A DNA stretch of 64,000 nucleotides from Cryobacterium sp. Y82. GTDB taxonomy: Bacteria > Actinomycetota > Actinomycetes > Actinomycetales > Microbacteriaceae. The DNA lies in the NCBI RefSeq assembly GCF_002929495.1, contig NZ_PJJJ01000037.1, positions 1 to 64,000 of the forward strand. Reading direction: 5' to 3'. Below, in pieces: positions 1 through 64,000 of this stretch (positions are counted from its first letter, which is position 1; each line of letters begins with the position of its first letter). Both the position numbers and the translations under genes were made by a program. The notes below the pieces were generated by a model. It did no database searches and was not told the DNA's origin. It worked only from the letters and a program-made list of their open reading frames with translations.

Positions 1-26
1 TGATGATTCCTGATTCTCGCCCTACG

Positions 27-1109
27 TCAAACGGCGGACTTGCTGTTAGCTACTGGCCTCACCCAACCCTGGCACGTAGGGGGGTGGAGAGCCGTCTCGG
101 GCTCCTCCACTGCGATGATGACGCCCCGTCGCCACTCATCCGTTTCTTCATATCCTCGCTCAACTTCCGCCCGAAAGAAGCTCAAGAGAACCAGTCTGCG
201 TGTCCCGCTGCCACGCTTCGCAAGGGGAACATCGTTCTCGTCGACAAATTGTAGGGACGAGAATGCCTTCTGCCATACGGGGTCTAGGTTGGCCGGAATC
301 AGCTTGGCCGCAAGATTTGGTGCGAATTCCTCCAATTTCCCAACGACTTCCAGGAGAAGTTCTGAAATCTCAGCCTTAACATCGCTCGTAAGCTTCGTGA
401 GTTCAGCCGTATGGCGATCGAGCACGGCCTTGACTATGAGCTTGGCTGGGTCTTGGGCAACCTCATCGGACTCCGCCCCCAGCCGGTCAGCTTGAAAGAG
501 GTGGAACAGGGGAAAGACACTCTCCAGAGCACTGGCAACGTGCTTCCCGTCCTCTGAGTTCAACGGGATGATCGTCGGTTGCAGCGACGAGAGCCCCTTG
601 GCTTCCCAGGCGCGCCAGATCGCCTGCCTATAGTTCAGGTTCACGCGTCGATCCTCCAGCTCCGCGACAACATCAAGAGTCGAGGCGAGGGATTTGAGTT
701 GCGCGTGCTTCAGGCCGATAAGCGTTGGGCCGCCATCGACGACCGGGTGTAGAGCATGCGCCAAAATCTCGGGGTTGGCTCGCCCCCTGGTCCAGGTCTT
801 GCTAATCACCAAGTGGCCGTTAGCGTCGAGGAGTTTCTCATCCTGGAGGGTCGTCACCGCAGTCTGGTCGATGACCAGCTCAGGGGGAAGGTCAGCGAAT
901 GTGCACGTGATGCGAATCGTTCCATGCCCATGAACCGAATAGTCAGAGACGTCCGGCTTTCCCTTGTCCAGGAACAGCCTCATAGCTTCCAGGATGCTGC
1001 TCTTTCCAGCGTCATTCTTGCCGGCAAACACAGTCAACGTATCGATCGACACGTAACTCGATGTCAGATATCCGCGAAAACCCTCTAGCTCAATACCCAC
1101 AATGCGCAT
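27..1109 (-). CDS. AAA ATPase of OLD/RecF-like type, C-terminally truncated
   Basis: The start is an ATG at 1109 preceded by GGGGGA. The 360-residue product opens with a RecF/SMC-like strand and a Walker A motif GKNDAGKSS (about residues 30-38), then a helical middle, and ends shortly after a Walker B-like stretch IAVEEPETALHP. In OLD-family ATPases that motif is followed by the end of the ATPase fold and often a TOPRIM nuclease domain. Here only some 16 non-family-like residues follow before the stop, so the gene is probably cut by a rearrangement or frameshift close to the window edge. It is separate from the longer OLD protein at 6136. Family assignment is good; activity is doubtful. Confidence 0.6.
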   Translation of the reverse strand: MRIVGIELEGFRGYLTSSYVSIDTLTVFAGKNDAGKSSILEAMRLFLDKGKPDVSDYSVHGHGTIRITCTFADLPPELVIDQTAVTTLQDEKLLDANGHLVISKTWTRGRANPEILAHALHPVVDGGPTLIGLKHAQLKSLASTLDVVAELEDRRVNLNYRQAIWRAWEAKGLSSLQPTIIPLNSEDGKHVASALESVFPLFHLFQADRLGAESDEVAQDPAKLIVKAVLDRHTAELTKLTSDVKAEISELLLEVVGKLEEFAPNLAAKLIPANLDPVWQKAFSSLQFVDENDVPLAKRGSGTRRLVLLSFFRAEVERGYEETDEWRRGVIIAVEEPETALHPPTCQGWVRPVANSKSAV

Positions 1110-1136
1110 TTGTCCCCCTCGACAACAACTTGACAT

Positions 1137-1677
1137 TCAAGTGCCAAGGCTGAGCCTGCCGGATTTGGGCCGACTCCGCAAAAGCGGACTGGTCAAGGCG
1201 CAACATGAAGCAGCGCGGCGACCAGCGATGCTAATCACCTCCGAAATAGCACCGACATCAGGCATGAGAGTGAGACACGCGTGGGAGGCAACTCGTGCGT
1301 TCCATCGTTCGGATTGTCCTTCCGAATGGAATCTATCGCCTCTACGCACCCGGCATAGCCCTAACCAATCGCCAGCAGGGTCACGCCCACAAGAATGAAT
1401 GTCAAGGATGTGTCGAGATTAATCTGGGAATTGATTGAGTGTTAGCGCTTAGTGGCGGCGTTCTGTGATCGCTGTTTGGCGCATCGACCCGGTTCTCTGC
1501 GTTGCGTCAAAGGGCAGTCAGGGTCTTGTATCTCGTGCGATACGAAACAGGTCAGTTATGAGACACCACAGTCGTGAGAACTGGGGCAGCCTGGTCGACC
1601 TGGAACAGGCATTTCTATGTGTGGAAGACTCGAGAGTAGAGGGGATCTCCATGGGTGCGGGCAGCCTTGAGAGCGCA
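1137..1677. other. stretch without a convincing gene
   Basis: No reading frame on either strand resembles a known family. The segment lies between a truncated ATPase gene and regulator remnants, so it is probably decayed accessory DNA. Confidence 0.4.
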
Positions 1678-2031
1678 TCAGGTCAGTCCCGGTTCGGAGT
1701 ATTCTTCGTGCGAGATCGCACGGAGGATGCGGATGGTGCCGTCCAGGCTAGTGCCTGCACGGGTGCTGGTCTTGGCAAGTTGGCGAGGGGCTTCCAGCAC
1801 TGGGAGCGACGTCGTTGTGCTCCGGCTGACCCGGGTTACTCCGCCAGTGCGGGCAGTGAGGTAGCCCTCGGATTCAAGCACTTTGTACGCCTTAGCGACG
1901 GTGCCAGGAGCGACATCGAGATCCTCCGCGAGCTGACGAACCAAGGGACGGCGCCCCTCGGCGTGCCCACAAGCGCGCAGTGGAACCTTCTCAGTCGGAG
2001 CTGCTCGTCCCCGTCCCTTTGACGATTTGGA
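1678..2031 (-). pseudogene. GntR-type winged-helix regulator remnant
   Basis: Minus-strand residues VRQLAEDLDVAPGTVAKAYK followed by LESEGYLTARTG match the helix-turn-helix and wing of GntR regulators. The frame stays open upstream to about 2031 without an ATG and without the N-terminal part a complete GntR domain would have. Downstream, a short low-complexity tail replaces any effector-binding domain. I read it as a 5'-truncated small GntR (YtrA-like) gene. The HTH assignment is firm; the pseudogene status is inferred from the missing start. Confidence 0.5.
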
Positions 2032-2055
2032 GTAGTTGGACCCGCTCGTCGGGCG

Positions 2056-2202
2056 TCAGGGTTTCGCCCACTGAATGACGAGATGGTCGGATCTGTAGAA
2101 GTCGGCATGGCTGTAAATGACAGACTGTCGCGCACGGTCGAGGGACTGATACCGGTAGGTGCTGAACCGCACGATTGAGTGGGTGCTCAAGTCCTCAAAT
2201 AC
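2056..2202 (-). pseudogene. C-terminal fragment resembling a UTRA effector domain
   Basis: An open minus-strand segment of 48 codons without a start ends at a TGA (2056-2058). It contains SVIYSHADFYRSDHLVI, which resembles the closing strand of UTRA domains (HutC-type GntR regulators), where a pattern like PVxYSxxxYRxDxxxF is typical. It lies directly upstream of the GntR HTH remnant on the same strand but in reverse domain order, so the two pieces are not one intact gene. Confidence 0.35.
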
Positions 2203-2497
2203 TCAGTACTCACCGACATCGAAAAAAGAGAGATGCCCATGCTGGGCGAGGACGGAACTCAAATAGCCGCTTAATCGTCGCCCACATGAAAATTCCGTTG
2301 ACTATTTCCGGATGGAGTTGACGCCGCGAGTTATCTCCGCCAATCTGAGTTTCACACGACATCTGGTTCGTGAGCATCGGGGGGAAAATGATGTTTCGAA
2401 AATGGGCGGGTGGATCGTATCGCCTGCGAGACCAGCCATTTAATGAACCGCTGCCCGGGGTAATTGTTCCGCGCGTGAAGTCAACGCAACGCATGTT
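2203..2497. other. intergenic region upstream of the subtilase operon
   Basis: About 295 bp with no recognisable gene. Its G+C content is lower than in the flanks. It should hold the promoter of the plus-strand operon that starts near 2498; a TTGACT hexamer occurs near 2300, but I could not assign a convincing -10. Confidence 0.35.
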
Positions 2498-3283
2498 TTG
2501 ACCTCTCTCCGAGGGGGTCCCCGCAGACGCCCCGCGTTCCTTTCGACGTCAATCATTGTCGTCACAGCCCTTCTGTTGATAGGTTGCTCATCGGCATCGA
2601 TCACGCCGGCGGTTCGAGACACAGTCGCGATCGCTCTCGTCGATAGCGGCCTCAACGATGAAAACGTCGACTTTAGCTGTTTTCATGTTTTCGATACTGA
2701 CGCCGACGACCAAGGGCACGGCACTTTAGTCGCATCGATCGCAGCAGGAATCGATGAGGATAGCTGTCCTGCGTGGGCCCATCGAGTCACTTGGATTAGT
2801 TACTCCGTCTTCACTGCAGGAACCGCGTCGGCGGAGGACGTTGCGGACGCTATAGAGCAAGCTATCCGGGACCAGGTGGACGTCATTAACGTCAGCATCG
2901 CGATCGGGACGGACACCCGGGCCTTACGTGACTCGGTGAAACGCGCCGTTGAATCGGGAATCGTGGTGGTCGCGGCTGCTGGAAACAACCAAGGGATGGG
3001 GGCGGGCTACCCCGCCCGATACCCGGGAGTTATTTCCGTCGGCTCATTAGATGCCGCGGGCCATCCATCAAGCTTCTCGGCTATTGACCATGTGAATTAC
3101 TTCGCACCCGGTGAAGACATTCCCGCGGTCGACCGCACGGGGGCCCGGCAGCTTGTCACCGGGACGTCAGCGGCTGCAGCAATGACCTCGAATCAAATCT
3201 TGAAAAGCTTGCTCGGCGTAGCTAAACCCGATTCCACCCTGTCCGCACTGATCGCTCACCAATCAAAGGAAGACAATCAATGA
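2498..3283 (+). CDS. subtilisin-like (S8) serine protease, lipoprotein
   Basis: A compact 261-residue subtilase. A hydrophobic N terminus ends in the lipobox-like LLIGC (Cys30), predicting export and lipid anchoring on the outer membrane face. The catalytic triad is visible: Asp49 in ALVDSG, His74 in GHGT, Ser224 in GTSAA, with the oxyanion Asn in AAGNN (163). It lacks an obvious propeptide and is short for the family. The start is a TTG at 2498 without a strong ribosome-binding site, so the N terminus is uncertain. Its stop overlaps the next start (ATGA), so it is probably translationally coupled to the secreted protein at 3280. Likely role: processing of that neighbour (inference). Confidence 0.8.
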   Translation: MTSLRGGPRRRPAFLSTSIIVVTALLLIGCSSASITPAVRDTVAIALVDSGLNDENVDFSCFHVFDTDADDQGHGTLVASIAAGIDEDSCPAWAHRVTWISYSVFTAGTASAEDVADAIEQAIRDQVDVINVSIAIGTDTRALRDSVKRAVESGIVVVAAAGNNQGMGAGYPARYPGVISVGSLDAAGHPSSFSAIDHVNYFAPGEDIPAVDRTGARQLVTGTSAAAAMTSNQILKSLLGVAKPDSTLSALIAHQSKEDNQ

Positions 3284-4119
3284 AAAAGATCGCCATCGGA
3301 GTCGTAGCGGCGCTGCTGCTCTCTGGATTCGCTTACTCGCCCGCGTTCGCAGAGACCAGCTCTGCCCCGGTAGAAGCTTCAGGCAGCGGGATGGTTGACG
3401 AGGAAAAGCTTGAATCCGCTTTCAACGACGCAGGATTGACACTGGAAGACGTGGACGCCTCGCTCACTAAAATCTCAGTCGAGACGACATCGGATTTGGG
3501 ATCTGGCGAACCTGTCACGGCGCTGACAACGTTGTCGTTTGAGGACAGTAGCGCTCTTTTTTCTCTAGGGAGCATCGACACCGACTACAACGCCAACTAC
3601 TCCATCCAGATACAAGAGTTGAACGACGAAGCCACCTCGTTCACCATGACAGACCTGGCCACTGGTGAGACAGAATCATATGCCGATGACGTGGGCTATG
3701 CCGCCTTCGTGCCAGTACTGGTTCTGGGAATACCTATCGCTCTAGAGATCTTGAAAACACTCCTGGTGGCATCTGCAGTTGTCATCGTCGCTGGTGTTAC
3801 GTGGATCGCAGCCACTAACGCAATCGATGCCCTCAATAAAAAGGGATCAAGCTACCAACATTTCCGCGCAATGATTCTAAACGGCAAACTCGTGCTTGCA
3901 AATGGTATGTCGCTTTCCGCGGCCATCACATGGGGCCGCGGGGGGAAAGACACGTGGTCTCGCAGCGAGGCCGGCGCGCTCGCAGTTGCGAAAGGAATCA
4001 AAAACGGCCTGGCCGTAGTCGGACCTGAGCGCGATTCGGGCGGTCGCGGAAAATTCGCACACTTCCACCCGAGCAACCGCACCCCCGCAATGCACGCCTT
4101 TTTCGGACTACCCAATTGA
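3280..4119 (+). CDS. secreted protein with internal membrane segment and toxin-like C terminus
   Basis: The 279-residue product begins with a classical signal peptide (MKKIAIGVVAALLLSGFAYS, cleavage near AFA-ET). An acidic Ser/Thr-rich region follows to about residue 140, then a hydrophobic hairpin-like stretch (about 145-185). The C-terminal 95 residues contain GPERDSGGRGKFAHFHPSNR and a terminal AFFG. A conserved GPE...HFHP...FFG arrangement resembles the C-terminal domain of putative SAR2788-type toxins, but I assign this only from pattern memory. The first gene overlaps its start and the third overlaps its stop, which indicates one operon. The membrane segment before a compact C-terminal domain suggests release by proteolysis. 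Function unproven. Confidence 0.65.
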   Translation: MKKIAIGVVAALLLSGFAYSPAFAETSSAPVEASGSGMVDEEKLESAFNDAGLTLEDVDASLTKISVETTSDLGSGEPVTALTTLSFEDSSALFSLGSIDTDYNANYSIQIQELNDEATSFTMTDLATGETESYADDVGYAAFVPVLVLGIPIALEILKTLLVASAVVIVAGVTWIAATNAIDALNKKGSSYQHFRAMILNGKLVLANGMSLSAAITWGRGGKDTWSRSEAGALAVAKGIKNGLAVVGPERDSGGRGKFAHFHPSNRTPAMHAFFGLPN

Positions 4120-4751
4120 TGGACAATCACGAAGCTGACGACCGTTCAGACCTCCTGGCACGGTGGAAGAAGACCAATCCTCAGCGATGGACAACGGACG
4201 CCGTTGAAGAACACTTGAAACAGGGTTTTTGTGCATATGAAATCCCGCTCGAGGCCATTACACGCACTGACTATTCGAACGATGGAGAAGTCCGCGAGGA
4301 CTTGATCTACTCGCTCTACACGATCACTCATCCGGACGTCCTATCCCGCCTGTACAGCGCAGAAGAGAAGGAAATGAAAGATGTTGGTCCTGATACGTAC
4401 GATGAAAGCTGGCGGGGACTCTTCCTTCAAGAAACTTCGGGCAGTGACACTGACGATCTTGGAACGGCGCCTCTTGGAGACGCGTCTTGGCTGGCATACA
4501 ACCTTCTAAACACTCAACATTTGGTGGGCCAACGCACCTCCATCGTGCTCGAGCAAGAAGACGGCCTCGTCACTGGTGCCAAGGTTTATGGGATGTCTGA
4601 CCACCTAACGACGTACATGACCGCGCTGACCGGATACAGAGAGACTGGAACAGAAACTGACCAAAATTACTACTCGATGAAAACTGGCGACGTAAACGAC
4701 GAAGCCTTCGTCTACTACCTCGACTGCCTCGCGCGACACAGCTTCATCTAG
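4119..4751 (+). CDS. acidic cytosolic protein, possible immunity protein
   Basis: A 210-residue soluble protein without signal peptide or membrane segment, rich in Asp/Glu and aromatic residues. The ATG at 4119 overlaps the stop of the secreted protein (TGATG), a typical coupling arrangement; a TTG three bases earlier is also possible. No family was recognised. Position as the last gene of a protease/secreted-effector operon, small size and acidic nature fit an immunity or chaperone protein, but this is inference. A long imperfect hairpin lies 30 bp after its stop. Confidence 0.6.
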   Translation: MDNHEADDRSDLLARWKKTNPQRWTTDAVEEHLKQGFCAYEIPLEAITRTDYSNDGEVREDLIYSLYTITHPDVLSRLYSAEEKEMKDVGPDTYDESWRGLFLQETSGSDTDDLGTAPLGDASWLAYNLLNTQHLVGQRTSIVLEQEDGLVTGAKVYGMSDHLTTYMTALTGYRETGTETDQNYYSMKTGDVNDEAFVYYLDCLARHSFI

Positions 4752-4780
4752 CCCGATACGAACAACACCTGTCAGGCTGC

Positions 4781-4846
4781 GGATGCTGACCCACGGTGAT
4801 GCGGCAGAATTATGCTAGCTGCCGCTATCACCCGTTGGTCAGCACC
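4781..4846. repeat. long imperfect inverted repeat behind the subtilase operon
   Basis: Arms at 4781-4807 and 4819-4846 pair over about 25 positions with a few mismatches and bulges (core GCGGCAG/CTGCCGC; outer TGCTGACC/GGTCAGCA) around an 11-base loop. It could end transcription of the upstream operon, but there is no T-run. It may instead be a recombination or transposon remnant. Confidence 0.5.
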
Positions 4847-5113
4847 GTAGTCTGACTCGTCAGAGGAACCTGCCAAGAAGTCGCCCTTGATGTGCCTCGC
4901 CCGGAGGCCAAAAAGCGGCCTATTCGATCCTGCGATGTCCGCGATCGCATAGTGGCCACCGGCCGCAGCCAGTTAATCGAACACCCCCCTCACGACGGAA
5001 ATATTTCTCGGCCCATAAGCACACTGTCGTGCCGGCGTAAACGCGACCGTGGCATCAACTGCGGTCGCGACAACTGCCCTGCCCTGGAAAACTCCGCCAT
5101 TCCACGAAACGGC
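4847..5113. other. stretch without a convincing gene
   Basis: The short frames here have no family resemblance and no ribosome-binding sites. Together with the hairpin and the res-like site it makes a 533-bp gene-free spacer between the subtilase operon and the recombinase. Confidence 0.4.
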
Positions 5114-5271
5114 TGTCTCGAAACCCTAGGGATATAAGACGTCTCACGACATCCCATTTTCGACTTTGCGAATCGGCGGAATTTGGTGGAATTTGACGGC
5201 CCGGCGAGTCTTATAACGACGTCGCATAACCTCCTGCTGTAATTGCAGTACACACCGTTAGTTACGAGACA
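5114..5271. promoter_or_regulatory. res-like site of the adjacent serine recombinase
   Basis: Three copies of a half-site close to TGTCTCGTAAC lie upstream of the recombinase: 5114-5124 (plus), 5141-5151 (minus, one or two changes) and 5261-5271 (minus). The first two form an inverted pair spanning 38 bp. Resolvase genes commonly adjoin such subsites, where the protein both recombines DNA and represses its own promoter. Confidence 0.4.
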
Positions 5272-5284
5272 TCTCAGGAGCAAT

Positions 5285-5968
5285 GTGACGAAGCTGATCG
5301 GCTACGCGCGCGTATCCACGCGCCAACAATCCACCGACCGGCAACAAGTGGATATCCTGGACGCCGGCGTGCGGCGCGACGACCTGTACGTCGACCATGG
5401 GATCTCCGGCGCTCGAGCATCACGGCCGAACTTTGATCGCGCGCTCGACGCCCTCGAAGACGGCGACACCCTCATCATCACGACCCTCGACCGGCTGGGC
5501 CGGTCGACGCAGAACATGCTCGCTTTTGCTGAAGAGCTTCGCGGCCGCGGCGCCGGCCTTCGCGTGCTGAACCTCGGCGGCGGCGACGTTGACACGGCGA
5601 CACCGATGGGGTCCATGCTGTTCACGATCATGGCGGCGCTGGGGCAGATGGAACACGACATCAAACGAGAGCGTGTTGTGGACTCCATCAACAAACGCCG
5701 CGAAGCCGGCAAAGATCTTGGCGGCCGCCCGCGGCTCATCACCGACAGCCAAATCCGCAACGCCCGCCGACTCATCGACGGCGGAGAGACAGCAACAACA
5801 GTTGCCCGCGATCTCGGAATGTCTCGAGCAACTTTCTATCGCCGAGCGCGGGCCTTGGACCTCGCCGGTGAGTTATCGGAGGCGTCCGAACGTGCCCCGT
5901 ATCGCGTCCCTTCACCGGGCATTTTCTCAGACGGGTCTTACGGGACAATCGCCCTCTCGGCACCGTAG
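5285..5968 (+). CDS. serine recombinase (resolvase/invertase family)
   Basis: The start is a GTG at 5285 with AGGAG four bases upstream. The 227-residue protein has the resolvase catalytic domain: active-site Ser in YARVST, then SRPNFDR-like and DRLGRS motifs, and the E-helix region MEHDIKRERV. A C-terminal helix-turn-helix (TTVARDLGMSRATFYRRARA, about residues 165-190) follows. The last 35 residues run into sequence that does not look like a recombinase; read on the other strand, it resembles a Tn3-family terminal repeat, so the C-terminal extension may come from a transposon junction. A likely recombination site lies just upstream. No Tn3 transposase is present nearby. Confidence 0.85.
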   Translation: MTKLIGYARVSTRQQSTDRQQVDILDAGVRRDDLYVDHGISGARASRPNFDRALDALEDGDTLIITTLDRLGRSTQNMLAFAEELRGRGAGLRVLNLGGGDVDTATPMGSMLFTIMAALGQMEHDIKRERVVDSINKRREAGKDLGGRPRLITDSQIRNARRLIDGGETATTVARDLGMSRATFYRRARALDLAGELSEASERAPYRVPSPGIFSDGSYGTIALSAP

Positions 5969-6135
5969 GGAACCGAATCTACGACGGTGATGCGACGGTG
6001 CCCCGGTCGCCGTCCATTTCCGGCCGCGTCATAGGCCGTTTACGCGTGACGGACGCCCGATGCTTTGTGATTCCTTCACGTTGTCTGAATCAGTCAATAG
6101 ACTCTGAACTGATTAGGCCCGAAGGAGAACAACCC

Positions 6136-8106
6136 GTGAAGCTCGTCGCAGTAACCATCCAGAAGTTCCGCAACTTTGTCGAGCCGCAGCGCGTCGAGAT
6201 CGAACCGGACGTGACAGCATTCGTGGGCAAAAACGAGTCAGGCAAGACGACAATCCTCAAGGCACTGCATCGGCTCAACCCCGCAAATGGTGACAGCACA
6301 AAGTTCGATCTCGTCACTGAGTACCCGCGATGGAAGCTCGCGCGCGACCGACGAGAAAGCGCTGACCTCGGAAAGACCATCCCGGTCCGCGCTGAGTTCA
6401 CGCTTGAGCCGGACGACCTGGCGGCCCTCAACGCCGTGTTTACGGCAGAGATTCCTGCCTCCACCCAAGTCATCGCGTTTCGGAGTTATGAGAACGAATA
6501 CGCGACCTACTTCTCCGCGAAGCTGGCGGACATTGTCGAGAGTGCCGCCACGGCTAGCGCAGTGGACTCGGCCGAGCTGAAGGAACTCCTGACTACCTCC
6601 ACGCTCGACGAGGCAATCGCGAAGGCGAAGGAACTCGCCAAGTCGCTCAAAGACACCCAACCGGCGCGCAGCAAGGCCGTCGGTTCGTTCCCGGGTGTGG
6701 CAGAAAAGTATCGGTTCCTCGTCCAGTCCGACCAGATCGACGACGAGAACCGGAAGGTCCTTCGGTCGCGGGTTCCTAAGTTCTTCTATTTCTCCAACTA
6801 CAGCGTGCTTCCTGGCGAGACCGACCTGACGAAGCTCGCGGCAAGTGTGACTGCGGGCGAAGCACTGGACGAGGAAGATCAGACGGTCGTCTCGCTACTG
6901 GCGCACGCAGGTGTTACCCCGGCAGACTTCCTCGACGCGAACTACGACAGCCGAAAGGCCGAACTGCAGGCGGCTGCGTCTGACCTGAGCCGCGAAGTCT
7001 TCAAATATTGGAGGGCCAATACGGACCTAGCCGTCGTGTTCGGGGACGACAACGTCAACGTGGTCGAGCCGTCGACAGGACAGCCGGCTCTGCACCGCTT
7101 CTTGAAGATTGAGCTTCGGGATGGGCGTCACGGGGACGTCGAGACAAACTTCGCAACCCGGTCGACTGGCTTCCAGTGGTTCTTCTCATTTTTTGCGGCT
7201 TTCAGCGAGTACCAGAACAGCGCAAAGCCGGTCATCGTGCTGCTCGACGAGCCTGGAACGAGCCTCCACGGCGAAGCTCAGAAGGATTTCGTGAACTACA
7301 TCTTCAACGAGCTCGGCGCGAAGAAGCAGACGCTTTACACGACTCATTCGCAATTCATGGTCGATCCGACTGTCTACGAGAAACTTCGCACGGTTCACGA
7401 CAAGGCGACGCGCGAGAACCAAGAGGCCGGGGTTGATGTGAGCCGCGTCAACCTGAAGGCGGACCGCGATACTGTGCTGCCGGTGGAGTCGGCACTCGGC
7501 TACTCGATCAGTCAGCACCTGTTCCTGGGATCTGGCCAGCACCTGCTGGTCGAGGGCAGCAGCGACTTTGTGTATCTCATGCGGATGAGCGCATACATGG
7601 AGTCCAAGAAGAAGCCGATTTTGAGCCCCAAACTCTCGATCATTCCGGTCGGCGGCATCACGAACATGCCTGCTTTCGTTGCTCTGATGGGTCGCCGGTT
7701 GGAAGTGTCCGTGTTGGTAGACGGTGAGAAATCAGCCTCGGTGCTCAACCGGACGCGCAATGCGGCGAAGGAGAACGATGTCCCCGCCGATCGAATCGTT
7801 GCCGTGAGCGAAGTGGACAATTCGCTTCCCAAGGATGGCGACATCGAGGACTTGTTCACCATCGCCGACTACTTGAAGCTCTACAACTGGGCTTTCCCGA
7901 ATGCGACCGTCACGGAGGCTGATCTGGCGTCCTCCCACGGACGCATCCTGGGTCGGATCGAAAGTCACCTGGGCCACAAGTACGACCACGCCAAGCCCGC
8001 TCATGCACTGACTGAAAATCAAGACGACTTCTTCGCCAACATCGACGCGGCGTCAGCCTCAAACTTCGAGAAGCTCTTTGCGACGCTGAACGCGGGCGTC
8101 GCTTAG
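6136..8106 (+). CDS. OLD-family ATP-dependent endonuclease (AAA ATPase + TOPRIM)
   Basis: The start is a GTG at 6136 with AAGGAGAA upstream, giving 656 residues. The N-terminal ABC-type ATPase has Walker A GKNESGKTT (31-39), Walker B VIVLLDEPG (about 364-372) and a His switch TTHSQ (about 397). The C-terminal third is a TOPRIM nuclease domain with the acidic LLVEG (about 470) and VLVDGE (about 526) motifs. OLD-family proteins act in phage exclusion or DNA repair. No UvrD-like partner (as in Gabija) follows, so it fits a stand-alone class 1 OLD. It sits between two recombinases with a secreted-type nuclease, consistent with a small mobile defence cassette. Confidence 0.85.
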   Translation: MKLVAVTIQKFRNFVEPQRVEIEPDVTAFVGKNESGKTTILKALHRLNPANGDSTKFDLVTEYPRWKLARDRRESADLGKTIPVRAEFTLEPDDLAALNAVFTAEIPASTQVIAFRSYENEYATYFSAKLADIVESAATASAVDSAELKELLTTSTLDEAIAKAKELAKSLKDTQPARSKAVGSFPGVAEKYRFLVQSDQIDDENRKVLRSRVPKFFYFSNYSVLPGETDLTKLAASVTAGEALDEEDQTVVSLLAHAGVTPADFLDANYDSRKAELQAAASDLSREVFKYWRANTDLAVVFGDDNVNVVEPSTGQPALHRFLKIELRDGRHGDVETNFATRSTGFQWFFSFFAAFSEYQNSAKPVIVLLDEPGTSLHGEAQKDFVNYIFNELGAKKQTLYTTHSQFMVDPTVYEKLRTVHDKATRENQEAGVDVSRVNLKADRDTVLPVESALGYSISQHLFLGSGQHLLVEGSSDFVYLMRMSAYMESKKKPILSPKLSIIPVGGITNMPAFVALMGRRLEVSVLVDGEKSASVLNRTRNAAKENDVPADRIVAVSEVDNSLPKDGDIEDLFTIADYLKLYNWAFPNATVTEADLASSHGRILGRIESHLGHKYDHAKPAHALTENQDDFFANIDAASASNFEKLFATLNAGVA

Positions 8107-8110
8107 TCAA

Positions 8111-8224
8111 GTGGGCGAAGTACCCTCGCATCCGACGCCGCAAGCATCGGTGAATCGACTCGACCAACTGATTCGAATGTGGGAGGCCCACGGCGCGTCG
8201 GTCAAGGTTCCCCCTACGGGATGA
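8111..8224 (+). CDS. possible 37-residue small protein downstream of the OLD gene
   Basis: A GTG at 8111 opens four bases after the OLD stop and reads 37 codons including SVNRLDQLIRMWEAHGASVK, an amphipathic, protein-like composition. There is no clear ribosome-binding site apart from the coding end upstream, so coupling would be needed. It could equally be a fragment of a lost gene. Confidence 0.25.
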   Translation: MGEVPSHPTPQASVNRLDQLIRMWEAHGASVKVPPTG

Positions 8225-8354
8225 CAACAAGAGTCGACGTCGGTGTGCATGAGTTGTGCAGACGAGTACGGAAAATGACAAAATCGCTCGGGCGAAGCAC
8301 CACCATGTAAGTCCGAAGGCCCCGATTCTCGGCTCTGGCTGCTTGACTATCACC

Positions 8355-9221
8355 ATGGATGCCGCCTCATTTTCTCCTGCTGGATACAACGCCGAATTCC
8401 TCCAGATTCCATTGCCGCTCCCGGCCCCTCCCGCAGGAGCCTCGATTCGCGAACTGACGTACACACATTTCACCGTGCTCCTGGACCCCGCGCGACGCTT
8501 CGCGATCGCGACCGGCGTCAACATCGACGGCGATCAGCTCGTTAACGTTGACCGAGGTGACGACTGGCACCTCGACTCGCGTATCCCGATTCGCGAACAG
8601 GCCGGGGAAGCCGTCTACGCCAGAAACGATCTCGACCGCGGGCATCTCGTCCGGCGCCAAGACCCCGTCTGGGGCGACGAGGCGACAGCCCGGCAAGCGA
8701 ATTACGATACGTTCGCCTACACCAACGCCGCCCCGCAAGCCGCAGCCTTCAACCAATCGAGACAACTCTGGCTCGGCCTCGAGGACCACGTCCTCACCTA
8801 CGCACGCACCAACGGTAACCGCATCAGCGTCTTCACCGCCCCCGTGCTCTCAGCCCAGGATCCGACATACCGCGGTGTGAAGATCCCGCAGATGTTCTGG
8901 AAGATCGCGGCGTGGACCACGACCATGCAGGGCTCTCCCGCTCTGCACGCTGCCGGGTTCGTCCTCGACCAAAGCCCACAGTTAGAAGACATCGACCTCG
9001 ACACGGTCCGCACTCAAGCCCGCATCGATGGCACTCCCCCGCCGCTTGGACCGTACCGCACCTATCAAGTACCCATCAAGGACATCATCGACCTCACCGG
9101 GCTCAACCTGGCCGCCCTGTCCGGAGCGGACAACTTAGCCCTGGCCCCAACTATCCGGGAAGGCACCGACCGTCGAACGCGCTGGGTCGAACTAATCGAC
9201 ACCGCAGGAATCCACCTCTAA
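8355..9221 (+). CDS. DNA/RNA non-specific endonuclease (NucA/EndA type)
   Basis: A 288-residue protein starting at the ATG at 8355 (an upstream frame opens at 8256). The signature is DRGHLVRRQDPVWG (about 95-108), the Asp-Arg-Gly-His motif of beta-beta-alpha-metal nucleases, in which the His acts as general base. A downstream FNQSRQLWLGLEDHV provides the expected Asn/Glu metal-binding helix. No signal peptide is seen, so an intracellular or effector use is possible, for example degrading invading DNA. It is co-oriented with the OLD gene 250 bp upstream. Family assignment is firm; the biological target is unknown. Confidence 0.8.
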   Translation: MDAASFSPAGYNAEFLQIPLPLPAPPAGASIRELTYTHFTVLLDPARRFAIATGVNIDGDQLVNVDRGDDWHLDSRIPIREQAGEAVYARNDLDRGHLVRRQDPVWGDEATARQANYDTFAYTNAAPQAAAFNQSRQLWLGLEDHVLTYARTNGNRISVFTAPVLSAQDPTYRGVKIPQMFWKIAAWTTTMQGSPALHAAGFVLDQSPQLEDIDLDTVRTQARIDGTPPPLGPYRTYQVPIKDIIDLTGLNLAALSGADNLALAPTIREGTDRRTRWVELIDTAGIHL

Positions 9222-9247
9222 ACCACACCGAATCGTCTACAGCCAGC

Positions 9248-9808
9248 TCAGCCCCCAGCGCGGAGGTAGACATAGACAGTTTCGCGGCTGATTCCAAACT
9301 CTCGAGCAAGCACAGCCTTCGGCACTCCAGCGGCAGCCTTTTCGCGCAACTCGACCGCGCGGGCCAAGTCCAGTGACGGGGTACGACCACGGTATACGCC
9401 ACGTTTCTTGGCTAGGGCAATGCCCTCGCGTTGACGTTCGCGGATCAGGGACCGCTCGAACTCAGCAAAAGCACCCATGACGTTCAGGAGCAAGTTTGCC
9501 ATCGCGTTGTCGTCGCCCGTGAAGGAGAGTTGCTCTTTCACAAACTCGACCCGGACCTTTTTAGCCGTGAGTCGACGCACGATCGAACGGAGGTCGTCCA
9601 AATTGCGGGCAAGGCGATCCATGGAATGAACGAGAACGGTGTCTCCGTCTCTGACAAATTTGATCATCTCTTCTAGCTCAGGCCGGTTCTGGTCCTTCCC
9701 CGGCGCTTTATCCTCAAACACGCGGTCGACGTCGACGCCATCAAGCTGGCGGACGGTGTTCTGGTCGAGGGTGCTGACTCGCACGTATCCAACTCGTTGA
9801 CCCGTCAC
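9248..9808 (-). CDS. serine recombinase (Tn3-type resolvase)
   Basis: A 186-residue full-length resolvase starting at a GTG (9808) behind a GGAG-like site. Motifs: catalytic Ser in GYVRVST, DRLARN, the E-helix FERSLIRERQREG, and a C-terminal HTH (VLAREFGISRETVYVYLR). It lies convergent to the nuclease gene and differs clearly from the recombinase at 5285, so the two are not a recent duplication. No cognate Tn3 transposase is in the window. It probably marks the edge of a former transposon carrying the OLD and nuclease genes. Confidence 0.88.
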   Translation of the reverse strand: MTGQRVGYVRVSTLDQNTVRQLDGVDVDRVFEDKAPGKDQNRPELEEMIKFVRDGDTVLVHSMDRLARNLDDLRSIVRRLTAKKVRVEFVKEQLSFTGDDNAMANLLLNVMGAFAEFERSLIRERQREGIALAKKRGVYRGRTPSLDLARAVELREKAAAGVPKAVLAREFGISRETVYVYLRAGG

Positions 9809-9827
9809 AGGGCTCTCCTGTCTGTTC

Positions 9828-9947
9828 TGTCAGGTTGAACTCTAAGACCCGGCAGCGAGAGCTGTCAACTAACTGAAATCGGACCCTATTCGGACAAGCC
9901 TGCGTACCTGCACCTGACGCCTAGTTGGGGTACACCCCAAATTGACA
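9828..9947. promoter_or_regulatory. res-like region upstream of the second resolvase
   Basis: Three TGTCA half-sites (TGTCAGGTTGA at 9828, TGTCAACTAAC at 9863, and the complement of TTGACA near 9942) and a perfect 6-bp inverted repeat TTGGGG-TACA-CCCCAA (9925-9940) occupy the promoter side of the resolvase gene, as expected for its recombination site. The remainder up to 10197 holds no recognisable gene. Confidence 0.35.
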
Positions 9948-10262
9948 GTTCGTTGCTTGCTTCGACGCTTTCAGCCTCCCCATTGACGCTTCTAAATGTC
10001 TCGCAACCGTCCTTGCCTACAAAAATGGTGACGCCAGTAAAAACACACGTTTCGAGATACACCGACTCATCCGTCGCCCTCGGACCATGACGCCCCGATC
10101 CCGGTCACTGGACGGAATGCGTTCTGCCGCGCTCTCCACAATCGTGCATGGTCGATCTGTCTCGTCAATGTGTCTCGCAGCCCACCGGTTGTGACACTGT
10201 TAACGCCAACTGAAAATGGGACCATTTCTGCCAACTGAAAACAGGGCCACTTTCGTGTGGTT

Positions 10263-11027
10263 CTAGTGTGCCGTAGTTGCGGCGGGTTCGTGGTTCTTGA
10301 GTCGGTAGCTGTTGCCTTTGAGGCTGATGACGTCGGCGTGGTGAACGATGCGGTCGATCATGGCGGAGGCGATGGTGAGGTCTCCGAAGACGTCGCCCCA
10401 GCGGGAGAACGGCAGGTTGCTCGTCATGATCAGCGACGCGTGTTCGTAGCGGGAGGACACGAGTTGAAAGAACAGGTTCGCGGCGTCTTGGTCGAAGGGA
10501 ATGTAGCCAACTTCGTCGACGATCAGCAGGCTGTAGCGGCGCAGCCGGGTTAGTTCGGCGGCAAGTTTGCCCCGAGAATGGGCTTCTTGGAGTCGGGTGA
10601 CCCAGCCCGTCGCGGTGTCGAAGAGGACTCGGTGGCCGGCTTTGGCGGCTTTGATCCCGATGCCGACGGCGAGGTGTGTTTTCCCGGTGCCGGGAGGGCC
10701 GAGGAGGACGATGTTCTTCGCTTCGGTGAGGAACACGCTCATGCCTAGGTGGGCGATGAGGTTCCGGTCAGCGGAGGGCTGGTGCTCAAAGTTGAAGTCC
10801 TCGAGGGTCTTGAACCCCGGGAACCGTGCGGCCTTGATTCGCAGTGCGGCGCCGGAAGCTTCACGTTCGGAGACTTCTTTCGAGAGCACGGCGGCGAGGT
10901 ATTCCTCGTGGGACCAGCCCGCGTCGCGGGCTTGATCGCCGAGGCGGCGGAACGCTTCACTGATCCGGGGTGCTCGGAGGGCCCGGGCGAAATATTCGAT
11001 CTGCGAGGCCGCTTCTGGGCCGATCAT
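10263..11027 (-). CDS. istB: IstB-like AAA+ ATPase of the IS21 element
   Basis: 254 residues. Walker A is LLGPPGTGKTHLAVGIG (about residues 108-124), followed by Walker B LLIVDEVGYIPFD and the sensor-like SRYEHASLIMTSNLPFSRWG. IstB is the target-selecting helper that stimulates the IstA transposase. The start overlaps the end of the istA frame by ATGA coupling. The gene appears intact. Confidence 0.93.
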   Translation of the reverse strand: MIGPEAASQIEYFARALRAPRISEAFRRLGDQARDAGWSHEEYLAAVLSKEVSEREASGAALRIKAARFPGFKTLEDFNFEHQPSADRNLIAHLGMSVFLTEAKNIVLLGPPGTGKTHLAVGIGIKAAKAGHRVLFDTATGWVTRLQEAHSRGKLAAELTRLRRYSLLIVDEVGYIPFDQDAANLFFQLVSSRYEHASLIMTSNLPFSRWGDVFGDLTIASAMIDRIVHHADVISLKGNSYRLKNHEPAATTAH

Positions 11028-12265
11028 GACGCGACCGCCAGCACGGTCGGCGCCGGTTCAAGGTCGACGTTGAAGAGTTCGTCGTAGCGAGTCAACGACG
11101 CGATCTCGACGATGGTCGTGTGCGGGGGCCGGCGGGTGCGTTGGGCTTGGAACTGGGTGCGCAGCTCGGCCGCGCGGAGGACATGTGCGGGGTCGGTGAC
11201 GGTGAGTTGCCGAGCCCATTATCGGTGGTGCGTTGCGATGAGGACACCGTCGTGGTGAACAGTGACGCGGTCCAGACTCGCTGCCACGTCGACGACTCGG
11301 CCGATCATGGCCGGGTCGACGGAGTAGTCGTTACTGAACGCGCGAACGTAATAATCGCGTGGCAGCCGGACGCTGTTACGAAACATCACCTCCGGGGCCA
11401 TCGGCGGCAGCCCGCGCATCGCGGCCCGATCACTGCTGATGAGATCGTTGGGTCGACCTCGGCGGGACCGGGAGAGACGATTGTTGGCCACGGGTAACCA
11501 CGCGGCGAGCTGCTCGTTGAAATCATCGGGAGAGGCGAAAGTGCGGCCTGACATGAAGCGGCTTCGGAAGAACCGATTCATGCGTTCAACCATGCCCTTG
11601 GACTCGGGGTCGCGGGCTTTGAGCAGTTTGATTTGGGTGCCGAGGGTGCCGGCGAAAGCGGCGGCGGGTTCGGTGAGTTTTCCACGGCCGATGCCGGTCT
11701 CGTTGTCCCACGTCAACCGCGTCGGAACGGCTTCCGCCTCCTGCAGCAGCGACCACATTCCGCCGAGCAGATCCGGTGTTGTCCGTGACGGCAACATGCG
11801 TGCTTGAATGAACCCCGAAAAGGTTGACGTCATCACCAGCACTGGCGGCGCAGCCGCCTGGTCATGCCCCATCGGCAGGTCCTCGTGCGGGAACCAGAGA
11901 TCGCACTGGATCTGGAAACCGGCCGGGTGCACCAGTCGGTCTGCAGGATCCGGGACGGCATACTCCGGTCGGAGCTCCGCGACTTTGGCCCGAAACAACG
12001 ACGGAGATCCCGACCAGCCCACCCGCTCTGCAGCTGTCGCGGCCGGCATCGACGGTGTGGCCGCGAGTAACACCCGCACCTGGGCGGCGAACGAGTCAAA
12101 ACTCGACCCCGTCGGCTCCCGCTGATACGCCGGGGACCTGTCCACGGCCAACGCCCGATCGACCGTCCCGCGAGATACCCCAACCAGCCGCGCTATCTCC
12201 CGTTTCGAATGCTTCCCCGTCGAATGCAGGTGGCGAATCTCAGCCCAATCATCCAATTTGATCAC
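11024..12265 (-). pseudogene. istA: IstA transposase of the IS21 element, interrupted by an in-frame TAA
   Basis: The first 348 codons encode an N-terminal HTH (SKREIARLVGVSRGTVDRAL) and an rve/DDE integrase core (Asp in IQCDLWFPH, Asp in LTWDNETG, Glu in KGMVERMNRFF). A TAA at 11219-11221 stops the frame after ATHHR. The same frame then continues without interruption as WARQLTVTDPAHV and onward to a TGA that overlaps the istB start, as in intact family members. Restoring that one codon gives 413 residues. The lost part is the C-terminal tail, so the transposase may be weakened or dead. An original sense codon mutated to TAA is the simplest explanation. Confidence 0.8.
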
Positions 12266-12339
12266 CTTCCATAATGGTTGGTGGCCCTATTTTCAGTTGG
12301 CGTTTTTGGCCCCGTTTTCAGTCGGCGTTAACATGACAC

Positions 12340-12885
12340 ATGACCGCGAGCAAAACTATAGCTCGGCACACATTCACCGCGTCGCTTCCTTGATTATGGA
12401 GGATAGATCTAAGCTGCAGTTGCAAAATTGCAGGCAACATGGGCAGAGCTTTTGATAATCGGTCGAGATTTCATCGGTCACGTTGTCGATACGCGTGTAC
12501 GGTTCGGTATCGCCAAAGATAGCAAGCTCAGCGTCACCGCTGCGCGGCTCGCATGTTGGATCCTAGACTGAGATCAGACCATGGCAGGCTCCGGGCCCTC
12601 ACGACATCGTCAGTCGTCATCTCAACCTGATGGCAGCACGGAATCGATTCTTAGACGTTACAGAAGGACTTAGGCGCCAGGAAAGGTGCCGAGTCTGCCA
12701 TCTCGAGCGCCACCCGCAAAAAGGGGCGGATACGCTCAAGATGAAGCTAGCGATCAAGATCGCCGGCTTTAACCGCTTGCAAAGTTCACGTCGCTTGGCA
12801 AAGTCCGACCCTTACGTAGGCATCCAGCCCGTTCCCCGGGCGAAACGCCCTGACCGGAGAGGACGTTGGCATCCGCGTATTCTTA
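12340..12885. other. 546-bp stretch without a convincing gene
   Basis: Short frames only, without ribosome-binding sites or family resemblance. It lies between the IS21 insertion and the toxin-antitoxin pair. Confidence 0.45.
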
Positions 12886-13299
12886 CTATCTATTAGGTGA
12901 GGGAATGTTGCTAGAAACGGGCGACGAATTCAGTTCTAGCCACCGTGCCACGTCGTCGATGGCGATTTTATTCGCGGCGACGCCGAGCAAAAAAGGCTCC
13001 GCATCGTCAGCGGATATGTTTCCCCACACCCTCCCGTTGGCAGAGAGGAATACTGTCGCAGACAAAAATGCCGTCCTCTTATTGCCATCCGAAAAGTACT
13101 GCGTGGTGGCAAAGCCGTGGAGCAGGGCAGCCGCCTTGTCAAAGACAGTCGGAAAAAAGATAGTTTCCATGTACTGACTCTTCGGGCGATCTACGATTCC
13201 ACGAACGCCGTTGAGATCTCGTACGCCTGCACCTTCGCCGCAGAACGACATATTAATTATCTCAACAGTCTCAAAATCGAGATAATACGTGTCAGGCAC
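12886..13299 (-). CDS. Doc-like toxin (Fic/Doc fold) with altered active-site motif
   Basis: 137 residues. The motif QYFSDGNKRTAFLSATVFL (about residues 66-84) aligns with the Doc motif HxFxDGNKRTA, which uses its His for catalysis. Here that His is replaced by Gln, while the phosphate-binding DGNKR is retained. Doc kinases phosphorylate elongation factor Tu; with the His missing, activity is doubtful. The GTG start at 13299 overlaps the stop of the upstream small gene by one base (TAGTG), the usual antitoxin-toxin coupling. Confidence 0.75.
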   Translation of the reverse strand: MPDTYYLDFETVEIINMSFCGEGAGVRDLNGVRGIVDRPKSQYMETIFFPTVFDKAAALLHGFATTQYFSDGNKRTAFLSATVFLSANGRVWGNISADDAEPFLLGVAANKIAIDDVARWLELNSSPVSSNIPSPNR

Positions 13300-13496
13300 T
13301 AGGCCAAGCGGCGCATCAGATCGGTGTTGTCACTGGCGATCCGATGGGCGAAACGCAGTGCGTCTTCTCGGCGAATGTACTTGACACCTGAAGAGAGCGA
13401 GCGGTCTGCATTCTCTTTTGCGTTTACTCGACCTGTGGCGTGCATCTTTTTCCGCGCGCCACTCCGCTCACGGTCGAATTCGCTTGGACTTGTCAT
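13299..13496 (-). CDS. probable antitoxin partner of the Doc-like protein
   Basis: 65 residues from an ATG at 13496, highly charged (Arg/Lys/Glu rich in the first half), ending at the toxin start. Length, order and overlap fit a Phd-like antitoxin, in which a DNA-binding N terminus precedes a toxin-binding helix (here IRREDALRFAHRIASDN). The sequence itself is not a clear Phd/YefM match, so the assignment rests mainly on context. Confidence 0.5.
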   Translation of the reverse strand: MTSPSEFDRERSGARKKMHATGRVNAKENADRSLSSGVKYIRREDALRFAHRIASDNTDLMRRLA

Positions 13497-13960
13497 GTGA
13501 CAACGGTAACGCACGAAGATACGAATTTGCTCCATGCAAACCGCCGATTCTGAGCTTGCTCCCAACGCAGTCGATTGCTGGCGCGATGTCCTGTCGTCGG
13601 ACAACGGTCCACAACAATCCTTCGGAACTTTAACGTTTTGTCGGAGCTGGCCCGAGCAGAGATTTGATGCGAGGATCCATGCCAACGCTCGGCGCTGTCA
13701 CCGCCGCTTGAACCTTCGACAGGTTGTATCCGAGCCAGTCACAGCTGCTTAGCAAGAGCCAAAAAATTGGCGCTGTAACTACCGATGCCCATAGACGGCG
13801 ACGGACGACGTCGCTCGAGGAACATTCGCGGATTTCGAGGTTGGTATGAGGTCAGGCTTCGACGGACTTCACCAAGGAGATCGCAGCGCCAGGTCTTCGC
13901 TCGCGCCCGTGAGGATGACCACTATTGTCTGATATTCGATGGATTCAAAATCACCCCGTC
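13497..13960. other. 464-bp stretch without a convincing gene
   Basis: No frame with recognisable similarity. It forms the junction between the toxin-antitoxin region and the conjugative core and should include the antitoxin promoter. Confidence 0.4.
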
Positions 13961-14335
13961 CTACGGCCAAATCGCCCTGACCGACGGTGCCTCTGCCAGG
14001 ATTTCTGCGAGCTGGATGTCATCGCCCAAGCCCTTCTTGCTGCCGTCGAGGAGCAGGGGTATGAATCGAGTCAGGACGGCGAAGCCACCTGCCTGGTCCG
14101 GATACACACCGAGCGACACCAGGTGTGTGCTCCCGTTCGAGGTGGTCAGCTCTATGCAGGGATAGTGCTCTTCCGGCGCGATTCCCTCGCGCACGGCGTC
14201 CGCGAAGGTGTTGCTGTCGAGCTGTTCCTCGATCGAAACGACCTGGTCGAGGTTGATCCAGACGTCGTCGGCGCCGATGATCGGCCGGGAGCGGTCGTGT
14301 CCGTAAGTGGTGACGGCAAGTTTGATAAAACGCAT
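13961..14335 (-). CDS. hypothetical protein of the conjugative core
   Basis: 124 residues from the ATG at 14335, preceded by GAAAGGA. It starts with a beta-rich segment (MRFIKLAVTTYGHDRSRPI) containing the pattern INLDQVVSIEEQ, then an acidic loop and SLGVYPDQAGGF. The pattern of a strand, a stretch reading "where the value is shown" (DVWINLDQV), and a closing amphipathic helix resembles small single-domain proteins common on actinobacterial elements. No function is known to me. A frame extending to 14710 is open upstream, but the ribosome-binding site favours this start. Confidence 0.6.
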   Translation of the reverse strand: MRFIKLAVTTYGHDRSRPIIGADDVWINLDQVVSIEEQLDSNTFADAVREGIAPEEHYPCIELTTSNGSTHLVSLGVYPDQAGGFAVLTRFIPLLLDGSKKGLGDDIQLAEILAEAPSVRAIWP

Positions 14336-14466
14336 GAGGGTCCTTTCACGACGGGTAGGCCTTGACGCTAATGCGCGGAAACCGGAGGCCGCCGGCGATC
14401 CGGGCGATCTGTGGATAACATCGCACGGCGGGGGTGTGTGAGGGGGACGTTCCCCCTCACCCGGCG

Positions 14467-15120
14467 TTAGCGGCTGAACTTGTCCAGAGCGGCGAGGGCT
14501 ATTTCCAGTGCGCGGTCGTAGCTGATTCCTGCGGGTCGAACCGAGCCGGGCACGAATCGCTGCGATTTGGGCAGTCGAAGCGTTCCGGAATATCCTTCGG
14601 GAGCGTCCTGCCGGGGCCCATAGCCGGGCTGTAGGAGCAACCACTGACTGAAGGGCTGGTCGGCGTCGTGGAGGACGGCGGCTCGAAACTTGCCGGTCGG
14701 GTTCAGGCACAGGGCCCAGAAGCGGTCGGCTTGGCCTCGGGCCGTGAGGCGTTCACTCACCGGGCAGGGCGTCACCCCGGGGGTCGGCAAGCGCTTCATG
14801 GTCACGGTATGCACGTACGGGCGGAGCTGGGAATCGTCGCGAGTGGGAATGTCGTTGAGCGCTGCTTGGGCGGCTCGTCCTGCGGCGCGGTGCGCGACGG
14901 TGTCGTCGGCGTGGGTTCGGGACCACTCGGTGGCTTCGATGACGCAGCAAATTAGGTTCCAGTCGTAGCTGTAGAACCGGAGGAGGGCGTCTCGGGCGCG
15001 CTGAGTTCTGGGGCTGTCGGTGGTCGTATATCGGGCGAAGAATGCGTTTGCTGCTTTGCGGTCGGCTGCTATGTCGTTGCTGGTGCGTTCGGGACGGGTG
15101 GTGATGGGGAACTGGTGCAT
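14467..15120 (-). CDS. hypothetical protein preceded by the repeated leader cassette
   Basis: 217 residues, soluble. The N-terminal half is helical (AADRKAANAFFARYTTTDSP, then RDALLRFYSYDWNLICCVIE), and the C-terminal half is Pro/Gly-rich ending in SYDRALEIALAALDKFSR. I do not recognise the family. It is the first gene behind copy A of a promoter/leader cassette shared with dprA and ssb, which suggests joint control with DNA-processing genes of the element. Start ATG at 15120 with GCGGAGAGA upstream. Confidence 0.6.
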   Translation of the reverse strand: MHQFPITTRPERTSNDIAADRKAANAFFARYTTTDSPRTQRARDALLRFYSYDWNLICCVIEATEWSRTHADDTVAHRAAGRAAQAALNDIPTRDDSQLRPYVHTVTMKRLPTPGVTPCPVSERLTARGQADRFWALCLNPTGKFRAAVLHDADQPFSQWLLLQPGYGPRQDAPEGYSGTLRLPKSQRFVPGSVRPAGISYDRALEIALAALDKFSR

Positions 15121-15121
15121 G

Positions 15122-15290
15122 ATTCTCTCCGCTCAACTGATTTTTTTGCCTGGCTGGCAAGAGAATCGATAGAGAGCGGGAGTGCCGAAGTGCACGGCTG
15201 GTCGGGGGAAATAAGGGAGCTTGCGACCGCGTCCGACCAGGTGGGCACGTAGGCACGGAAGCGAACTATGATGACCGGCCAGACAGACGA
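15122..15290 (-). promoter_or_regulatory. leader cassette copy A (structured promoter/5' leader)
   Basis: One of three homologous cassettes. Read on the minus strand: a promoter-like block with GGCCGGTCATCATAGTTCGC; a stem with arms CCGACCAG (plus-strand 15233-15240) and CTGGTCGG (15198-15205) around the conserved loop GACGCGGTCGCAAGCTCCCT; the conserved block CTCCCGCTCTCTATCGATT; a short hairpin TTGCC-AGCCA-GGCAA; and the ribosome-binding site. The stem sequence differs from copies B and C but still pairs perfectly. Confidence 0.65.
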
Positions 15291-15536
15291 AAAAAGATAC
15301 AAGACGTCCGCGCAGCGGTCCAAGGACCCCCGCAGAGGCTCCCCCGTGGGTTGCGTCTGGTGTAAGGCAGACTCCCTGCGGCGCTGCCACCGGGGCACGG
15401 GGTTGAGCACGCCGCGGTTTACGAGTTCCCACGCCGAGCGGTGATCGCCACGCTGGTCGGTCTCCCCGCGCGCTCGGTTGTTTCCTTGTCGGATGTGCTG
15501 CCCTGCTGCCGCGGGCCTTGTCCATCGGCCCGGTGG
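15291..15536. other. spacer between the leader cassette and nrdH
   Basis: No recognisable gene; open frames here are shadows with no ribosome-binding site. Confidence 0.4.
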
Positions 15537-15779
15537 TTAGTGGCCGATTTTGGCGACGAGGTCGGGACGGAAGCCAGCCCAGTGGTTGTGGTCGTCGATG
15601 ACGACGATGGGAGCGCTGCTGTATCCGAGTTCGTCTTGCACGTAGGTGAGGGCGGCGGGTGTTTCGGTGAGGTCGACGACGGTGTAGCTGATGCCCTGCT
15701 TGTCGAGGGCGAGCTTGGTCATCCGGCACGGCTGGCAGTTCGGTTTCGTGTAGACGATGACGCCGACTGTTTCGTTCAT
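15537..15779 (-). CDS. nrdH: NrdH-like glutaredoxin
   Basis: 80 residues, ATG at 15779 with AAGGAG upstream. The redox motif CQPC (residues 15-18) follows VYTKPN, and the C-terminal HWAGFRPDLVAKI matches the WSGFRPD signature that separates NrdH from ordinary glutaredoxins. NrdH normally reduces class Ib ribonucleotide reductase with thioredoxin reductase. Here it is encoded on a conjugative element without nrdE/F/I nearby, perhaps supplying dNTP synthesis after transfer or serving another disulfide reduction (inference). Confidence 0.85.
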   Translation of the reverse strand: MNETVGVIVYTKPNCQPCRMTKLALDKQGISYTVVDLTETPAALTYVQDELGYSSAPIVVIDDHNHWAGFRPDLVAKIGH

Positions 15780-16035
15780 AGCGGGGCTCCTTTCACTCAC
15801 ACTGTCGGGGTGGTGCTGTTCGGTAGCGGAGATTCGCTGCGCCTGGGAGGAAGCGACCATAAGTGCGGGACCGATCCGTGGGGCCAGCGGGTGAGGAAAT
15901 AAGCGACCGGAGGGAACGCCGAGCCCAGTTGTCCCACCGGTCGGCACACCGTGCGCACGTTGGTCAGCGCCAACCCGGGCCAGCATGCTCCTCGAACGAA
16001 CAGACACCACCCCTGATGTGGGTGGGGCTCCGCGG
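15780..16035. other. spacer between nrdH and the hydrolase gene
   Basis: 256 bp without a gene; the nrdH promoter should lie here on the minus strand. Confidence 0.35.
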
Positions 16036-17106
16036 TTAGCCAAGGGTCATCGGATCAGCGGTGAACGCGACGTCCAGGTGCAGGTGATTGCAGGTGTCGT
16101 CAAACTGGGCGAAGTGCACCAGCGCCAAGTTGATGCCCGCCTCCCGCCGGCAGTCTGCCTGCCCGATCCGTGCCCCGGGCGGCATGATTGGGTCGAGGAG
16201 TCCGATTAGGCGGAGGGACTGGCCGTCGGCGCCGGTGAGGCTGCGGCCGCCGAGGGAGTAGAAGTCGACGGCTCCGCCGCCACCGTTGATCCAGTGCGAC
16301 GACTGAGTGCCGGCGCCGAGGAGTTGCCCGGTGCATTTGCGGTTGATGTCGCTGACGCCGACCTGGTGAAACTGGTTGACGGCCAGGACCATCACCTGCA
16401 GGATGCGGGTGTCGATCCCGCAGTCCGGGACAGTTTGCCCGGTGGCGATCCACCGGATCTCCTTCAGGTGGTCCGGGACGAGGCCGCGCAGCTGCCCGTT
16501 GTCGGCGGCGGTGACGAGCTGCTGCGCCAGCCCGACAGCATCCCCTCCACCGACACCACAGGCGCCGCCGGCACTGGCGGTGAGCGCGGTGACGACGTCG
16601 GTCGCCGGCGCGAAGAACGGTGCGTAGTGTTCCGGGTCGGCGTTGATTTGCACGGCGGATGCTGCCGCCGACGGCGTCATTGTCTCCCACCCCGATAGCG
16701 CCACTAGGCGTTGGAAGAACAGCCGTGCCGCGGTGGCGGGGTCCATCCGCTCCGCGAGGGATCCCCAGGTGGCCCGTTGTTGGAACAGGCCGCGGCTGTC
16801 GGGGCCGGCGGTGTCGCCGTGGTCGAGGTTGGTCAGGCTCGACTCCCCCATCGCTGTCATCACTCCGAGGGTTTGCGACTGGGTGGTGAGCCCGAGCTGG
16901 GCGCCGGCGTTGATGATGTCGGCGGCGTTGGCGAGCTGGTCGCCGCTATACCCGGAGACAGCCGGGTGCTCGGCGGCGTCCGCTCGGCTGACCGCGGTCA
17001 GGCCGCAGGTGGTGCCGGTGCCGGAGCCGGAGGAGAGGGCGACGGTGCCGCCGACGGTCAGGAGCAGGCCGGTGAGGCTGGCGGCGAGCAGTTTGACCAG
17101 GCCCAT
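16036..17106 (-). CDS. conjugal cell-wall hydrolase-like secreted protein
   Basis: 356 residues beginning with an uncleaved or cleavable signal segment (LVKLLAASLTGLLLTVGGTV). The N-terminal domain (about 55-160) has a lysozyme/transglycosylase-like helix bundle with MGESSLTNLDHG (candidate catalytic Glu), SRGLFQQR and a Trp-rich tail. The second half (about 200-355) has a separate domain with HWINGGGGAVDFYSLGG and CNHLHLDV, reminiscent of metal-binding peptidase folds. Two-domain muralytic proteins open the wall for actinobacterial type IV secretion. It is the most distal gene of the minus-strand conjugation operon, four bases from the VirB4-like gene. Domain boundaries are estimates. Confidence 0.7.
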   Translation of the reverse strand: MGLVKLLAASLTGLLLTVGGTVALSSGSGTGTTCGLTAVSRADAAEHPAVSGYSGDQLANAADIINAGAQLGLTTQSQTLGVMTAMGESSLTNLDHGDTAGPDSRGLFQQRATWGSLAERMDPATAARLFFQRLVALSGWETMTPSAAASAVQINADPEHYAPFFAPATDVVTALTASAGGACGVGGGDAVGLAQQLVTAADNGQLRGLVPDHLKEIRWIATGQTVPDCGIDTRILQVMVLAVNQFHQVGVSDINRKCTGQLLGAGTQSSHWINGGGGAVDFYSLGGRSLTGADGQSLRLIGLLDPIMPPGARIGQADCRREAGINLALVHFAQFDDTCNHLHLDVAFTADPMTLG

Positions 17107-17110
17107 GATG

Positions 17111-18583
17111 TTAGAAGATGGTGCCGACGGACAGGCCCTCGTCGGTGTTGGTCAGCTGCCGCTCCCACTCGGAGCGGATGTGCTCCACGTGCGCTTCCGG
17201 GTGCGACCCGAACTTGAAAATGTAATGCCCATCCGCCAGCGTCTCGATGGTGCGCGCCGTCTCCGGAGCGAACCCAAACGTTTGCTGGCACCAGAGGGCG
17301 TCTTCGGGGCGGGACTGCCGGTAGACGATGACGGTTTGGGCTTCCTGGATGATGGCCATGCCGGGTGAGTCCTTGGGAATGTCGGTGCCTTTGTGCATGA
17401 CGAACACGTTCGAGATGCCCAGGCCGCGGGAGAGTTTCTGGTTGGCTTTGATCAGCTGCGCCGACGGCCTGCCGATCATGTGCCAGCCCTCCTCATAGAC
17501 GACGGTGGTCGCGGAGTCTCGTTCGCTGCGCAGCCGGCCGAGCATCCACATGTTCCCGATCGCCATGACGACCGGCACTGCCGGGCCGTCATCGGGTAGC
17601 TGGGAGATATCAAACGACGTGAGCTTGCCGCTGAGGTCGACAGTGGATGATGTTTCGCCCTCGAGGAGGCCGGCGTATTCGTCGAGCAGCCCGTTCAATG
17701 TCCACTTCACCGACAGGCCGGCCTTGTGCAGGTCGTCGCGGGCGGTGATCGACAGGGTGCGGTAGTCGTCATCGTCGACGACGAGGCCGAGGTTCGGCAG
17801 CACGTCGGCGAGCACCGGCGCCCGCCCGTGGGCCTGGCCGACGGTGCGGCGCAGCGCCGCACGGAGGGCCTCCTCTTCCCATTCACTGAGGGGCTGATCG
17901 CCGCGGGCGATGTGAGTGACGATATTCAGCAGCCGTGTTTGCCCTTTGACGCCGGTGCCGCGGGCGATCATCGGATCGAGCAGGTTCAAGGTGGTGCCGG
18001 TGCCGTCGGCGGTGAACCGGATCGGTTCAAACCCGTAGTGCCGCACGACGTTGGAGTATTCGCCCTCCCCGTTCTGATCCTTCTTGTCGAACACGACCCC
18101 GCGGCGGCCTTGGAGCAGCAGCGGGCGGACGACGTAGTTGCATTTAGTGTGCGCGCTCTTGCCCGCGCCGACGTCGCCCATCACGATCACGTTCGGACTC
18201 GACACCTCGCGCGGCTCCGAGTTGTAGGCGGTGACGGGGTCGTGGGAGATCGTCGTCCGCGACAACACGTCCCGCCCGTTGACGACACCGCGGGTGCCGG
18301 TCGGCGGGCCGATCAGCGCGGTGTTCAGGATCTCGGCCTGCCGCGTCGTCGTCGGCGCACCGGCCAGGGCGGGCGCATAGAAGCCGCGGCGCGCCGCCGC
18401 CGCTTGCGTGCGCAGCGGCGTGCCCGGCAGCGCCCACGGCACAATCTCCACTGAACCCCGACTACCGGCTGCGTCGATCCCGCCGGCTTCGTCGGCGGGC
18501 ACCTCGACGGGCGGCGCGAAGCGGCGCAGCACGGGCAGCGCCCACAACTTTGAGCGCGAGCTGAGGGGGTCGGGTGTGGTCAT
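17111..18583 (-). CDS. VirB4/TraC-like conjugation ATPase
   Basis: 490 residues starting at the ATG at 18583, which overlaps the stop of the upstream gene (ATGA). Walker A is GDVGAGKSAHTK (about 130-141), Walker B-like TTVVYEEGWHMIG (about 345), with the Arg/Gln-rich C-terminal segment SRPEDALWCQQTFGF typical of VirB4 motor proteins. It would power the secretion channel at the cytoplasmic membrane. It is shorter than classical VirB4 because the N-terminal channel domain is carried by the separate SCO6880-like gene upstream. Confidence in the family is high. Confidence 0.85.
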   Translation of the reverse strand: MTTPDPLSSRSKLWALPVLRRFAPPVEVPADEAGGIDAAGSRGSVEIVPWALPGTPLRTQAAAARRGFYAPALAGAPTTTRQAEILNTALIGPPTGTRGVVNGRDVLSRTTISHDPVTAYNSEPREVSSPNVIVMGDVGAGKSAHTKCNYVVRPLLLQGRRGVVFDKKDQNGEGEYSNVVRHYGFEPIRFTADGTGTTLNLLDPMIARGTGVKGQTRLLNIVTHIARGDQPLSEWEEEALRAALRRTVGQAHGRAPVLADVLPNLGLVVDDDDYRTLSITARDDLHKAGLSVKWTLNGLLDEYAGLLEGETSSTVDLSGKLTSFDISQLPDDGPAVPVVMAIGNMWMLGRLRSERDSATTVVYEEGWHMIGRPSAQLIKANQKLSRGLGISNVFVMHKGTDIPKDSPGMAIIQEAQTVIVYRQSRPEDALWCQQTFGFAPETARTIETLADGHYIFKFGSHPEAHVEHIRSEWERQLTNTDEGLSVGTIF

Positions 18584-20250
18584 GTGAGAGCTTCCTTGTC
18601 GGATTTGCCGGCTAGGCGGCTGTAGACGCGGGCGGAGAACGACGGCGCGGACGCGACCAAGCCGCGGCCGATCGGCCACGTCGTACCCGACGCAGCCGCC
18701 TGATACGAATCGAGCCAGTCCAAGCTCTCAATGCCGAGACCGGTGGAGCAGGTCTCCTCGAGCTGCCGGGACGCCCGCGCCAGCTCTTCCCGGGAGCGGA
18801 CGGAGATGGTCACAAAGCCGATCCAGAGAGCACCGTGGTGCTGCGACCCCGACACGAGATCTTGCCGGCGACGACGGGCGGCCGTCATGTGCACGTCGGT
18901 ATCGTCCGTGTCAAGCTGCCCGGCCTCCCTGCGGGAGAGGGCTTCGGCGGTGTCGCGGACCAGGTCTTGCCGGGCGGCGACTTTCGCCTCCGATGCCGGC
19001 ACCAGGTGAAGGTGAAAGCTGACCGAGCGGATGAACTGGATGTCCTTCCCGATGAGCAGATCCAACACCCACAGCTGAGTGCGAGCGGCGGTCGCGAGCG
19101 CTTCGGCGCGGATCGCGGCGGTACGATGCCACCACCGAACCGGCAGCCCGGTGAGCGGGTCCACGCTGTCGACGATGTGCGCGGAGAACTCTTCCTCCGC
19201 GGGTTCGCCGACCCGGTTCGGGTGCACGTCAGCGACGAAGTCGATCGGCCGCGACGGGTTTTGTTGATGCCGCACCACCGCCGCCACCTGCCGCGCCGTC
19301 AACACCTCCACCCGGCCGATCTTCGACTCCGTCAAACCACGTTTGGTGGAGGCGATCTCTTGCCGCATCAACGCCCGCCATCCGTCCCGGCCGTCGCCAT
19401 ACTTGGCAGCGGCGTCAAAAAATGACGGTGTAAGCGGCCAGTTGACGGTAACGAAGTGGCGTTGCACCATCGCGTCGTTCCCGGTCAGCCGCAACACCTC
19501 CTCATAGGAGGCGACCGCATCGACCGGCGCCGCCGGATCGAGATTATTGAGCACCCAGAATTCCTGCAACGCGGTATCGGCCGGCAACACCCGGGTAGTG
19601 ATCTGCACGTCTTGGACGAGGACGGAGGGGACGGCGCGGGCAGCGAGGAACGCGCCCCAGCCATGGGCGGCGCGCGCCATGACGCTGGCCGATTCAATCC
19701 CGCGCAGCTGACCGCTGACGGTGAACGTCACTGACAGGTAACTTTGCTCACCGACTGGCGCGTGCCATGCAATGCCGGGCTCGCCCCTGCCGTATTGCAG
19801 CCAGCCGAGTCCGTCCGACCCGTCCGGGTTCGCCCGCATCGCCACCACGGCCCGGCCCGCCTCCGCAGCCGCCTCCCGGGCTGCCGGGCCTTTCGCTGCA
19901 CGGGCGTCGGTGAGGGCTTGCTGGAGCTGGTCCCACGCGCCGACTTCGTAGGGCTCAAACCTGGTCGTGCCCGCCCGGGTGCGTTTCTTCCAGCGGGCTC
20001 GTTTACGCCGCCGGTCGACGATTGACCCGCGGTGTGTTTTCGCCGTGACCAAGAAGGTCACGCCGCAACTGACCGCAGCAGCTGCGAGGGCGGGCCAACC
20101 GATCAGTGGGGTGAACACCATCCCGAACACGAGAGAGCAGGCCAGGAAAATGATCCGAGCGCGAGAGTGCGTGCCGCCGAAGAACGAGCGGTGCCCGCTC
20201 TCCCCGCCCAAATAACGAATAACCGTGCGGTTACGCAGATCTGTCGTCAT
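18580..20250 (-). CDS. SCO6880-family conjugation protein
   Basis: 556 residues. Two N-terminal membrane segments (about 30-70: FLACSLVFGMVFTPLIGW, then ALAAAAVSCGVTFLV) precede a long cytosolic region with RTRAGTTRFEPYEVGAWDQL and a C-terminal segment around WIGFVTISVRSREELARA. This is the architecture of SCO6880-type proteins, which combine a PrgI-like membrane part with the N-terminal part of VirB4 and pair with a separate ATPase. Overlaps of four bases on both sides place it in one operon with its neighbours. Confidence 0.85.
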   Translation of the reverse strand: MTTDLRNRTVIRYLGGESGHRSFFGGTHSRARIIFLACSLVFGMVFTPLIGWPALAAAAVSCGVTFLVTAKTHRGSIVDRRRKRARWKKRTRAGTTRFEPYEVGAWDQLQQALTDARAAKGPAAREAAAEAGRAVVAMRANPDGSDGLGWLQYGRGEPGIAWHAPVGEQSYLSVTFTVSGQLRGIESASVMARAAHGWGAFLAARAVPSVLVQDVQITTRVLPADTALQEFWVLNNLDPAAPVDAVASYEEVLRLTGNDAMVQRHFVTVNWPLTPSFFDAAAKYGDGRDGWRALMRQEIASTKRGLTESKIGRVEVLTARQVAAVVRHQQNPSRPIDFVADVHPNRVGEPAEEEFSAHIVDSVDPLTGLPVRWWHRTAAIRAEALATAARTQLWVLDLLIGKDIQFIRSVSFHLHLVPASEAKVAARQDLVRDTAEALSRREAGQLDTDDTDVHMTAARRRRQDLVSGSQHHGALWIGFVTISVRSREELARASRQLEETCSTGLGIESLDWLDSYQAAASGTTWPIGRGLVASAPSFSARVYSRLAGKSDKEALT

Positions 20251-21704
20251 GGGTGATCTCCTCCCAGGGTTGGGGTGTCATCCATTGACTCCGTCGCCTG
20301 CTCTCCGGCGGTCTGGACCATGTCCATGCCTTTCCCGACGGCCTCGATGCTCTTGTGCGCGGCGGCGATCCCCGCCGCCGCGATCAGCGTCGGGACGCCG
20401 ACGACCGCGCCCGCGCCGGTCGCTGATTCCGCCGTCCCAGCGGCGGCGAGCCCGGTCTCAGCCGCGGTAGCCGCTCCGCCAGCGGCCGCACTTGCCCCGG
20501 CAGCTCCCGCGGTGGCCGTCGCTGCCCGGCCGGCGCCGATCGGCGCGCCGTCACCGGCGGCGCCGGTGCCCACTGCGGCAGCAGCAACGCGGTTGCCGAT
20601 GACCTCCGACAGGCTCCCCGGAGCTGTCGAGGACTCTGAGACGCGCTCGGTCGTGGAGTCCGTGGACTCTTTCGTCGTTGTCGAGGAGGTCCGATCCTGG
20701 CTGGAGGGGTGGCCGTAGCGTTCGGTGGCTTCGGTCATGTTCTGCGCCCCGATGTGTTTCCCGACGTCCACGGATGGACCGGTGGTACCGCCGAAGGCCA
20801 TCGGAATGATCGGGGCGAACTTCATCAGCAGCAATGGCGAGAGCGCGGCCATCAGCAGCCCGATGATCGCGACCATAAGGGACACCATCGATTGCAGGCC
20901 GAAGTTGTTGCCGAACGCGCTGATCTGGTTCGCCGTCATCGAAAAAGCCAAACCCAGCAGCAAGAACAGCAGCGGGTGGGCTGCCAGAATCCCAATCCAC
21001 AACGCGGCGATCTTCAAGCCGAAGGACCGCTTGTTTTTATCGATGATCCACACCAGTCCAAGCGGCAGCAACACGCCGGTGAAGTAGAGGGTCACCAGCT
21101 GCACGAGCAACATGAGCAGCACCAGGAAGAGTGCAAGGATCATGCAGATCATCAGGATGACGCCCATGACGATTCCGCCGGTGATGCCGACTGGGTCGGC
21201 CTGCTCAATCATGGTGGTGAACTGCCCAGTGACGGTATTCGCTGTGCCGGTCAGGCCGGCTGCGACGAAGACGTCCGTGAGGGAGTGGAAGAAGTTGATC
21301 AGCATGATCCCGAACATTGGGCCGAACATGGCCCCGAGAAGGAAGGTTCCAAAGTAGAGTCCGACGGACTCGACCAGATCGCGGCCGGCCTGGGCGCCGC
21401 GCGCCGTTCGCACAGCTTGCGGGATCAGCAACAGCACGGCGACGAAGATCGCCGTAGCAAAGCTAATCTTGTAGGCGCTGATGAACCAGTCCGCCGTCAA
21501 ATCCGGAAGCGTCGCACTGGTCAGCGCCGGCATGATGTCACGACTCATCCCCTGCGCCGTGTCGCGGAGCATCTTGAATGTGTTTCCCCACGGGTCGGAC
21601 CAGTACGACACCACCCCCGCCGCACCATTGATGGCGTTACCGATACCGCCGATGATTCCGATGATTCCGCCTTGCCCATCGTCTGCAGGCTCCATCCACA
21701 GCAT
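20247..21704 (-). CDS. polytopic conjugation membrane protein (TrbL/VirB6-like)
   Basis: About 485 residues. At least five membrane segments are visible (for example FATAIFVAVLLLI, GTFLLGAMFGPMFGIMLI, GVILMICMILALFLVLLML, IGILAAHPLLFLLLGLAF, LMVAIIGLLMAALSPLLLM), followed by a Ser/Thr-rich linker and an Ala/Gly-rich cytosolic tail of some 100 residues. This matches the inner-membrane channel protein of type IV secretion systems. The start is probably the ATG at 21704, directly behind the upstream stop; a GTG at 21713 is the alternative. Confidence 0.8.
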   Translation of the reverse strand: MLWMEPADDGQGGIIGIIGGIGNAINGAAGVVSYWSDPWGNTFKMLRDTAQGMSRDIMPALTSATLPDLTADWFISAYKISFATAIFVAVLLLIPQAVRTARGAQAGRDLVESVGLYFGTFLLGAMFGPMFGIMLINFFHSLTDVFVAAGLTGTANTVTGQFTTMIEQADPVGITGGIVMGVILMICMILALFLVLLMLLVQLVTLYFTGVLLPLGLVWIIDKNKRSFGLKIAALWIGILAAHPLLFLLLGLAFSMTANQISAFGNNFGLQSMVSLMVAIIGLLMAALSPLLLMKFAPIIPMAFGGTTGPSVDVGKHIGAQNMTEATERYGHPSSQDRTSSTTTKESTDSTTERVSESSTAPGSLSEVIGNRVAAAAVGTGAAGDGAPIGAGRAATATAGAAGASAAAGGAATAAETGLAAAGTAESATGAGAVVGVPTLIAAAGIAAAHKSIEAVGKGMDMVQTAGEQATESMDDTPTLGGDHP

Positions 21705-21706
21705 GG

Positions 21707-22402
21707 TCAGCACCCACTCGTGAAGGGAGCGCCGATCGAGAAGAGGTCCTCGGTGGTGCGAGTCCCGTCGGACTTCACAAATTTCCACCCGTCGTTCTCC
21801 CAGTGGACGGTCACGGTTAGGGATCCCTTTAGCTGCGGGCTCAACGCTCCTTGTTCGACGAGACCCGTGCCGATCGTCGCGACGACTTCGTCGTTCGAAG
21901 CTGACTCAATGTGCCAGACGCCGGGAATGGTCGACAGGTAGTACTCCGTCGAGTCGGGGACGAGTCCCCCCGAAAGGTTGGGACTTGTTACAAAGAACTC
22001 GCTGAGATTTTTCGTGGGCGCGTCTGCTGCCAGCCCGGTGGCAGCAACCTTGTCTGCGTCAGCCGCGGATGGGTACGGGAATTGGATTAGCCAGCGCACG
22101 AAAGCGGCGGCAACCTCGACTCCCCCCGTACTTGTGTGCGGTGCTGCCTGTTGTGCAGCAAGGACCATGGCTGCGTCTCGCGTTTCGCCGCCGAGGCATC
22201 CGGTCGGCTCCGCGTCGACCGGTGTGGTGCTCGGCGACGGCGTGCTGCTCGCTATCGGCATTGTCGGCTCGGCAGTAGGTGCGGCGGTGTCGGCTTGGCT
22301 GCCGAAGTAGACGGCGCCAGCGATGATGAGTGCGCCGATGAGGATGGCGGCGCCGACGATCACGGGCCAGGTGCGGCGGGTGGGTGATGCGGTCGCGTGC
22401 AC
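21707..22402 (-). CDS. single-pass conjugation protein, VirB8/TcpC-like
   Basis: 231 residues from a GTG at 22402 (TAGGAG upstream). One membrane segment (about 12-35, VIVGAAILIGALIIAGAVYFG) is followed by a Thr/Pro/Ser-rich linker and a soluble extracytoplasmic domain of about 150 residues (AAAFVRWLIQFPYPSAADAD to the C terminus) with alternating strands and WENDGWKFVKSDG. That layout matches the NTF2-fold VirB8/TcpC components that bridge membrane and wall. Assignment is by architecture and operon position. Confidence 0.65.
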   Translation of the reverse strand: MHATASPTRRTWPVIVGAAILIGALIIAGAVYFGSQADTAAPTAEPTMPIASSTPSPSTTPVDAEPTGCLGGETRDAAMVLAAQQAAPHTSTGGVEVAAAFVRWLIQFPYPSAADADKVAATGLAADAPTKNLSEFFVTSPNLSGGLVPDSTEYYLSTIPGVWHIESASNDEVVATIGTGLVEQGALSPQLKGSLTVTVHWENDGWKFVKSDGTRTTEDLFSIGAPFTSGC

Positions 22403-22410
22403 GAGTGCTC

Positions 22411-22740
22411 CTATCCGAAGACGGCGAGGATGGCGCCGACGATCACGGCGAGGGCGGCGAGCACCCCGAGGGATATCCCGGCCCACATGGCTTGGTTGCG
22501 GGCGGTTTTATATTCGTTGGGGTTGCCGCCGCTGGAGGCGCTGGCCATTTTAATGATCCCGATGATTAGGAACACGATCGCCAGGATGATGCCGATCCCC
22601 CATACCCCGGCGAGGAGCTTCTGCCAGAGCAGGGTGAATTCCGCCCCGAAGATGGTGAAGTCCGGCAGGATGCCGTCGAGCGGGTTGTCGATCGTGCGCA
22701 CGATGGTGCCCACGAGGGTCTGCAGGGATTCTGTGAGCAT
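22411..22740 (-). CDS. small two-helix membrane protein of the secretion locus
   Basis: 109 residues. An N-terminal amphipathic stretch is followed by two membrane segments (about 38-60, LLAGVWGIGIILAIVFLIIGII; and 84-107, WAGISLGVLAALAVIVGAILAVF) separated by a short polar loop. The size and topology are those of VirB2/TrbC pilin-like or DUF6112-type proteins placed before the VirB8-like gene. Starts at the ATG at 22740. Confidence 0.6.
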   Translation of the reverse strand: MLTESLQTLVGTIVRTIDNPLDGILPDFTIFGAEFTLLWQKLLAGVWGIGIILAIVFLIIGIIKMASASSGGNPNEYKTARNQAMWAGISLGVLAALAVIVGAILAVFG

Positions 22741-22759
22741 GACGGTTCGCCTTTCGCGG

Positions 22760-23944
22760 CTATCGGACGGTGGCTTGCAGGGTGCGCACGACGCCCGCGA
22801 CCGCTGCGGCAAACGCCCGCCGCGTCTGTGGGGCGAGGTGATCGAGGGTAATCTGCCCGCGCTCGGCGATGTGCGGGTCATACGGGATGGTGAACACCTG
22901 CTCGACGCCAGCGTCGGCGATGATCTGGTCGACGCGGTCGACGACCTGCCTGTTCTCCGGCCGGCCGTCGGTCAGCCGCAGGATCGTGGCATGGTCGGCC
23001 AAGCTCGCCGCCTTGCCGCCGGCCGACCGGAGTACATCGAGCAGCGCGACCGCTTCCAACACCGCGTCCCCGGCGTTGAACACCGGGATAACCAACGCAT
23101 CGGCGGTATGGACGGCGCCCTGAAATGCGGACGAGGAGGGCTGGTTGCCGCTGTCCATAATGCGGATGCCGTAGTACTGGTCGACGACCGCCGCAACGGC
23201 CACCACATCGTCATGGGTGAGGCGCGGCCGGCGACGGACGGTACCGATCACGGACGCGAACGAGGTTTGCGGGGCTGTGTAGCCGGCGAGCTGCCCGGCG
23301 CTACTGATCGTGTCGACGTCGCGGACGAGTTCTCCCATGCCGCGGGCCGGGTTCCCCTCCGCCCGGAACGACAGCGCGCCGGGGTCGTCGGATACCTCGA
23401 GGATGCACACCGATCCGCCGCGCGCTGCGGCGAGGACTCCGCCGGCGATGATCGCCGACGGCGTCTTCCCGACGCCGCCCTTCTGATTCGCGACCAACAC
23501 GCTCACCGCACGGGTCCATGTTGCCTGCCGGATCGTTTCCTCATCGCGGCGCAACGCTTCGGTCTGTTCGCGCTCGGCCAACTCCGCCGGTCCGGGCGTC
23601 ATCGAGAACCCAAGGCGCGACAGCACGCCGCGCAGGCCGCGCTGCGCACCCTGCGCCTGCGGGGCTGTGGAGAGCAGTCCGAGGTCGTGATCGGAACCGC
23701 CAAACAGATCGGCCAGAGCCGGCTCAGACGGGATTCCTGCTGGCCGCTGCGGTGTCGCGCTGGACGGTGCAACAGTCTCGTCGACGGCTTGGCGTTCCGG
23801 AAGCGGGGCGACGGGGCGTTCGGGGGTGGGGGCATCCGCTTCGATGTAGCCCTGGGCACGTGACGCACCGCGAAACGCGGTACTCACAGGCGGGTCAGTG
23901 TGCTGGTTCGTGGTCGGTGTTGTTGCCTGATTCTGACTGGACAC
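22760..23944 (-). CDS. ParA/MinD-like ATPase of the conjugative element
   Basis: 394 residues from a GTG at 23944 with GAGAGGGAA eight bases upstream. About 130 residues of Pro/Ala/Gln-rich N terminus precede the ATPase domain: Walker A NQKGGVGKTP (the usual Thr/Ser after GKT is Pro), then switch-like DSGNQPSSSAFQ and VIPVFNAGDAVLEAV. ParA-like proteins in this position may localise the conjugation machinery or partition the excised element. No parB gene was seen beside it. It is probably the first gene of the minus-strand transfer operon. Confidence 0.75.
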   Translation of the reverse strand: MSSQNQATTPTTNQHTDPPVSTAFRGASRAQGYIEADAPTPERPVAPLPERQAVDETVAPSSATPQRPAGIPSEPALADLFGGSDHDLGLLSTAPQAQGAQRGLRGVLSRLGFSMTPGPAELAEREQTEALRRDEETIRQATWTRAVSVLVANQKGGVGKTPSAIIAGGVLAAARGGSVCILEVSDDPGALSFRAEGNPARGMGELVRDVDTISSAGQLAGYTAPQTSFASVIGTVRRRPRLTHDDVVAVAAVVDQYYGIRIMDSGNQPSSSAFQGAVHTADALVIPVFNAGDAVLEAVALLDVLRSAGGKAASLADHATILRLTDGRPENRQVVDRVDQIIADAGVEQVFTIPYDPHIAERGQITLDHLAPQTRRAFAAAVAGVVRTLQATVR

Positions 23945-24375
23945 AAGCAAATTTCCCTCTCTAGGACCCCATACGGTGCTCGTCAATCACCACAACGACA
24001 CAGCGATTGGAATCAGTAACGGGGCTGGCCGGGCGTCGGCGGATTGTGGCAACAGCCGGGCATATTCCTGCCAGCCATGCTGTCGTATCCGTTCGAGCGG
24101 ATCGGGAGTGCACCGTCATGATTCCCTTCCTGTGCGGCGTCGTTGCCGTCTACGTCGAGAGTAATGCTCACCTCTGACATTGGTGGTGACACACCCCCAG
24201 AAGACAAAAAATACCTTCAAAAATCTCGGCCACAACGACCGCCCAGTGCGCTTGGTTGTTCAACCTCGCTGCCGGCGGGCGGTAATCGCCGGACCGCGCA
24301 AGGACCTATTTGGAAGCGGCTGGCGCCGCTGCGAACCTCATATTTTGAGCCGCATCCGCGGCCTGTTTTTCACGG
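23945..24375. other. divergent intergenic region between parA-like gene and dprA leader
   Basis: 431 bp without a recognised gene. It must contain the promoter of the large minus-strand transfer operon, and it borders the plus-strand leader cassette copy B. Confidence 0.4.
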
Positions 24376-24540
24376 GCTTGTTTGACCTTTCCGGCCGGTC
24401 ATCGTAGCTCGCTTCGCGCTTGCGTTCCCAGATTCTCAGACGCGGTCGCAGGCTCCCTTATTTCGCCTGAGATTCTGGGCACTACAGCTCTCCCGCTCGC
24501 TATCGATTTCTCTCGCCGGAAGGCAAACAAAATATTCGGT
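24376..24540 (+). promoter_or_regulatory. leader cassette copy B (before dprA)
   Basis: Second homologous cassette, in plus orientation. Promoter-like TTGACC at 24382 with GGCCGGTCATCGTAGCTCGC downstream; 16-base stem arms at 24427-24442 and 24464-24479 (14 of 16 pairs) with loop GCGGTCGCAGGCTCCCTTAT; conserved block CTCCCGCTCGCTATCGATTT; small hairpin GCC-GGAA-GGC (GNRA-type loop) near 24515; then AGGAG before the ATG. Confidence 0.7.
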
Positions 24541-24561
24541 CCAGGAGAGGGAGCCACCATC

Positions 24562-25497
24562 ATGACCATCGCTGCGGTTATCGAGACCATCAGCACCGAC
24601 ACCACCGTGAGCAGTCCCATCAGCCACGACACCATCGCACGCACCGCCTGGGCCACCATCGCCGAACCCGGCGACCCCCACGTCGGCGCACTCATCGCAC
24701 GGTATGGGGCCGAAGCAGCCCTGAACGCCCTCCTCAACCTCAACGGCGATACTGCGGCCAGCCAAGACGGGACCCTCGCGCAGCTGCGAGCATCAGTCTT
24801 GCCTCGGTACTCGGTTGGCCGGGTCGTCGACACGATCCGCCTCACCGTCGCAGGCGGGTACGAGTTGCTCACGCCATCACACCCGAACTGGCCGGCGTCC
24901 GTTGCCAATCTCGGAGAGACAGGACCTTTTGCTCTCTGGGTGCGCGGGGACGCTGCACTTCTGAGCGCGCCGAGCGTGGCGTTGACGGGCACGCAGTTTG
25001 CGACCCCGTACGGCAGGCACGTATGTGTGGACCTGGCCTCCGGCCTGATCGAGCGCGGCTGGGCAATTGCCTCCGGCGCCGCTCGCGGCATCGACGCTGC
25101 CGTCCTCTCCACCGGTCGGGCATTCGCGGGCCGCAACGTGGTTGTTCTCCCCATGGGCATGGACGACACTTGCCCTGCGGAAAACGTGGAGCTGGTCGAC
25201 GGGGTCGCGACGCGCGGTGTTGTCGTGAGTGAAATTCCACCGGGACAAATGTCCTCGGCGTGGCGGTTCCAACGTGGCAACCGACTCCTCGCGGCGCTCA
25301 CAACCAAGACCATCATTGTCGAAGCGGAGCACGAGTCCGGGCACCTCCACACCGCGGAGACCGCCATCGCACTCGGCCGACCGTGCGGCGCCGTGCCCGG
25401 GAGGACTTCGACCGTGTCTAACGCGGGATGCGACCGGCTCATCCGTCAGTTCGGCGCCCAACTTGTCGCCACCATTGACGACGCCGACCGACTCTGA
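24562..25497 (+). CDS. dprA: DprA-like DNA-processing protein
   Basis: 311 residues from the ATG at 24562 (AGGAGAGG upstream). After an N-terminal helical domain comes a Rossmann-type core: VALTGTQFATPYGRH (in place of the usual GSR motif), GWAIASGAARGID, VVVLPMGMD, VVSEIPPG, FQRGNRLLAALTT and AVPGRTSTVSNAGCDRLIR, the last two being classical DprA signatures. DprA binds single-stranded DNA and loads RecA. On a conjugative element it could protect or process incoming strand DNA. It is plus-oriented among minus-strand genes and controlled by its own copy of the repeated leader. Confidence 0.85.
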   Translation: MTIAAVIETISTDTTVSSPISHDTIARTAWATIAEPGDPHVGALIARYGAEAALNALLNLNGDTAASQDGTLAQLRASVLPRYSVGRVVDTIRLTVAGGYELLTPSHPNWPASVANLGETGPFALWVRGDAALLSAPSVALTGTQFATPYGRHVCVDLASGLIERGWAIASGAARGIDAAVLSTGRAFAGRNVVVLPMGMDDTCPAENVELVDGVATRGVVVSEIPPGQMSSAWRFQRGNRLLAALTTKTIIVEAEHESGHLHTAETAIALGRPCGAVPGRTSTVSNAGCDRLIRQFGAQLVATIDDADRL

Positions 25498-25524
25498 CCC
25501 TGGCGGGAGCGCCGCCCGCATCGG

Positions 25525-27438
25525 TCAGGCGGCGCTCCCGGATTCATCCATTTCGACGACGTCGAGCCGCACGACCTCCTCGTCACGACCACGCTCGACA
25601 TCAGCCGGCACCAACACCGGCGTGAGCGGCGCGGATGCTGGTGTCTGCAGTTGCCGGTTGGGCAGTGCTCGGAACGGAGCGATCGCGCCGCCCTGCACGA
25701 TCCAGAACGCTCCGTCCGCGGCTTCCCGCACGTCTTGCGGAGGGATGACGTAGGTGTGTTGGGCGCGGGCGCTGCCGAGCTCTTCGCCGGTGGCGCGGCC
25801 GGCGGATTCCATCCGCATCACCGTCCCGGCATACTTCACCACCTCTTCCGGGTCTTTGGACCGGCCAAAGATCAGCGCCGCGCCACTCGTGAGTGCACGG
25901 CGCCGGCGGACCTCATCGTTAGACAGACCGGCCGGGCTCTGCGTCGCGAGGACTAGGCCGACGCCGGCGCTGCGCGCCGTCTCAAACAGGCTCCCCGCGG
26001 TATCACCCGGGTCCTGCGCACCCGTCACCAGCTGGGGGAACTCGTCAACGATGACGACCACCGGGGACTTGTCGCGGCGCTCCAACCGGGTGGCGAGAAA
26101 GTTCCGCAAGTCCAGCAGGAGCAGATCACCCAGCCGCGCCTGAGCATCGTCGACCGGCGACAGCGGAATGACCGTCACGTCAGCTTTCGGCGCGTTGTAA
26201 GACCAGCCGTCCTGGCCGATCCAGCGTTGCATCGGCCGCAGCGCCACAAGCAGGCTCTGCAACGCCCGTGCTCCCGCGGTCGACCCGTCTCGCTCGACAC
26301 GCTTGTTGATCAGCGGCAGGTCGTCTGTGTCGTCTACGAACCGGGCTGGGTAGGTCCGCCGCTCGCGCAGGTCGGCGATGCTGCGCAGCGGAGACCTGCC
26401 TTGCACCATTTGCAGCACCCCACGAATCTCATCGAGATAATGCTGGTTGGCACCATCAGGGACAGGCATCAGTCGCATCAGCTTCGCCGTGATCTGGTCG
26501 CCGGTGCCGTTGAACAGGTTCCACGTACCGCCGGTTGTCGCCGTCCGGCCGTAAGTCTGCGCCACGGCGACCAGATTCTCGGCGTCAGCCGGGTCACCTT
26601 TCGCGTCTATAACGAACACGGGCCACCCGTATTCCAATGCACACAGCACGAGTCCGTTGATCAGGACGGTTTTGCCGCTGCCGGACTCAGCGATGATCAG
26701 TGCCCGCACCGACGATGCCGTCGGCGGCAGCACCAGATATTTGCCGGTGGCATCGACCCAGTCGCGCACGCGGCGCATGTCATAGAAGCGGTCAGCAAGG
26801 GTCCGAACTGTCACCCGGCTCGTCACCCCGAACGCCTGCCGCTGATCTCCCACAGCCAGCGGTACGGTGACCGCTTGGCGAGTGGTGCCGACGATGCGGC
26901 CTGTCTCGGCTTCGAGGCGCACGCCGATGCGGCGGGCCACGCTGCTGTCGGCGGCACGTTTGCGTGCGGTCTCAATCTTCTCCTGCCGCACCACGTTCGA
27001 TACTCGCCGGGACCGCACCTGCTCGGCGATCTTCCGCCGCCGCAACGACCACGCTGCCGGCAGCAACAGCACACCGGCAAAGAAATTCGCCACCACCCAA
27101 AGACCAAACATCGGCCAAAGCTGCGCCCACCACTCAGCGTCGTCAAAGAACTCGGTCGCGGCCCCCGAACGGATCCAGTCCGCCAGCAGGATTGCCTCCC
27201 ACGTGAGGAGCGCGGCTACGAGGAGGATGCCGACGGTGTTGACTGTCCACTGCCACCGCCACACCACCCAGAACCGGGTCTTCGTCGCGATAACGTCGCC
27301 GGCAATCCGGCTCACCACGACCGGCACGACCAGCGGCAACGCAATCAAGACCATGACGACCGCGAACGCGGCGCCGAGCAGCCGCGCGATCGTGTCGCTG
27401 GTGGCGTCCGTCTCTATCGGAGCGGCCGTGTCGCTCAT
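25525..27438 (-). CDS. type IV coupling protein (TraD/VirD4/TcpA-like)
   Basis: 637 residues from the ATG at 27438. Membrane segments near the N terminus (about 20-50, 65-90, 105-135) precede a large ATPase domain with Walker A IIAESGSGKTVLI (about 260), Walker B VVVIVDEFPQL (about 455) and ATQSPAGLSNDEV. Such hexameric ATPases connect the relaxosome to the secretion channel and pump DNA. Four-base overlap with the replication-relaxation gene upstream. The C-terminal 40 residues are acidic. Confidence 0.87.
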   Translation of the reverse strand: MSDTAAPIETDATSDTIARLLGAAFAVVMVLIALPLVVPVVVSRIAGDVIATKTRFWVVWRWQWTVNTVGILLVAALLTWEAILLADWIRSGAATEFFDDAEWWAQLWPMFGLWVVANFFAGVLLLPAAWSLRRRKIAEQVRSRRVSNVVRQEKIETARKRAADSSVARRIGVRLEAETGRIVGTTRQAVTVPLAVGDQRQAFGVTSRVTVRTLADRFYDMRRVRDWVDATGKYLVLPPTASSVRALIIAESGSGKTVLINGLVLCALEYGWPVFVIDAKGDPADAENLVAVAQTYGRTATTGGTWNLFNGTGDQITAKLMRLMPVPDGANQHYLDEIRGVLQMVQGRSPLRSIADLRERRTYPARFVDDTDDLPLINKRVERDGSTAGARALQSLLVALRPMQRWIGQDGWSYNAPKADVTVIPLSPVDDAQARLGDLLLLDLRNFLATRLERRDKSPVVVIVDEFPQLVTGAQDPGDTAGSLFETARSAGVGLVLATQSPAGLSNDEVRRRRALTSGAALIFGRSKDPEEVVKYAGTVMRMESAGRATGEELGSARAQHTYVIPPQDVREAADGAFWIVQGGAIAPFRALPNRQLQTPASAPLTPVLVPADVERGRDEEVVRLDVVEMDESGSAA

Positions 27439-28172
27439 GCGTGGACCTGCGAGGATTCGCCCCACTCGCTGGTGCTCTCGAGCTCGACCAAAAGGGTGGC
27501 TCTTCCGTGTGCAGTCGCGTGGGCGCCGGCGCCCAGCTCGTCGCCGGTCCAGTACCCGCGTGCGTCGAGGGAGTGTTGGGAAACGAAACGGGGACGGTCG
27601 GTGCGGACCAGGTGCTTGTCAGCCTCCCGCGTCACCGCCCGATCAGCGTCCGCCGTGCAGAAATACGCGATCCGATCAATCCCCTCATGCGCCAAGCGAT
27701 ACGCGTGGCTCTGACAAATCGACTGATACCGCTGCCACGTCTTCGGCGTCAACTCCACCTCCACCAACTCGACAACCCCGTCACGCTCGGCCACCCCATC
27801 GGCCTGATGCTCGCGCACGCTGTTCGGTTTGCGATCCCGCCGCCACGTGAACCCCTGCGCCAGATAGCGCGCCGACACTGTCGCGACCGCTACCTCATGC
27901 CGGGTCGTCTGCCGAAACAGATTCGGCGCCGGCTTCCCAATCGCCAGATACGTGGCCCACACTATCGACCCGTCCCGATACGCCACCCGGCCCCGGTCCA
28001 GCAATCCAGTCCCGATCATCCGCGCCGCCCACTGCTGCGCCCGGCGCAATGACACCGGTTCACCAGCACCCGACAGGGCGCCCAACGCCCACCGCACGGC
28101 GTCCATATCGGCGAGCCGAACAACGTCCAACCACGCCAAAAGTGCCTCGTCGCGCTCCGTCACCTGCACCAT
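27435..28172 (-). CDS. replication-relaxation (MobC-like) protein
   Basis: 245 residues; GGAGG lies seven bases before the ATG at 28172. An N-terminal winged-helix part (ERDEALLAWLDVVRLADMDAVRW) and the central DGVVELVEVELTPKTWQRYQ with a catalytic-looking Glu/Lys pattern match the replication-relaxation family found next to coupling proteins on actinobacterial elements, thought to act at oriT as an accessory or nicking factor. The gene-free, hairpin-rich DNA directly upstream is the natural substrate candidate. No separate relaxase gene was recognised in the window. Confidence 0.75.
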   Translation of the reverse strand: MVQVTERDEALLAWLDVVRLADMDAVRWALGALSGAGEPVSLRRAQQWAARMIGTGLLDRGRVAYRDGSIVWATYLAIGKPAPNLFRQTTRHEVAVATVSARYLAQGFTWRRDRKPNSVREHQADGVAERDGVVELVEVELTPKTWQRYQSICQSHAYRLAHEGIDRIAYFCTADADRAVTREADKHLVRTDRPRFVSQHSLDARGYWTGDELGAGAHATAHGRATLLVELESTSEWGESSQVHA

Positions 28173-28365
28173 CACTCAGCCTCCGAACTGACAACGTTTC
28201 AGCTTTCCAACACGATTCTGCACCCAGCCACCGACACAGCCCCGCATGCCACACCGCACATCGTCCACTTCAACTCATCGACCTCACCGCTTCTGCTCGT
28301 CGTTTTTCTTACCCAATTGCTTCCTACTTCCTGCCGTCGGCTCCCACATTTTCTGCCGGCTTTCC

Positions 28366-28536
28366 CTAGCTTTTCTCGTCACTTTTTTCACTTCTTCTCT
28401 GTCTTCTCTTCTTGTTCTCCCTCTTTTTTTCTTTTCAGTTTTCTTCTTTTGTGTTTTGTACCTCTGTTTTTTTCTTCTACTCTTTTCTTCTCTTTCCCTG
28501 TCCCACCACCACCCCTTTACTTCCCAACCTCCTACA
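28366..28536. repeat. polypyrimidine tract
   Basis: About 170 bp in which the plus strand is overwhelmingly C/T with long T-runs, in stark contrast to the G+C-rich, strand-balanced surroundings. Purines are rare and mostly isolated. It carries no credible gene. It directly abuts the two inverted repeats described next and probably belongs to the same cis-acting region. Confidence 0.8.
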
Positions 28537-28662
28537 CACTGAGGAACGATGGGTGTGGGAGGTTGGGAAGCAAGCGCAGCGAGGGGGCGGCGGTGGGGCA
28601 GGGAAAGAGACCCCATACCTATTCGTTTACCTATTCGCTGCCAGTGAATAGGCAAACGAATA
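28489..28662. other. candidate oriT: two adjacent long inverted repeats
   Basis: The first repeat has perfect-but-one 18-base inner arms (28520-28537 and 28553-28570) and continues outward, after an unpaired segment, with TCTCTTTCCCTG (28489-28500) and its complement (28599-28610). The second has 17-base arms TATTCGTTTACCTATTC (28620-28636) and its near-perfect complement (28646-28662) around a 9-base loop. Large paired hairpins next to relaxation and coupling genes are the hallmark of transfer origins. The nick site itself cannot be placed by eye. Confidence 0.55.
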
Positions 28663-28821
28663 CCTGCCAGCCACTATTAGGTTTGACTCCGTACGGTCTC
28701 AACGCCGTCCACCAAGTGCCTCATGAACGTCGCTACCTCGACTCGGCTCACTCCGCCTGGATCAACGGCAGACGTTACGGCCCGAGGGTTGACGTCATTG
28801 ACTGGCGTATACGCTCATCCT

Positions 28822-29445
28822 GTGGACCTAGATCTTTCAATAGCCCTACTTGCCGGAGGATTCGCCTTGGCTGGCGGTGTCGGTGGCGCCCTCCTCACTG
28901 GCTTGCTCGGCCGCGGAGCAGAAAGGCGGAGGTTGACCGCCGAAGATGAAAGACGGTGGCTGGCGGATCGACGAACTGCGTACGCAAAATTTCTTGCAAT
29001 GTCAGTATCTCTGCACATGGAGATCGACACGATTGGGATATTTCTGCCCACTGAATCGAGGCCGATCAGCGCAGATGACGAGTTGATCCTCGCCGACTTA
29101 TACGAGTACACGAGGATGTGGGAGACCTCCTTGCAGCCGCTGCTCGGTGAAGTCGAACTACTTGCCTCGCCCGAAGTAGTGGATCTCGCGGATCGTGTCT
29201 CTGGTGCACTCCTCGCCGTGACCGCACCGATCGAGTTGAGACTGAACTTCGATGACTATTACCCCGTATGGTTTCAGACACGCGACCTCATTCACGTTCT
29301 TCGAGATGCCATGCGCACGGAACTCGGCCTCCCCAAAATCCTCAAGGTCTTAGCGCCCTTCCCACGTGAAGACGACTGGCCTTGGCTCGATTCACGCCCG
29401 CCTGTTGACTCCTACATCCAAGGGAAACGTCCCAAGGCGCAATAG
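28822..29445 (+). CDS. hypothetical membrane-anchored protein
   Basis: 207 residues from a GTG at 28822 (an upstream frame opens at 28723). One N-terminal membrane segment (about 4-28, IALLAGGFALAGGVGGALLTGLLG) is followed by a positively charged coiled-coil-like helix (RGAERRRLTAEDERRWLADRR) and a mainly helical cytosolic domain. This topology, a tail of about 180 cytosolic residues behind a single anchor, is common in accessory genes of unknown role. It is transcribed away from the candidate oriT. Confidence 0.55.
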   Translation: MDLDLSIALLAGGFALAGGVGGALLTGLLGRGAERRRLTAEDERRWLADRRTAYAKFLAMSVSLHMEIDTIGIFLPTESRPISADDELILADLYEYTRMWETSLQPLLGEVELLASPEVVDLADRVSGALLAVTAPIELRLNFDDYYPVWFQTRDLIHVLRDAMRTELGLPKILKVLAPFPREDDWPWLDSRPPVDSYIQGKRPKAQ

Positions 29446-29555
29446 TCGGGGAACCTACTTTGGCCTACGCGACCAAGCTATCGGTGTGCACACCCTCTCA
29501 GGGGCAAGGTCGGTGATCCGATACGGAAACCCTTCCTCGACGCCATGACATCCGA

Positions 29556-29918
29556 CTAAACGCCGTCGAACCAGCGGACGACGCTGTTGGCGTTGTGAGC
29601 TTGCAGGAGGGCGTCCTCGACGATGCCGGCGAATTGAGCGGCGTCGCGGAGGCCGAGTTCCGCACGGGCGACTCCGGGTGCGCAGCCGGCGCCGCAGCCG
29701 TCTTCACCGTTGCACTGGACGCCGTCGATGACGTTGCCGTGCCAGTTGGCGAGCTGGTCGTAGACCTGGCCCAGCGAGCGCTGCGTGGCGGTCAGGCATC
29801 CGAGCAGCAGGTACGAGTCGTAGGGCCGGTCGATCGCCCGAGTCGCGTGCGCCAAGCTGCGTGCGATGTCGGCGAGCTCGTTCGCCCGGCTGATCAATTC
29901 GCTGTCGTGGTCGTTCAT
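29556..29918 (-). CDS. hypothetical protein following ssb
   Basis: 120 residues from the ATG at 29918 with AAAGGAG upstream. Helical throughout, with a Cys-rich loop (QCNGEDGCGAGCAPG, about residues 68-82) that could bind a metal. It lies 60 bp downstream of ssb in the same direction and is probably co-transcribed. No family recognised. Confidence 0.6.
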   Translation of the reverse strand: MNDHDSELISRANELADIARSLAHATRAIDRPYDSYLLLGCLTATQRSLGQVYDQLANWHGNVIDGVQCNGEDGCGAGCAPGVARAELGLRDAAQFAGIVEDALLQAHNANSVVRWFDGV

Positions 29919-29978
29919 GGTGGTGCTCCTTTCACGAGGTTGTGTGGGTGGGCCGCGCGTGCGGCCCACCCGGGATGG

Positions 29979-30341
29979 CTATTCGGTGTCAGGCTTGGAG
30001 TTACGGCGAACGGTGGCGACGGCCCGGTTGAGGTCGGGGCCGACGTTGTCGGCGTCAATGACGCGGCCGTATTGGCGTGCTTGCTCGTCGCCCCAGCTGT
30101 CGGTGTGCTCGCGGCCAACGACGATCACGGGGTCGCCCTTGTGCAGGGTGGCGGCGACGTTCTGGCCGAGCTCGAACTTGGCTTCCACGAAATGTGTTGT
30201 GGCGGCGTCGTGGGCGAGCCATTTGCCGCCCCGGTATTCGCCGGTGTTTTCGATGACGCGCAGCTTGGTGATCTGGATGCTGCCGGCAGTGACGACTTCG
30301 GGGTCGAGAGCCAGGTTGCCGATGATGGTGCGTGTGGTCAT
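29979..30341 (-). CDS. ssb: single-stranded DNA-binding protein
   Basis: 120 residues from the ATG at 30341 (GGAG upstream). It begins MTTRTIIGNLALDPEV and contains FELGQNVAATLHKGDPVIVVG, the usual SSB OB-fold pattern. The C-terminal acidic tail of housekeeping SSB (DDDIPF type), which recruits partner proteins, is missing. Element-borne SSBs coat the transferred strand and help blunt the SOS response. It is preceded by leader cassette copy C. Confidence 0.85.
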   Translation of the reverse strand: MTTRTIIGNLALDPEVVTAGSIQITKLRVIENTGEYRGGKWLAHDAATTHFVEAKFELGQNVAATLHKGDPVIVVGREHTDSWGDEQARQYGRVIDADNVGPDLNRAVATVRRNSKPDTE

Positions 30342-30420
30342 GAGTGCTTCTCCTTCGATGAGTGCTGCGTTAACGTGCGGTGGGTGTCGTTGGCCTTGGG
30401 TTCTTCGACCAACTGTTTCT

Positions 30421-30575
30421 GGTGCCTTCCGGCGAGAAAATTCGATAGCGAGCGGGAGCTCCGCGAGTGCACAGAATCTCAGACGAAGTGAGGGAGCCTG
30501 CGACCGCGTCTGAGAATCTGGAAACGGTAGGCGCACAGCGATCTATTGTGGTCGGTCGGACAGGTCACAAATTGT
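30421..30575 (-). promoter_or_regulatory. leader cassette copy C (before ssb)
   Basis: Third homologous cassette, minus orientation. Stem arms CAGAATCTCAGACG (plus 30472-30485) and CGTCTGAGAATCTG (30507-30520), 13 of 14 paired; loop CGCGGTCGCAGGCTCCCT on the minus strand; conserved CTCCCGCTCGCTATCGAATT and the small GCC-GGAA-GGC hairpin at about 30427-30436. The promoter-like part (GACC...CACAATAGATCGC) lies around 30540-30570. Confidence 0.7.
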
Positions 30576-30800
30576 GTTCACGCGGTGGCGATGCGCGCCG
30601 ATTGTGGCCGCGATCGGGCGGCATTCGGCGGCCGTTTTGGCAAGTTATCCACAGGCGTTTTTCGCGCGCGCGTACTGTTAATGTTTTGTTTGTCCTGTTA
30701 GTACTGTTAGGGGGGCCGATCACCGGCCCCCTATAGGGCCAGATCTGGCCCCCTATCGGTACGCTAAACGGCCCCCTACGGGGGCCGGTCACCGGCCCCC
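30576..30800. other. candidate replication origin of the element
   Basis: Contains a perfect DnaA box TTATCCACA (30645-30653), an AT-richer stretch with GTACTGTTA repeated (about 30671 and 30700, plus a partial CCTGTTAG copy), and a cluster of G/C palindromes. A 21-base module GGGGGCC-GRTCACC-GGCCCCC occurs at 30711-30731 and again at 30780-30800, with GGCCCCCTA repeats between. It adjoins a Rep-like winged-helix gene and lies upstream of ssb. The last palindrome overlaps the 3' end of that gene. Confidence 0.55.
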
Positions 30801-31204
30801 GAACCTCCGCGCCGAAGCATCGGAATGACGTTGGTTTCGTATCGTCGGTGACCGCCCGGTTTCGCGCTGTCGACGAGCAGATTGAACTCGGCATTGTGGC
30901 CTCGACTGCCGGAGCTGACTCTCTCGATCGCGCCGCTGGCGACGAGTTCTGCAATCGCCCGCTTGACCGAATGATGTGCCGATTCTGATCCGTTGTCAGG
31001 AGCCAGATAGCCCAGGGCGATCGCCGATGATTCGCGGGATGCGAAGTATCGGCGCGGCGGTTGATTGCCGGGGTTGTCGGTGTCGTCCCAGCTTTCCAGT
31101 GCCATGTGCAGCAGCAACCGGGTCGCCGCGTGCCCGAGACCCAAACGCGCAGCCACAAGAACGGCGCCCTTGGCCGCGTATAGGCCCACGCTGCTCTCAC
31201 CCAC
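30776..31204 (-). CDS. winged-helix replication-initiator-like protein
   Basis: 142 residues starting at a GTG (31204). The fold suggested by GHAATRLLLHMALESWDD, YFASRESSAIALGYLAP and SVKRAIAELVASGAIERVSSGSRGHNAEFNLL is a winged helix of the kind found in plasmid Rep proteins and replication regulators: recognition helix, then a wing with a Gly/Arg turn. A longer frame on the same strand is an out-of-frame shadow. Neighbouring iteron-like repeats and a DnaA box support a role in replication; this is inference. Confidence 0.55.
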   Translation of the reverse strand: MGESSVGLYAAKGAVLVAARLGLGHAATRLLLHMALESWDDTDNPGNQPPRRYFASRESSAIALGYLAPDNGSESAHHSVKRAIAELVASGAIERVSSGSRGHNAEFNLLVDSAKPGGHRRYETNVIPMLRRGGSGAGDRPP

Positions 31205-31222
31205 CGGGTCGGGTGCGAGGCG

Positions 31223-31318
31223 TTGCGAGATGGCAGAATTTTAGTATTCTGGTCATAGATCAGATCCTTTGAGGGTGTTCGATCTTTGCCCCGGGGTGCA
31301 ACCCGGGGCTTTTTCTTT
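31223..31318 (+). ncRNA. possible short plus-strand transcript with strong terminator
   Basis: A promoter-like pair TTGCGA (31223) and TATTCT (31245), spacing 16, faces a textbook terminator (GCCCCGGG-GTGCAA-CCCGGGGC then TTTTT, 31288-31314). Nothing between them codes for protein, so an RNA of about 55-65 nt divergent from the Rep-like gene is possible. The CAGAAT...ATTCTG palindrome over the -10 (31233-31250) may be an operator. Confidence 0.35.
31288..31318 (+). terminator. rho-independent terminator (plus strand)
   Basis: An 8-bp perfect G/C stem with a six-base loop followed by TTTTTCTTT. It has no plus-strand protein gene upstream within reach, hence the RNA proposed here. Confidence 0.7.
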
Positions 31319-31367
31319 GGCCTGCCGCCGGCCCGCCGTTTCGGCGCTGGCAGCAGGAGGAGCGGCC

Positions 31368-31577
31368 TCACCGTGTCACGAGGGCGGGTTCGCCGGTTTG
31401 CACTTGGGCGCTCGCCTCAATCCAGGCGATGATTTCGGACCTCTTGTAAAGAACCTTCTTCGGGGTTGGCTTGTAGAACCGGGGCCCGCGTCCGTTATAA
31501 CGCAGCTGAGCCAGACCGCCGACTGTTAGGCCCGTCAGTTCCGCCGCGACAATCGGGAGAACGAATTCTTCACTCAT
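31368..31577 (-). CDS. excisionase/AlpA-like helix-turn-helix protein
   Basis: 69 residues from the ATG at 31577 (GGGAAG eight bases upstream). It contains VAAELTGLTVGGLAQLRYNG and KVLYKRSEIIAWIEA, the MerR-type winged HTH of excisionases and AlpA proteins, with the Tyr-Lys-rich wing FYKPTPKKVLY. Beside an XRE repressor and an integrase it is the probable recombination directionality factor, favouring excision from tRNA-Thr. Confidence 0.75.
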   Translation of the reverse strand: MSEEFVLPIVAAELTGLTVGGLAQLRYNGRGPRFYKPTPKKVLYKRSEIIAWIEASAQVQTGEPALVTR

Positions 31578-31595
31578 CACTACTTCCCTTCGTTG

Positions 31596-31663
31596 ACACG
31601 AGACACTCGTTATCTCGTGTTGCGATCACAATAAAACGTTTTTGACTGTTTGACAAGTGTCAA
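31596..31663. promoter_or_regulatory. divergent operator region between excisionase and XRE repressor
   Basis: Two perfect inverted repeats lie in the divergent promoter: ACACGAGA/TCTCGTGT (31596-31603 and 31613-31620) and TTGACA-AG-TGTCAA (31650-31663). They overlap the likely promoter elements of the plus-strand XRE gene, as expected for autorepression and a switch between integration and excision. Confidence 0.5.
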
Positions 31664-31681
31664 TCCCTGTACGGTGTCGAC

Positions 31682-32281
31682 ATGACAGGTTTTGTGAGGC
31701 AGTCCGGAATTGGCGAGCGGATCCAAGCCATCCGGAAACGGCACGGCATCCGCTCCGCCAAGGACCTCGCCGACCTCATGCCCGGCGGCAACGTCACCGA
31801 GGCGATCCTGCAAAACCTCGAAGCCGGCCGCAAACAAGACCTCTCGGTCAGCCAACTCCTGAACATCTCCCACGCCCTCCGCGTTCCACCGGTTTTTCTC
31901 CTGGCACCGATCGGACGCCCCCAGGACCCGCTCGACCTGGTCAACCTCAGCGATACCTTCGAGGGCATGACCGTCGCTGAATTCGATGCCTGGATCTCCG
32001 GGGAAACGAATGGCACTTACCGGTGGCGTGACCTCACCGAACGCACCGAACGCTCCCAACTCGAAGCGATGCGAGAACTGCTCGCCAGCCTGCGCGAGCG
32101 CCACCGTCTCACCACCAACATGCTCATCGAGGCGCAACTCACGCCGCCCGACGAGGTCAACACCGGTCCTGCGATCTGGGACACCACTCAGGAACGACTT
32201 GCCGAGGCAAACCGGCGTATCGACCAGCTCAGCAGCTATCTCTCTGCCGCGGGCTGGGACCTCGAAGGATGGGTCAAGTAG
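31682..32281 (+). CDS. XRE-family transcriptional regulator
   Basis: 199 residues. The N-terminal HTH (IGERIQAIRKRHGIRSAKDL to LLNISHALRVPPVFLL, about residues 9-77) includes the loop AILQNLEAGRKQDLSVSQLL; a ~120-residue helical C terminus follows, ending in a coiled-coil-like ERLAEANRRIDQLSSYL. It probably represses the divergent excisionase and itself. A diverged paralogue follows at 32360. Confidence 0.8.
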   Translation: MTGFVRQSGIGERIQAIRKRHGIRSAKDLADLMPGGNVTEAILQNLEAGRKQDLSVSQLLNISHALRVPPVFLLAPIGRPQDPLDLVNLSDTFEGMTVAEFDAWISGETNGTYRWRDLTERTERSQLEAMRELLASLRERHRLTTNMLIEAQLTPPDEVNTGPAIWDTTQERLAEANRRIDQLSSYLSAAGWDLEGWVK

Positions 32282-32359
32282 ACCGCTCCGTTCGGACCGA
32301 ATGAGTGTCATCCGCGTGTGAGCCGTCAGTGTGGCGGCCTCCAGTTGTAGTCCGTGCGC

Positions 32360-32931
32360 GTGACGAACTTTCTAGCGCAGGTTGGGATCGGCGACCGCAT
32401 TTATGCGATCCGCAAACAGCACGGCATCCGTTCGGCCAAAGCTCTGGCCGAACTCATCCCCGGCGATAATGTCACCGAATCGATCCTGCAGAATATCGAA
32501 GCAGGCCGCAAAGACGACCTTCTCGTCAGCCAACTGCTCAACATCGCCAAGGCCCTCCGCGTCACGCCGATTTTCCTGCTCGCCCCGATCGCCACACCAT
32601 CGGCCCGGCTCGACATCGCCAACCTCAGCTCGAGCTTCGATGACATGATCGTGGTCCAGTTCGATGACTGGATCTCGGGTGAGCCCGACGGCGCCTACGA
32701 CTGGAACACCCTCGCCGGCCCGCCCAACTGCACGGCATGCGAGAACTGCACGAACGGATCCGTGAGCGCAGGCGACTGGTAGTCAAACTCGATGCAGCGA
32801 TCGACTCAGGCGGAGGCGACTACGCCGGGGACATGACCAAGGGCCGCCTCGAGGATGCTGACCGGCGCATCGCCCAGCTCACGTCCTACTTCGCCTCGGC
32901 GGGTTTGGATCTTGAAGGCTGGGCAGACTAG
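32360..32931 (+). pseudogene. second XRE regulator copy, frameshifted
   Basis: A tandem paralogue of the preceding gene (IGDRIYAIRKQHGIRSAKAL, LLNIAKALRVTPIFLLAP). It is in frame to about 32715, where the reading frame breaks and the open frame ends at 32782. The matching C-terminal half (MRELHERIRERRRLVVKLDA... AGLDLEGWAD) continues in another frame to 32931. One indel near 32715-32735 explains it. Start GTG at 32360 by alignment with the paralogue. Either a true pseudogene or a sequencing error. Confidence 0.7.
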
Positions 32932-33032
32932 CCGCCGCAACGGAGTGTCGGTGGCTGGATGCATCGTTGGATCAGCAACGATAAGTTCCGACCCGTCGGG
33001 CGCAGTCTCGTCGGAGAATCCGAGGTGAACTC

Positions 33033-34205
33033 ATGGCAACAATTTCCGCGTACCAGTCGGCGAACGGACGTCGATATCGGGTGCGGTATCGAACGCCGGA
33101 CCGTCGACAGACGGACAAGCGTGGCTTCACCAGCAAGCGTGAAGCTGAGCGATATCTGGCTAGTGTTTCCGTCGCGAAGGACAAGGGCGAATGGATCGAT
33201 CCAACCTTGGCGCGCATCTCCGTCAACGCCTGGTCGCAGGTCTGGCTGAGCGCCCACTCAAATCTCAAGCCGACTACTCGCGGCGCGTATGCGTGGATTC
33301 TCAAGAAGCACATTATTCCCCGATGGGGCCGGGTCGCCCTCATCGATGTGACCCACACCGCCGTGCAGGCTTGGGTCACAGAGCTCAGCGATTCCCTCGC
33401 CCCCTCGAGCGTGCGCAAGGTTCATGTCGTGCTGTCCGGCGTCATGAAATACGCCGTCCGGGATCGTCGCATCCCACGCAATCCGTGTGACGGAGTGCGC
33501 CTTCCTCGCGTCGCTGAGAGTGACCGGGGTTATCTGACGCCCGAACAAGTGGATGAGCTAGCCGCGCTCTGCGCGCCCTCTTCGACGGTGATCTACCTGC
33601 TGGCCTATACGGGCCTCCGATGGGGCGAGATGGCCGCCTTGAAGGTCAAGAGGCTCGACTTGGGGCGCCGACGCCTGGACGTAGCTGAAGCCATTACAGA
33701 GCCAACGGGAGCCATCCTCTGGGGCACCCCGAAGAACCACGAGCGACGGTCAGTACCGTTTCCGGCGTTCTTGACCGAAATGCTCCAGGCCCAGTGCGCA
33801 GGCAAGTCTCGGGAAGAACTGGTGTTCACCTCCCCGGATGGCGACGTACTCCGAAGCGGAAACTTTCGACGTCGCACCTTCACGGCGGCCGTCACCGAGC
33901 TCAGGCGTCGCCAGCCAAACCTGCCCGCGATCACCCCGCACTCGCTGCGGCATACAGCGGCGTCGTTGGCAATTTCGTCAGGCGCGAGCGTTCTGTCGGT
34001 GCAGCGAATGCTCGGACACGCCTCAGCAGCGATGACTTTGGATGTCTACAGCGACCTCTTCGAAGACGACTTAGACGCCGTTGCAGACGCCCTCAATAAC
34101 CGCGCACTTAAAACAAATGTGGGCAAATTGTGGGCAAATCCGTCAAATTCGAAGACACATACCGCTGAGACGGTTTTAGAAACCACGTCTGACCAGCATA
34201 TTTAG
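33033..34205 (+). CDS. int: tyrosine site-specific integrase
   Basis: 390 residues. An N-terminal AP2-like arm-binding part (VRYRTPDRRQTDKRGFTSKR), a core-binding helical domain (about 60-165) and the catalytic domain: Arg in TGLRWGE (about 194), the HxxR box in HSLRHTAASL (about 303) and the nucleophile Tyr in VYSDLF (about 339). The stop codon at 34203-34205 directly abuts the CCA end of tRNA-Thr, so this enzyme most likely integrates the element into that tRNA gene. Confidence 0.92.
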   Translation: MATISAYQSANGRRYRVRYRTPDRRQTDKRGFTSKREAERYLASVSVAKDKGEWIDPTLARISVNAWSQVWLSAHSNLKPTTRGAYAWILKKHIIPRWGRVALIDVTHTAVQAWVTELSDSLAPSSVRKVHVVLSGVMKYAVRDRRIPRNPCDGVRLPRVAESDRGYLTPEQVDELAALCAPSSTVIYLLAYTGLRWGEMAALKVKRLDLGRRRLDVAEAITEPTGAILWGTPKNHERRSVPFPAFLTEMLQAQCAGKSREELVFTSPDGDVLRSGNFRRRTFTAAVTELRRRQPNLPAITPHSLRHTAASLAISSGASVLSVQRMLGHASAAMTLDVYSDLFEDDLDAVADALNNRALKTNVGKLWANPSNSKTHTAETVLETTSDQHI

Positions 34206-34281
34206 TGGAGCCGCCTGTCAGAATCGAACTGACGACCTTCTCATTACGAGTGAGATGCTCTACCAACTGAGCTAAGGCGGC
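34206..34281 (-). tRNA. tRNA-Thr(CGT), attachment site of the element
   Basis: Minus-strand cloverleaf starting GCCGCCTTAGCTCAG at 34281, with an anticodon loop containing CGT (reads ACG), TTCGATT in the T-arm, a 7-bp acceptor stem, and an encoded CCA at 34206-34208. The 3' half would serve as the crossover core. The second att copy was not found in the window. Confidence 0.93.
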
Positions 34282-34467
34282 GTTACCAGAACGCCCCATA
34301 AGGCGCACGGTGACACAGCCACCAAGCCTAGTCGTTTCTGCGGGTGATTCTGTACACGTCTGCGAATGACGCATCCACGCGGACCGACAACGGGCTCGCT
34401 CCATCGCCCGCAGACCAGCACCGCCAGGCATGACGGATGGTGGCCACGGCCACGGGGCCAGGGCGCG
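34282..34467. other. short intergenic segment
   Basis: Nothing recognisable beyond the tRNA promoter expected on the minus strand. Confidence 0.3.
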
Positions 34468-34692
34468 CTAGTACCGCTCGGCCTGATCTTGGGCGAGAGC
34501 CGGCGCATCCGCCGTAAAGCGTCGCTTGCTGGTCTGTTGTACGACGTCTTCAAGGTCGCGCAGAGTAGCCGTGCGCATGCCGAAGAGGTAGACGTTTTCC
34601 TTTATGACCGAGAGGCGCTGCTCGGGGACCTTCCGGTCTGCAGCCGTGCACTGCAAGCACTGGGAGAGCAGCACTGACAGGTCGACCAGCAC
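34468..34692 (-). CDS. small hypothetical protein
   Basis: 74 codons from a GTG at 34692 within an open frame that reaches 34821. The composition is protein-like (QRLSVIKENVYLFGMRTATL, then LEDVVQQTSKRRFTADAPAL), but no family is recognised, and it lies between the peptidase and tRNA-Thr. The start is uncertain. Confidence 0.3.
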   Translation of the reverse strand: MLVDLSVLLSQCLQCTAADRKVPEQRLSVIKENVYLFGMRTATLRDLEDVVQQTSKRRFTADAPALAQDQAERY

Positions 34693-34762
34693 GTCGCTGT
34701 CAGGGCACTTCAGCTTCGATCGACATGCTTCAGCTACTTCACAGCACGCAAAGCTGCCTGGG

Positions 34763-36298
34763 TTAACACTGCGGGTCGGATGCCGGCACGATACCGTCGA
34801 CAAGATACGAGTCGACAGCATCGTTCACGCAGGAATTCGACTTGTTGTAGGCGGTGTGCCCCTCACCCGTGTAGGTCACCAGGCTGCCACTGTCGAGCTG
34901 TTCGGCCAGCTTCTGTGCCCAGACGTACGGGGTTGCCGGATCGTTGGTGGTGCCGACAACCAAAATGGGCGCCGCCCCGGACGCGTGTATCTCGGTGCGT
35001 TCGCCGGTGAACTTGTAGGGCCAATTGGCGCAGCCAATGTCGCCGAAGCTCATGAACGGGCCGATCACAGGGGCCGCGGCTTCGAGCTCGGCGGCTTGGA
35101 CGCGCATTACGGTCGGGTCGGCGTTGTATGAATAATCGATGCAGTTGATGGCTATGAACGATTCGGTCGAGTTGTCGGTGTAATTACCGTCGGCGTCGCG
35201 GCCGTTGTAGGCATCTGCGAATTGAAACGCGCCCTCGGCGCTGCCGTGCAGTACGGTATCCAACATTGTGCTCAGTTGCGGCCACGCTGTGGCCTGGTAG
35301 AGCGGGTAGATGATCGCCGTGAGAAGCGCGTTTCCGCCGAGCTGGCGGCCGTCCGTGGCAGTGATGGGGCTCGCATCCACCGAATTCAGCAACGCGCCGA
35401 TCGTCGACATCGCACTGTCGACGCTTCCTCGGAACGGGCAGTCCTCACCCTTGAGACAGTCAGTGAGGTAGGCGCGCAGGGCGTTTTCGAAACCCACCGC
35501 CTGGGTCTTGGTCACCTCGAAATTGCTGGTCGACGGGTCAACGGCTCCGTCGAGCACAAGACGGCCGACCTTCTCGGGAAAGAGTTCGGCATAGGTGGCT
35601 CCGAGAAAGGTGCCATAGGAGTAGCCGAGGTAGTTCAGCTGGGTATCGCCGAGCACTGCGCGCAGAAGGTCGAGGTCGCGGGCGGCGCTCTTCGTGTCGA
35701 CCGTTCCGAGCAGTGGCCCGGTCTGCTGGGCACATGCCGCCGCGAAGGCGTCGGAGGAGGCCCCGAGCTCGGCAATCCAGGCGTCCGTTCCGCGCTCTGC
35801 GGTCGTCAGCCCGTAGAGGTACTCATCCATCGCCGAGGAGTCGTAACAGGAGACCGCCGAGGAGCGCCCAACGCCACGGGGGTCGAACCCAACGACGTCG
35901 AAGCTCTCCTGCAGGGTGGCGTCGGTCGCAAAGTCGAGAGAATCCTTGATGAAGTCATAGCCGGAACCACCAGGCCCGCCGGGATTCACCAACAGCGAAC
36001 CGATCCGGTCGTTGCCGGTGGCGACCTGGCGTACCAAAGCGAGCGAAATATCCCCGGCGGCCGGGTCGCTGTAGTCGAGCGGCGCAGAAGCCTCGGTGCA
36101 CTGCAGGCCGTCGCCACAGTCGTCCCACTGCAGCACCTGGCTATAGAACGGATCGAGGTTGTCCGCCACCTGCTCGCCGGTGGGGGTGGAATCAGTGGGC
36201 GCGGAATTCGCGGTGAAGAGGGTGGCGCATCCGCTGAGAGCGAGTGTCAGAGTCAGGGCTGCGGCCGCGATGCTGGTAGCGCGATTGCGTCGGTTCAA
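34763..36298 (-). CDS. alpha/beta hydrolase, TAP-like peptidase lipoprotein
   Basis: 511 residues. The N terminus has a lipoprotein signal (LTLTLALSGC, Cys at about 24). The alpha/beta hydrolase domain has an oxyanion loop NPGGPGGSGYDF and nucleophile Ser in GYSYGTFLGA (about 222); the C-terminal TAP-like domain contains ILVVGTTNDPATPYVWA (acid residue) and GEGHTAYNKS (catalytic His). Such exported tripeptidyl-aminopeptidase-like enzymes trim extracellular peptides. It follows holB in the same direction after 93 bp. Confidence 0.85.
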   Translation of the reverse strand: MNRRNRATSIAAAALTLTLALSGCATLFTANSAPTDSTPTGEQVADNLDPFYSQVLQWDDCGDGLQCTEASAPLDYSDPAAGDISLALVRQVATGNDRIGSLLVNPGGPGGSGYDFIKDSLDFATDATLQESFDVVGFDPRGVGRSSAVSCYDSSAMDEYLYGLTTAERGTDAWIAELGASSDAFAAACAQQTGPLLGTVDTKSAARDLDLLRAVLGDTQLNYLGYSYGTFLGATYAELFPEKVGRLVLDGAVDPSTSNFEVTKTQAVGFENALRAYLTDCLKGEDCPFRGSVDSAMSTIGALLNSVDASPITATDGRQLGGNALLTAIIYPLYQATAWPQLSTMLDTVLHGSAEGAFQFADAYNGRDADGNYTDNSTESFIAINCIDYSYNADPTVMRVQAAELEAAAPVIGPFMSFGDIGCANWPYKFTGERTEIHASGAAPILVVGTTNDPATPYVWAQKLAEQLDSGSLVTYTGEGHTAYNKSNSCVNDAVDSYLVDGIVPASDPQC

Positions 36299-36360
36299 CG
36301 TGTTCCTCTTTCATGGCGTCAAGCGGATGCTGCGATTCAGGCTACCGAAGGCGGCTGGGA

Positions 36361-36420
36361 GTCACTGTGGGCGACGTCACTGTGCGCGACGTCACTGTGG
36401 CTGATGCAACTGTGGGCGAC
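36361..36420. repeat. four 15-bp tandem repeats at the end of holB
   Basis: Units GTCACTGTGGGCGAC, GTCACTGTGCGCGAC, GTCACTGTGGCTGAT and GCAACTGTGGGCGAC follow without gaps. The holB stop codon (36392-36394) lies in the third unit, so changes in copy number could alter the C terminus of the protein. Confidence 0.8.
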
Positions 36421-37579
36421 GGATCGCCGACACGAGCATCGCTTCGAGGGCGAGGGCCGGGGCAACATTGGATTGAATCCGCTGGCGTGCCACGGCAATC
36501 GCGTCTATCGTGGCGACCGTGGCTGCTGGGGCGCTGGCCATACTCGCCGTGCGCAGCTCGGCGAGCAGCTCACGGTTGATCACAGCTTGTTCCCGGCCAA
36601 GCTGCACCATGCAGACGTCCCGGTACAGCGAGGCCAGGTCAACCAGAATGCGGTCGATGCCGTCATGCAGGCTGCGTTTCGCCCGACGCTTTTGGTCGTC
36701 TTCAAGATCTTTGATCTGGCCGCGCAGCCCCGGCGGCACGGACTGCCCGGCCTCGATTCCGAGCGAGCGCAGCATGCCGTCGCGCTCGGCGGCATCCAGT
36801 TCGAGGGTGATCGCCTTCGCGTCGTCTCCTGCGATCGCGAGCAGCCGCGCGGCCGCATTGACGGCCGACGACACCGAGCGGATGCCGAGGGCCGCGCGCA
36901 GGGTCTCCTCGCGACGTTCCCGCGCATCCGCATTGGTGGCAAGCCGTCGAGCCATCCCGATGTGGCTTTGGGCGAGCCGGGCGCTGAGCTCTGCAACGGC
37001 GGGGTCGACGCCATTGCGGCGAACGAGCAGGTCGGCGACATCGGCAACACTCGGAACGCGCAGGCGCACGGTGCGCACGCGGGACCGGATAGTGGGGAGC
37101 AAGTCTGCCTCGCTCGGCGCGCACAAAATCCACACGGTGCGTTCGGGTGGTTCTTCGAGGGCTTTGAGGAGCACGTTCGACGTGCGTTCGACCATGCGGT
37201 CGGCATCTTCGACGACGACGACCCGGTAGCGACCGACCGATGGCGAGTACTGCGAGCGGGCGACGGCTTCCTTGACGGTCTTCATCGGGATAATGACGCC
37301 CTCAGTACTGAGCACGCTGAGGTCGGGGTGGGTGCGCGCGTCGACCTGGCGGGCGGCCGCGAGGTCGCCGTCGGGGGTACCGGGGCTTAGCAGGGCCGCC
37401 GCAAAAGCGAAAGCGAGGTTAGAGCGGCCGGAACCCGGCGGGCCGGTGATAAGCCAGGCGTGGGTCATGGAAGACGATTCGGCGGTGGCGGTACCGGTGC
37501 CGGACGGTGCCCGCTGCGCCGCTGCCCGAAAGATGGCGATCGCGTCGGCCTGTCCCGTTAGGTTGTCCCACACTGCCAT
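36392..37579 (-). CDS. holB: DNA polymerase III delta' subunit
   Basis: 395 residues, AAA+ fold of the clamp-loader. The P-loop ITGPPGSGRSNLAF carries Arg where ATP-hydrolysing loaders have Lys, as expected for the ATPase-inactive delta'. The SRC-like motif region IRSRVRTVRLR and the sensor region VVVVEDADRMVERTSNVLLK are visible. The start ATG at 37579 precedes GLTGQADAI-type clamp loader sequence. It loads the sliding clamp at replication forks. It is separated from tmk by the two-component and secreted-protein genes. Confidence 0.9.
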   Translation of the reverse strand: MAVWDNLTGQADAIAIFRAAAQRAPSGTGTATAESSSMTHAWLITGPPGSGRSNLAFAFAAALLSPGTPDGDLAAARQVDARTHPDLSVLSTEGVIIPMKTVKEAVARSQYSPSVGRYRVVVVEDADRMVERTSNVLLKALEEPPERTVWILCAPSEADLLPTIRSRVRTVRLRVPSVADVADLLVRRNGVDPAVAELSARLAQSHIGMARRLATNADARERREETLRAALGIRSVSSAVNAAARLLAIAGDDAKAITLELDAAERDGMLRSLGIEAGQSVPPGLRGQIKDLEDDQKRRAKRSLHDGIDRILVDLASLYRDVCMVQLGREQAVINRELLAELRTASMASAPAATVATIDAIAVARQRIQSNVAPALALEAMLVSAIRRPQLHQPQ

Positions 37580-37638
37580 GAGTCAAGGGTAACCCGCCCC
37601 GCCGACACCGCCGTGTCCTCCGCACGAAGCGATCGAGG

Positions 37639-37692
37639 CCCGGGCCGGAACGCGGACCCGGGCCGGAACGCGGGCCCGGGCTAGAAGCTGGG
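37639..37692. repeat. three 18-bp G+C-rich tandem repeats
   Basis: Units CCCGGGCCGGAACGCGGA, CCCGGGCCGGAACGCGGG and CCCGGGCTAGAAGCTGGG follow directly, then a partial unit. They occupy the upstream region of holB and may influence its expression or form secondary structure. Confidence 0.75.
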
Positions 37693-37755
37693 CCCGTTTT
37701 CGCAAGGTGGGCCCGGAATGTGCGCAGCACCCTTGCGCTGTGGTCGCGGCTCAAC

Positions 37756-37771
37756 ATGAGAACCTTCTCAT
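37756..37771. promoter_or_regulatory. palindromic operator ATGAGAACCTTCTCAT
   Basis: A perfect 7-bp inverted repeat with a 2-bp centre, 44 bp before the start of the Asp-rich secreted protein. A near-identical palindrome precedes the Ser/Val-rich secreted protein at 39404. It is a likely binding site of the neighbouring OmpR-type regulator. Confidence 0.6.
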
Positions 37772-37815
37772 CTTGCTCTCGGCGAACACGCGCGGTGGGG
37801 CCCCACACTGGAACA

Positions 37816-38157
37816 ATGCAGACGCTCTATAAGTTGGCCCTCGGTGCCGCAGTCGTGCTCATCCTCAGTGCCGGGTCCGCAGGGGCTGTCGCGTTGACGT
37901 CTGCCCTGACCATCGACGACCAACCCGGCCTCGTTCAGCTGACCGATCCCGTAAGCACCGTCGCAGACCCGAACGCGACCGGTGCAGGCGCTCTGCCCGA
38001 ATCTTCGCCGACGGCCAGTCCGACGGCACCCGTCGCTGTGCCCCCGGCAGGATCGCAGACCATCGATGATGATGATGACGACGACGACGACCTCGATATT
38101 AACGATGTTGACGACGTTGACGTTGACGACGTTGATGTTGACGTTGACAACGACTGA
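37816..38157 (+). CDS. secreted protein with Asp-rich repeat tail
   Basis: 113 residues. The signal peptide (MQTLYKLALGAAVVLILSAG, cleavage near AGA-VAL) precedes a Pro/Thr/Ser-rich spacer and a 32-residue C terminus made almost only of Asp with Val/Ile/Asn/Leu in alternation. The tail is strongly acidic and may bind divalent or cationic species, including cationic peptides. The coding DNA is a GTTGAC/GACGAC microsatellite. A palindrome at 37756 suggests control by the nearby two-component system. No family recognised. Confidence 0.7.
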   Translation: MQTLYKLALGAAVVLILSAGSAGAVALTSALTIDDQPGLVQLTDPVSTVADPNATGAGALPESSPTASPTAPVAVPPAGSQTIDDDDDDDDDLDINDVDDVDVDDVDVDVDND

Positions 38158-39379
38158 CCCCGGCGGGCCGCATCCGCTCGAACAGGCGCCCGATATCCTC
38201 GAGGCTGTCGCGGAGTCACTCGGCATGACCTTGGTTGGGCTGCACCGGTTCAGCATCGAGACGACCGCGCGCGGGTTCACCGCCGGGTACACCATCGAGT
38301 TGAATTCGGGCACGCACGATCCCGAATCGCACACCGTCTACCTCGAATCCAATCCCACAACACGGGACCGGCCCGGCGTACTCGCGTTTCGTGACGAGCA
38401 GACCGGCGAGAGCGTGGCGGCCTGGTTGTACCCGAACGATCCCGAGTTGCCGGCGCTGGCCGCGGCGGTTTACCCCGATGCTGCCAGCATCCTTCTCGAC
38501 CGCCTCGGCCTGCACTCCAGCAGCCTCAGCGTCACCGTTGCGGCCTACCGCCCCGGAAAGCGGGCCGTCGTGCGCATGATCGCGCCCGAGTTCACGGTGT
38601 ATCTCAAGGTCGTTCGCCCGGCCGCTGCGGGGCCGCTGCACGCCCGCCATCTGCTCTGGGGAGCCGCCGGCGTTCCTGTACCGCGCAGCAGAGGCTGGAG
38701 CGCCGATGGATTTATCGCGCTTGAGTCCGTTTACGGCGTCGAGGCGAGCCAGGTGGTCGCGCAGCTACCCCTCGGCCCGTTTCTCGATGAGCTGGATCGC
38801 CTCACGCACGAGATTAGCCTGATCGAAAGTTCTGACCCGGCGCGAGCGTCACTGTCAGAGCGTCTGCCCTGGTACGTGCAGCGGGTGTGCTCCCTGCTAC
38901 CGGCCGAGGCGCCCCGGGTCACCGCACTCGGCGCCGCCATCGAACGGATGCGCGCCGCTGCGACGCCCGGCGAACCAGTCACGGTGCACGGCGACCTGCA
39001 CCTTGGCCAGATCTTTCTGGACCCGAATTCGCTCGTTTCCGGTTTCGCATCACCCAACCGTCCGCGCATATCCGGCGTGCTCGACATCGACACGGCCGGG
39101 CTGGGCGACCCGGCCGACGATGCCGCTGCCCTCTACGCACACCTCGTCGTGAGCGCCCTACACCACGACGACCAGGCAAGCCCCGCGGCGGCCGAGAGCT
39201 GTCGCGCTTTGGCAGCCGCCGCACGCAGCCGGTGGTCTCGGCGCGACGATACATTTGCTTACCGAGCACGATACATCGCGGCAACGCACCTTCTGGGGCA
39301 CGTGTTGAGTCCCGGCGCGCACAGCACACAACTTCTCGGCGCGGTCGCCGAACTCGTCGGCGACCCCTCTCCCTCCTAA
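38135..39379 (+). CDS. aminoglycoside-phosphotransferase-like protein (APH/ChoK fold)
   Basis: About 414 residues from the ATG at 38135, which overlaps the Asp-rich gene by 23 bp. The kinase-like catalytic motif VHGDLHLGQIF and the metal-binding DIDTAGLGDPADDAA place it in the APH/choline kinase group, with Gln where Asn is usual in the first motif. N-terminal lobe sequences include VYLKVVRPAA (candidate ATP-binding Lys). Substrate unknown. Start uncertain because of the repeat-rich upstream overlap. Confidence 0.7.
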   Translation: MLTLTTTDPGGPHPLEQAPDILEAVAESLGMTLVGLHRFSIETTARGFTAGYTIELNSGTHDPESHTVYLESNPTTRDRPGVLAFRDEQTGESVAAWLYPNDPELPALAAAVYPDAASILLDRLGLHSSSLSVTVAAYRPGKRAVVRMIAPEFTVYLKVVRPAAAGPLHARHLLWGAAGVPVPRSRGWSADGFIALESVYGVEASQVVAQLPLGPFLDELDRLTHEISLIESSDPARASLSERLPWYVQRVCSLLPAEAPRVTALGAAIERMRAAATPGEPVTVHGDLHLGQIFLDPNSLVSGFASPNRPRISGVLDIDTAGLGDPADDAAALYAHLVVSALHHDDQASPAAAESCRALAAAARSRWSRRDDTFAYRARYIAATHLLGHVLSPGAHSTQLLGAVAELVGDPSPS

Positions 39380-39403
39380 GACCAGCGGATGCCGCCGGCC
39401 AAA

Positions 39404-39442
39404 ATGAGAGTCCTCTCACGTCCGGCACCGAGGCTTCTCATC
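39404..39442. promoter_or_regulatory. palindromic operator ATGAGAGTCCTCTCAC plus half-site
   Basis: ATGAGAG-TC-CTCTCAC (39404-39419) has the same architecture as the palindrome at 37756. A further half-site CTTCTCATC lies at 39434-39442. It stands about 90 bp before the Ser/Val-rich secreted protein. Confidence 0.6.
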
Positions 39443-39510
39443 CAGGGGCACGAATCTTGAAGTAACCGAAGACGAGCACACGCTTGGCTCAATACCCACA
39501 AGGAGACACC

Positions 39511-39900
39511 ATGAACCTCAAGATGACGACAAAAAAGCGTTGGATCGCCATGGGCGCCGGATCCGCACTCGGCATCGGGCTGCTCGCCGGTGGCGCAGTG
39601 ACCGCAGCAAATGCTTTTGAGATCGAAGACCGTTCGGGAGCTTCGATTGGTGTGCAGCCGGTGGGGGCCGTCTCGCCCACCACCGCGGTTCCGTTCAGTA
39701 CCCCGAACGTCTCGACGTTCGACGATTCAGACTCATTCTCGAGCGACTCGTCCAGCACCTCGAGCATCGATTCCACCCCGAGTGCGGCGAGCGTCACATC
39801 AACGGTCTCCGCCCCGTCTGTCGTGACCCCGGTCTCCGCCCCATCTGTTGCGTCCCCCGCCAGCCCGGTGTCTGTGCAGAGCCCGGCGTCTGTCGACTAG
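39511..39900 (+). CDS. secreted Ser/Val/Pro-rich protein
   Basis: 129 residues from the ATG at 39511 (AAGGAG upstream). The signal peptide (MNLKMTTKKRWIAMGAGSAL to ANA-FE) is followed by a low-complexity chain with SDSFSSDSSSTSS and repeated SAPSVVTPVSAPSVASPASP-type units. It probably extends as a flexible wall-associated chain. The operator-like palindrome and the divergent neighbour regulator suggest common control with the Asp-rich protein. Confidence 0.7.
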   Translation: MNLKMTTKKRWIAMGAGSALGIGLLAGGAVTAANAFEIEDRSGASIGVQPVGAVSPTTAVPFSTPNVSTFDDSDSFSSDSSSTSSIDSTPSAASVTSTVSAPSVVTPVSAPSVASPASPVSVQSPASVD

Positions 39901-39927
39901 GCAGAACATCACCACTGCGTAACGCCT

Positions 39928-39959
39928 AAGAAAGCCCGGGCCCGAGCCCGGGCTTTCTT
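39928..39959. terminator. bidirectional terminator between secreted protein and response regulator
   Basis: AAGAAAGCCCGGGC / GCCCGGGCTTTCTT form a perfect 14-bp stem with loop CCGA. The ends carry short T-runs on both strands, matching the convergent genes on either side. Confidence 0.85.
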
Positions 39960-39986
39960 GCGTCGCCAGGGCGCACCGAACCGGCC

Positions 39987-40643
39987 TTACTTGAGTCGAT
40001 ATCCCATCCCGCGTACCGTCTGAATGCGTTCGGGCCCGAACTTCGCCCTGAGGTACCTCACATACACGTCTACGACGTTGGATCCCGGATCGAAGTCGTA
40101 ACCCCAAACCCGACTCAACAGCTGCTCCCGGCTGAGCACCTGATCCGGGTGCCGAAGAAACTCTTCAGCGAGGGCAAATTCCCGGGCGGACAGTTCCACC
40201 GTTCGCGCCCCTACTGTCGCGCGTCGGGTGCGCAGATCAAGCACGAGGTCCCCATAGGCCAGACCGGTCGGCGAACTCTGCTCGGCAGCACGCAGGCGCA
40301 AGCGGATGCGTGCCAGCAGTTCATCGAACTTGAACGGTTTCGCGAGATAGTCATCGGCACCGCCGTCGAGGCCGGCGACCATATCACTGGTCTGAGAGCG
40401 AGCCGTCAGCATAATGATCGGCAGCGGCAGCCGCTCTGCCCGGATTCGTTTCATCACCTCGAACCCGTCGATGCTCGGCAGCCCCACATCAAGCAGCAAC
40501 AGGTCGAAGGTACCGGTCTGGGCGTAGCTCACCGCGTCGAGCCCGTCACCGACCACGGTCGATGAGTATCCGGCCGCCCGCAGACCCTTGCTTACGAACA
40601 GGGCAATGCGCGCCTCGTCCTCGGCGATGAGAATGCTCGTCAT
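39987..40643 (-). CDS. OmpR/PhoB-family response regulator
   Basis: 218 residues. A receiver domain with phospho-acceptor Asp in LLLLDVGLPSIDG (about residue 51), Thr in LTARSQ, Lys in YLAKPF; and a C-terminal winged helix (VELSAREFALAEEFL ... NVVDVYVRYLRAKF). It overlaps the kinase gene by four bases. Likely targets are the palindromes at 37756 and 39404. The convergent terminator follows its stop. Confidence 0.92.
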   Translation of the reverse strand: MTSILIAEDEARIALFVSKGLRAAGYSSTVVGDGLDAVSYAQTGTFDLLLLDVGLPSIDGFEVMKRIRAERLPLPIIMLTARSQTSDMVAGLDGGADDYLAKPFKFDELLARIRLRLRAAEQSSPTGLAYGDLVLDLRTRRATVGARTVELSAREFALAEEFLRHPDQVLSREQLLSRVWGYDFDPGSNVVDVYVRYLRAKFGPERIQTVRGMGYRLK

Positions 40644-42115
40644 TTCGCTGGCACCACGTCGACAACGCGGCGCGGCAGGAGGATACCAAACCGCGACCCG
40701 TCCGGTGACGTCACCAGATCGACATAGCCGCCATGCGCCCGCGCAATGGCGTCGACGATCGGCAGTCCGAGACCGGAGCCTTCGACCCCCCGTCCGGAAT
40801 CGACCCGGCCGAACCGTTCAAAAATGCGGGCCTTCGCCTCCGCCGGAATACCAGGGCCGTGATCGCGGATCCAGAACTCGACGGCGTCGGCATGTTCGGT
40901 ACAGCCAATTTCGATGCTCGTGCCGGGTGCCGAATGTTTGGCGGCGTTGTTCGCCAGCTGAATGAACGCCTGCGTGAGGCGCGCGGGATCGACGGGAACG
41001 ACAACGTGCGCCCGCTCGGCCAGGATCCACACGTGGTCAGGGAGCGCACTGACCTTGAGGTAGAACTGCTCGGTAAGGTCGGCGGCATCCGTTGGTACTC
41101 GCTGCAGATTGCCGCGCTGAGCATTGGCGAGTGACTCGATGTCGTCGATCAGCCCTGTCATGCGGTCGAGTTCGTCGATGGCAATTTCGCGAGCGGATGC
41201 GACATCGTCGGGATTGCGCGGATCCAGCAATTCGAGATGGCCGCGAACAATGGTGATCGGCGTCTTGAGTTCGTGGCGTACATCGTCGAGTAGTTGTCGC
41301 TGGGCGGTCAGCGACTCATCGAGACGCTCGAGCATGTCGTTGACGGTTCGGGTGAGCTCGGAGATATCGTCGCGGCCGATCACCGGGATGCGCTCGTGCA
41401 GGTCAGATGCGGTGATCCGCGAAGCCGCGGTCTGCAGCTGGCGCACCGGCCGAAGCAACCGGCCGGCGACGAACCACCCGACCAGCCCGATGGCCACGAG
41501 CGCCGCGGCCGCTACGGCCGCATAGATGCGAAACGCGCTCGTCAATTCGCCGAGCTCGGCATCAAGGTCGAAGGCCGTGACGAAGATTCCGACTTCCCCG
41601 CTGCCCTCCACGGTCACCGGCGCGGCGATGTAGCGCAGGTTGCCGAGTTCGGATACGGCCGTGCCGCGCACGACATTGACGCCGGCGACCTCGTCGAGGA
41701 TGCGCAGAATGAACCCGGCGTCGTCTTCCAGGTGAAATGACAATTCGGTGCCCGGAATCAGCGCCGGAACACCGTCGATGATGCCGAGGGTGCTCTCGTT
41801 GGGGCTCGGAACGAGTCGAGCCATTACCGCCTGCAAGGCTGCCCTGGTCGAGGAATAAGCCGAGCCCGAAGCTTCAGGCAAAGCGTCAACCTCGTTGAGA
41901 TTAGTAGTCTGCGCCCCGGTGACAATGAAGCGCACACTCTCCACACTCGTCGCGAGACGAGCATCGACGTCGTGTAGGGCACGATCGCGCTGCACGAGGT
42001 ACGCCGTCCCGCCGGCTACGGCCAGGCCGAGGCCGGCAACGACCAAAATGGCGGCGAGGATACGCACCCGCACCGACCAACCGGATCGCACAGCGGCCGA
42101 TGAAGACGAGCTCAT
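40640..42115 (-). CDS. sensor histidine kinase
   Basis: About 491 residues from the ATG at 42115. Two membrane segments (about 18-38 and 185-210) bracket an extracytoplasmic sensor domain; HAMP, HisKA with His in DDVRHELKTPIT and HATPase with LANNAAKHS and GSGLGL follow. The signal is unknown. It lies downstream of tmk by 54 bp and is probably transcribed with topA and tmk; kinase before regulator is the less usual order. Confidence 0.9.
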   Translation of the reverse strand: MSSSSSAAVRSGWSVRVRILAAILVVAGLGLAVAGGTAYLVQRDRALHDVDARLATSVESVRFIVTGAQTTNLNEVDALPEASGSAYSSTRAALQAVMARLVPSPNESTLGIIDGVPALIPGTELSFHLEDDAGFILRILDEVAGVNVVRGTAVSELGNLRYIAAPVTVEGSGEVGIFVTAFDLDAELGELTSAFRIYAAVAAAALVAIGLVGWFVAGRLLRPVRQLQTAASRITASDLHERIPVIGRDDISELTRTVNDMLERLDESLTAQRQLLDDVRHELKTPITIVRGHLELLDPRNPDDVASAREIAIDELDRMTGLIDDIESLANAQRGNLQRVPTDAADLTEQFYLKVSALPDHVWILAERAHVVVPVDPARLTQAFIQLANNAAKHSAPGTSIEIGCTEHADAVEFWIRDHGPGIPAEAKARIFERFGRVDSGRGVEGSGLGLPIVDAIARAHGGYVDLVTSPDGSRFGILLPRRVVDVVPAK

Positions 42116-42169
42116 AGTTTCAGTATCCCCAAACGGGGTGACGCACGTCAACGATCCGGGCCTTAGACA

Positions 42170-42787
42170 TTAGAGGAGGGGCGCTACCCGAGCTCTGATG
42201 CTGGCGGCGATGTCGGCTGCCGGTGCTGCGGCATCCAATACCAAGAACCGGTCGGGTTCGGCGACAGCCAATTCGAGGAACGCAGCGCGCACCCGGGTAT
42301 GAAAGTCGTTCTTCTCGGCCTCGAGCCGGTCGAAGACTTTGTCGTCAGCATCGAGCCGGGCCCGGGCTACGCGCGAGTCGAGGTCGAGCAGCACGGTCAG
42401 GTCGGGAAGCAGACCTTCGGCCGCCCAGAGCGACAGGTCACGGACCTCAGTGGCACCGAGCACCCGCCCGGCCCCCTGATAGGCGACAGAGGAGTCCAGG
42501 TAGCGATCCTGCACGATCACGTCACCGCGGGCGAGCGCCGGCCGCAGCTTGGTGCCCACGTGCTGGGCGCGGTCGGCGGCGTAGAGCAGCGCCTCCGCGC
42601 GCGGGTCGACCTCCCCGCGATGGTGCAGCACGATCTGCCGAATCTCCACGCCGAGATCTGTTCCCCCGGGCTCGCGGGTGCGCACGACAGTGCGCCCCCG
42701 CTCTTCGAGCCAGTCGGTCAACAGTTGCGCCTGCGTGGTCTTGCCAGAGCCGTCGCCGCCCTCGAGGGTGATGAACAGACCGGTCAC
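42170..42787 (-). CDS. tmk: thymidylate kinase
   Basis: 205 residues. The P-loop TLEGGDGSGKTTQAQLL, the DR(Y/H)-like motif VQDRYLDSSVAYQGAGR (LID/catalytic Arg) and the nucleoside-binding TREPGGTDLGVEIR match tmk. It converts dTMP to dTDP for DNA synthesis. It overlaps the topA stop by four bases. Confidence 0.95.
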   Translation of the reverse strand: MTGLFITLEGGDGSGKTTQAQLLTDWLEERGRTVVRTREPGGTDLGVEIRQIVLHHRGEVDPRAEALLYAADRAQHVGTKLRPALARGDVIVQDRYLDSSVAYQGAGRVLGATEVRDLSLWAAEGLLPDLTVLLDLDSRVARARLDADDKVFDRLEAEKNDFHTRVRAAFLELAVAEPDRFLVLDAAAPAADIAASIRARVAPLL

Positions 42788-45700
42788 GACGCCTTCGGCG
42801 CGATCGTGGTCGTGGCAGCGGATTCAGCAGCCGAACTGGCCGCTTTCGTCACGGCCGGCTTCTTGACCGCCAGCTTCTTGACGGCCGGCTTCTTGACCGT
42901 GGGCTTCTTGACCGTGGGCGTGCCCGCCAACGCCGCCTTGGCTGCCGCGTTCGCGGCCCGGGTCGCGGCGGCCTTCTTTGCAGTGGCCGCCTTCGCTGCT
43001 GCAGTCGGCACCTTCTTCACCGCTAACTTCTTGACGGCGGCCTTCTTGGCCGGTGCCTTCTTGCGCGGCGCGGCCGGACCCTTGGCCCGCTTGTCCGCGA
43101 GCAGCTGCACTGCACGGTCGAAGTCGATCTCCTCGATGTCCTCCGACTTGGGAATGGTCGCGTTGGTGACCCCGTCGGTCACGTAGGCGCCAAACCGGCC
43201 GTCCTTGATCTTGATCGCCTTGCCACTTTCGGGGTCGGGTGCTTCGAATTCCTTCAGGGCACTCGACGCCCGGCGCGCACCGTACTTCGGCTGCGCGTAG
43301 AGCTCGATCGCGCCCGGAAGGTCGATGTCGAAGATCTGGTCTTCGCTCGTGAGCGACCGGGTATCGATGCCCTTCTTCAGATACGGCCCGAACTTGCCGT
43401 TCTGCGCCAGAATCTCGGTGCCGGTCTCCGGGTCGAGCCCGACCGTGCGCGGCAAGGCAAGCAAGCGCAGCGCCGTTTCGAGGTCGACGGTGGCCAGGTC
43501 CATAGATTTGAAAATGGATGCTGTACGCGGCTTGTCAGCTAAGGCCACCTTTTTCGCGGCCGGCTTGCGCTTCGGCTTCACGACGGTGACCTCGCCGGTG
43601 GCGGGGTCGATGGCTTCGACGGGTACGTCGACAACGGCCGGAACGTCGGGCTCGGCCGGAGCCGGCGCGAGCTCGGTGACGTACGGTCCGAACCGGCCGT
43701 CCTTGGCAACGATCTCCTTACCGTTCTCCGGGTTGAGTCCGATGACCCGGTCCGTGACGACGGGAGCGTCGATGAGCTCGCGTGCTTTGGTGGCGGTCAG
43801 TTCGTCGGGCGCGAGTTCCGGTGGGATGTTTACGCGGCGGGGCGGGGCATCCGCTGCAGCGTCGGGGTCGATGACCTCGAGGTAGGGACCGTACTTGCCG
43901 ATACGCAGCGTGATGTCGTCGCTGATGGCGACCGAGTTGATCACGCGCGGGTCGATTTCGCCGAGGTTGTCGATGACCTGACGAAGGCCCCGGTGCTTGT
44001 CGCTGCCGAAGTAGAAGCTGTTGAGCCAGTCGAGGCGGTTGGCTTCGCCGCCGGCGATGCGGTCGAGGTCGTCCTCCATCTCGGCGGTGAAGTCGTATTC
44101 GACCAAGTCGCCGAAGAATTCTTCGAGCAGGCGCACGACCGAGAACGCGATCCAGTTGGGAACGAGTGACTGGCCGCGCGGCGTGACATAGCCGCGCTCG
44201 GTGATGGTCGAGATGATCGAGGCGAACGTCGACGGGCGGCCGATGCCAAGCTCTTCGAGCTTCTTCACCAGGCTGGCCTCGGTGTAGCGGGCGGCCGGGG
44301 TCGTCTCATGCCCCTTGGCCTCGAGGTCCTGCAGAACCAGCTTCTGGCCCTCTTCGAGCGGCGGCAGCTTGGACTCGGTCGCAACGGCCTCCGCGTTGCG
44401 CTCCTCGTCCTTCGACTCCTCGTAGGCGAGCATGAAACCACGGAAGGTGATGACGGTTCCGCTGGCCGAGAACTCGGCGAGCGCGCCCGACGCCGAGGCA
44501 TGCTCCGATGTGCCCGTCGGGCCGGCCGCGATAGTCACAGAGGCCGTCGACCCGGTGGCGTCCTTCATCTGCGAGGCGACGGTGCGCTTCCAGATCAGCT
44601 CGTACAGCCTGAAGTCGTTGCCACGCAGGCTCGGCGCGAGCGACGCCGGGGTGCGGAAAGTGTCGCCGGAGGGGCGAATGGCCTCGTGCGCTTCCTGTGC
44701 GTTCTTGCTCTTACCCTTGTAGGCGCGCGGGGCGTCCGGAACCGTCTCGGCGCCGTACAGGGCAGCGGCCTGGGTGCGTGCGGCGGTGAGGGCCTGCTGT
44801 CCGAGCGATGGCGAGTCGGTACGCATGTAGGTGATGTACCCATTTTCGTACAGCGACTGGGCCACACTCATGGTCTGCCGGGCGGTGAAACGCAGCTTGC
44901 GCGCCGCTTCCTGCTGCAGGGTCGAGGTCGTGAACGGTGCGGCGGGACTGCGACGATACGGCTTGGAGGTGACCTTGGTCACTTCGAGCTTCACACTGGG
45001 ACTCTTCAGAGCGATGGTCAGGGCCTGCGCAGCGGAGGCGTCGAGGGTGACGGCCTTCACGCTGGGCTTGAGCGCACCGGAATCGTCGAAGTCGCCACCG
45101 GTGGCAATGCGCTCACCGTTCAGGCGCACGAGCTTGGCATCGAACGCCTGATCAGCCTGCGAAGCGGATGCCGCCAGTCGCGCGAGCAGATCCCAGTATC
45201 CGGCGGAGACGAACGCGAGGCGCTCCTTCTCTCGGTCGACGACGAGGCGGGTCGCGGCGCTCTGCACGCGGCCGGCGGACAGGCCGGGGCCGACCTTGCG
45301 CCACAGCACCGGGGAAATCTCGTAGCCGTAGATGCGGTCGAGGATACGGCGGGTCTCCTGCGCGTCGACGAGGGCGGTGTCGAGGTCGCGGGTGTTGTCC
45401 TTGGCGGCGAGGATGGCGTCTTTGGTGATCTCGTGAAACACCATGCGCTTGACCGGAACCTTGGGCTGCAGCACCTGCAGCAGGTGCCAGGCGATGGCCT
45501 CGCCCTCGCGGTCCTCATCAGTTGCGAGCAAGAGTTCGTTCGCATTCTTGAGGGCCCGCTTGAGCTCACTGACGGTCTTCTTCTTGGCGTCGGAGACTAC
45601 GTAGTAGGGTTCAAAGCCGTTCTCCACATCGACCGAGAATCGGCCGAGGGCGCCTTTCTTGAGCTCAGGCGGCAGGTTTTTCGGCTCGATCAGATCGCGA

Positions 45701-45807
45701 ATGTGACCGACCGAGGACAATACCTCGTAGCCGTCGCCGAGATACGCGGCGATCGACTTCATCTTGGTCGGTGATTCAACAATGACCAGCTTCTTAGTGC
45801 CTGGCAC
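42784..45807 (-). CDS. topA: DNA topoisomerase I
   Basis: About 1007 residues from the GTG at 45807 (GAGGAG seven bases upstream). TOPRIM domain with LVIVESPTKMKSI and LLATDEDREGEAIAW; the catalytic Tyr in YITYMRTDSPSL; zinc-less C-terminal repeats (several copies of GKYGPYLEV-, FGPYVTEL- and FGAYVTDG-type units); and a Lys/Ala/Val-rich tail with KKPTVKK-like repeats, as in actinobacterial TopA, which helps bind DNA. It relaxes negative supercoils. First gene of the topA-tmk operon. Confidence 0.95.
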   Translation of the reverse strand: MPGTKKLVIVESPTKMKSIAAYLGDGYEVLSSVGHIRDLIEPKNLPPELKKGALGRFSVDVENGFEPYYVVSDAKKKTVSELKRALKNANELLLATDEDREGEAIAWHLLQVLQPKVPVKRMVFHEITKDAILAAKDNTRDLDTALVDAQETRRILDRIYGYEISPVLWRKVGPGLSAGRVQSAATRLVVDREKERLAFVSAGYWDLLARLAASASQADQAFDAKLVRLNGERIATGGDFDDSGALKPSVKAVTLDASAAQALTIALKSPSVKLEVTKVTSKPYRRSPAAPFTTSTLQQEAARKLRFTARQTMSVAQSLYENGYITYMRTDSPSLGQQALTAARTQAAALYGAETVPDAPRAYKGKSKNAQEAHEAIRPSGDTFRTPASLAPSLRGNDFRLYELIWKRTVASQMKDATGSTASVTIAAGPTGTSEHASASGALAEFSASGTVITFRGFMLAYEESKDEERNAEAVATESKLPPLEEGQKLVLQDLEAKGHETTPAARYTEASLVKKLEELGIGRPSTFASIISTITERGYVTPRGQSLVPNWIAFSVVRLLEEFFGDLVEYDFTAEMEDDLDRIAGGEANRLDWLNSFYFGSDKHRGLRQVIDNLGEIDPRVINSVAISDDITLRIGKYGPYLEVIDPDAAADAPPRRVNIPPELAPDELTATKARELIDAPVVTDRVIGLNPENGKEIVAKDGRFGPYVTELAPAPAEPDVPAVVDVPVEAIDPATGEVTVVKPKRKPAAKKVALADKPRTASIFKSMDLATVDLETALRLLALPRTVGLDPETGTEILAQNGKFGPYLKKGIDTRSLTSEDQIFDIDLPGAIELYAQPKYGARRASSALKEFEAPDPESGKAIKIKDGRFGAYVTDGVTNATIPKSEDIEEIDFDRAVQLLADKRAKGPAAPRKKAPAKKAAVKKLAVKKVPTAAAKAATAKKAAATRAANAAAKAALAGTPTVKKPTVKKPAVKKLAVKKPAVTKAASSAAESAATTTIAPKAS

Positions 45808-46013
45808 CAGACTCCTCTTTATACGTAGTGACCAAAAATGGGCCAAGGCACACCATACACACCGGAATGGAGTGCCCGCCTAATCGACGGGCACGTCTCG
45901 GCGCGTCACGCTCACGCACACGGCACTCCCAGCCACCGCCCAGTTCGCTCTGAGCGAGACGCCCAACAATCCCGAACCCTTGCCGTTTGCCCGCCCAAGT
46001 GCAGAATAGTCCC

Positions 46014-46250
46014 ATGGGTACAATGACGGCCACATACACCGCGAAGTTGACGGATGGCCCCCTTCAGGGCAAAACAATCACAACGACCTTTCTCGACTCG
46101 GGCGATCCGCAGCCGCGCATCGAGATCCCGGCCGAGTCCGGCAAGCGCTATCTTTACGCCCGCGGCGCCGGCCTGGAGTTCGAGGGTTCCGATTCCCCCG
46201 GCCGGCCGAGCGCGGTCGAATACCATTATCTTGAGGTGCTCCTCTCCTGA
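46014..46250 (+). CDS. small hypothetical protein between topA and the Tad locus
   Basis: 78 residues from the ATG at 46014 (an ATG nine bases later is possible). It has a beta-rich composition (TATYTAKLTDGPLQGKTITT, YLYARGAGLEFEG) like a small barrel. It is transcribed toward the tad genes. Family not recognised. Confidence 0.55.
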   Translation: MGTMTATYTAKLTDGPLQGKTITTTFLDSGDPQPRIEIPAESGKRYLYARGAGLEFEGSDSPGRPSAVEYHYLEVLLS

Positions 46251-46281
46251 TTCGCCCGGCCCGGCTTTGAGCGGGAGTACA

Positions 46282-46659
46282 TCAGGGCGGCGGCCCGGCC
46301 CGGGCATTCGCGAAAATATCTATGCCCTGCACCCGCAGCCCCACCGAAACGGATGCGATCAGCCCCGTTACCGAGCAGTGCGTGACGGCAGTCCCATTCA
46401 GCGAGGCCACAGCCCGCGCAGCCTCGCACGGGTAACCTGCGATCGCGCCGGAGGCGGTGTCTGCGGCGGCGAGCGCGGCCGCGTCGGCCGCGTTCGCGAC
46501 GGACCGGCCAGCCGCGAGCAGGGCGAGAACCGATACGACGAGCGTCGTCAGTAACACTGTCGCAGCGAGCAGCGCGAGGGCGAGGATCGACCCCGCTCCC
46601 CGCTCGGAGCTTTCGCCGGCGACGCCGGGCACATTCGCCGTGTCGCCGCATGCGCTCAT
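46282..46659 (-). CDS. TadE-like protein (Rv3654c type)
   Basis: 125 residues. One N-terminal membrane segment (SILALALLAATVLLTTLVVSVLALLAAG) follows a short charged lead with GERGAGS, then a small extracytoplasmic domain with two Cys (CEAARAV, HCSVTG). This is the size and order of the last gene of actinobacterial Tad loci. It overlaps the preceding TadE-like gene by four bases. Confidence 0.75.
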   Translation of the reverse strand: MSACGDTANVPGVAGESSERGAGSILALALLAATVLLTTLVVSVLALLAAGRSVANAADAAALAAADTASGAIAGYPCEAARAVASLNGTAVTHCSVTGLIASVSVGLRVQGIDIFANARAGPPP

Positions 46660-47006
46660 TGACCGCCGGCCAGGGCACATGAGTGTGCTTCGAGATTCAG
46701 CCCGGCAAAGATCCCCGGCAGGCTGTGCGTGGCAACTCGAGCACAGACAAAATCGCCGCGACGTTCCGAAACCAGGCTGGCCCCCGGCACGCTTTGAAGG
46801 ACGAGGCCGGCGGCGCGCGCCGCGGTGTCGCCACGGGCGAGCGCACGAGCGGCGCTGGCAGCGGCATCCGTCAGCCGTACTTGCACACCGACCACCTGCA
46901 CTGCACCGAGGCAGCAGGCCAGAACGAGCACGACCGCCGGCAGTGCCGTGGCGAATTCGGCGGTCGTGCTGCCCCTGTTGTTTGCGCTACTCGATGCTGA
47001 GGGCAC
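46656..47006 (-). CDS. TadE-like minor pilin
   Basis: 116 residues starting at a GTG (47006). NNRGSTTAEFATALPAVVLVLACCLGAVQVV is a TadE-type prepilin segment with a processing-like Gly/Ser-Thr-Ala-Glu-Phe junction and one membrane helix. The rest (ARGDTAARAAGLVLQSVPG) is exported, with two Cys that may form a disulfide. It overlaps the DUF4244 gene. Confidence 0.8.
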   Translation of the reverse strand: MPSASSSANNRGSTTAEFATALPAVVLVLACCLGAVQVVGVQVRLTDAAASAARALARGDTAARAAGLVLQSVPGASLVSERRGDFVCARVATHSLPGIFAGLNLEAHSCALAGGQ

Positions 47007-47166
47007 GTCGCACCAGATCGGTGAGCATTCCCCGCACTTCATCACTGCGCAGAATGACGATGAGCAGCCCGGCAAACCCGACCGCGGCCATCGTGGCGAC
47101 AACGTATTCCGCTGTCGCGGCTCCGGCTTCGTCGGCCAGGGTTTTCAGGGTGTTCTTTGTATACAC
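46987..47166 (-). CDS. DUF4244 / Flp-pilin-like protein
   Basis: 59 residues from a GTG at 47166 with AAGGAG eight bases upstream (a longer frame starts at 47190). LADEAGAATAEYVVATMAAVGFAGLLIVIL carries the Flp-type processing site (GAATAEY) and helix. It would be the main pilin of the Tad pilus. Co-transcribed with the TadE-like genes. Confidence 0.8.
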   Translation of the reverse strand: MYTKNTLKTLADEAGAATAEYVVATMAAVGFAGLLIVILRSDEVRGMLTDLVRRALSIE

Positions 47167-47275
47167 AGACTCGTCTCCTTCGGCGTCCATCGACGCGGGT
47201 TGGGCGGCACGAGCACGTTCATCCTGCTTCCATCCGCCAGCGCGCGCCGCGGCATGCGCTTATCTGTGGAGAGTT

Positions 47276-48475
47276 TCAGAACGTCGTCAGGGTGGAGGAG
47301 AGCACGCTGAGCAGCAACGGCACCACGCCCACCAGCATGAACGCGGGCAGAACGCAGAGGCCGAGCGGCAGCATGAGCGTTACCGAGAGAGTTGCGGCCC
47401 GACGTTGTCCAGCGCTTCGGGCATCGCGACGCAGCTGTTCCGCCTCGCTGCGCAGCAGCTCCGCCGCGGGAACTCCCGCACGCGTCGACAAGCCAAGTAT
47501 CCGGTCAACGGAACCACCATCAGCGCCGGGCGCAATGCCGTATCGCTCGGCGGCCGTGTGTACCAACGCCCGCGAACGGTCGATCGACCCGCCACCGGAC
47601 ATGGCAATTGCCATAAGTTCCAGTCGCAGCCCTGGTGTCAGGTCGGTCGGGCCCGCCCGGCGCACCAGCGCACGGTTCCAGCCTGCTGCGGCGAGCATCA
47701 GAAGAGCGCCGCCACCGAGACAGACCAGCCCCGGCACGGTCAAAAACAGGGTATGCAGGGAATCGAAACCCATCAGGCTGCCGAACACGACTCCGATCAC
47801 GGGCAGCACCATCACCAGTCGTGCCGTGGCCCGCGGCGCGGCCAGCGCCACCTCCAGATCGCGCTGCACCTGGGCGAGTTCGCGCAGCGACCCAGCGAGC
47901 TCACGCAGGCACCCGGCCAGCGGCGCACCAGCCTGCGTGGCCACCTGCCAGGCCGCAGCGAGCCCGAGCCAGGCGCGCTCGGCTTGGCCCGCCGCGTCGT
48001 CGCGTCGCCGAGCAGGCCGTCCAGCGGAGGCCCGCGCGGCGACGAGCCCCTGCGGAATGTCCCGTGGTTGCAGACGCGCCTCGACGGCGATCGCATCGGC
48101 CACGCTGTCGCCCCGAGCCGCGGCGCGCGCTGCAGCACGCAGGATAGGCGCGGTGGCCGTGCCCGCGTGCTTCGAATCGGCCGCCCGGGGCTTGATCGGT
48201 GCGGTGACCGGAGCCGCCTCCGCGTCCGTCGCTGGCACGGCCCCCTGCCGGCTTCCGACCCGCCCACGAACTGACCTCTCTGGTCCGCCCATCCCCCGAG
48301 GCAAGCCGACATTCTGCTGGTCGGCGCGAGGCGCCCGAGGCGCAACCGCGCCGTGCTCCGGCAACAGGTAGCCCCAGGCCGAGACCGGGGAAACACCGGC
48401 CGACAGCAACACGGCCAGCCGTTGCGTGACCGCCGCGACCTCTTCGATCGGCGGTACCGTGTCAGCGCGACGCAT
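47276..48475 (-). CDS. fused TadB-TadC pilus-assembly protein
   Basis: 399 residues containing two T2SF-type helical repeats: first around residues 105-250 (SVADAIAVEARLQPRDIP ... LRELAGSLRELAQVQRDLE) and again around 285-390 (LELMAIAMSGGGSIDRSRAL ... PAAELLRSEAEQLRRDARSA), with membrane segments at about 215-255 and 365-395. Between the start and the first repeat lies a ~60-residue Ala/Arg/Pro-rich, probably unstructured linker. In mycobacteria these are two genes; here one. Confidence 0.75.
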   Translation of the reverse strand: MRRADTVPPIEEVAAVTQRLAVLLSAGVSPVSAWGYLLPEHGAVAPRAPRADQQNVGLPRGMGGPERSVRGRVGSRQGAVPATDAEAAPVTAPIKPRAADSKHAGTATAPILRAAARAAARGDSVADAIAVEARLQPRDIPQGLVAARASAGRPARRRDDAAGQAERAWLGLAAAWQVATQAGAPLAGCLRELAGSLRELAQVQRDLEVALAAPRATARLVMVLPVIGVVFGSLMGFDSLHTLFLTVPGLVCLGGGALLMLAAAGWNRALVRRAGPTDLTPGLRLELMAIAMSGGGSIDRSRALVHTAAERYGIAPGADGGSVDRILGLSTRAGVPAAELLRSEAEQLRRDARSAGQRRAATLSVTLMLPLGLCVLPAFMLVGVVPLLLSVLSSTLTTF

Positions 48476-48517
48476 CGTCGCACGTTCTGCGAATCGTGAC
48501 TGATCGATCTCGGAGCA

Positions 48518-49711
48518 TCAGATCGCTTCGATCGAGAGACGGTCACGGCTATCGAGGGTGAATCGGCCAACCGCCTCGAGCCTGCGAACCCCGTCGGTGC
48601 GTTCCAGGTGCAGCACCAGCCCGATGGCACTTACCGTTTGCCGCGCCACGGCCGAAGCGCTCATCCCGGCGAGTGAACCAAGCGCCTCCAGTCGAGCCGG
48701 CACGTCGTCAAGCGAATTAGCGTGCAGCGTGCCCGCTCCTCCGTCGTGCCCGGTGTTGAGCGCGGCGAGCAACTCCCGAATCTCCGACCCCCGGCATTCG
48801 CCGAGCACGAGGCGATCCGGCCGCATGCGCAGTGCTTCCCGCAGCAGCGCCTCCAGGCCGATGCGCCCCGCCCCCTCCAGATTGGCCTGCCTGGCCTCGA
48901 GGGCCACCACGTGCGGATGCCGAATGCGCAGCTCCGCGACGTCTTCGATCGCGACGATGCGCTCGTCTGCTGGCGCTTCCCCCAACAGGGCCGCCAGCAG
49001 CGTAGTTTTTCCACTCCCCGCGGCACCGGTGATGAGCAGATTTTGGCGGCCGTGCACCGCAGCACGCAGCCGATTCAGCCGGGCAGCGCATGCCTCCCCC
49101 GTGCCAAACAGTCCGGCGTCAGCGAGTGCACCGAGGCTCCGGTCGGCAGCGTGCGGCAGCCGAATTGACAGCAGGGTTCCCGTGCTCGATACCGGCGGAA
49201 GCACGGCGTGCACCCGAATCCCGTCGGCCAAACGTACGTCGACGCAGGGGCTCGCCTCATCGATGTGTCGCCCACCAAGTGCGATCAGGCGCACAGCCAG
49301 CTCACGAACCTCGGCCTCACCGAGGTGCCAGGCCGACACGAAGGCGAGGCCATGTCCGGCATCGATCCAGAGCCCGGACTCCCCGTTGACAAACAGGTCC
49401 GTGGTGTCCGGAACTGAGGCATAGCTGGCCAGCGGACCCAGCGCGCGCACGTTCAGGCGCTCGCTGCAGCCCGCTGCCGAGGCTGCTGCTGCCGCGTCGG
49501 CTGGCGGCAGGGTGCCAGCGGCATCCGGTTTTGCAGTGCGATGCCGAGCTAAATTCGCCGGTGGTGCGACTGGTGAACGTGAAGTGTCCGACCGCGCAGA
49601 CCAGGGATCTTCCACGGGTGCCGAGGACGACGCTGCAGCAGCCGGCGCGGCAGAAATCGTCTCGGCAGCTGGCACGGCGTAGGACGGAACGGCAATGAAA
49701 GGCTGGCCCAT
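48518..49711 (-). CDS. tadA: TadA/CpaF secretion ATPase
   Basis: 397 residues from the ATG at 49711. An N-terminal domain (about 70-150) precedes the hexameric ATPase with Walker A ITGAAGSGKTTLLAAL, an Asp box (VAIEDVAELRI), Walker B LVLGECRGSEIRELLAAL and the His box GHDGGAGTLHANS. It energises Tad pilus assembly. It begins the pilus operon; the usual TadZ/Ssd gene is not seen upstream. Confidence 0.9.
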   Translation of the reverse strand: MGQPFIAVPSYAVPAAETISAAPAAAASSSAPVEDPWSARSDTSRSPVAPPANLARHRTAKPDAAGTLPPADAAAAASAAGCSERLNVRALGPLASYASVPDTTDLFVNGESGLWIDAGHGLAFVSAWHLGEAEVRELAVRLIALGGRHIDEASPCVDVRLADGIRVHAVLPPVSSTGTLLSIRLPHAADRSLGALADAGLFGTGEACAARLNRLRAAVHGRQNLLITGAAGSGKTTLLAALLGEAPADERIVAIEDVAELRIRHPHVVALEARQANLEGAGRIGLEALLREALRMRPDRLVLGECRGSEIRELLAALNTGHDGGAGTLHANSLDDVPARLEALGSLAGMSASAVARQTVSAIGLVLHLERTDGVRRLEAVGRFTLDSRDRLSIEAI

Positions 49712-50151
49712 GCCTCGACGGTACGGTGAGCCGGCCCGGTGACAGCTTCCCCGGCACAATCCGTGCACAGCCTGTTGGTCAGGTCCGCTGGGGAGGAGCC
49801 GCACCAGCATGAATCCACAACCACGAGCCCTGAATCGCTTAAATAGAAGGGGCGGCACCTATTGGGGGGAACAGGTGCCGCCTAGCGTCGCGCAGATTGG
49901 GGGGAACCGTACGCGATGCTGGTCAAAACTTTCGTTCAGACATGGTTCAGTTTACGCAGACGTGCTCAGATTGCAAGTCCAATGTCCTCATTTGTGAGGA
50001 CACTCGGCCGGGGGGTGCAAAATCACCCCGAAACAAGGGTTCATCTCTCAGTTTTTCGTTTGTGTATACAGAGATTGGCCCAGTACCGGTAGTGTTCAGT
50101 TGAGCTGGCAATGTCCTGCATGCACGTACCGCAAAGGAGCGAATTACACAT
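49712..50151. promoter_or_regulatory. structured intergenic region between tadA and acs
   Basis: 440 bp without a gene, holding three perfect hairpins: GGCGGCACCT/AGGTGCCGCC (49851-49882) with loop ATTGGGGGGAAC, TGTCCTCA/TGAGGACA (49983-50002) and GGGGTG/CACCCC (50012-50029). The loop sequence ATTGGGGGGAAC recurs outside the stem at 49896-49907. Promoters for the divergent acs and tadA genes must lie here. Confidence 0.55.
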
Positions 50152-52125
50152 ATGACGGTTAAAATTGACACCCTCCTGCACGAATCGCGTCGATTCGCGC
50201 CCACTGCCGAGTTCGCCGCACAGACGATAGCGACACAGGACCTGTACGCAGTCTCACAGAAGGACCCGGCCATGTTTTGGGCTGATCAGGCGCGCAATTT
50301 GCTGCACTGGCACAAGCCATTCACTAAGACTCTGGACTGGACGAACCCGCCATTCGCGAAGTGGTTCGAAGACGGCGAACTCAACGTCGCATATAACTGC
50401 CTCGACCGTCATGTTCTCGCCGGCAACGGCGACCGCGTTGCGCTGTACTTCGAGGGCGAACCCGGTGATTCGCGCAGCTACACCTACTCCGAACTGACTA
50501 CCGAGGTCAAAAAGGCCGCCAACGTGCTGCTCGGGCTCGGCGTCACCGCCGGCGACCGTGTGGCCGTCTACCTGCCGATGATCCCGGAGGCCGTCATCTC
50601 CATGCTCGCCATCGCCCGCATCGGCGCCGTGCACTCAGTCATTTTCGGCGGGTTCAGCGCCGAGAGCCTGCGCTCGCGCATTGACGACGCCAACGCCGTG
50701 CTCGTCATCACGGCCGATGGCGGCTACCGCAAGGGCAAGATCAGCGCCCTCAAACCAGCCGTCGACGCCGCCCTGCAGACCAACGATTCCTCGGTGAAGA
50801 ACGTGCTCGTGGTCAAGCGCACCGGCCAGGATGTGCAGTGGAACGACCGCGACATCTGGTGGTCCGACGCAATGAAAACAGCCTCTCCCGAGCACGAAGC
50901 GGAGGCTTTCCCGGCCGAGAACCCGCTGTTCATTCTGTATACATCGGGTACGACCGGCGCACCCAAGGGCATCCTGCACACCAGCGGCGGCTACCTCACC
51001 CAGAATGCGTTCACCCACCAGAACGTGTTCGACCTCAAGCCTGAAACGGATGTCTACTGGTGCACCGCCGACGTCGGCTGGATCACCGGACACAGCTACG
51101 TGGTCTACGGCCCCCTGGCCAACGGCGCAACCCAGGTGCTCTACGAAGGCACCCCCGATTCTCCGCACACCGGTCGCTGGTGGGAAATCATCGAGAAGTA
51201 CAAGGTCTCGATTCTGTATACAGCGCCGACCGCCATCCGTACGTTCATGAAGCTGGGACGCCAGATTCCGCAAAAGTTCGACCTGTCGAGCTTGCGCGTG
51301 CTCGGCTCCGTGGGCGAACCCATCAACCCCGAAGCGTGGATGTGGTACCGCGAGGTCATCGGCAGCAGCCTGACCCCGATCGTGGACACCTGGTGGCAGA
51401 CCGAGACCGGATCGATCATGGTTTCGGCCCTCGCGGGGCTCACCGAGACAAAGCCCGGCGCCGCGCAGGTACCGGTGCCCGGAATCACCATCGACGTACT
51501 CGACGACGACGGCGTGCACGTTGGCCATGGAAACGGCGGGCTGCTCGTGGTCACCCAGCCCTGGCCGGCGATGCTTCGCGGCATCTGGGGCGATCCGGAG
51601 CGCTTCAAGGAGACCTACTGGGACAAGTTCGAGGGCACCATCGGCGCGAAGGACGGTCCGCTGTACTTTGCCGGGGACGGCGCTCGGCTCGACCACGACG
51701 GTGACATTTGGTTGCTGGGCCGGGTCGACGACGTGATGAACGTGTCGGGCCACCGCCTCTCCACCGCCGAGATCGAGTCATCCCTCGTGGCGCATTCGCT
51801 CACGGCTGAAGCCGCCGTGGTCGGCGCCACTGACGAAACCACCGGTCAGGCGGTCGTCGCGTTCGTGGTGATCAAGTTCAGCCAGTCCGAGATCGCATCG
51901 CACGAGGACATCGTCAGCATTCTGCGGGCCCACGTAGCCCAGCAGATCGGCGCAATTGCCCGTCCGCGTGACATCTACATCGTCGACGAGCTGCCGAAGA
52001 CCCGCTCAGGCAAGATCATGCGGCGTCTGCTGCGCGACGCGGCCGAGGGGCGTGACGTCGGCGACGTGACGACCCTCGCCGACACCATGGTTATGAACAC
52101 CATCACCGCGCAAATGAAAAAGTAG
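50152..52125 (+). CDS. acs: acetyl-CoA synthetase (AMP-forming)
   Basis: 657 residues. AMP-binding core YTSGTTGAPKGILHTSG and WWQTETGSIM; the C-terminal hinge and the catalytic Lys region PKTRSGKIMRRLLRD, where Lys acetylation normally controls the enzyme. It activates acetate to acetyl-CoA. Monocistronic by position; a hairpin terminator follows at 52148. Confidence 0.95.
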   Translation: MTVKIDTLLHESRRFAPTAEFAAQTIATQDLYAVSQKDPAMFWADQARNLLHWHKPFTKTLDWTNPPFAKWFEDGELNVAYNCLDRHVLAGNGDRVALYFEGEPGDSRSYTYSELTTEVKKAANVLLGLGVTAGDRVAVYLPMIPEAVISMLAIARIGAVHSVIFGGFSAESLRSRIDDANAVLVITADGGYRKGKISALKPAVDAALQTNDSSVKNVLVVKRTGQDVQWNDRDIWWSDAMKTASPEHEAEAFPAENPLFILYTSGTTGAPKGILHTSGGYLTQNAFTHQNVFDLKPETDVYWCTADVGWITGHSYVVYGPLANGATQVLYEGTPDSPHTGRWWEIIEKYKVSILYTAPTAIRTFMKLGRQIPQKFDLSSLRVLGSVGEPINPEAWMWYREVIGSSLTPIVDTWWQTETGSIMVSALAGLTETKPGAAQVPVPGITIDVLDDDGVHVGHGNGGLLVVTQPWPAMLRGIWGDPERFKETYWDKFEGTIGAKDGPLYFAGDGARLDHDGDIWLLGRVDDVMNVSGHRLSTAEIESSLVAHSLTAEAAVVGATDETTGQAVVAFVVIKFSQSEIASHEDIVSILRAHVAQQIGAIARPRDIYIVDELPKTRSGKIMRRLLRDAAEGRDVGDVTTLADTMVMNTITAQMKK

Positions 52126-52147
52126 TCAACCACTACCCGCACCGCCA

Positions 52148-52183
52148 ACGACGGCCGTCTTCCATTCGGAAGGCGGCTGTCGT
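52148..52183 (+). terminator. hairpin terminator after acs
   Basis: ACGACGGCCGTCTTCC and GGAAGGCGGCTGTCGT pair over 16 positions with two wobbles or mismatches around ATTC. No strong T-run follows (CGTCC), so efficiency may rely on the stem. Confidence 0.6.
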
Positions 52184-52332
52184 TCGTCCCCCGGCACCGT
52201 AACTCCTGCACTGTGACGCCGCAGCAGATCTGGCCCCCTGATTTCACGTGGATGTTTCGCGCAGCCCCCACAAATTGCAGGAGTTATGCACGTTCCCACC
52301 CTGAAACCAGCGGGTGGTTCTACTGTGTGGGC

Positions 52333-53559
52333 ATGACCGAAGCAGCGGCACCCGTGCGCGGTCGCCTGGGCCGACTCGATGCACTGCGCGGAGTGGCCGC
52401 CCTCGTCGTGCTGGCGCACCATGTGTCCATGACGGTGCCGGAGATCGCCGCCGCCTACGACTCGAGTACCGGCGTCCCGCTGTTTTCCGCCGGGTGGTGG
52501 ACCACGCTGTCCCCGCTGAAGGTTCTTCTCGCCGGGCCCGAGTTCGTACTGGTGTTCTTTGTGCTGAGCGGCTTCGTGCTCGTGCGTTCCCCGCTGGCCG
52601 CCCGCGAGGCCGGGCCACGCTACGACTGGAGCGCCTATTACATGCGCCGCGTGATCCGTTTGGCGGTACCGGTCGTGGTGTCGGTGGGCCTGGCTGTCGT
52701 CTGGATTGTTTTGGTGCCACGCACGGTCGGCGCGGCGGGCGGGCCCTGGCTGGCCCGGCAGGACACGCCAGACCTCGGCCTCGGCAACCTACTGCGCGAA
52801 GCCAGCATCATCGGCGTAACCCGGCGGCCCGACATCAATCCGCCGCTCTGGTCTTTGGTCTGGGAATTGTGGTTCTCCCTGCTGCTTCCGGTGTTCGTCG
52901 CCGTCGCAGCGTTCACCCGCAAACCGGTCAGCGTTCCCATTCGCCGCATTCTGCTCTGGGTCGTCATACTGTGCGCGCTCGCCGGTATCGGCTACGTCAC
53001 GACGACCCAATCGCTCATGTATCTGCCGCCGTTCGCTCTTGGCGCTCTTCTGGCTGCCAACTATGACGACCCGCAACGCTGCAGCGACCGGCTGGTCGAG
53101 AGCGCCAGCGGCCGGGTGCTCGGGTGGACGCTGGCCGCGCTCGGCCCGTTTCTGCTCGTGGCTTACTGGATGCTGCGCCCGCTGACCAGCGGAGGGTGGA
53201 GCGACATCACGCTTTCGCTGCGGGTGGTCGGCGCATTTGTGATCGTGGCGACGGTGGCTTTCTGGCCCGCCTCGACGTCGGAGCGGGGCTTGGCCCTTGC
53301 GCCGCGGACGCGGCGAACACTCGACTGGCTCGGGTCCGTCAGCTTCAGCCTGTACCTCGTACACTTTCCCATCGTGGTGGCCTTCGCAGTGCTCGCCGGC
53401 CCCGCCCACTGGTGGCTGGGCGCCCTCGTGTCGGTGCCACTCAGCCTGGTGGTCGCCCAGCTGATGACGCGGTTTGTCGAGCAACCGGCGCAGGTCTATG
53501 GCACGCGAGCCGGGGCATCCGTTTCACAGCGGATGTCCCGGCTCGCGAGCCGCCCGTAG
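52333..53559 (+). CDS. acyltransferase-3 family membrane protein
   Basis: 408 residues from the ATG at 52333. It begins RLGRLDALRGVAALVVLAHHVS, the usual first helix with His-His of the acyltransferase-3/OatA family, followed by about ten membrane helices and the closing SVSFSLYLVHFPIVVAF. These enzymes O-acylate surface polymers or lipids. Substrate not determined. The inverted repeat AACTCCTGCA/TGCAGGAGTT flanks the preceding 80 bp (52199-52286). Confidence 0.85.
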   Translation: MTEAAAPVRGRLGRLDALRGVAALVVLAHHVSMTVPEIAAAYDSSTGVPLFSAGWWTTLSPLKVLLAGPEFVLVFFVLSGFVLVRSPLAAREAGPRYDWSAYYMRRVIRLAVPVVVSVGLAVVWIVLVPRTVGAAGGPWLARQDTPDLGLGNLLREASIIGVTRRPDINPPLWSLVWELWFSLLLPVFVAVAAFTRKPVSVPIRRILLWVVILCALAGIGYVTTTQSLMYLPPFALGALLAANYDDPQRCSDRLVESASGRVLGWTLAALGPFLLVAYWMLRPLTSGGWSDITLSLRVVGAFVIVATVAFWPASTSERGLALAPRTRRTLDWLGSVSFSLYLVHFPIVVAFAVLAGPAHWWLGALVSVPLSLVVAQLMTRFVEQPAQVYGTRAGASVSQRMSRLASRP

Positions 53560-53570
53560 GCGCGGGTCAG

Positions 53571-54041
53571 CTACGCGAACGCCACGATGAGCTCAACCTC
53601 GACCGGGGCGTCGAGCGGCAGCACCGCGACGCCGACGGCGGAACGGGCGTGACGGCCGATGTCGCCGAAGATCTCCACGAGCACGTCGGAAGCACCGTTG
53701 ACGACGATTGGCTGGCCGGTGAACGCAGGGTCGGAGGCGACGAAGCCCGTCACCTTAACGACCTGGGTAATACGGTCGAGCGACCCGATCACGCTCTTGA
53801 TGGCAGCGAGACCGTTGAGCGCGGAGGTGCGGGCGTACTCCTGGGCGTCGGCAGCCGGCACGAGGCCGTGACCGTCGCCGACCTTGCCGGTGGCGGGTAG
53901 GGCACCAGAGACCATGGGCAGTTGGCCGGCGGTGTAGACGAAACCATTGCTGATCACGGCGGGTAGGTACGCGGCGACCGGCGGCACGACGCTCGGCAGT
54001 TCAATGCCCAGTTCGGCCAGGCGTGCTTCGATGTGGGACAT
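53571..54041 (-). CDS. RidA-family protein
   Basis: 156 residues with the RidA fold signature AYLPAVISNGFVYTAGQLP, GKVGDG and a C-terminal VEVELIVAFA. The loop carries the pattern of the Rid7-like or RidA-like group; RidA proteins hydrolyse reactive enamines or imines. Two bases from the DUF4177 gene, so co-transcribed. Confidence 0.85.
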   Translation of the reverse strand: MSHIEARLAELGIELPSVVPPVAAYLPAVISNGFVYTAGQLPMVSGALPATGKVGDGHGLVPAADAQEYARTSALNGLAAIKSVIGSLDRITQVVKVTGFVASDPAFTGQPIVVNGASDVLVEIFGDIGRHARSAVGVAVLPLDAPVEVELIVAFA

Positions 54042-54043
54042 AA

Positions 54044-54211
54044 TTACGCCTCTTCCTTAGGGGTGAGCGGGCGCTTGAGGTAAGCGACCAGGCCGCCCTC
54101 GGGGCCGGTTACGACCTGCACGAGTTCCCACCCGTCAGAGCCCCAGTTGTTCAAGATGGCGGCCGTGTTGTGGATCATCAACGGCGTTGTGAGGTACTCC
54201 CAGGCGGGCAT
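54044..54211 (-). CDS. DUF4177-family small protein
   Basis: 55 residues, MPAWEYLTTPLMIHNTAAIL then NNWGSDGWELVQVVTGPEGG, a clear DUF4177 pattern (strand, helix, W-G-WELV strand). It overlaps nothing but lies two bases before ridA, forming a small operon. Function unknown. Confidence 0.8.
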   Translation of the reverse strand: MPAWEYLTTPLMIHNTAAILNNWGSDGWELVQVVTGPEGGLVAYLKRPLTPKEEA

Positions 54212-54261
54212 GTGACTCCTATTGAGGCGGGCATTCAGATTTGTCGCTTACGCTCAATTGT

Positions 54262-56892
54262 ATGTCTGCCAAAAATCGAACCGTGAGCGGGGCTCTGGGG
54301 GGTTTCCTGGGTTTCGTCGGGATGAGCGCCGTTGCCGGCATTCTCGTGACCGCCGCCGTCGCCCCAGCCGTTGCTCTGTCCGGCATGGCCGCTACGAACA
54401 CCATCAACGTGTTCGATAGCCTGCCCGAGTACCTGTCCATCGATCGGCTCGCCCAGAAGAGCAACATCTACGCGTCGACGAACGCCGAGGATCCGGTGGG
54501 CACCCGCGTGCTTCTGGCCTCGTTCTACGAGCAGAACCGGGTCGATATCCCCTCCGACGCGATCAGCCAGTTCGCCAAAGATGCCGCCATCGCCGGTGAA
54601 GACCCACGCTTCATGGAGCACGGCGGCGTAGACATCCAGTCCAGCTTCAACGGGGCAGTGCAGACCCTGGCCGGCGGTGAAACCCGCGGTGGATCCTCGA
54701 TCACTCAGCAATACGTCAAGAACGTGCTCATTCAAAAGTGCGAGGTGATGACCGACGAAGAGAAAGCCGACGCCTGCTACGACGATGCCACCAAGACGAC
54801 CGCTGACCGCAAGCTGCGCGAGATGCGCCTGGCCATCGGCATTGAGAAAAAGTACGAAAAAGCAGACATCTTGCGCGGCTACCTCAACATCGCCGGCTAC
54901 GGCGGAACGGTATATGGCATTGAAGCCGCCGCAAGTTACTACTTCAACACCACCGCGCTCAACCTGACACTGCCGCAGGCGGCGAGCCTGGTGGCGATCG
55001 TCAACAACCCGGTCAAGTTTCAGCTTGACCGCCCCGCCAGCGAGACGAACGGCGCCGCCAACGGCTACGCCGACAACAAATCTCGGCGCGACTATATTCT
55101 CAACGAAATGCTCAAGTACGACAAGATCACCCAGGTCGACCATGACGCGGCCGTTGCAACACCGATCGAGCCCGTCATCACCGTTCCTAGCACCGGCTGC
55201 CAGACCGCCGGCGATAACGCGTTCTTCTGCGACTATGTGACCAAGATTCTCAAGAACGACGTGACTTTCGGTGCCACCGCAGAGGAACGCATCGACAACT
55301 TCACCCGCGGCGGGTTCGACGTCTACACGACGCTCGACCTCGACCTTCAGGCCACCGCCGTCGCTGCGCTCAACGCGAGCGTCCCCAAGGTCGTCAACGA
55401 TTGGAACGTTGGCGGCGTGGTGTCGAGTGTAAAGGTCGGAACCGGAGCCGTTCTCGTAATGACTCAGAACAAGGATTACAGCCAAGACCCCACAGTGCAG
55501 GCAACCGGCGCCAATTACACGGGCCTGAACTACAACACCGACTTCGCCTACGGCGGATCGAATGGGTTTCAGCCGGGTTCTACCTACAAGGTGTTCACCT
55601 TGGCCGAGTGGCTCAAGGAGGGCCATGCGCTAACGGAGCGGGTCGACTCTCGGCGCAAAGCCAACTGGGGCGACTTTCAAGACAGCTGCCTCGGTGTGCA
55701 AAACTGGGATGGCCGCTTTAACCCGCGTAATGACGGCGGCAGCAGTGAATCGAATCCCAATTATTCGGCGTTGCAGTCCACGACCAACTCCATCAACACG
55801 GGCTTCATCGGCATGGCCAAGAAGCTCGACCTGTGCGGCATTCGCAAGACCGCCGAATCGTTTGGCGTGCACCGCGCTGACGGGGCCAACCTCGATCAGG
55901 GTGCCTCCTCGGTGATCGGTACCAACGAGATCGCACCGCTGACTATGGCGGCGGCCTTCGCTGGAATCGCCAACAACGGCATGACCTGCACTCCGATCGC
56001 CATCTCAAAGATGATCAGCTCCGACGGTACCGAATTGCCGATCCCCAAGTCGACCTGCACGCAGTCGGTGGAGCCCGCGGTGGCCGCGGGCATGCAGTAC
56101 GCCATGCAGACCGTTATGACTAACGGAACCGCCCGAGCGTCCAATGGCAGAACGTCACCGCGCCTGCCGATGATCGGTAAGACCGGAACCACAGACGCCG
56201 CCAAGGACACCTGGATGAGCGGTGCGACCACTCAGGTGGCCACCGTCGTCGGCGTGGTGAACGTCGGCGGAAACAACTATAAGAACCAGCGCAACAGTTC
56301 CTTCTTCGGCAGACAGGCTTCTGACGTGCGCCACACCATCTGGCCAAAGATTATGTCGGCTGCCAACGCAAAGTACGGCGGAGACGACTTTCCCGAGGCC
56401 TCGTCGAGCGTAATCAACGCGGTCGCCGTTCCGGTGCCGGACGTGCGCGGTAAGTCGATGGCCGAAGCCAAGACCACCCTTGAGGCGGCCGGCTTCCTGT
56501 TCGTCGACGGCGGCGTAACCAGTTCGGAGATGCCAGCGGGAACCGTGGCCAGCACGGATCCGGCCGGCGGGTCGGCATCCACTCGCGGTGCCACCGTCAC
56601 GGCACGCTCGAGCGACGGCACGGGGGTCACGATCCCCTCGGTGATCGGCAAGACCGAAGCGGATGCCCGAGGTACCCTCTCCGGCGCTCCCTACGGTTTC
56701 ACCGTGGCCAAGACCGAACAGCCAACCGCGGACAAGGCGCAGGACGGCAAAGTCATGGCCATCCAGCCCGGCGAGGGAACGGCCGGCCGCCCCGGCGACG
56801 CCGTAACCATCGTTATCGGCAAGTACACCCCACCGACGCCTCCGACCACGACCGCGCCCAACTCCGGCGCCAATAACGGCCGGGACGAATGA
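54262..56892 (+). CDS. class A penicillin-binding protein with PASTA domains
   Basis: 876 residues. One N-terminal membrane segment (about 20-45); glycosyltransferase domain with EDPRFMEHGGVD and RGGSSITQQYVKN; transpeptidase domain with SxxK in GSTYKVF (about 440), SxN in TTNSINTG, and KTGTTDAAKDTW (about 638); two PASTA repeats (VPDVRGKSMAEAKTTL; IPSVIGKTEADARG) and a Thr/Pro tail. It polymerises and cross-links peptidoglycan. It overlaps the metallophosphoesterase gene by four bases. Confidence 0.93.
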   Translation: MSAKNRTVSGALGGFLGFVGMSAVAGILVTAAVAPAVALSGMAATNTINVFDSLPEYLSIDRLAQKSNIYASTNAEDPVGTRVLLASFYEQNRVDIPSDAISQFAKDAAIAGEDPRFMEHGGVDIQSSFNGAVQTLAGGETRGGSSITQQYVKNVLIQKCEVMTDEEKADACYDDATKTTADRKLREMRLAIGIEKKYEKADILRGYLNIAGYGGTVYGIEAAASYYFNTTALNLTLPQAASLVAIVNNPVKFQLDRPASETNGAANGYADNKSRRDYILNEMLKYDKITQVDHDAAVATPIEPVITVPSTGCQTAGDNAFFCDYVTKILKNDVTFGATAEERIDNFTRGGFDVYTTLDLDLQATAVAALNASVPKVVNDWNVGGVVSSVKVGTGAVLVMTQNKDYSQDPTVQATGANYTGLNYNTDFAYGGSNGFQPGSTYKVFTLAEWLKEGHALTERVDSRRKANWGDFQDSCLGVQNWDGRFNPRNDGGSSESNPNYSALQSTTNSINTGFIGMAKKLDLCGIRKTAESFGVHRADGANLDQGASSVIGTNEIAPLTMAAAFAGIANNGMTCTPIAISKMISSDGTELPIPKSTCTQSVEPAVAAGMQYAMQTVMTNGTARASNGRTSPRLPMIGKTGTTDAAKDTWMSGATTQVATVVGVVNVGGNNYKNQRNSSFFGRQASDVRHTIWPKIMSAANAKYGGDDFPEASSSVINAVAVPVPDVRGKSMAEAKTTLEAAGFLFVDGGVTSSEMPAGTVASTDPAGGSASTRGATVTARSSDGTGVTIPSVIGKTEADARGTLSGAPYGFTVAKTEQPTADKAQDGKVMAIQPGEGTAGRPGDAVTIVIGKYTPPTPPTTTAPNSGANNGRDE

Positions 56893-57881
56893 CCGCGCTT
56901 CGCCGCCTCGGCGAGGGCGGGCAACTCGTCGGCACGTCGCTCGCGGCAGCCGGCGCGGTTGGCCTGGCCGCCTTCGCCTGGGGCGCGCTTGTGGAGCGCA
57001 ACCGATTCACGCTGCGTGAGGTGAACGTTCCGGTGCTCGCGCCGGGGTCGACCTCCATTCGGGTGCTGCATCTGTCCGACCTGCACATGGCTCCGTGGCA
57101 GAAGAACAAGCAGGAGTGGGTGCGCAGCCTCGCGTCCCTGAAACCCGACCTTGTCGTCGATACCGGCGACAACCTCGGTCATGAAGACGGTGTCAGTGGC
57201 ATCGAGTATGCCCTCGCCCCGTTCCGCGGCATTCCCGGTGTGTTCGTCAACGGCTCCAATGACTACATCGGACCGCAGGTGAAGAACCCGTTCACCTACT
57301 TCGGGGGGCCGTCAAGCCGGCGCACCATTCGCCGGGAAGAACTCGACACCGATGCGCTGCGCCGGGTGTTCGCCGATCTCGGCTGGACCGACATCAACAA
57401 TGCGGCCGAGGCTCTCGACCTGAAAGACACCCACGTGGAGTTCTTCGGCGTCGACGACCCGCACATCGGGCGGGACCGACTCGACCTGATCACGCGGGCG
57501 ATCGACGACCTACGGGCCAACGATCCGCTCGGTGACGACGTCTGGCCCGACCCTGAAGAGGCCGCAGCACCGCGCTCCACGCTGACGGTGGGCGTGGCGC
57601 ACGCGCCCTACCAGCGGGTGCTGAACTCTTTTGTGAACCATGGCGCCCAACTGATTCTGGCCGGCCACACTCATGGCGGCCAGGTCTGCGTGCCGGGTTT
57701 CGGTGCCCTCGTAACCAATTGCGATATTCCACGGCGCCAGGTCAAGGGCTTGAGCCTCTGGAACCATGGCTTGCGAACCGCATTCCTGAACGTCTCGGCC
57801 GGCCTTGGAACCTCTATTTATGCGCCCGTACGTTTCGCCTGCCCGCCCGAGGCGACGCTGCTCACCCTGACCTCCGCCTAG
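56889..57881 (+). CDS. metallophosphoesterase
   Basis: 330 residues with an N-terminal membrane segment (about 12-33). Metal-binding motifs: HLSDLHM, VVDTGDN, NGSNDY (usual GNHD is GSND) and GHTHGGQ. These form the dinuclear centre of the YaeI-like membrane-associated family. It is coupled to the class A PBP gene. Confidence 0.88.
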   Translation: MTALRRLGEGGQLVGTSLAAAGAVGLAAFAWGALVERNRFTLREVNVPVLAPGSTSIRVLHLSDLHMAPWQKNKQEWVRSLASLKPDLVVDTGDNLGHEDGVSGIEYALAPFRGIPGVFVNGSNDYIGPQVKNPFTYFGGPSSRRTIRREELDTDALRRVFADLGWTDINNAAEALDLKDTHVEFFGVDDPHIGRDRLDLITRAIDDLRANDPLGDDVWPDPEEAAAPRSTLTVGVAHAPYQRVLNSFVNHGAQLILAGHTHGGQVCVPGFGALVTNCDIPRRQVKGLSLWNHGLRTAFLNVSAGLGTSIYAPVRFACPPEATLLTLTSA

Positions 57882-57944
57882 CTTCAGGCTCAATTCGTCG
57901 CCGGAGGGTATGAGCGCCTATACTAATTGAGGCTCACGGGCCAT

Positions 57945-58018
57945 CGGGGTATGGCGCAGCTTGGTAGCGCGCGTCGTTCGGGACGACGAGGTCGCAGGTT
58001 CAAATCCTGTTACCCCGA
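57945..58018 (+). tRNA. tRNA-Pro(CGG)
   Basis: Acceptor CGGGGTA / TACCCCG, D-arm GCGCAGCTTGGTAGCGC, anticodon loop TTCGGGA with anticodon CGG (reads CCG), T-arm TTCAAAT. CCA is not encoded. A hairpin terminator follows. Confidence 0.93.
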
Positions 58019-58048
58019 CAGCAGTAAATTCGGCGGACAACGCATAAT

Positions 58049-58078
58049 CCCCCACTCCACTCGAGTGGGGGATTTGTT
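58049..58078 (+). terminator. terminator after tRNA-Pro
   Basis: CCCCCACTC / GAGTGGGGG form a perfect stem with loop CACTC, followed by ATTTGTTGT. Confidence 0.8.
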
Positions 58079-58152
58079 GTAGGATCGCCTGTCGGCACCG
58101 GCGTCACTCCTGCCGAGGATCACCGGGAGACCGGCGCGAATGGATCTCCCGC

Positions 58153-59646
58153 ATGACTTCTACGCCCGCCACCCCAACGACGTCCGTCGTTTCACGCCGG
58201 GCCTGGCAGGCGCTAATCGTTCTTCTCGCCGGTATGTTCATGGCTCTGCTCGACACGACCATCGTGAACGTTGCATTGCCGAGCATCCGCACGAGCCTCG
58301 ACGCCAGCGAGGCTACGCTTTCGTGGATCATCTCCGGTTACGCCCTCGCTTTCGGCCTCGCGCTCATTCCAGCGGGGCGGGTCGGCGATCGGTACGGGCA
58401 CAAATGGGTCTACTTCACCGGCCTGGCCCTGTTCACCATCGCCAGCCTCGCCTGCGGGCTCGCGCAGAATGACCTGCAACTCATCGTCGCCCGCGTCGTG
58501 CAGGGACTGGCCGGCGGCGTATTCGTGCCGGCGGTCACCGCCGTCATTCAGCTGATGTTCCCACCGATGGCCCGCGGCAAGGCCTACGCGATCATGGGCT
58601 CGGTCATCGGAGTCTCCACTGCGCTTGGCCCCATTGTCGGCGGCCTGATTATCGAGGCCTTCGGCGCCCCGAACGGCTGGCGCCTGGTCTTTTGGGTGAA
58701 CCTGCCGATCGGCGTTCTCGCCCTGATCGCCACTGTCTTCCTCCTGCCCGGTGGCGCCGCACTCCCGCGAGCGACACCGGTGTCGCGGACGGGCACTGAC
58801 TGGTTTGGACTCGCACTCATCTCGGCCGGCCTGGTCGCTCTTTTAGTTCCACTGATTGAGGGCCAGGACCAAGGCTGGCCGCTCTGGACCTTCCTTACCC
58901 TCGCTGCCGGCGTGCTGCTCGTGGTGGCCTTCGGTGCCTGGGAAGTCTCCGTCGCGCGGCGTGACGGTAGCCCGCTCGTACCCCCTCACCTGTTCGCGCA
59001 CCCGGCGTTCACCGGCGGAGTCGTTCTCGCACTGGTCTACTTCGCAGCGTTCACCAGCATTTTCTTCACCATCTCCATTCTCTGGCAGGCGGGTCTTGGG
59101 CACAGTGCGCTCGATTCGGGCATCGTCTCCATTCCGTTCGCTGTCGGCACGATTCTCGGCGCATCGCAGAGCGACCGACTGGCCAAGCGCCTGGGACGCA
59201 CCGTTCTCGTCGTCGGCGTAGCCCTCGTCACGATCGGCCTGGTCTGGATCTGGCTGGTCATGCTCCTGACCACTCCGGGGGACCTCACAAATTGGCACCT
59301 GCTGCCGCCCCTGTTCATCGCGGGCCTCGGCAGCGGCTTCTTCATCGCCCCGAACGTGTCCTTCATCGTCGCGACCGTCGACCCTACTGAAGCCGGCGGC
59401 GCGAGCGGCGTAATCGGCGTGATGCAGCGCGTCGGCAGCGCGGTGGGTATCGCCGTAATCGGCAGCGTATTCTTTGGCACGCTCACGGTCACCGGCCCGG
59501 GAGCGGATGCCCTCGCCGCGGCTTTCACCCACAGCGCCACAATGGCGATGGCGGTGAGCGCCGGATTTGCCCTTGTCGCGCTCATGCTCGTCTTTGCCCT
59601 GCCGAAACGCGTCGCGGACAACCGCCCGGTCGCAGCCGCCGAGTAG
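58153..59646 (+). CDS. MFS drug-exporter-like transporter (DHA2/EmrB type)
   Basis: 497 residues with about 14 membrane segments. First helix region LIVLLAGMFMALLDTTIVNVALP, loop GRVGDRYGHKWV (motif A) and the motif-C-like GPIVGGLIIE fit the DHA2 branch that uses proton exchange for efflux. Substrate not determined. Confidence 0.85.
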   Translation: MTSTPATPTTSVVSRRAWQALIVLLAGMFMALLDTTIVNVALPSIRTSLDASEATLSWIISGYALAFGLALIPAGRVGDRYGHKWVYFTGLALFTIASLACGLAQNDLQLIVARVVQGLAGGVFVPAVTAVIQLMFPPMARGKAYAIMGSVIGVSTALGPIVGGLIIEAFGAPNGWRLVFWVNLPIGVLALIATVFLLPGGAALPRATPVSRTGTDWFGLALISAGLVALLVPLIEGQDQGWPLWTFLTLAAGVLLVVAFGAWEVSVARRDGSPLVPPHLFAHPAFTGGVVLALVYFAAFTSIFFTISILWQAGLGHSALDSGIVSIPFAVGTILGASQSDRLAKRLGRTVLVVGVALVTIGLVWIWLVMLLTTPGDLTNWHLLPPLFIAGLGSGFFIAPNVSFIVATVDPTEAGGASGVIGVMQRVGSAVGIAVIGSVFFGTLTVTGPGADALAAAFTHSATMAMAVSAGFALVALMLVFALPKRVADNRPVAAAE

Positions 59647-59676
59647 TGCAGAGTTGATCAGTAACCAGGAGGTGTC

Positions 59677-60150
59677 ATGAACGCCATTCGACGACATCGA
59701 CACAGCCTGCTGCGTGGCGGCGCCCTGTGGATTGTGCTGGCCTACTTTGTGGCCCTCGCTTTGATCGCATTCTGGCCAACGCCCGTCGACCGCAACGTGC
59801 ACGGGGCGATCGGGGCTTTCGTGACCTGGTTACACGCGCACGGGATGCCAAATCGAGTTGACTACGGCACGATTGAGTTCACCGCTAACATCGCGCTGTT
59901 CATTCCGGTCGGCCTGCTCCTCGTGGTCCTGGCCGGGGCGCGCCGCTGGTGGCTCGGCCCGGTGATCGGCGCCCTGATCAGTGCCATGATCGAGCTTGGC
60001 CAGCTCGTTTTTCTGCCCGAGCGGTTCGCGACCGTCAACGACGTCGTAGCCAACAGCCTTGGGGCGGTGATCGGCACCGTACTGGCGCTGATCGTGCTTC
60101 GTCTCACCCTGGGGCCGTGCCCCGCAGCCCGCCCAATCCAACTTCAATGA
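59677..60150 (+). CDS. VanZ-like membrane protein
   Basis: 157 residues with four membrane segments; core GTIEFTANIALFIPVGLLL and MIELGQLVFLPERFATVNDVVANSLGA are the VanZ family pattern. Role in surface or teicoplanin-related resistance is not implied by sequence alone. Confidence 0.8.
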   Translation: MNAIRRHRHSLLRGGALWIVLAYFVALALIAFWPTPVDRNVHGAIGAFVTWLHAHGMPNRVDYGTIEFTANIALFIPVGLLLVVLAGARRWWLGPVIGALISAMIELGQLVFLPERFATVNDVVANSLGAVIGTVLALIVLRLTLGPCPAARPIQLQ

Positions 60151-60195
60151 CTTTGAGATTGGACCGCTTCGATTCTCTCTGCTATCTTCAGCAGC

Positions 60196-61074
60196 ATGGA
60201 TCGTCGAGGGTTTCTCACTTTGTCAACTGCTGGCGCAGCAACGCTTGGTTTCGGTGCGCTCGGCGCACCCGCCGCGTTCGCTGCCACCGCTCCGAAACTA
60301 CCGGGAGAGGTGTCGCGCCTCTCCAACGTACTCACCCAGAAGGGTAGAAAGCTCTACGACAACATCGAAGTGGACATCGGCGGTGATCGTGCCCGCCTGT
60401 TCATTCCGCAGACGATCTCGATGAACTCAGCGGCCGCTGTGGGTGCCGTCTGGTTCTACCACGCAGCCTCCAGCTCACACAACGCTCTCAACGGTGGCTT
60501 CAAGTACCCCGGCGAGCTCGTTGTCGATCAGAACAGCATTGCCATCTGCATCAACGCCGGTGGCACCCAGTACACCAACTCCATCGCCACGACGGCGCAG
60601 AAGAACGCGTGGACCTACCTGAACGCGCTGTACACCGTGCGCCGCAATTTTCTGCGCGCCACCTCCTTTGGCGGATCGCTCGGCTGCTACACCTATGGCA
60701 AGAAGCTCATCCCGTACATTCGCGGCCTGTACATGGTCAACGGTCTCTACGACAACGAGTGGCTCTACGCCTACGACACCAAAAACCAGGCGCACGTCGG
60801 AGACGCCTACGGCAACGACCTCACCCTGATCAAGGGAACCAACCCCGCACGCATCAGTGCGACCCCGTGGACCAATAGCCGGGTCAAGGTGCTCGTCTCC
60901 GATGATGCCCACCCCGATAACGTCGTCGTGCCGAGCAGGAACGGCCTCGCCCTGATCAATAAGATCAAGCCGGTCGCCGCCGATGCCCAAGTGATGTATC
61001 ACACGCTCGCCCACGGGACGCCGGGTTTTGCCCACACCGACATGATCAAAACCTTCGCACAGTGGTCGGTCTGA
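60196..61074 (+). CDS. Tat-exported alpha/beta hydrolase-like protein
   Basis: 292 residues. MDRRGFLTLSTAGAATLGFG is a Tat-type signal. The mature chain has GGSLG (GxSxG) at about 157-161, DDAHPDNVV (candidate acid) and HGTPGFAHTD (candidate His), the order expected for an alpha/beta hydrolase. Substrate unknown; it stands before an acyltransferase gene in the same direction. Confidence 0.65.
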   Translation: MDRRGFLTLSTAGAATLGFGALGAPAAFAATAPKLPGEVSRLSNVLTQKGRKLYDNIEVDIGGDRARLFIPQTISMNSAAAVGAVWFYHAASSSHNALNGGFKYPGELVVDQNSIAICINAGGTQYTNSIATTAQKNAWTYLNALYTVRRNFLRATSFGGSLGCYTYGKKLIPYIRGLYMVNGLYDNEWLYAYDTKNQAHVGDAYGNDLTLIKGTNPARISATPWTNSRVKVLVSDDAHPDNVVVPSRNGLALINKIKPVAADAQVMYHTLAHGTPGFAHTDMIKTFAQWSV

Positions 61075-61087
61075 TAGAGAGGGACTA

Positions 61088-62215
61088 ATGGGCAATGAGA
61101 TCGATCGCAGCAGGGTGGACTGGGTCGATGGCGCGAAGGGTATTGCAATTTTGCTCGTTGCCCTGGCGCACGCGGTGCAGTGGACGGTTCTTTCAGGCCT
61201 GGCCCCCGAACTGTGGAACAAGATCAATCTCGTCTTCATCGTGTTTCGCATGCCGCTGTTCTTTCTCGCCTCCGGACTGTTCGCCGCGTCGATCATCACA
61301 CGCACCTGGCCCACTCTTTGGCGTACCCGGCTGAGCCTGCTGGTCTGGGCTCTGCTGCTGTGGACAGTCATCCGCTTTGGGTATTTCTCCCTGCTGCCAA
61401 ACCCCGCGGGCTTCGACGAGACCAACCCGCTCGATCTGCTGCTCGCCCCGTTGCGGCCCAGCAACGGCCTCTGGTTTCTTTACGCCCTCACCCTGTTCTT
61501 CATTGCTTCAAAGCTCATGCGAAATCGCGTCGACTGGCGGGTGCAGATCGCTGTTGCCGCCGCGCTGTCGGTGTTGTTCTTCGCGCGCGCCGACACCGGC
61601 AACATCGCCTGGAACGGCATCGGCCGCTACTTCGTGTTCTTTTTGCTCGGCTGCTACCTGCGCGGGTGGATCCTGGCTTTCGTCAACCGGCCCAGCCGGT
61701 TCGGCGCCCTCTGGCTCGGCTTCGGTTTCGGAGCGGGGTTCCTGGGGCTGGCCGGCGTGATTCTCACCGTCGACGCTCGGGTGCCGTTCATCACGGGTAC
61801 TCTCGTCGTGGTGAGCCTGCTGGCCCTCGGCGCCGGCCTCCTCGTAGCCCGGTTTTTGGTGGGCTTTCGGGCGTTCACCTGGCTGATCTATGTGGGCCGT
61901 AACACCCTGCCAATCTACGTCGTGCACGTTTTGTTCGTCTCCGCCCTAACCAGCCTGCTGCTGCTCGCCCGCGGCCAGACCTGGCTCGACCGCCTCGGCC
62001 CGGTGCTCCCCCTGATCGTCGCGGGTGGTGCGGTCGCCGCCTCCCTGCTGTTGTGGCGCCTCGTGCGCGACCTTCCGGTGCTCCGCTATGGTTTCGTTGT
62101 GCCGGCCTGGTTCTCCGGTCGCGCTTCTGCCGGAAACGTAACGGCGCAAGCGGCAGCATCCGTTTCGGCTGAGTCGGCAGAATCCCCAGAGCGGATGCTG
62201 CCACGCAGCGATTAA
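61088..62215 (+). CDS. acyltransferase-3 family membrane protein
   Basis: 375 residues, WVDGAKGIAILLVALAHAVQW (first helix with His), about ten helices, LIYVGRNTLPIYVVHVLFV near the end. Related to O-acetyltransferases of polysaccharides, but with the DUF-like substitution of one His. It follows the Tat-exported hydrolase after 13 bp. Confidence 0.85.
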   Translation: MGNEIDRSRVDWVDGAKGIAILLVALAHAVQWTVLSGLAPELWNKINLVFIVFRMPLFFLASGLFAASIITRTWPTLWRTRLSLLVWALLLWTVIRFGYFSLLPNPAGFDETNPLDLLLAPLRPSNGLWFLYALTLFFIASKLMRNRVDWRVQIAVAAALSVLFFARADTGNIAWNGIGRYFVFFLLGCYLRGWILAFVNRPSRFGALWLGFGFGAGFLGLAGVILTVDARVPFITGTLVVVSLLALGAGLLVARFLVGFRAFTWLIYVGRNTLPIYVVHVLFVSALTSLLLLARGQTWLDRLGPVLPLIVAGGAVAASLLLWRLVRDLPVLRYGFVVPAWFSGRASAGNVTAQAAASVSAESAESPERMLPRSD

Positions 62216-62247
62216 GACGAGCTCGCCGGCGACAGCGCGCGCTGGTC

Positions 62248-62781
62248 ATGCTCACCGGCCTGGTGCTGCTGATCATGGGACTTGCAGCCGTCACCACTCT
62301 TACCGTCATGTTTCCCCGCGAGGACCCAGCAAGCCCGGCCGACGCCATCGTTGTTCTCGGAGGACTCGGCAGCGCTGCCGTGGTTGCGAAGGCCGTGGAC
62401 CTCGCCGAAACCGGGTACAGCGAGAGGATTTTCATTTCAGACGCGTTCGGCGGCGACACTCGCCCGGCAAATTTGTGTGCGCGCGCCGTTCCAGTACCTG
62501 GCACGACGATCCAGGTGCAGTGCTTCGACGCGCACCCAACGACGACCCGCGGTGAAGCCGAAGCGATCGCCGCGTTCGCGACTGCCCAAGGGTGGAATCG
62601 GGTGATCGTGGTCACCTCGAGCTACCATGTGAGCCGAGCCCGAGTGCAGATCAGCCGGTGCTACGCCGGTTCCCTCGCTGTGGTCGGTGCCCGGCAGCCG
62701 ATGGATCCGCTGAAATGGGCTTACCAGCTCGTCTACCAGACCGCCGGTTTCGTCAAGGCGTGGATTACGCCGGCTTGTTGA
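62248..62781 (+). CDS. DUF218/YdcF-ElyC-like protein
   Basis: 177 residues: an N-terminal membrane anchor, then PADAIVVLGG (strand-loop), TRGEAEAIAAFATAQGWNRV and VTSSYHVSRARV, the DUF218 core found in ElyC and SanA. Likely acts on lipid-linked envelope precursors. Confidence 0.85.
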   Translation: MLTGLVLLIMGLAAVTTLTVMFPREDPASPADAIVVLGGLGSAAVVAKAVDLAETGYSERIFISDAFGGDTRPANLCARAVPVPGTTIQVQCFDAHPTTTRGEAEAIAAFATAQGWNRVIVVTSSYHVSRARVQISRCYAGSLAVVGARQPMDPLKWAYQLVYQTAGFVKAWITPAC

Positions 62782-63301
62782 CCTGGAACCCCTCAGCGAT
62801 CGAGTCGACCCGCTGGCGGTACGTCTGGCCGACCATGTCAGCCTCGGCCGGCCATGCGGCAAGCCCCGCGTGGAACTCGGGCCAGTCCTTGATCGGCCGG
62901 GCCGGAACGCCGGCCACGATGGTGCCGTCCGGCACCGATGCGGTGACCACCGACCCGGCTCCGACCACGCACCGGTCGCCGATTCGAACGCCCGGCAGCA
63001 CGGTGACGCCAGCGCCGATGAAGACGTCGGAGCCTACCTGAATCGGTGCAAACCGGTAACGGCGGCCGCGCTCATCCCGGTAGAGCCAGCCGGATCCGTC
63101 ATGGGTGACGAACGTCACGCCGGAGCTGATGGTCACGCGGTCACCGACCGAGATGAGCCACGGTTCCGTCGTGATGATGTCGGAGAGGATGCGGCATCCG
63201 GCACCGATCTGCACGCCCAGGGCACGCATGGCGTAAACCCGGCCTCGGGTGCTTCGTTGAAATCTGTAGGTCAGGCGGGAAAATTTCACCGGAAACTCCA
63301 C
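62765..63301 (-). CDS. hexapeptide (left-handed beta-helix) acetyltransferase
   Basis: 178 residues. Hexapeptide repeats from about 30 (VQIGAGCRILSDIITTEP ... VGSDVFIGAGVTVLPGVRIGDRCVVGAGSVV) to VPARPI. Typical of LbH acetyltransferases of surface sugars (catalytic His in FVTHDGSG). Convergent with the DUF218 gene, overlapping its stop by 17 bp. Confidence 0.88.
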   Translation of the reverse strand: MEFPVKFSRLTYRFQRSTRGRVYAMRALGVQIGAGCRILSDIITTEPWLISVGDRVTISSGVTFVTHDGSGWLYRDERGRRYRFAPIQVGSDVFIGAGVTVLPGVRIGDRCVVGAGSVVTASVPDGTIVAGVPARPIKDWPEFHAGLAAWPAEADMVGQTYRQRVDSIAEGFQVNKPA

Positions 63302-63483
63302 TTCCTTGGTGGTTCAGGCGTTCAGCGACCCGCTCAAAGTATCGGTTTTCGAGCGATCCTGCTGGCGCTGAGGAAAATTCACGTGTTATCGTTGCGCCTG
63401 ATCACAAATCAGGGCTACAGCCAGATCTCGTTTACCCACTGCGCGACCACTATTGACTGCACGACCTCCCCCGAAGGCGGCCG
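63302..63483. other. short intergenic segment
   Basis: No gene; it holds the divergent promoters of the acetyltransferase and the polytopic protein. Confidence 0.3.
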
Positions 63484-64000
63484 ATGTTCGATTCCACCAT
63501 GCTGCGCCTGCGCCGCACGCCGATCATTCTCGTCGCGCTTGCTGCGCTGTTCGTGGTCGTGGCCAGCCTGGTGCTGCCACGCTTCGTCACCGAGCTTGGC
63601 ATCATTGTGCTTCCGCTAGCCCTGCTGGCTTTCGTCGCCGTCGTGACGCTGTTCCTGCTGCCGGCGCACATCCTTCCCGCTGTGGCATTGGCCACCTTCG
63701 CACTGGTTCCGGCCCGCATCCTGCCGCAGGACGGCCCGATCGGCGCCCTGCCGCTGACCACCATGATCATCGTCATCTGGGCCGTGCGTCGACTGCTCAC
63801 CGGCTCCGCCGACCGGCAGCCCGACGCTGTGCCAGCCCCCTTCCGGTCAGCCACCCGCTACTTCGCCCTGCTGTTTTTGGCCTGGTCGCTGTTCGCGCTC
63901 GTGCGCAGCACCGACCTGCAGGCAAGCCTTGGCTGGATCATCAGCTTCAGCGCTGGGGTGTTGCTCCCGCTCGCCATCCAAACCGCCAGTCGGGAGGCGT
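63484..64000 (+). CDS. polytopic membrane protein (O-antigen-ligase-like), incomplete at the window edge
   Basis: Opens at the ATG at 63484 and remains open to the last base (172 residues visible). At least four or five membrane helices (LRRTPIILVALAALFVVVAS; GIIVLPLALLAFVAVVTLF; FALLFLAWSLFALVRS; SFSAGVLLPLAIQTA), starting like polysaccharide polymerase/ligase proteins. Family guess from helix spacing only. Confidence 0.6.
   Translation, partial: MFDSTMLRLRRTPIILVALAALFVVVASLVLPRFVTELGIIVLPLALLAFVAVVTLFLLPAHILPAVALATFALVPARILPQDGPIGALPLTTMIIVIWAVRRLLTGSADRQPDAVPAPFRSATRYFALLFLAWSLFALVRSTDLQASLGWIISFSAGVLLPLAIQTASREA

What the first reader, a model, noticed from the sequence alone, without database searches (positions are those of the whole stretch)
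24376..24540. Promoter/leader cassette in three copies before dprA, ssb and an unknown gene
About 150 bp are shared at 15122-15290, 24376-24540 and 30421-30575, always in the same orientation relative to the downstream gene. Shared parts include the upstream promoter-like block, a large hairpin with the loop core CGCGGTCGCA-GCTCCCT, the block CTCCCGCT-CTATCGA and a second short hairpin. A common structured leader for DNA-processing genes of an integrative element is not a system I know.
Basis: seen in the sequence. Interest (0 to 1): 0.85.

Follow-up and report, generated by a model that had tools for sequence, protein, structure and literature searches.

The report
Hairpin promoters on conjugative-element single-stranded DNA
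Three copies of a 160-base foldable DNA cassette in front of plasmid-establishment genes look like promoters that work only when the DNA is single-stranded, as it is while a plasmid or integrative element moves between cells; such promoters are known from enterobacterial plasmids, and this looks like an unrelated family in actinobacteria.

Summary
Three copies of a ~160-bp unit (15134-15295 -, 24378-24538 +, 30409-30572 -) precede a 217-aa unknown gene, dprA and ssb; none was found elsewhere in this genome. The whole unit, not only its centre, is one long imperfect palindrome. A covariance model finds it in 63 of 398 genomes of the host's family (27 of 85 genera) but only in the own genome of 396 drawn across the phylum. 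146 of 173 copies end within 100 nt of a start codon, of ParB, ArdC, SSB, DprA, DUF3560, DUF3846, NrdH and unknown genes. Pairing is backed by covariation (17 of 30, then 25 of 30 pairs with two-sided changes). The strand that folds better is the gene's template strand (135 of 139; 52 of 53). Its 3' arm carries a -10-like TAnnnT (139 of 139; 52 of 53) that points away from the gene in duplex DNA but into it once folded. This is the anatomy of the single-stranded promoter Frpo of plasmid F, without sequence similarity. Best reading: an ssDNA promoter family. Against it: no canonical -35, no experiment, and some copies, dprA here included, lie on the other strand.

The parts
15134..15295 (-). 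Copy 1 of the hairpin cassette, upstream of the 217-aa gene; template (folding) strand is +
   Evidence: 168.8 bits; fold -35.1 template vs -26.6 coding
15267..15272 (+). Copy 1: -10-like TATGAT on the 3' arm of the folded template strand
   Evidence: conservation
15152..15158 (-). Copy 1: inferred transcription start zone of the folded promoter, about 37 nt before ATG
   Evidence: inference from the fold
14467..15120 (-). 217-aa gene downstream of copy 1; no family match; its cluster of 19 proteins was collected behind hairpins
   Evidence: structure model unusable, mean pLDDT 44.5
24378..24538 (+). Copy 2 of the hairpin cassette, upstream of dprA; template strand is -
   Evidence: 177.1 bits; fold -33.3 template vs -28.8 coding
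24401..24406 (-). Copy 2: -10-like TACGAT on the 3' arm of the folded template strand
24515..24520 (+). Copy 2: inferred transcription start zone, about 46 nt before ATG 24562
   Evidence: inference from the fold
24349..24370 (+). Terminator-like hairpin plus T-run just upstream of copy 2, in the gene's direction
24562..25497 (+). dprA-like gene (311 aa), DNA_processg_A; nearest PADLOC models ShosA/PsyrA
30409..30572 (-). Copy 3 of the hairpin cassette, upstream of ssb; template strand is +; lowest-scoring copy
   Evidence: 137.6 bits; fold -29.9 template vs -27.5 coding
30544..30549 (+). Copy 3: -10-like TATTGT
29979..30341 (-). ssb gene (120 aa), start 68 nt behind the cassette
28517..28662 (.). 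Candidate oriT of the element: two 21-nt inverted repeats upstream of the MobC-like gene
   Evidence: inference
27435..28175 (-). MobC/replication-relaxation-like gene (weak match)
   Evidence: E 4.5e-8, 32.7 bits against a curated cut-off of 200; no Pfam match

Best explanation
Each cassette is a single-stranded-DNA promoter. When the gene's template strand is single (in the usual case the transferred T-strand entering a recipient), it folds into a ~160-nt stem-loop. The two arms re-create a duplex in which the 3' arm acts as non-template strand with a -10 element TAnnnT set in a bulged, easily melted stretch. The host's housekeeping RNA polymerase then initiates in the outer stem and runs out of the base of the hairpin into the adjacent gene, about 37-46 nt before its ATG in copies 1 and 2. 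In duplex DNA the same -10 points away from the gene, so the genes would be switched on at entry and off once the second strand is made. Shown here: the palindrome, its covariation, which strand folds better, the conserved TAnnnT, the position before establishment genes, and the shared strand with the relaxase gene on the plasmid contigs tabulated. Inferred: polymerase binding, start site, timing, and that the T-strand is the template.
For: Covariation: 28 diverse copies, 17 of 30 pairs with two-sided changes (shuffles 9.9 +/- 1.6), 91 two-sided cells against 24.6 +/- 5.0. 53 copies from other genera, none of them in the first alignment, aligned to the model: 25 of 30 pairs (17.1 +/- 1.6), 249 cells against 73.1 +/- 6.6. 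Folding strand: template strand more stable in 135 of 139 copies; excess over dinucleotide shuffles positive in 120 of 139; 52 of 53 in the second set, no shuffle control. Wobble: coding-strand G.T 77 vs A.C 201 cells over 40 pairs, shuffle expectation 212 vs 335; signed-rank p 0.014 on weighted counts. -10: exact TAnnnT in 139 of 139 and 52 of 53 aligned copies (the odd one has one extra base), with the inner three bases varied and paired by compensation. Position: 171 of 173 copies have an ORF start within 400 nt, median 22 nt. Downstream clusters are DUF3846, DprA, ParB, DUF3560, NrdH, SSB, ArdC and unknowns, like the F leading region (ssb, ParB-like, psiB, antirestriction). Insulation: a terminator-like hairpin plus T-run in the gene's direction lies within 60 nt upstream of 50 of 141 copies, against 20 of 2000 random stretches and 2 of 141 for the opposite direction. 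Strand: 77 of 77 hairpins on 24 selected contigs share the relaxase gene's strand. An oriT-like block upstream of mobC in 20 of 20 sequences is laid out so that the T-strand would be the arrays' template. Yardstick: the regions taken as F Frpo1 and Frpo2 also fold better on the template strand, -71.0 vs -65.1 and -66.1 vs -63.0.
Against: No canonical -35: the expected position holds a conserved GGnACG instead, while Frpo is reported to carry canonical -35 and -10 boxes (PMC9849209, passages). Some copies sit on the strand opposite to the others: the dprA copy in this element and its relatives (10 of the 11 mixed loci among 43 multi-copy loci); a related hairpin about 550 bp from oriT on the strand opposite to mobC in 10 of 20 sequences, where the template strand is more stable in only 6 of 9; and 16 of 33 multi-copy contigs outside Cryobacterium are mixed (my tally of the capped listing). 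Arrays are not always near oriT along the T-strand: median fraction of the contig 0.27 (MOBP) and 0.51 (MOBF), assuming circular contigs and an oriT next to the relaxase gene. Other bases near the -10 are invariant too. About half of the strand preference is compositional, and A.C is also the commoner mismatch in shuffles. Copy 3 does not re-form the outer stem in its best fold. No nic site or transcript has been measured.
Confidence: 0.7

Rival explanations
1. The cassette is a structured RNA leader: transcribed from an upstream duplex promoter, it folds in the mRNA next to the ribosome site and controls translation or termination.
For: 146 of 173 copies end within 100 nt of a start codon; structured and covarying; the coding strand also folds better than its shuffles (mean z -1.93, template -2.88).
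Against: The coding strand folds worse than the template strand in 135/139 and 52/53 copies; coding-side G.U is depleted more than A.C; a terminator-like signal in the gene's direction sits directly upstream in 50 of 141 copies, its T-run merging with the 5' outer arm, which leaves no room for a leader promoter there; no sigma-70-type promoter around copies 1 and 2; the conserved TAnnnT reads on the other strand; no Rfam match at gathering thresholds.
Confidence: 0.12
2. The hairpin works in duplex DNA: supercoiling or SSB extrudes a cruciform and the template-strand hairpin is the promoter, so either gene orientation works without transfer.
For: Explains conserved copies on both strands, including dprA here and back-to-back pairs before ArdC and a ~100-aa gene family. 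Phage N4 virion polymerase uses extruded template-strand hairpins (recalled, no call).
Against: A 160-nt imperfect palindrome with a large inner cap should extrude poorly (inference); the confinement to establishment-type genes fits transfer better.
Confidence: 0.1
3. Primarily a single-strand initiation site (ssi/sso) where polymerase lays the primer for second-strand synthesis; gene expression is secondary.
For: Frpo is described as doing both (title of Masai and Arai 1997 as cited in PMC11541004); several copies on one strand in 32 of 43 multi-copy loci.
Against: Spacing to individual start codons and recurrence before particular genes are not needed for priming.
Confidence: 0.05
4. An operator repeat for a shared plasmid regulator of the establishment genes in duplex DNA.
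For: Conserved sequence blocks besides the stems.
Against: Operators conserve sequence, not pairing; here stems change by compensation and inner caps differ completely between subgroups.
Confidence: 0.03

Closest known systems
Frpo / ssi single-stranded DNA promoters of F and ColIb-P9 (PMC9849209 and PMC11541004 read in passages; Masai and Arai 1997 and Nasim 2004 seen only as citations)
   Same: Template-strand stem-loop shortly before ssb and other leading-region genes; repeated copies per plasmid; -10 in the folded arm; template strand folds better; leading genes on the same strand as the tra genes in F.
   Different: No match of model R1 in 19.5 kb of F that hold the leading region; about 160 nt; no canonical -35; -10 of TAnnnT type; found in Microbacteriaceae and some other actinobacteria; some copies on the opposite strand.
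EGeRS1 elements before establishment genes of Bacillus plasmid pLS20 (PMC8708921, passages)
   Same: Gram-positive conjugative plasmid; repeated inverted-repeat-rich blocks before ardC and other establishment operons.
   Different: About 400-750 bp; its authors call an ssDNA promoter highly unlikely because the nicked strand is the non-template strand and no promoter is seen in the fold; here a promoter-like element is seen and the template is the inferred T-strand for most plasmid copies.
EGeRS2 of p576 (PMC8708921, passages)
   Same: Repeated control region of establishment genes.
   Different: Strong duplex promoter with a Reg operator; only two short inverted repeats.

Membership tests
Frpo/ssi-type ssDNA promoters (as a mechanism) | Single-stranded template strand folds into a long stem-loop upstream of the gene | tested here: met
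   (prediction and covariation only; copy 3 of the window folds imperfectly)
Frpo/ssi-type ssDNA promoters (as a mechanism) | Fold re-creates a -10 box pointing into the gene | tested here: met
   TAnnnT in the 3' arm, 139 of 139 and 52 of 53 copies
Frpo/ssi-type ssDNA promoters (as a mechanism) | Fold re-creates a canonical -35 box | tested here: not met
   conserved GGnACG, not TTGACA-like, at the expected distance
Frpo/ssi-type ssDNA promoters (as a mechanism) | Precedes leading-region/establishment genes (ssb, antirestriction, ParB-like) | tested here: met
Frpo/ssi-type ssDNA promoters (as a mechanism) | Transferred strand is the template | tested here: inconclusive
   met by proxy for 77 of 77 hairpins on 24 selected contigs and by oriT layout; not for the dprA copy here, the hairpin near oriT, and mixed contigs
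Frpo/ssi-type ssDNA promoters (as a mechanism) | Lies in the leading region, close to oriT | tested here: inconclusive
   nearest hairpin 1.7 to 124 kb from the assumed oriT; below half the contig in 14 of 16 MOBP and 4 of 8 MOBF contigs
Frpo/ssi-type ssDNA promoters (as a mechanism) | Transcription by host RNA polymerase from ssDNA, off in duplex | not testable with these tools
   needs in vitro transcription and mating
Frpo sequence family of F-like plasmids | Sequence/structure similarity to known Frpo | tested here: not met
   R1 has no match up to E 1 in NC_002483 48000-67500
EGeRS1 of pLS20 | 400-750 bp multi-branched region; T-strand is non-template | tested here: not met
   single ~160-nt stem-loop; T-strand only inferred, as template for most plasmid copies
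Known RNA families (Rfam 15) | Match above the gathering score | tested here: not met
   only two tRNAs in the window

The most novel reading that the evidence does not exclude
A two-strand code. The same hairpin promoter is placed on the strand that becomes single in the recipient for ParB, ArdC, SSB and DUF genes, and on the opposite strand for a second set (dprA in these integrative elements, an nrdH gene near oriT, and a ~100-aa family starting MRVFVIDTRNMGPELQGG). The second set would fire from the retained strand exposed in the donor, or later in the recipient, so strand choice would sort genes by cell and time during transfer. It would be the first ssDNA promoter family described in actinobacteria (none found in the searches) and one with donor-side members.
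Probability: 0.15. Interest if true: 0.92.

Novelty: new variant of a known kind. Interest (0 to 1): 0.78.

Why it matters
In the passages I saw, single-strand promoters are shown by experiment only for plasmids of enterobacteria; for the Gram-positive plasmid pLS20 the idea was considered and called highly unlikely (PMC8708921). A family in actinobacteria with strong covariation and a visible -10 gives a testable second origin of entry-timed gene expression, a covariance model that marks establishment genes (including unknown ones such as the 217-aa family), and a natural experiment on what a polymerase needs to start on a folded strand.

Tried and rejected
Tried and of no use: AlphaFold model of the 217-aa protein (mean pLDDT 44.5; no fold search made). 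Pfam, NCBIfam, PHROGs and PADLOC for that protein: no match. Search of the window for the plasmid oriT motifs: 4 matches with up to 2 mismatches against 1.33 expected, 4 of 100 shuffles reaching 4, and 1 against 0.96; not convincing. Direct or inverted repeat of the tRNA region inside the window: none of 17 nt. Phage records: no match. The loop core occurs in 4 viral-collection contigs, not followed. The first wobble count failed because of a missing setting and was repeated.

Considered and rejected as main reading: RNA leader, operator repeat, cruciform promoter, priming site only (see rivals). Rows dropped before counts: of 158 profile hits, hits of 80 bits or less, clearly partial ones and those of L028 (same plasmid as L061) were dropped, leaving 141, 139 unique; one search uses hits over 55 bits; I left out four agreeing contigs and three mixed ones, named in the report; one search skipped 1 of 10. 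One search used 30 of the fetched loci and matches up to 1e-10.

The literature searches for a precedent listed none in actinobacteria; one search looked for oriT literature. The library holds open-licence papers only.

Full report
WHAT IS THERE. Copy 2 (24376-24540) has two relatives in its own 3.69-Mb genome, both in this window: 30423-30567 - (83%, E 1.1e-34) and 15141-15286 - (78%, E 7.5e-24). With a profile the limits become 24378-24538 +, 30409-30572 - and 15134-15295 -. Each stands before a gene in the same relative orientation: a 217-aa gene (ATG 15120), dprA (ATG 24562) and ssb (ATG 30341). The element around them looks integrative and conjugative: an SCO6880-family gene over its cut-off; weak VirB4-, ParA-, TraD- and MobC-like matches; and an integrase directly abutting tRNA-Thr.

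HOST AND RANGE. The genus is inferred to be Cryobacterium (Microbacteriaceae), because contig G004:C2 has the same length and match coordinates as C. arcticum NZ_CP016283. In 100 relatives, own genome included, 35 have a match, all in this genus, up to 9 per genome; four of them (G010, G026, G041, G045) have only a stretch of 30-35 nt. 36 of 72,556 plasmid records match copy 2: Clavibacter 16, Curtobacterium 6, Cryobacterium 5 and others, including Arthrobacter, Dietzia and Brachybacterium; 21 of the 36 match in about the inner hairpin only. No phage record matches. A covariance model R1 (28 copies, template strand) finds 63 of 398 genomes of the family, 27 of 85 genera, 6 of 396 in the order, five of these in the same family, and only the own genome of 396 in the phylum sample, all at E 1e-4 with strict filters.

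STRUCTURE. Folding and alignment show one long stem-loop: an outer stem (T-run plus a CCTTTCCGGC-type arm with its complement and A-run), a bulged stretch with conserved bases, a middle stem, and an inner cap that differs completely between subgroups. On 28 diverse copies 93.0% of cells pair (shuffled 82.3%), 17 of 30 pairs have two-sided changes (9.9 +/- 1.6) and slid controls give at most 9. On 53 copies from other genera, aligned to the model and therefore leaning towards it, 25 of 30 pairs (17.1 +/- 1.6; slid at most 15) and 249 cells (73.1 +/- 6.6). With the 139 unique copies of the first set, 24 of the 40 pairs predicted on both strands have a compensatory Watson-Crick change.

WHICH STRAND FOLDS. 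With DNA parameters the strand complementary to the gene (its template) is the more stable in 135 of 139 copies, by 5.55 kcal/mol on average. Dinucleotide shuffles already give 2.74, so about half is composition; the excess is positive in 120 of 139. In the second set 52 of 53, mean 6.12, without a shuffle control. Over 40 pairs coding-strand G.T (77) is depleted more strongly than A.C (201) against 212 and 335 in shuffles; signed-rank p 0.014 on weighted counts. This favours a template-DNA fold over an RNA leader, moderately. The window copies, template vs coding: -35.1 vs -26.6, -33.3 vs -28.8, -29.9 vs -27.5.

THE -10. On the 3' arm of the folded template strand the hexamer TAnnnT is present, in register, in 139 of 139 copies of the first set (7 different hexamers) and in 52 of 53 of the second (7 hexamers, among them TAGGTT, TAGATT and TATCGT; the odd one has one extra base). 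The inner bases change together with their partners. TAnnnT is the usual actinobacterial -10 (recalled). Other bases nearby are invariant too, so this is a strong hint and not proof. In duplex DNA the box points away from the gene; in the fold it points through the outer stem into the gene. The predicted start is about 37 nt (copy 1) and 46 nt (copy 2) before ATG; copy 3 does not re-form the outer stem in its minimum-energy fold. At the -35 distance there is a conserved GGnACG, not a TTGACA-like box.

INSULATION. Within 60 nt upstream of the unit a terminator-like hairpin plus T-run, in the gene's direction, is found by a strict rule in 50 of 141 copies, against 20 of 2000 random stretches of the same loci and 2 of 141 for the opposite direction. 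Copy 2 has it (24349-24370), copies 1 and 3 do not by this rule. Its T-run runs into the 5' outer arm. This speaks against an upstream duplex promoter reading through the unit, and suits a gene meant to be silent in duplex DNA.

WHAT IT CONTROLS. 173 copies over 55 bits (a few redundant, e.g. L027 and L079 are one plasmid): 171 have an ORF start within 400 nt, median 22 nt, 146 within 100 nt; the start chooser prefers SD-bearing starts, so the SD count (168 of 171) is biased. Downstream proteins cluster as DUF3846 37, DprA 26, the 217-aa family 19, ParB 16, DUF3560 14, NrdH 12, a 50-aa Cys-containing protein 11, SSB 9 and ArdC 4, of 164 unique proteins (names from one representative per cluster). 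In 38 copies from 15 loci of other genera (10 of them already among the 173) the start lies at 10-24 nt in 31 and at 84-86 nt in 5; 35 of 38 downstream proteins match the earlier clusters, some of them trivially because they are the same copies. These are the kinds of genes of F's leading region.

STRAND AND TRANSFER. Of 43 loci with two or more copies, 32 (110 copies) have all on one strand and 11 are mixed; 10 of the 11 are of the dprA type seen in this window. On 24 contigs that I selected because they carry both hairpins and a relaxase gene, 77 of 77 hairpins share the relaxase gene's strand. Left out of that table: G460:C49, G483:C3, G248:C30 and G446:C2, which agree by the listings, and the chromosomal contigs G123:C1 and G408:C1 and contig G197:C5, which are mixed. 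The listing is capped. These plasmids are related, so the cases are not independent, and co-orientation of a gene block explains part of it. Upstream of mobC 20 of 20 sequences share GAGCAAGCTA next to an inverted repeat (L027 and L128 are one plasmid and two come from one contig). In well-known oriTs the hairpin lies 5' of the nic on the cleaved strand (recalled), which would make the T-strand the template of the arrays. The distance to the array along the T-strand varies from 1.7 to 124 kb. In this element the inverted repeats at 28517-28662 are a candidate oriT; the ssb cassette would then lie about 1.7 kb into the leading side with the T-strand as template, while dprA would be on the wrong strand.

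EXCEPTIONS. A related hairpin with one of the inner caps lies about 550 bp from oriT on the strand opposite to mobC in 10 of 20 sequences. In 8 of the 10 the start of the gene behind it looks alike, and the one translated (L127) is NrdH-like; L138 and L139 differ. Its strand preference is weak: template more stable in 6 of 9. Outside Cryobacterium, by my tally of the capped listing, 17 contigs with two or more listed matches are uniform and 16 mixed. In the mixed loci looked at, one strand typically carries ParB, ArdC or SSB and the other an NrdH, a DprA or the ~100-aa family. A pure T-strand rule does not cover these.

YARDSTICK AND LITERATURE. The two 90%-identical regions of F upstream of ssb and of the gene at 64.0 kb, taken as Frpo2 and Frpo1 from the description in PMC9849209, show the same sign of strand preference, and R1 does not match there. 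PMC11541004 (passages) found Frpo-homologous promoters in 6,006 elements by similarity to five known sequences, none of significant similarity in its Streptococcus island, and its main text has no word beginning 'actino'. PMC9849209 (passages) shows early expression from Frpo1/2, ssDNA also in donors, and notes that ygfA, next to oriT, faces the other way. PMC8708921 (passages) calls ssDNA promoters highly unlikely for pLS20. PMC12826799 (passages) finds Frpo by blast only. Searches for an actinobacterial precedent listed none.

VERDICT. The finding is real and more interesting than first read: a new family, unrelated in sequence, that probably works like Frpo (0.7), with an unexplained second orientation.

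Noticed in passing
window 28517-28662: Two strong 21-nt inverted repeats (90% complementary) upstream of the MobC-like gene: candidate oriT of the element.
   Followed up: partly
window 30672-30800: Iteron-like repeats GGCCCCCTATAGG at 22-23 nt spacing and GTACTGTTA repeats next to ssb.
   Followed up: no
window 33033-34281: Tyrosine integrase abutting tRNA-Thr (right end of the element); no att repeat of 17 nt inside the window, so the left end is unknown.
   Followed up: partly
L123, L125, L127, L129, L130, L131, L133, L134, L138, L139: Second, related hairpin class sharing one inner cap, about 550 bp from oriT, facing away from mobC, mostly before an NrdH-like gene.
   Followed up: partly
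L123-L139, L027, L029, L121: Conserved oriT-like block GAGCAAGCTA plus inverted repeat upstream of mobC in 20 of 20 sequences; a GTCACACCTCTG block just before mobF in 6 of 10 others.
   Followed up: partly
L149, L150, L157: Back-to-back hairpins about 140-180 bp apart serving divergent ArdC and a ~100-aa family (MRVFVIDTRNMGPELQGG...).
   Followed up: partly
upstream flanks of 50 of 141 hairpin copies, e.g. window 24349-24370: Terminator-like hairpin running straight into the 5' outer arm of the cassette.
   Followed up: partly
window 24562-25497: The dprA-like protein scores with ShosA/PsyrA defence models of PADLOC as well as with DprA.
   Followed up: no
window 5998-8106: AAA ATPase with OLD-like TOPRIM, scoring with AriA/OLD/GajA defence models.
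   Followed up: no
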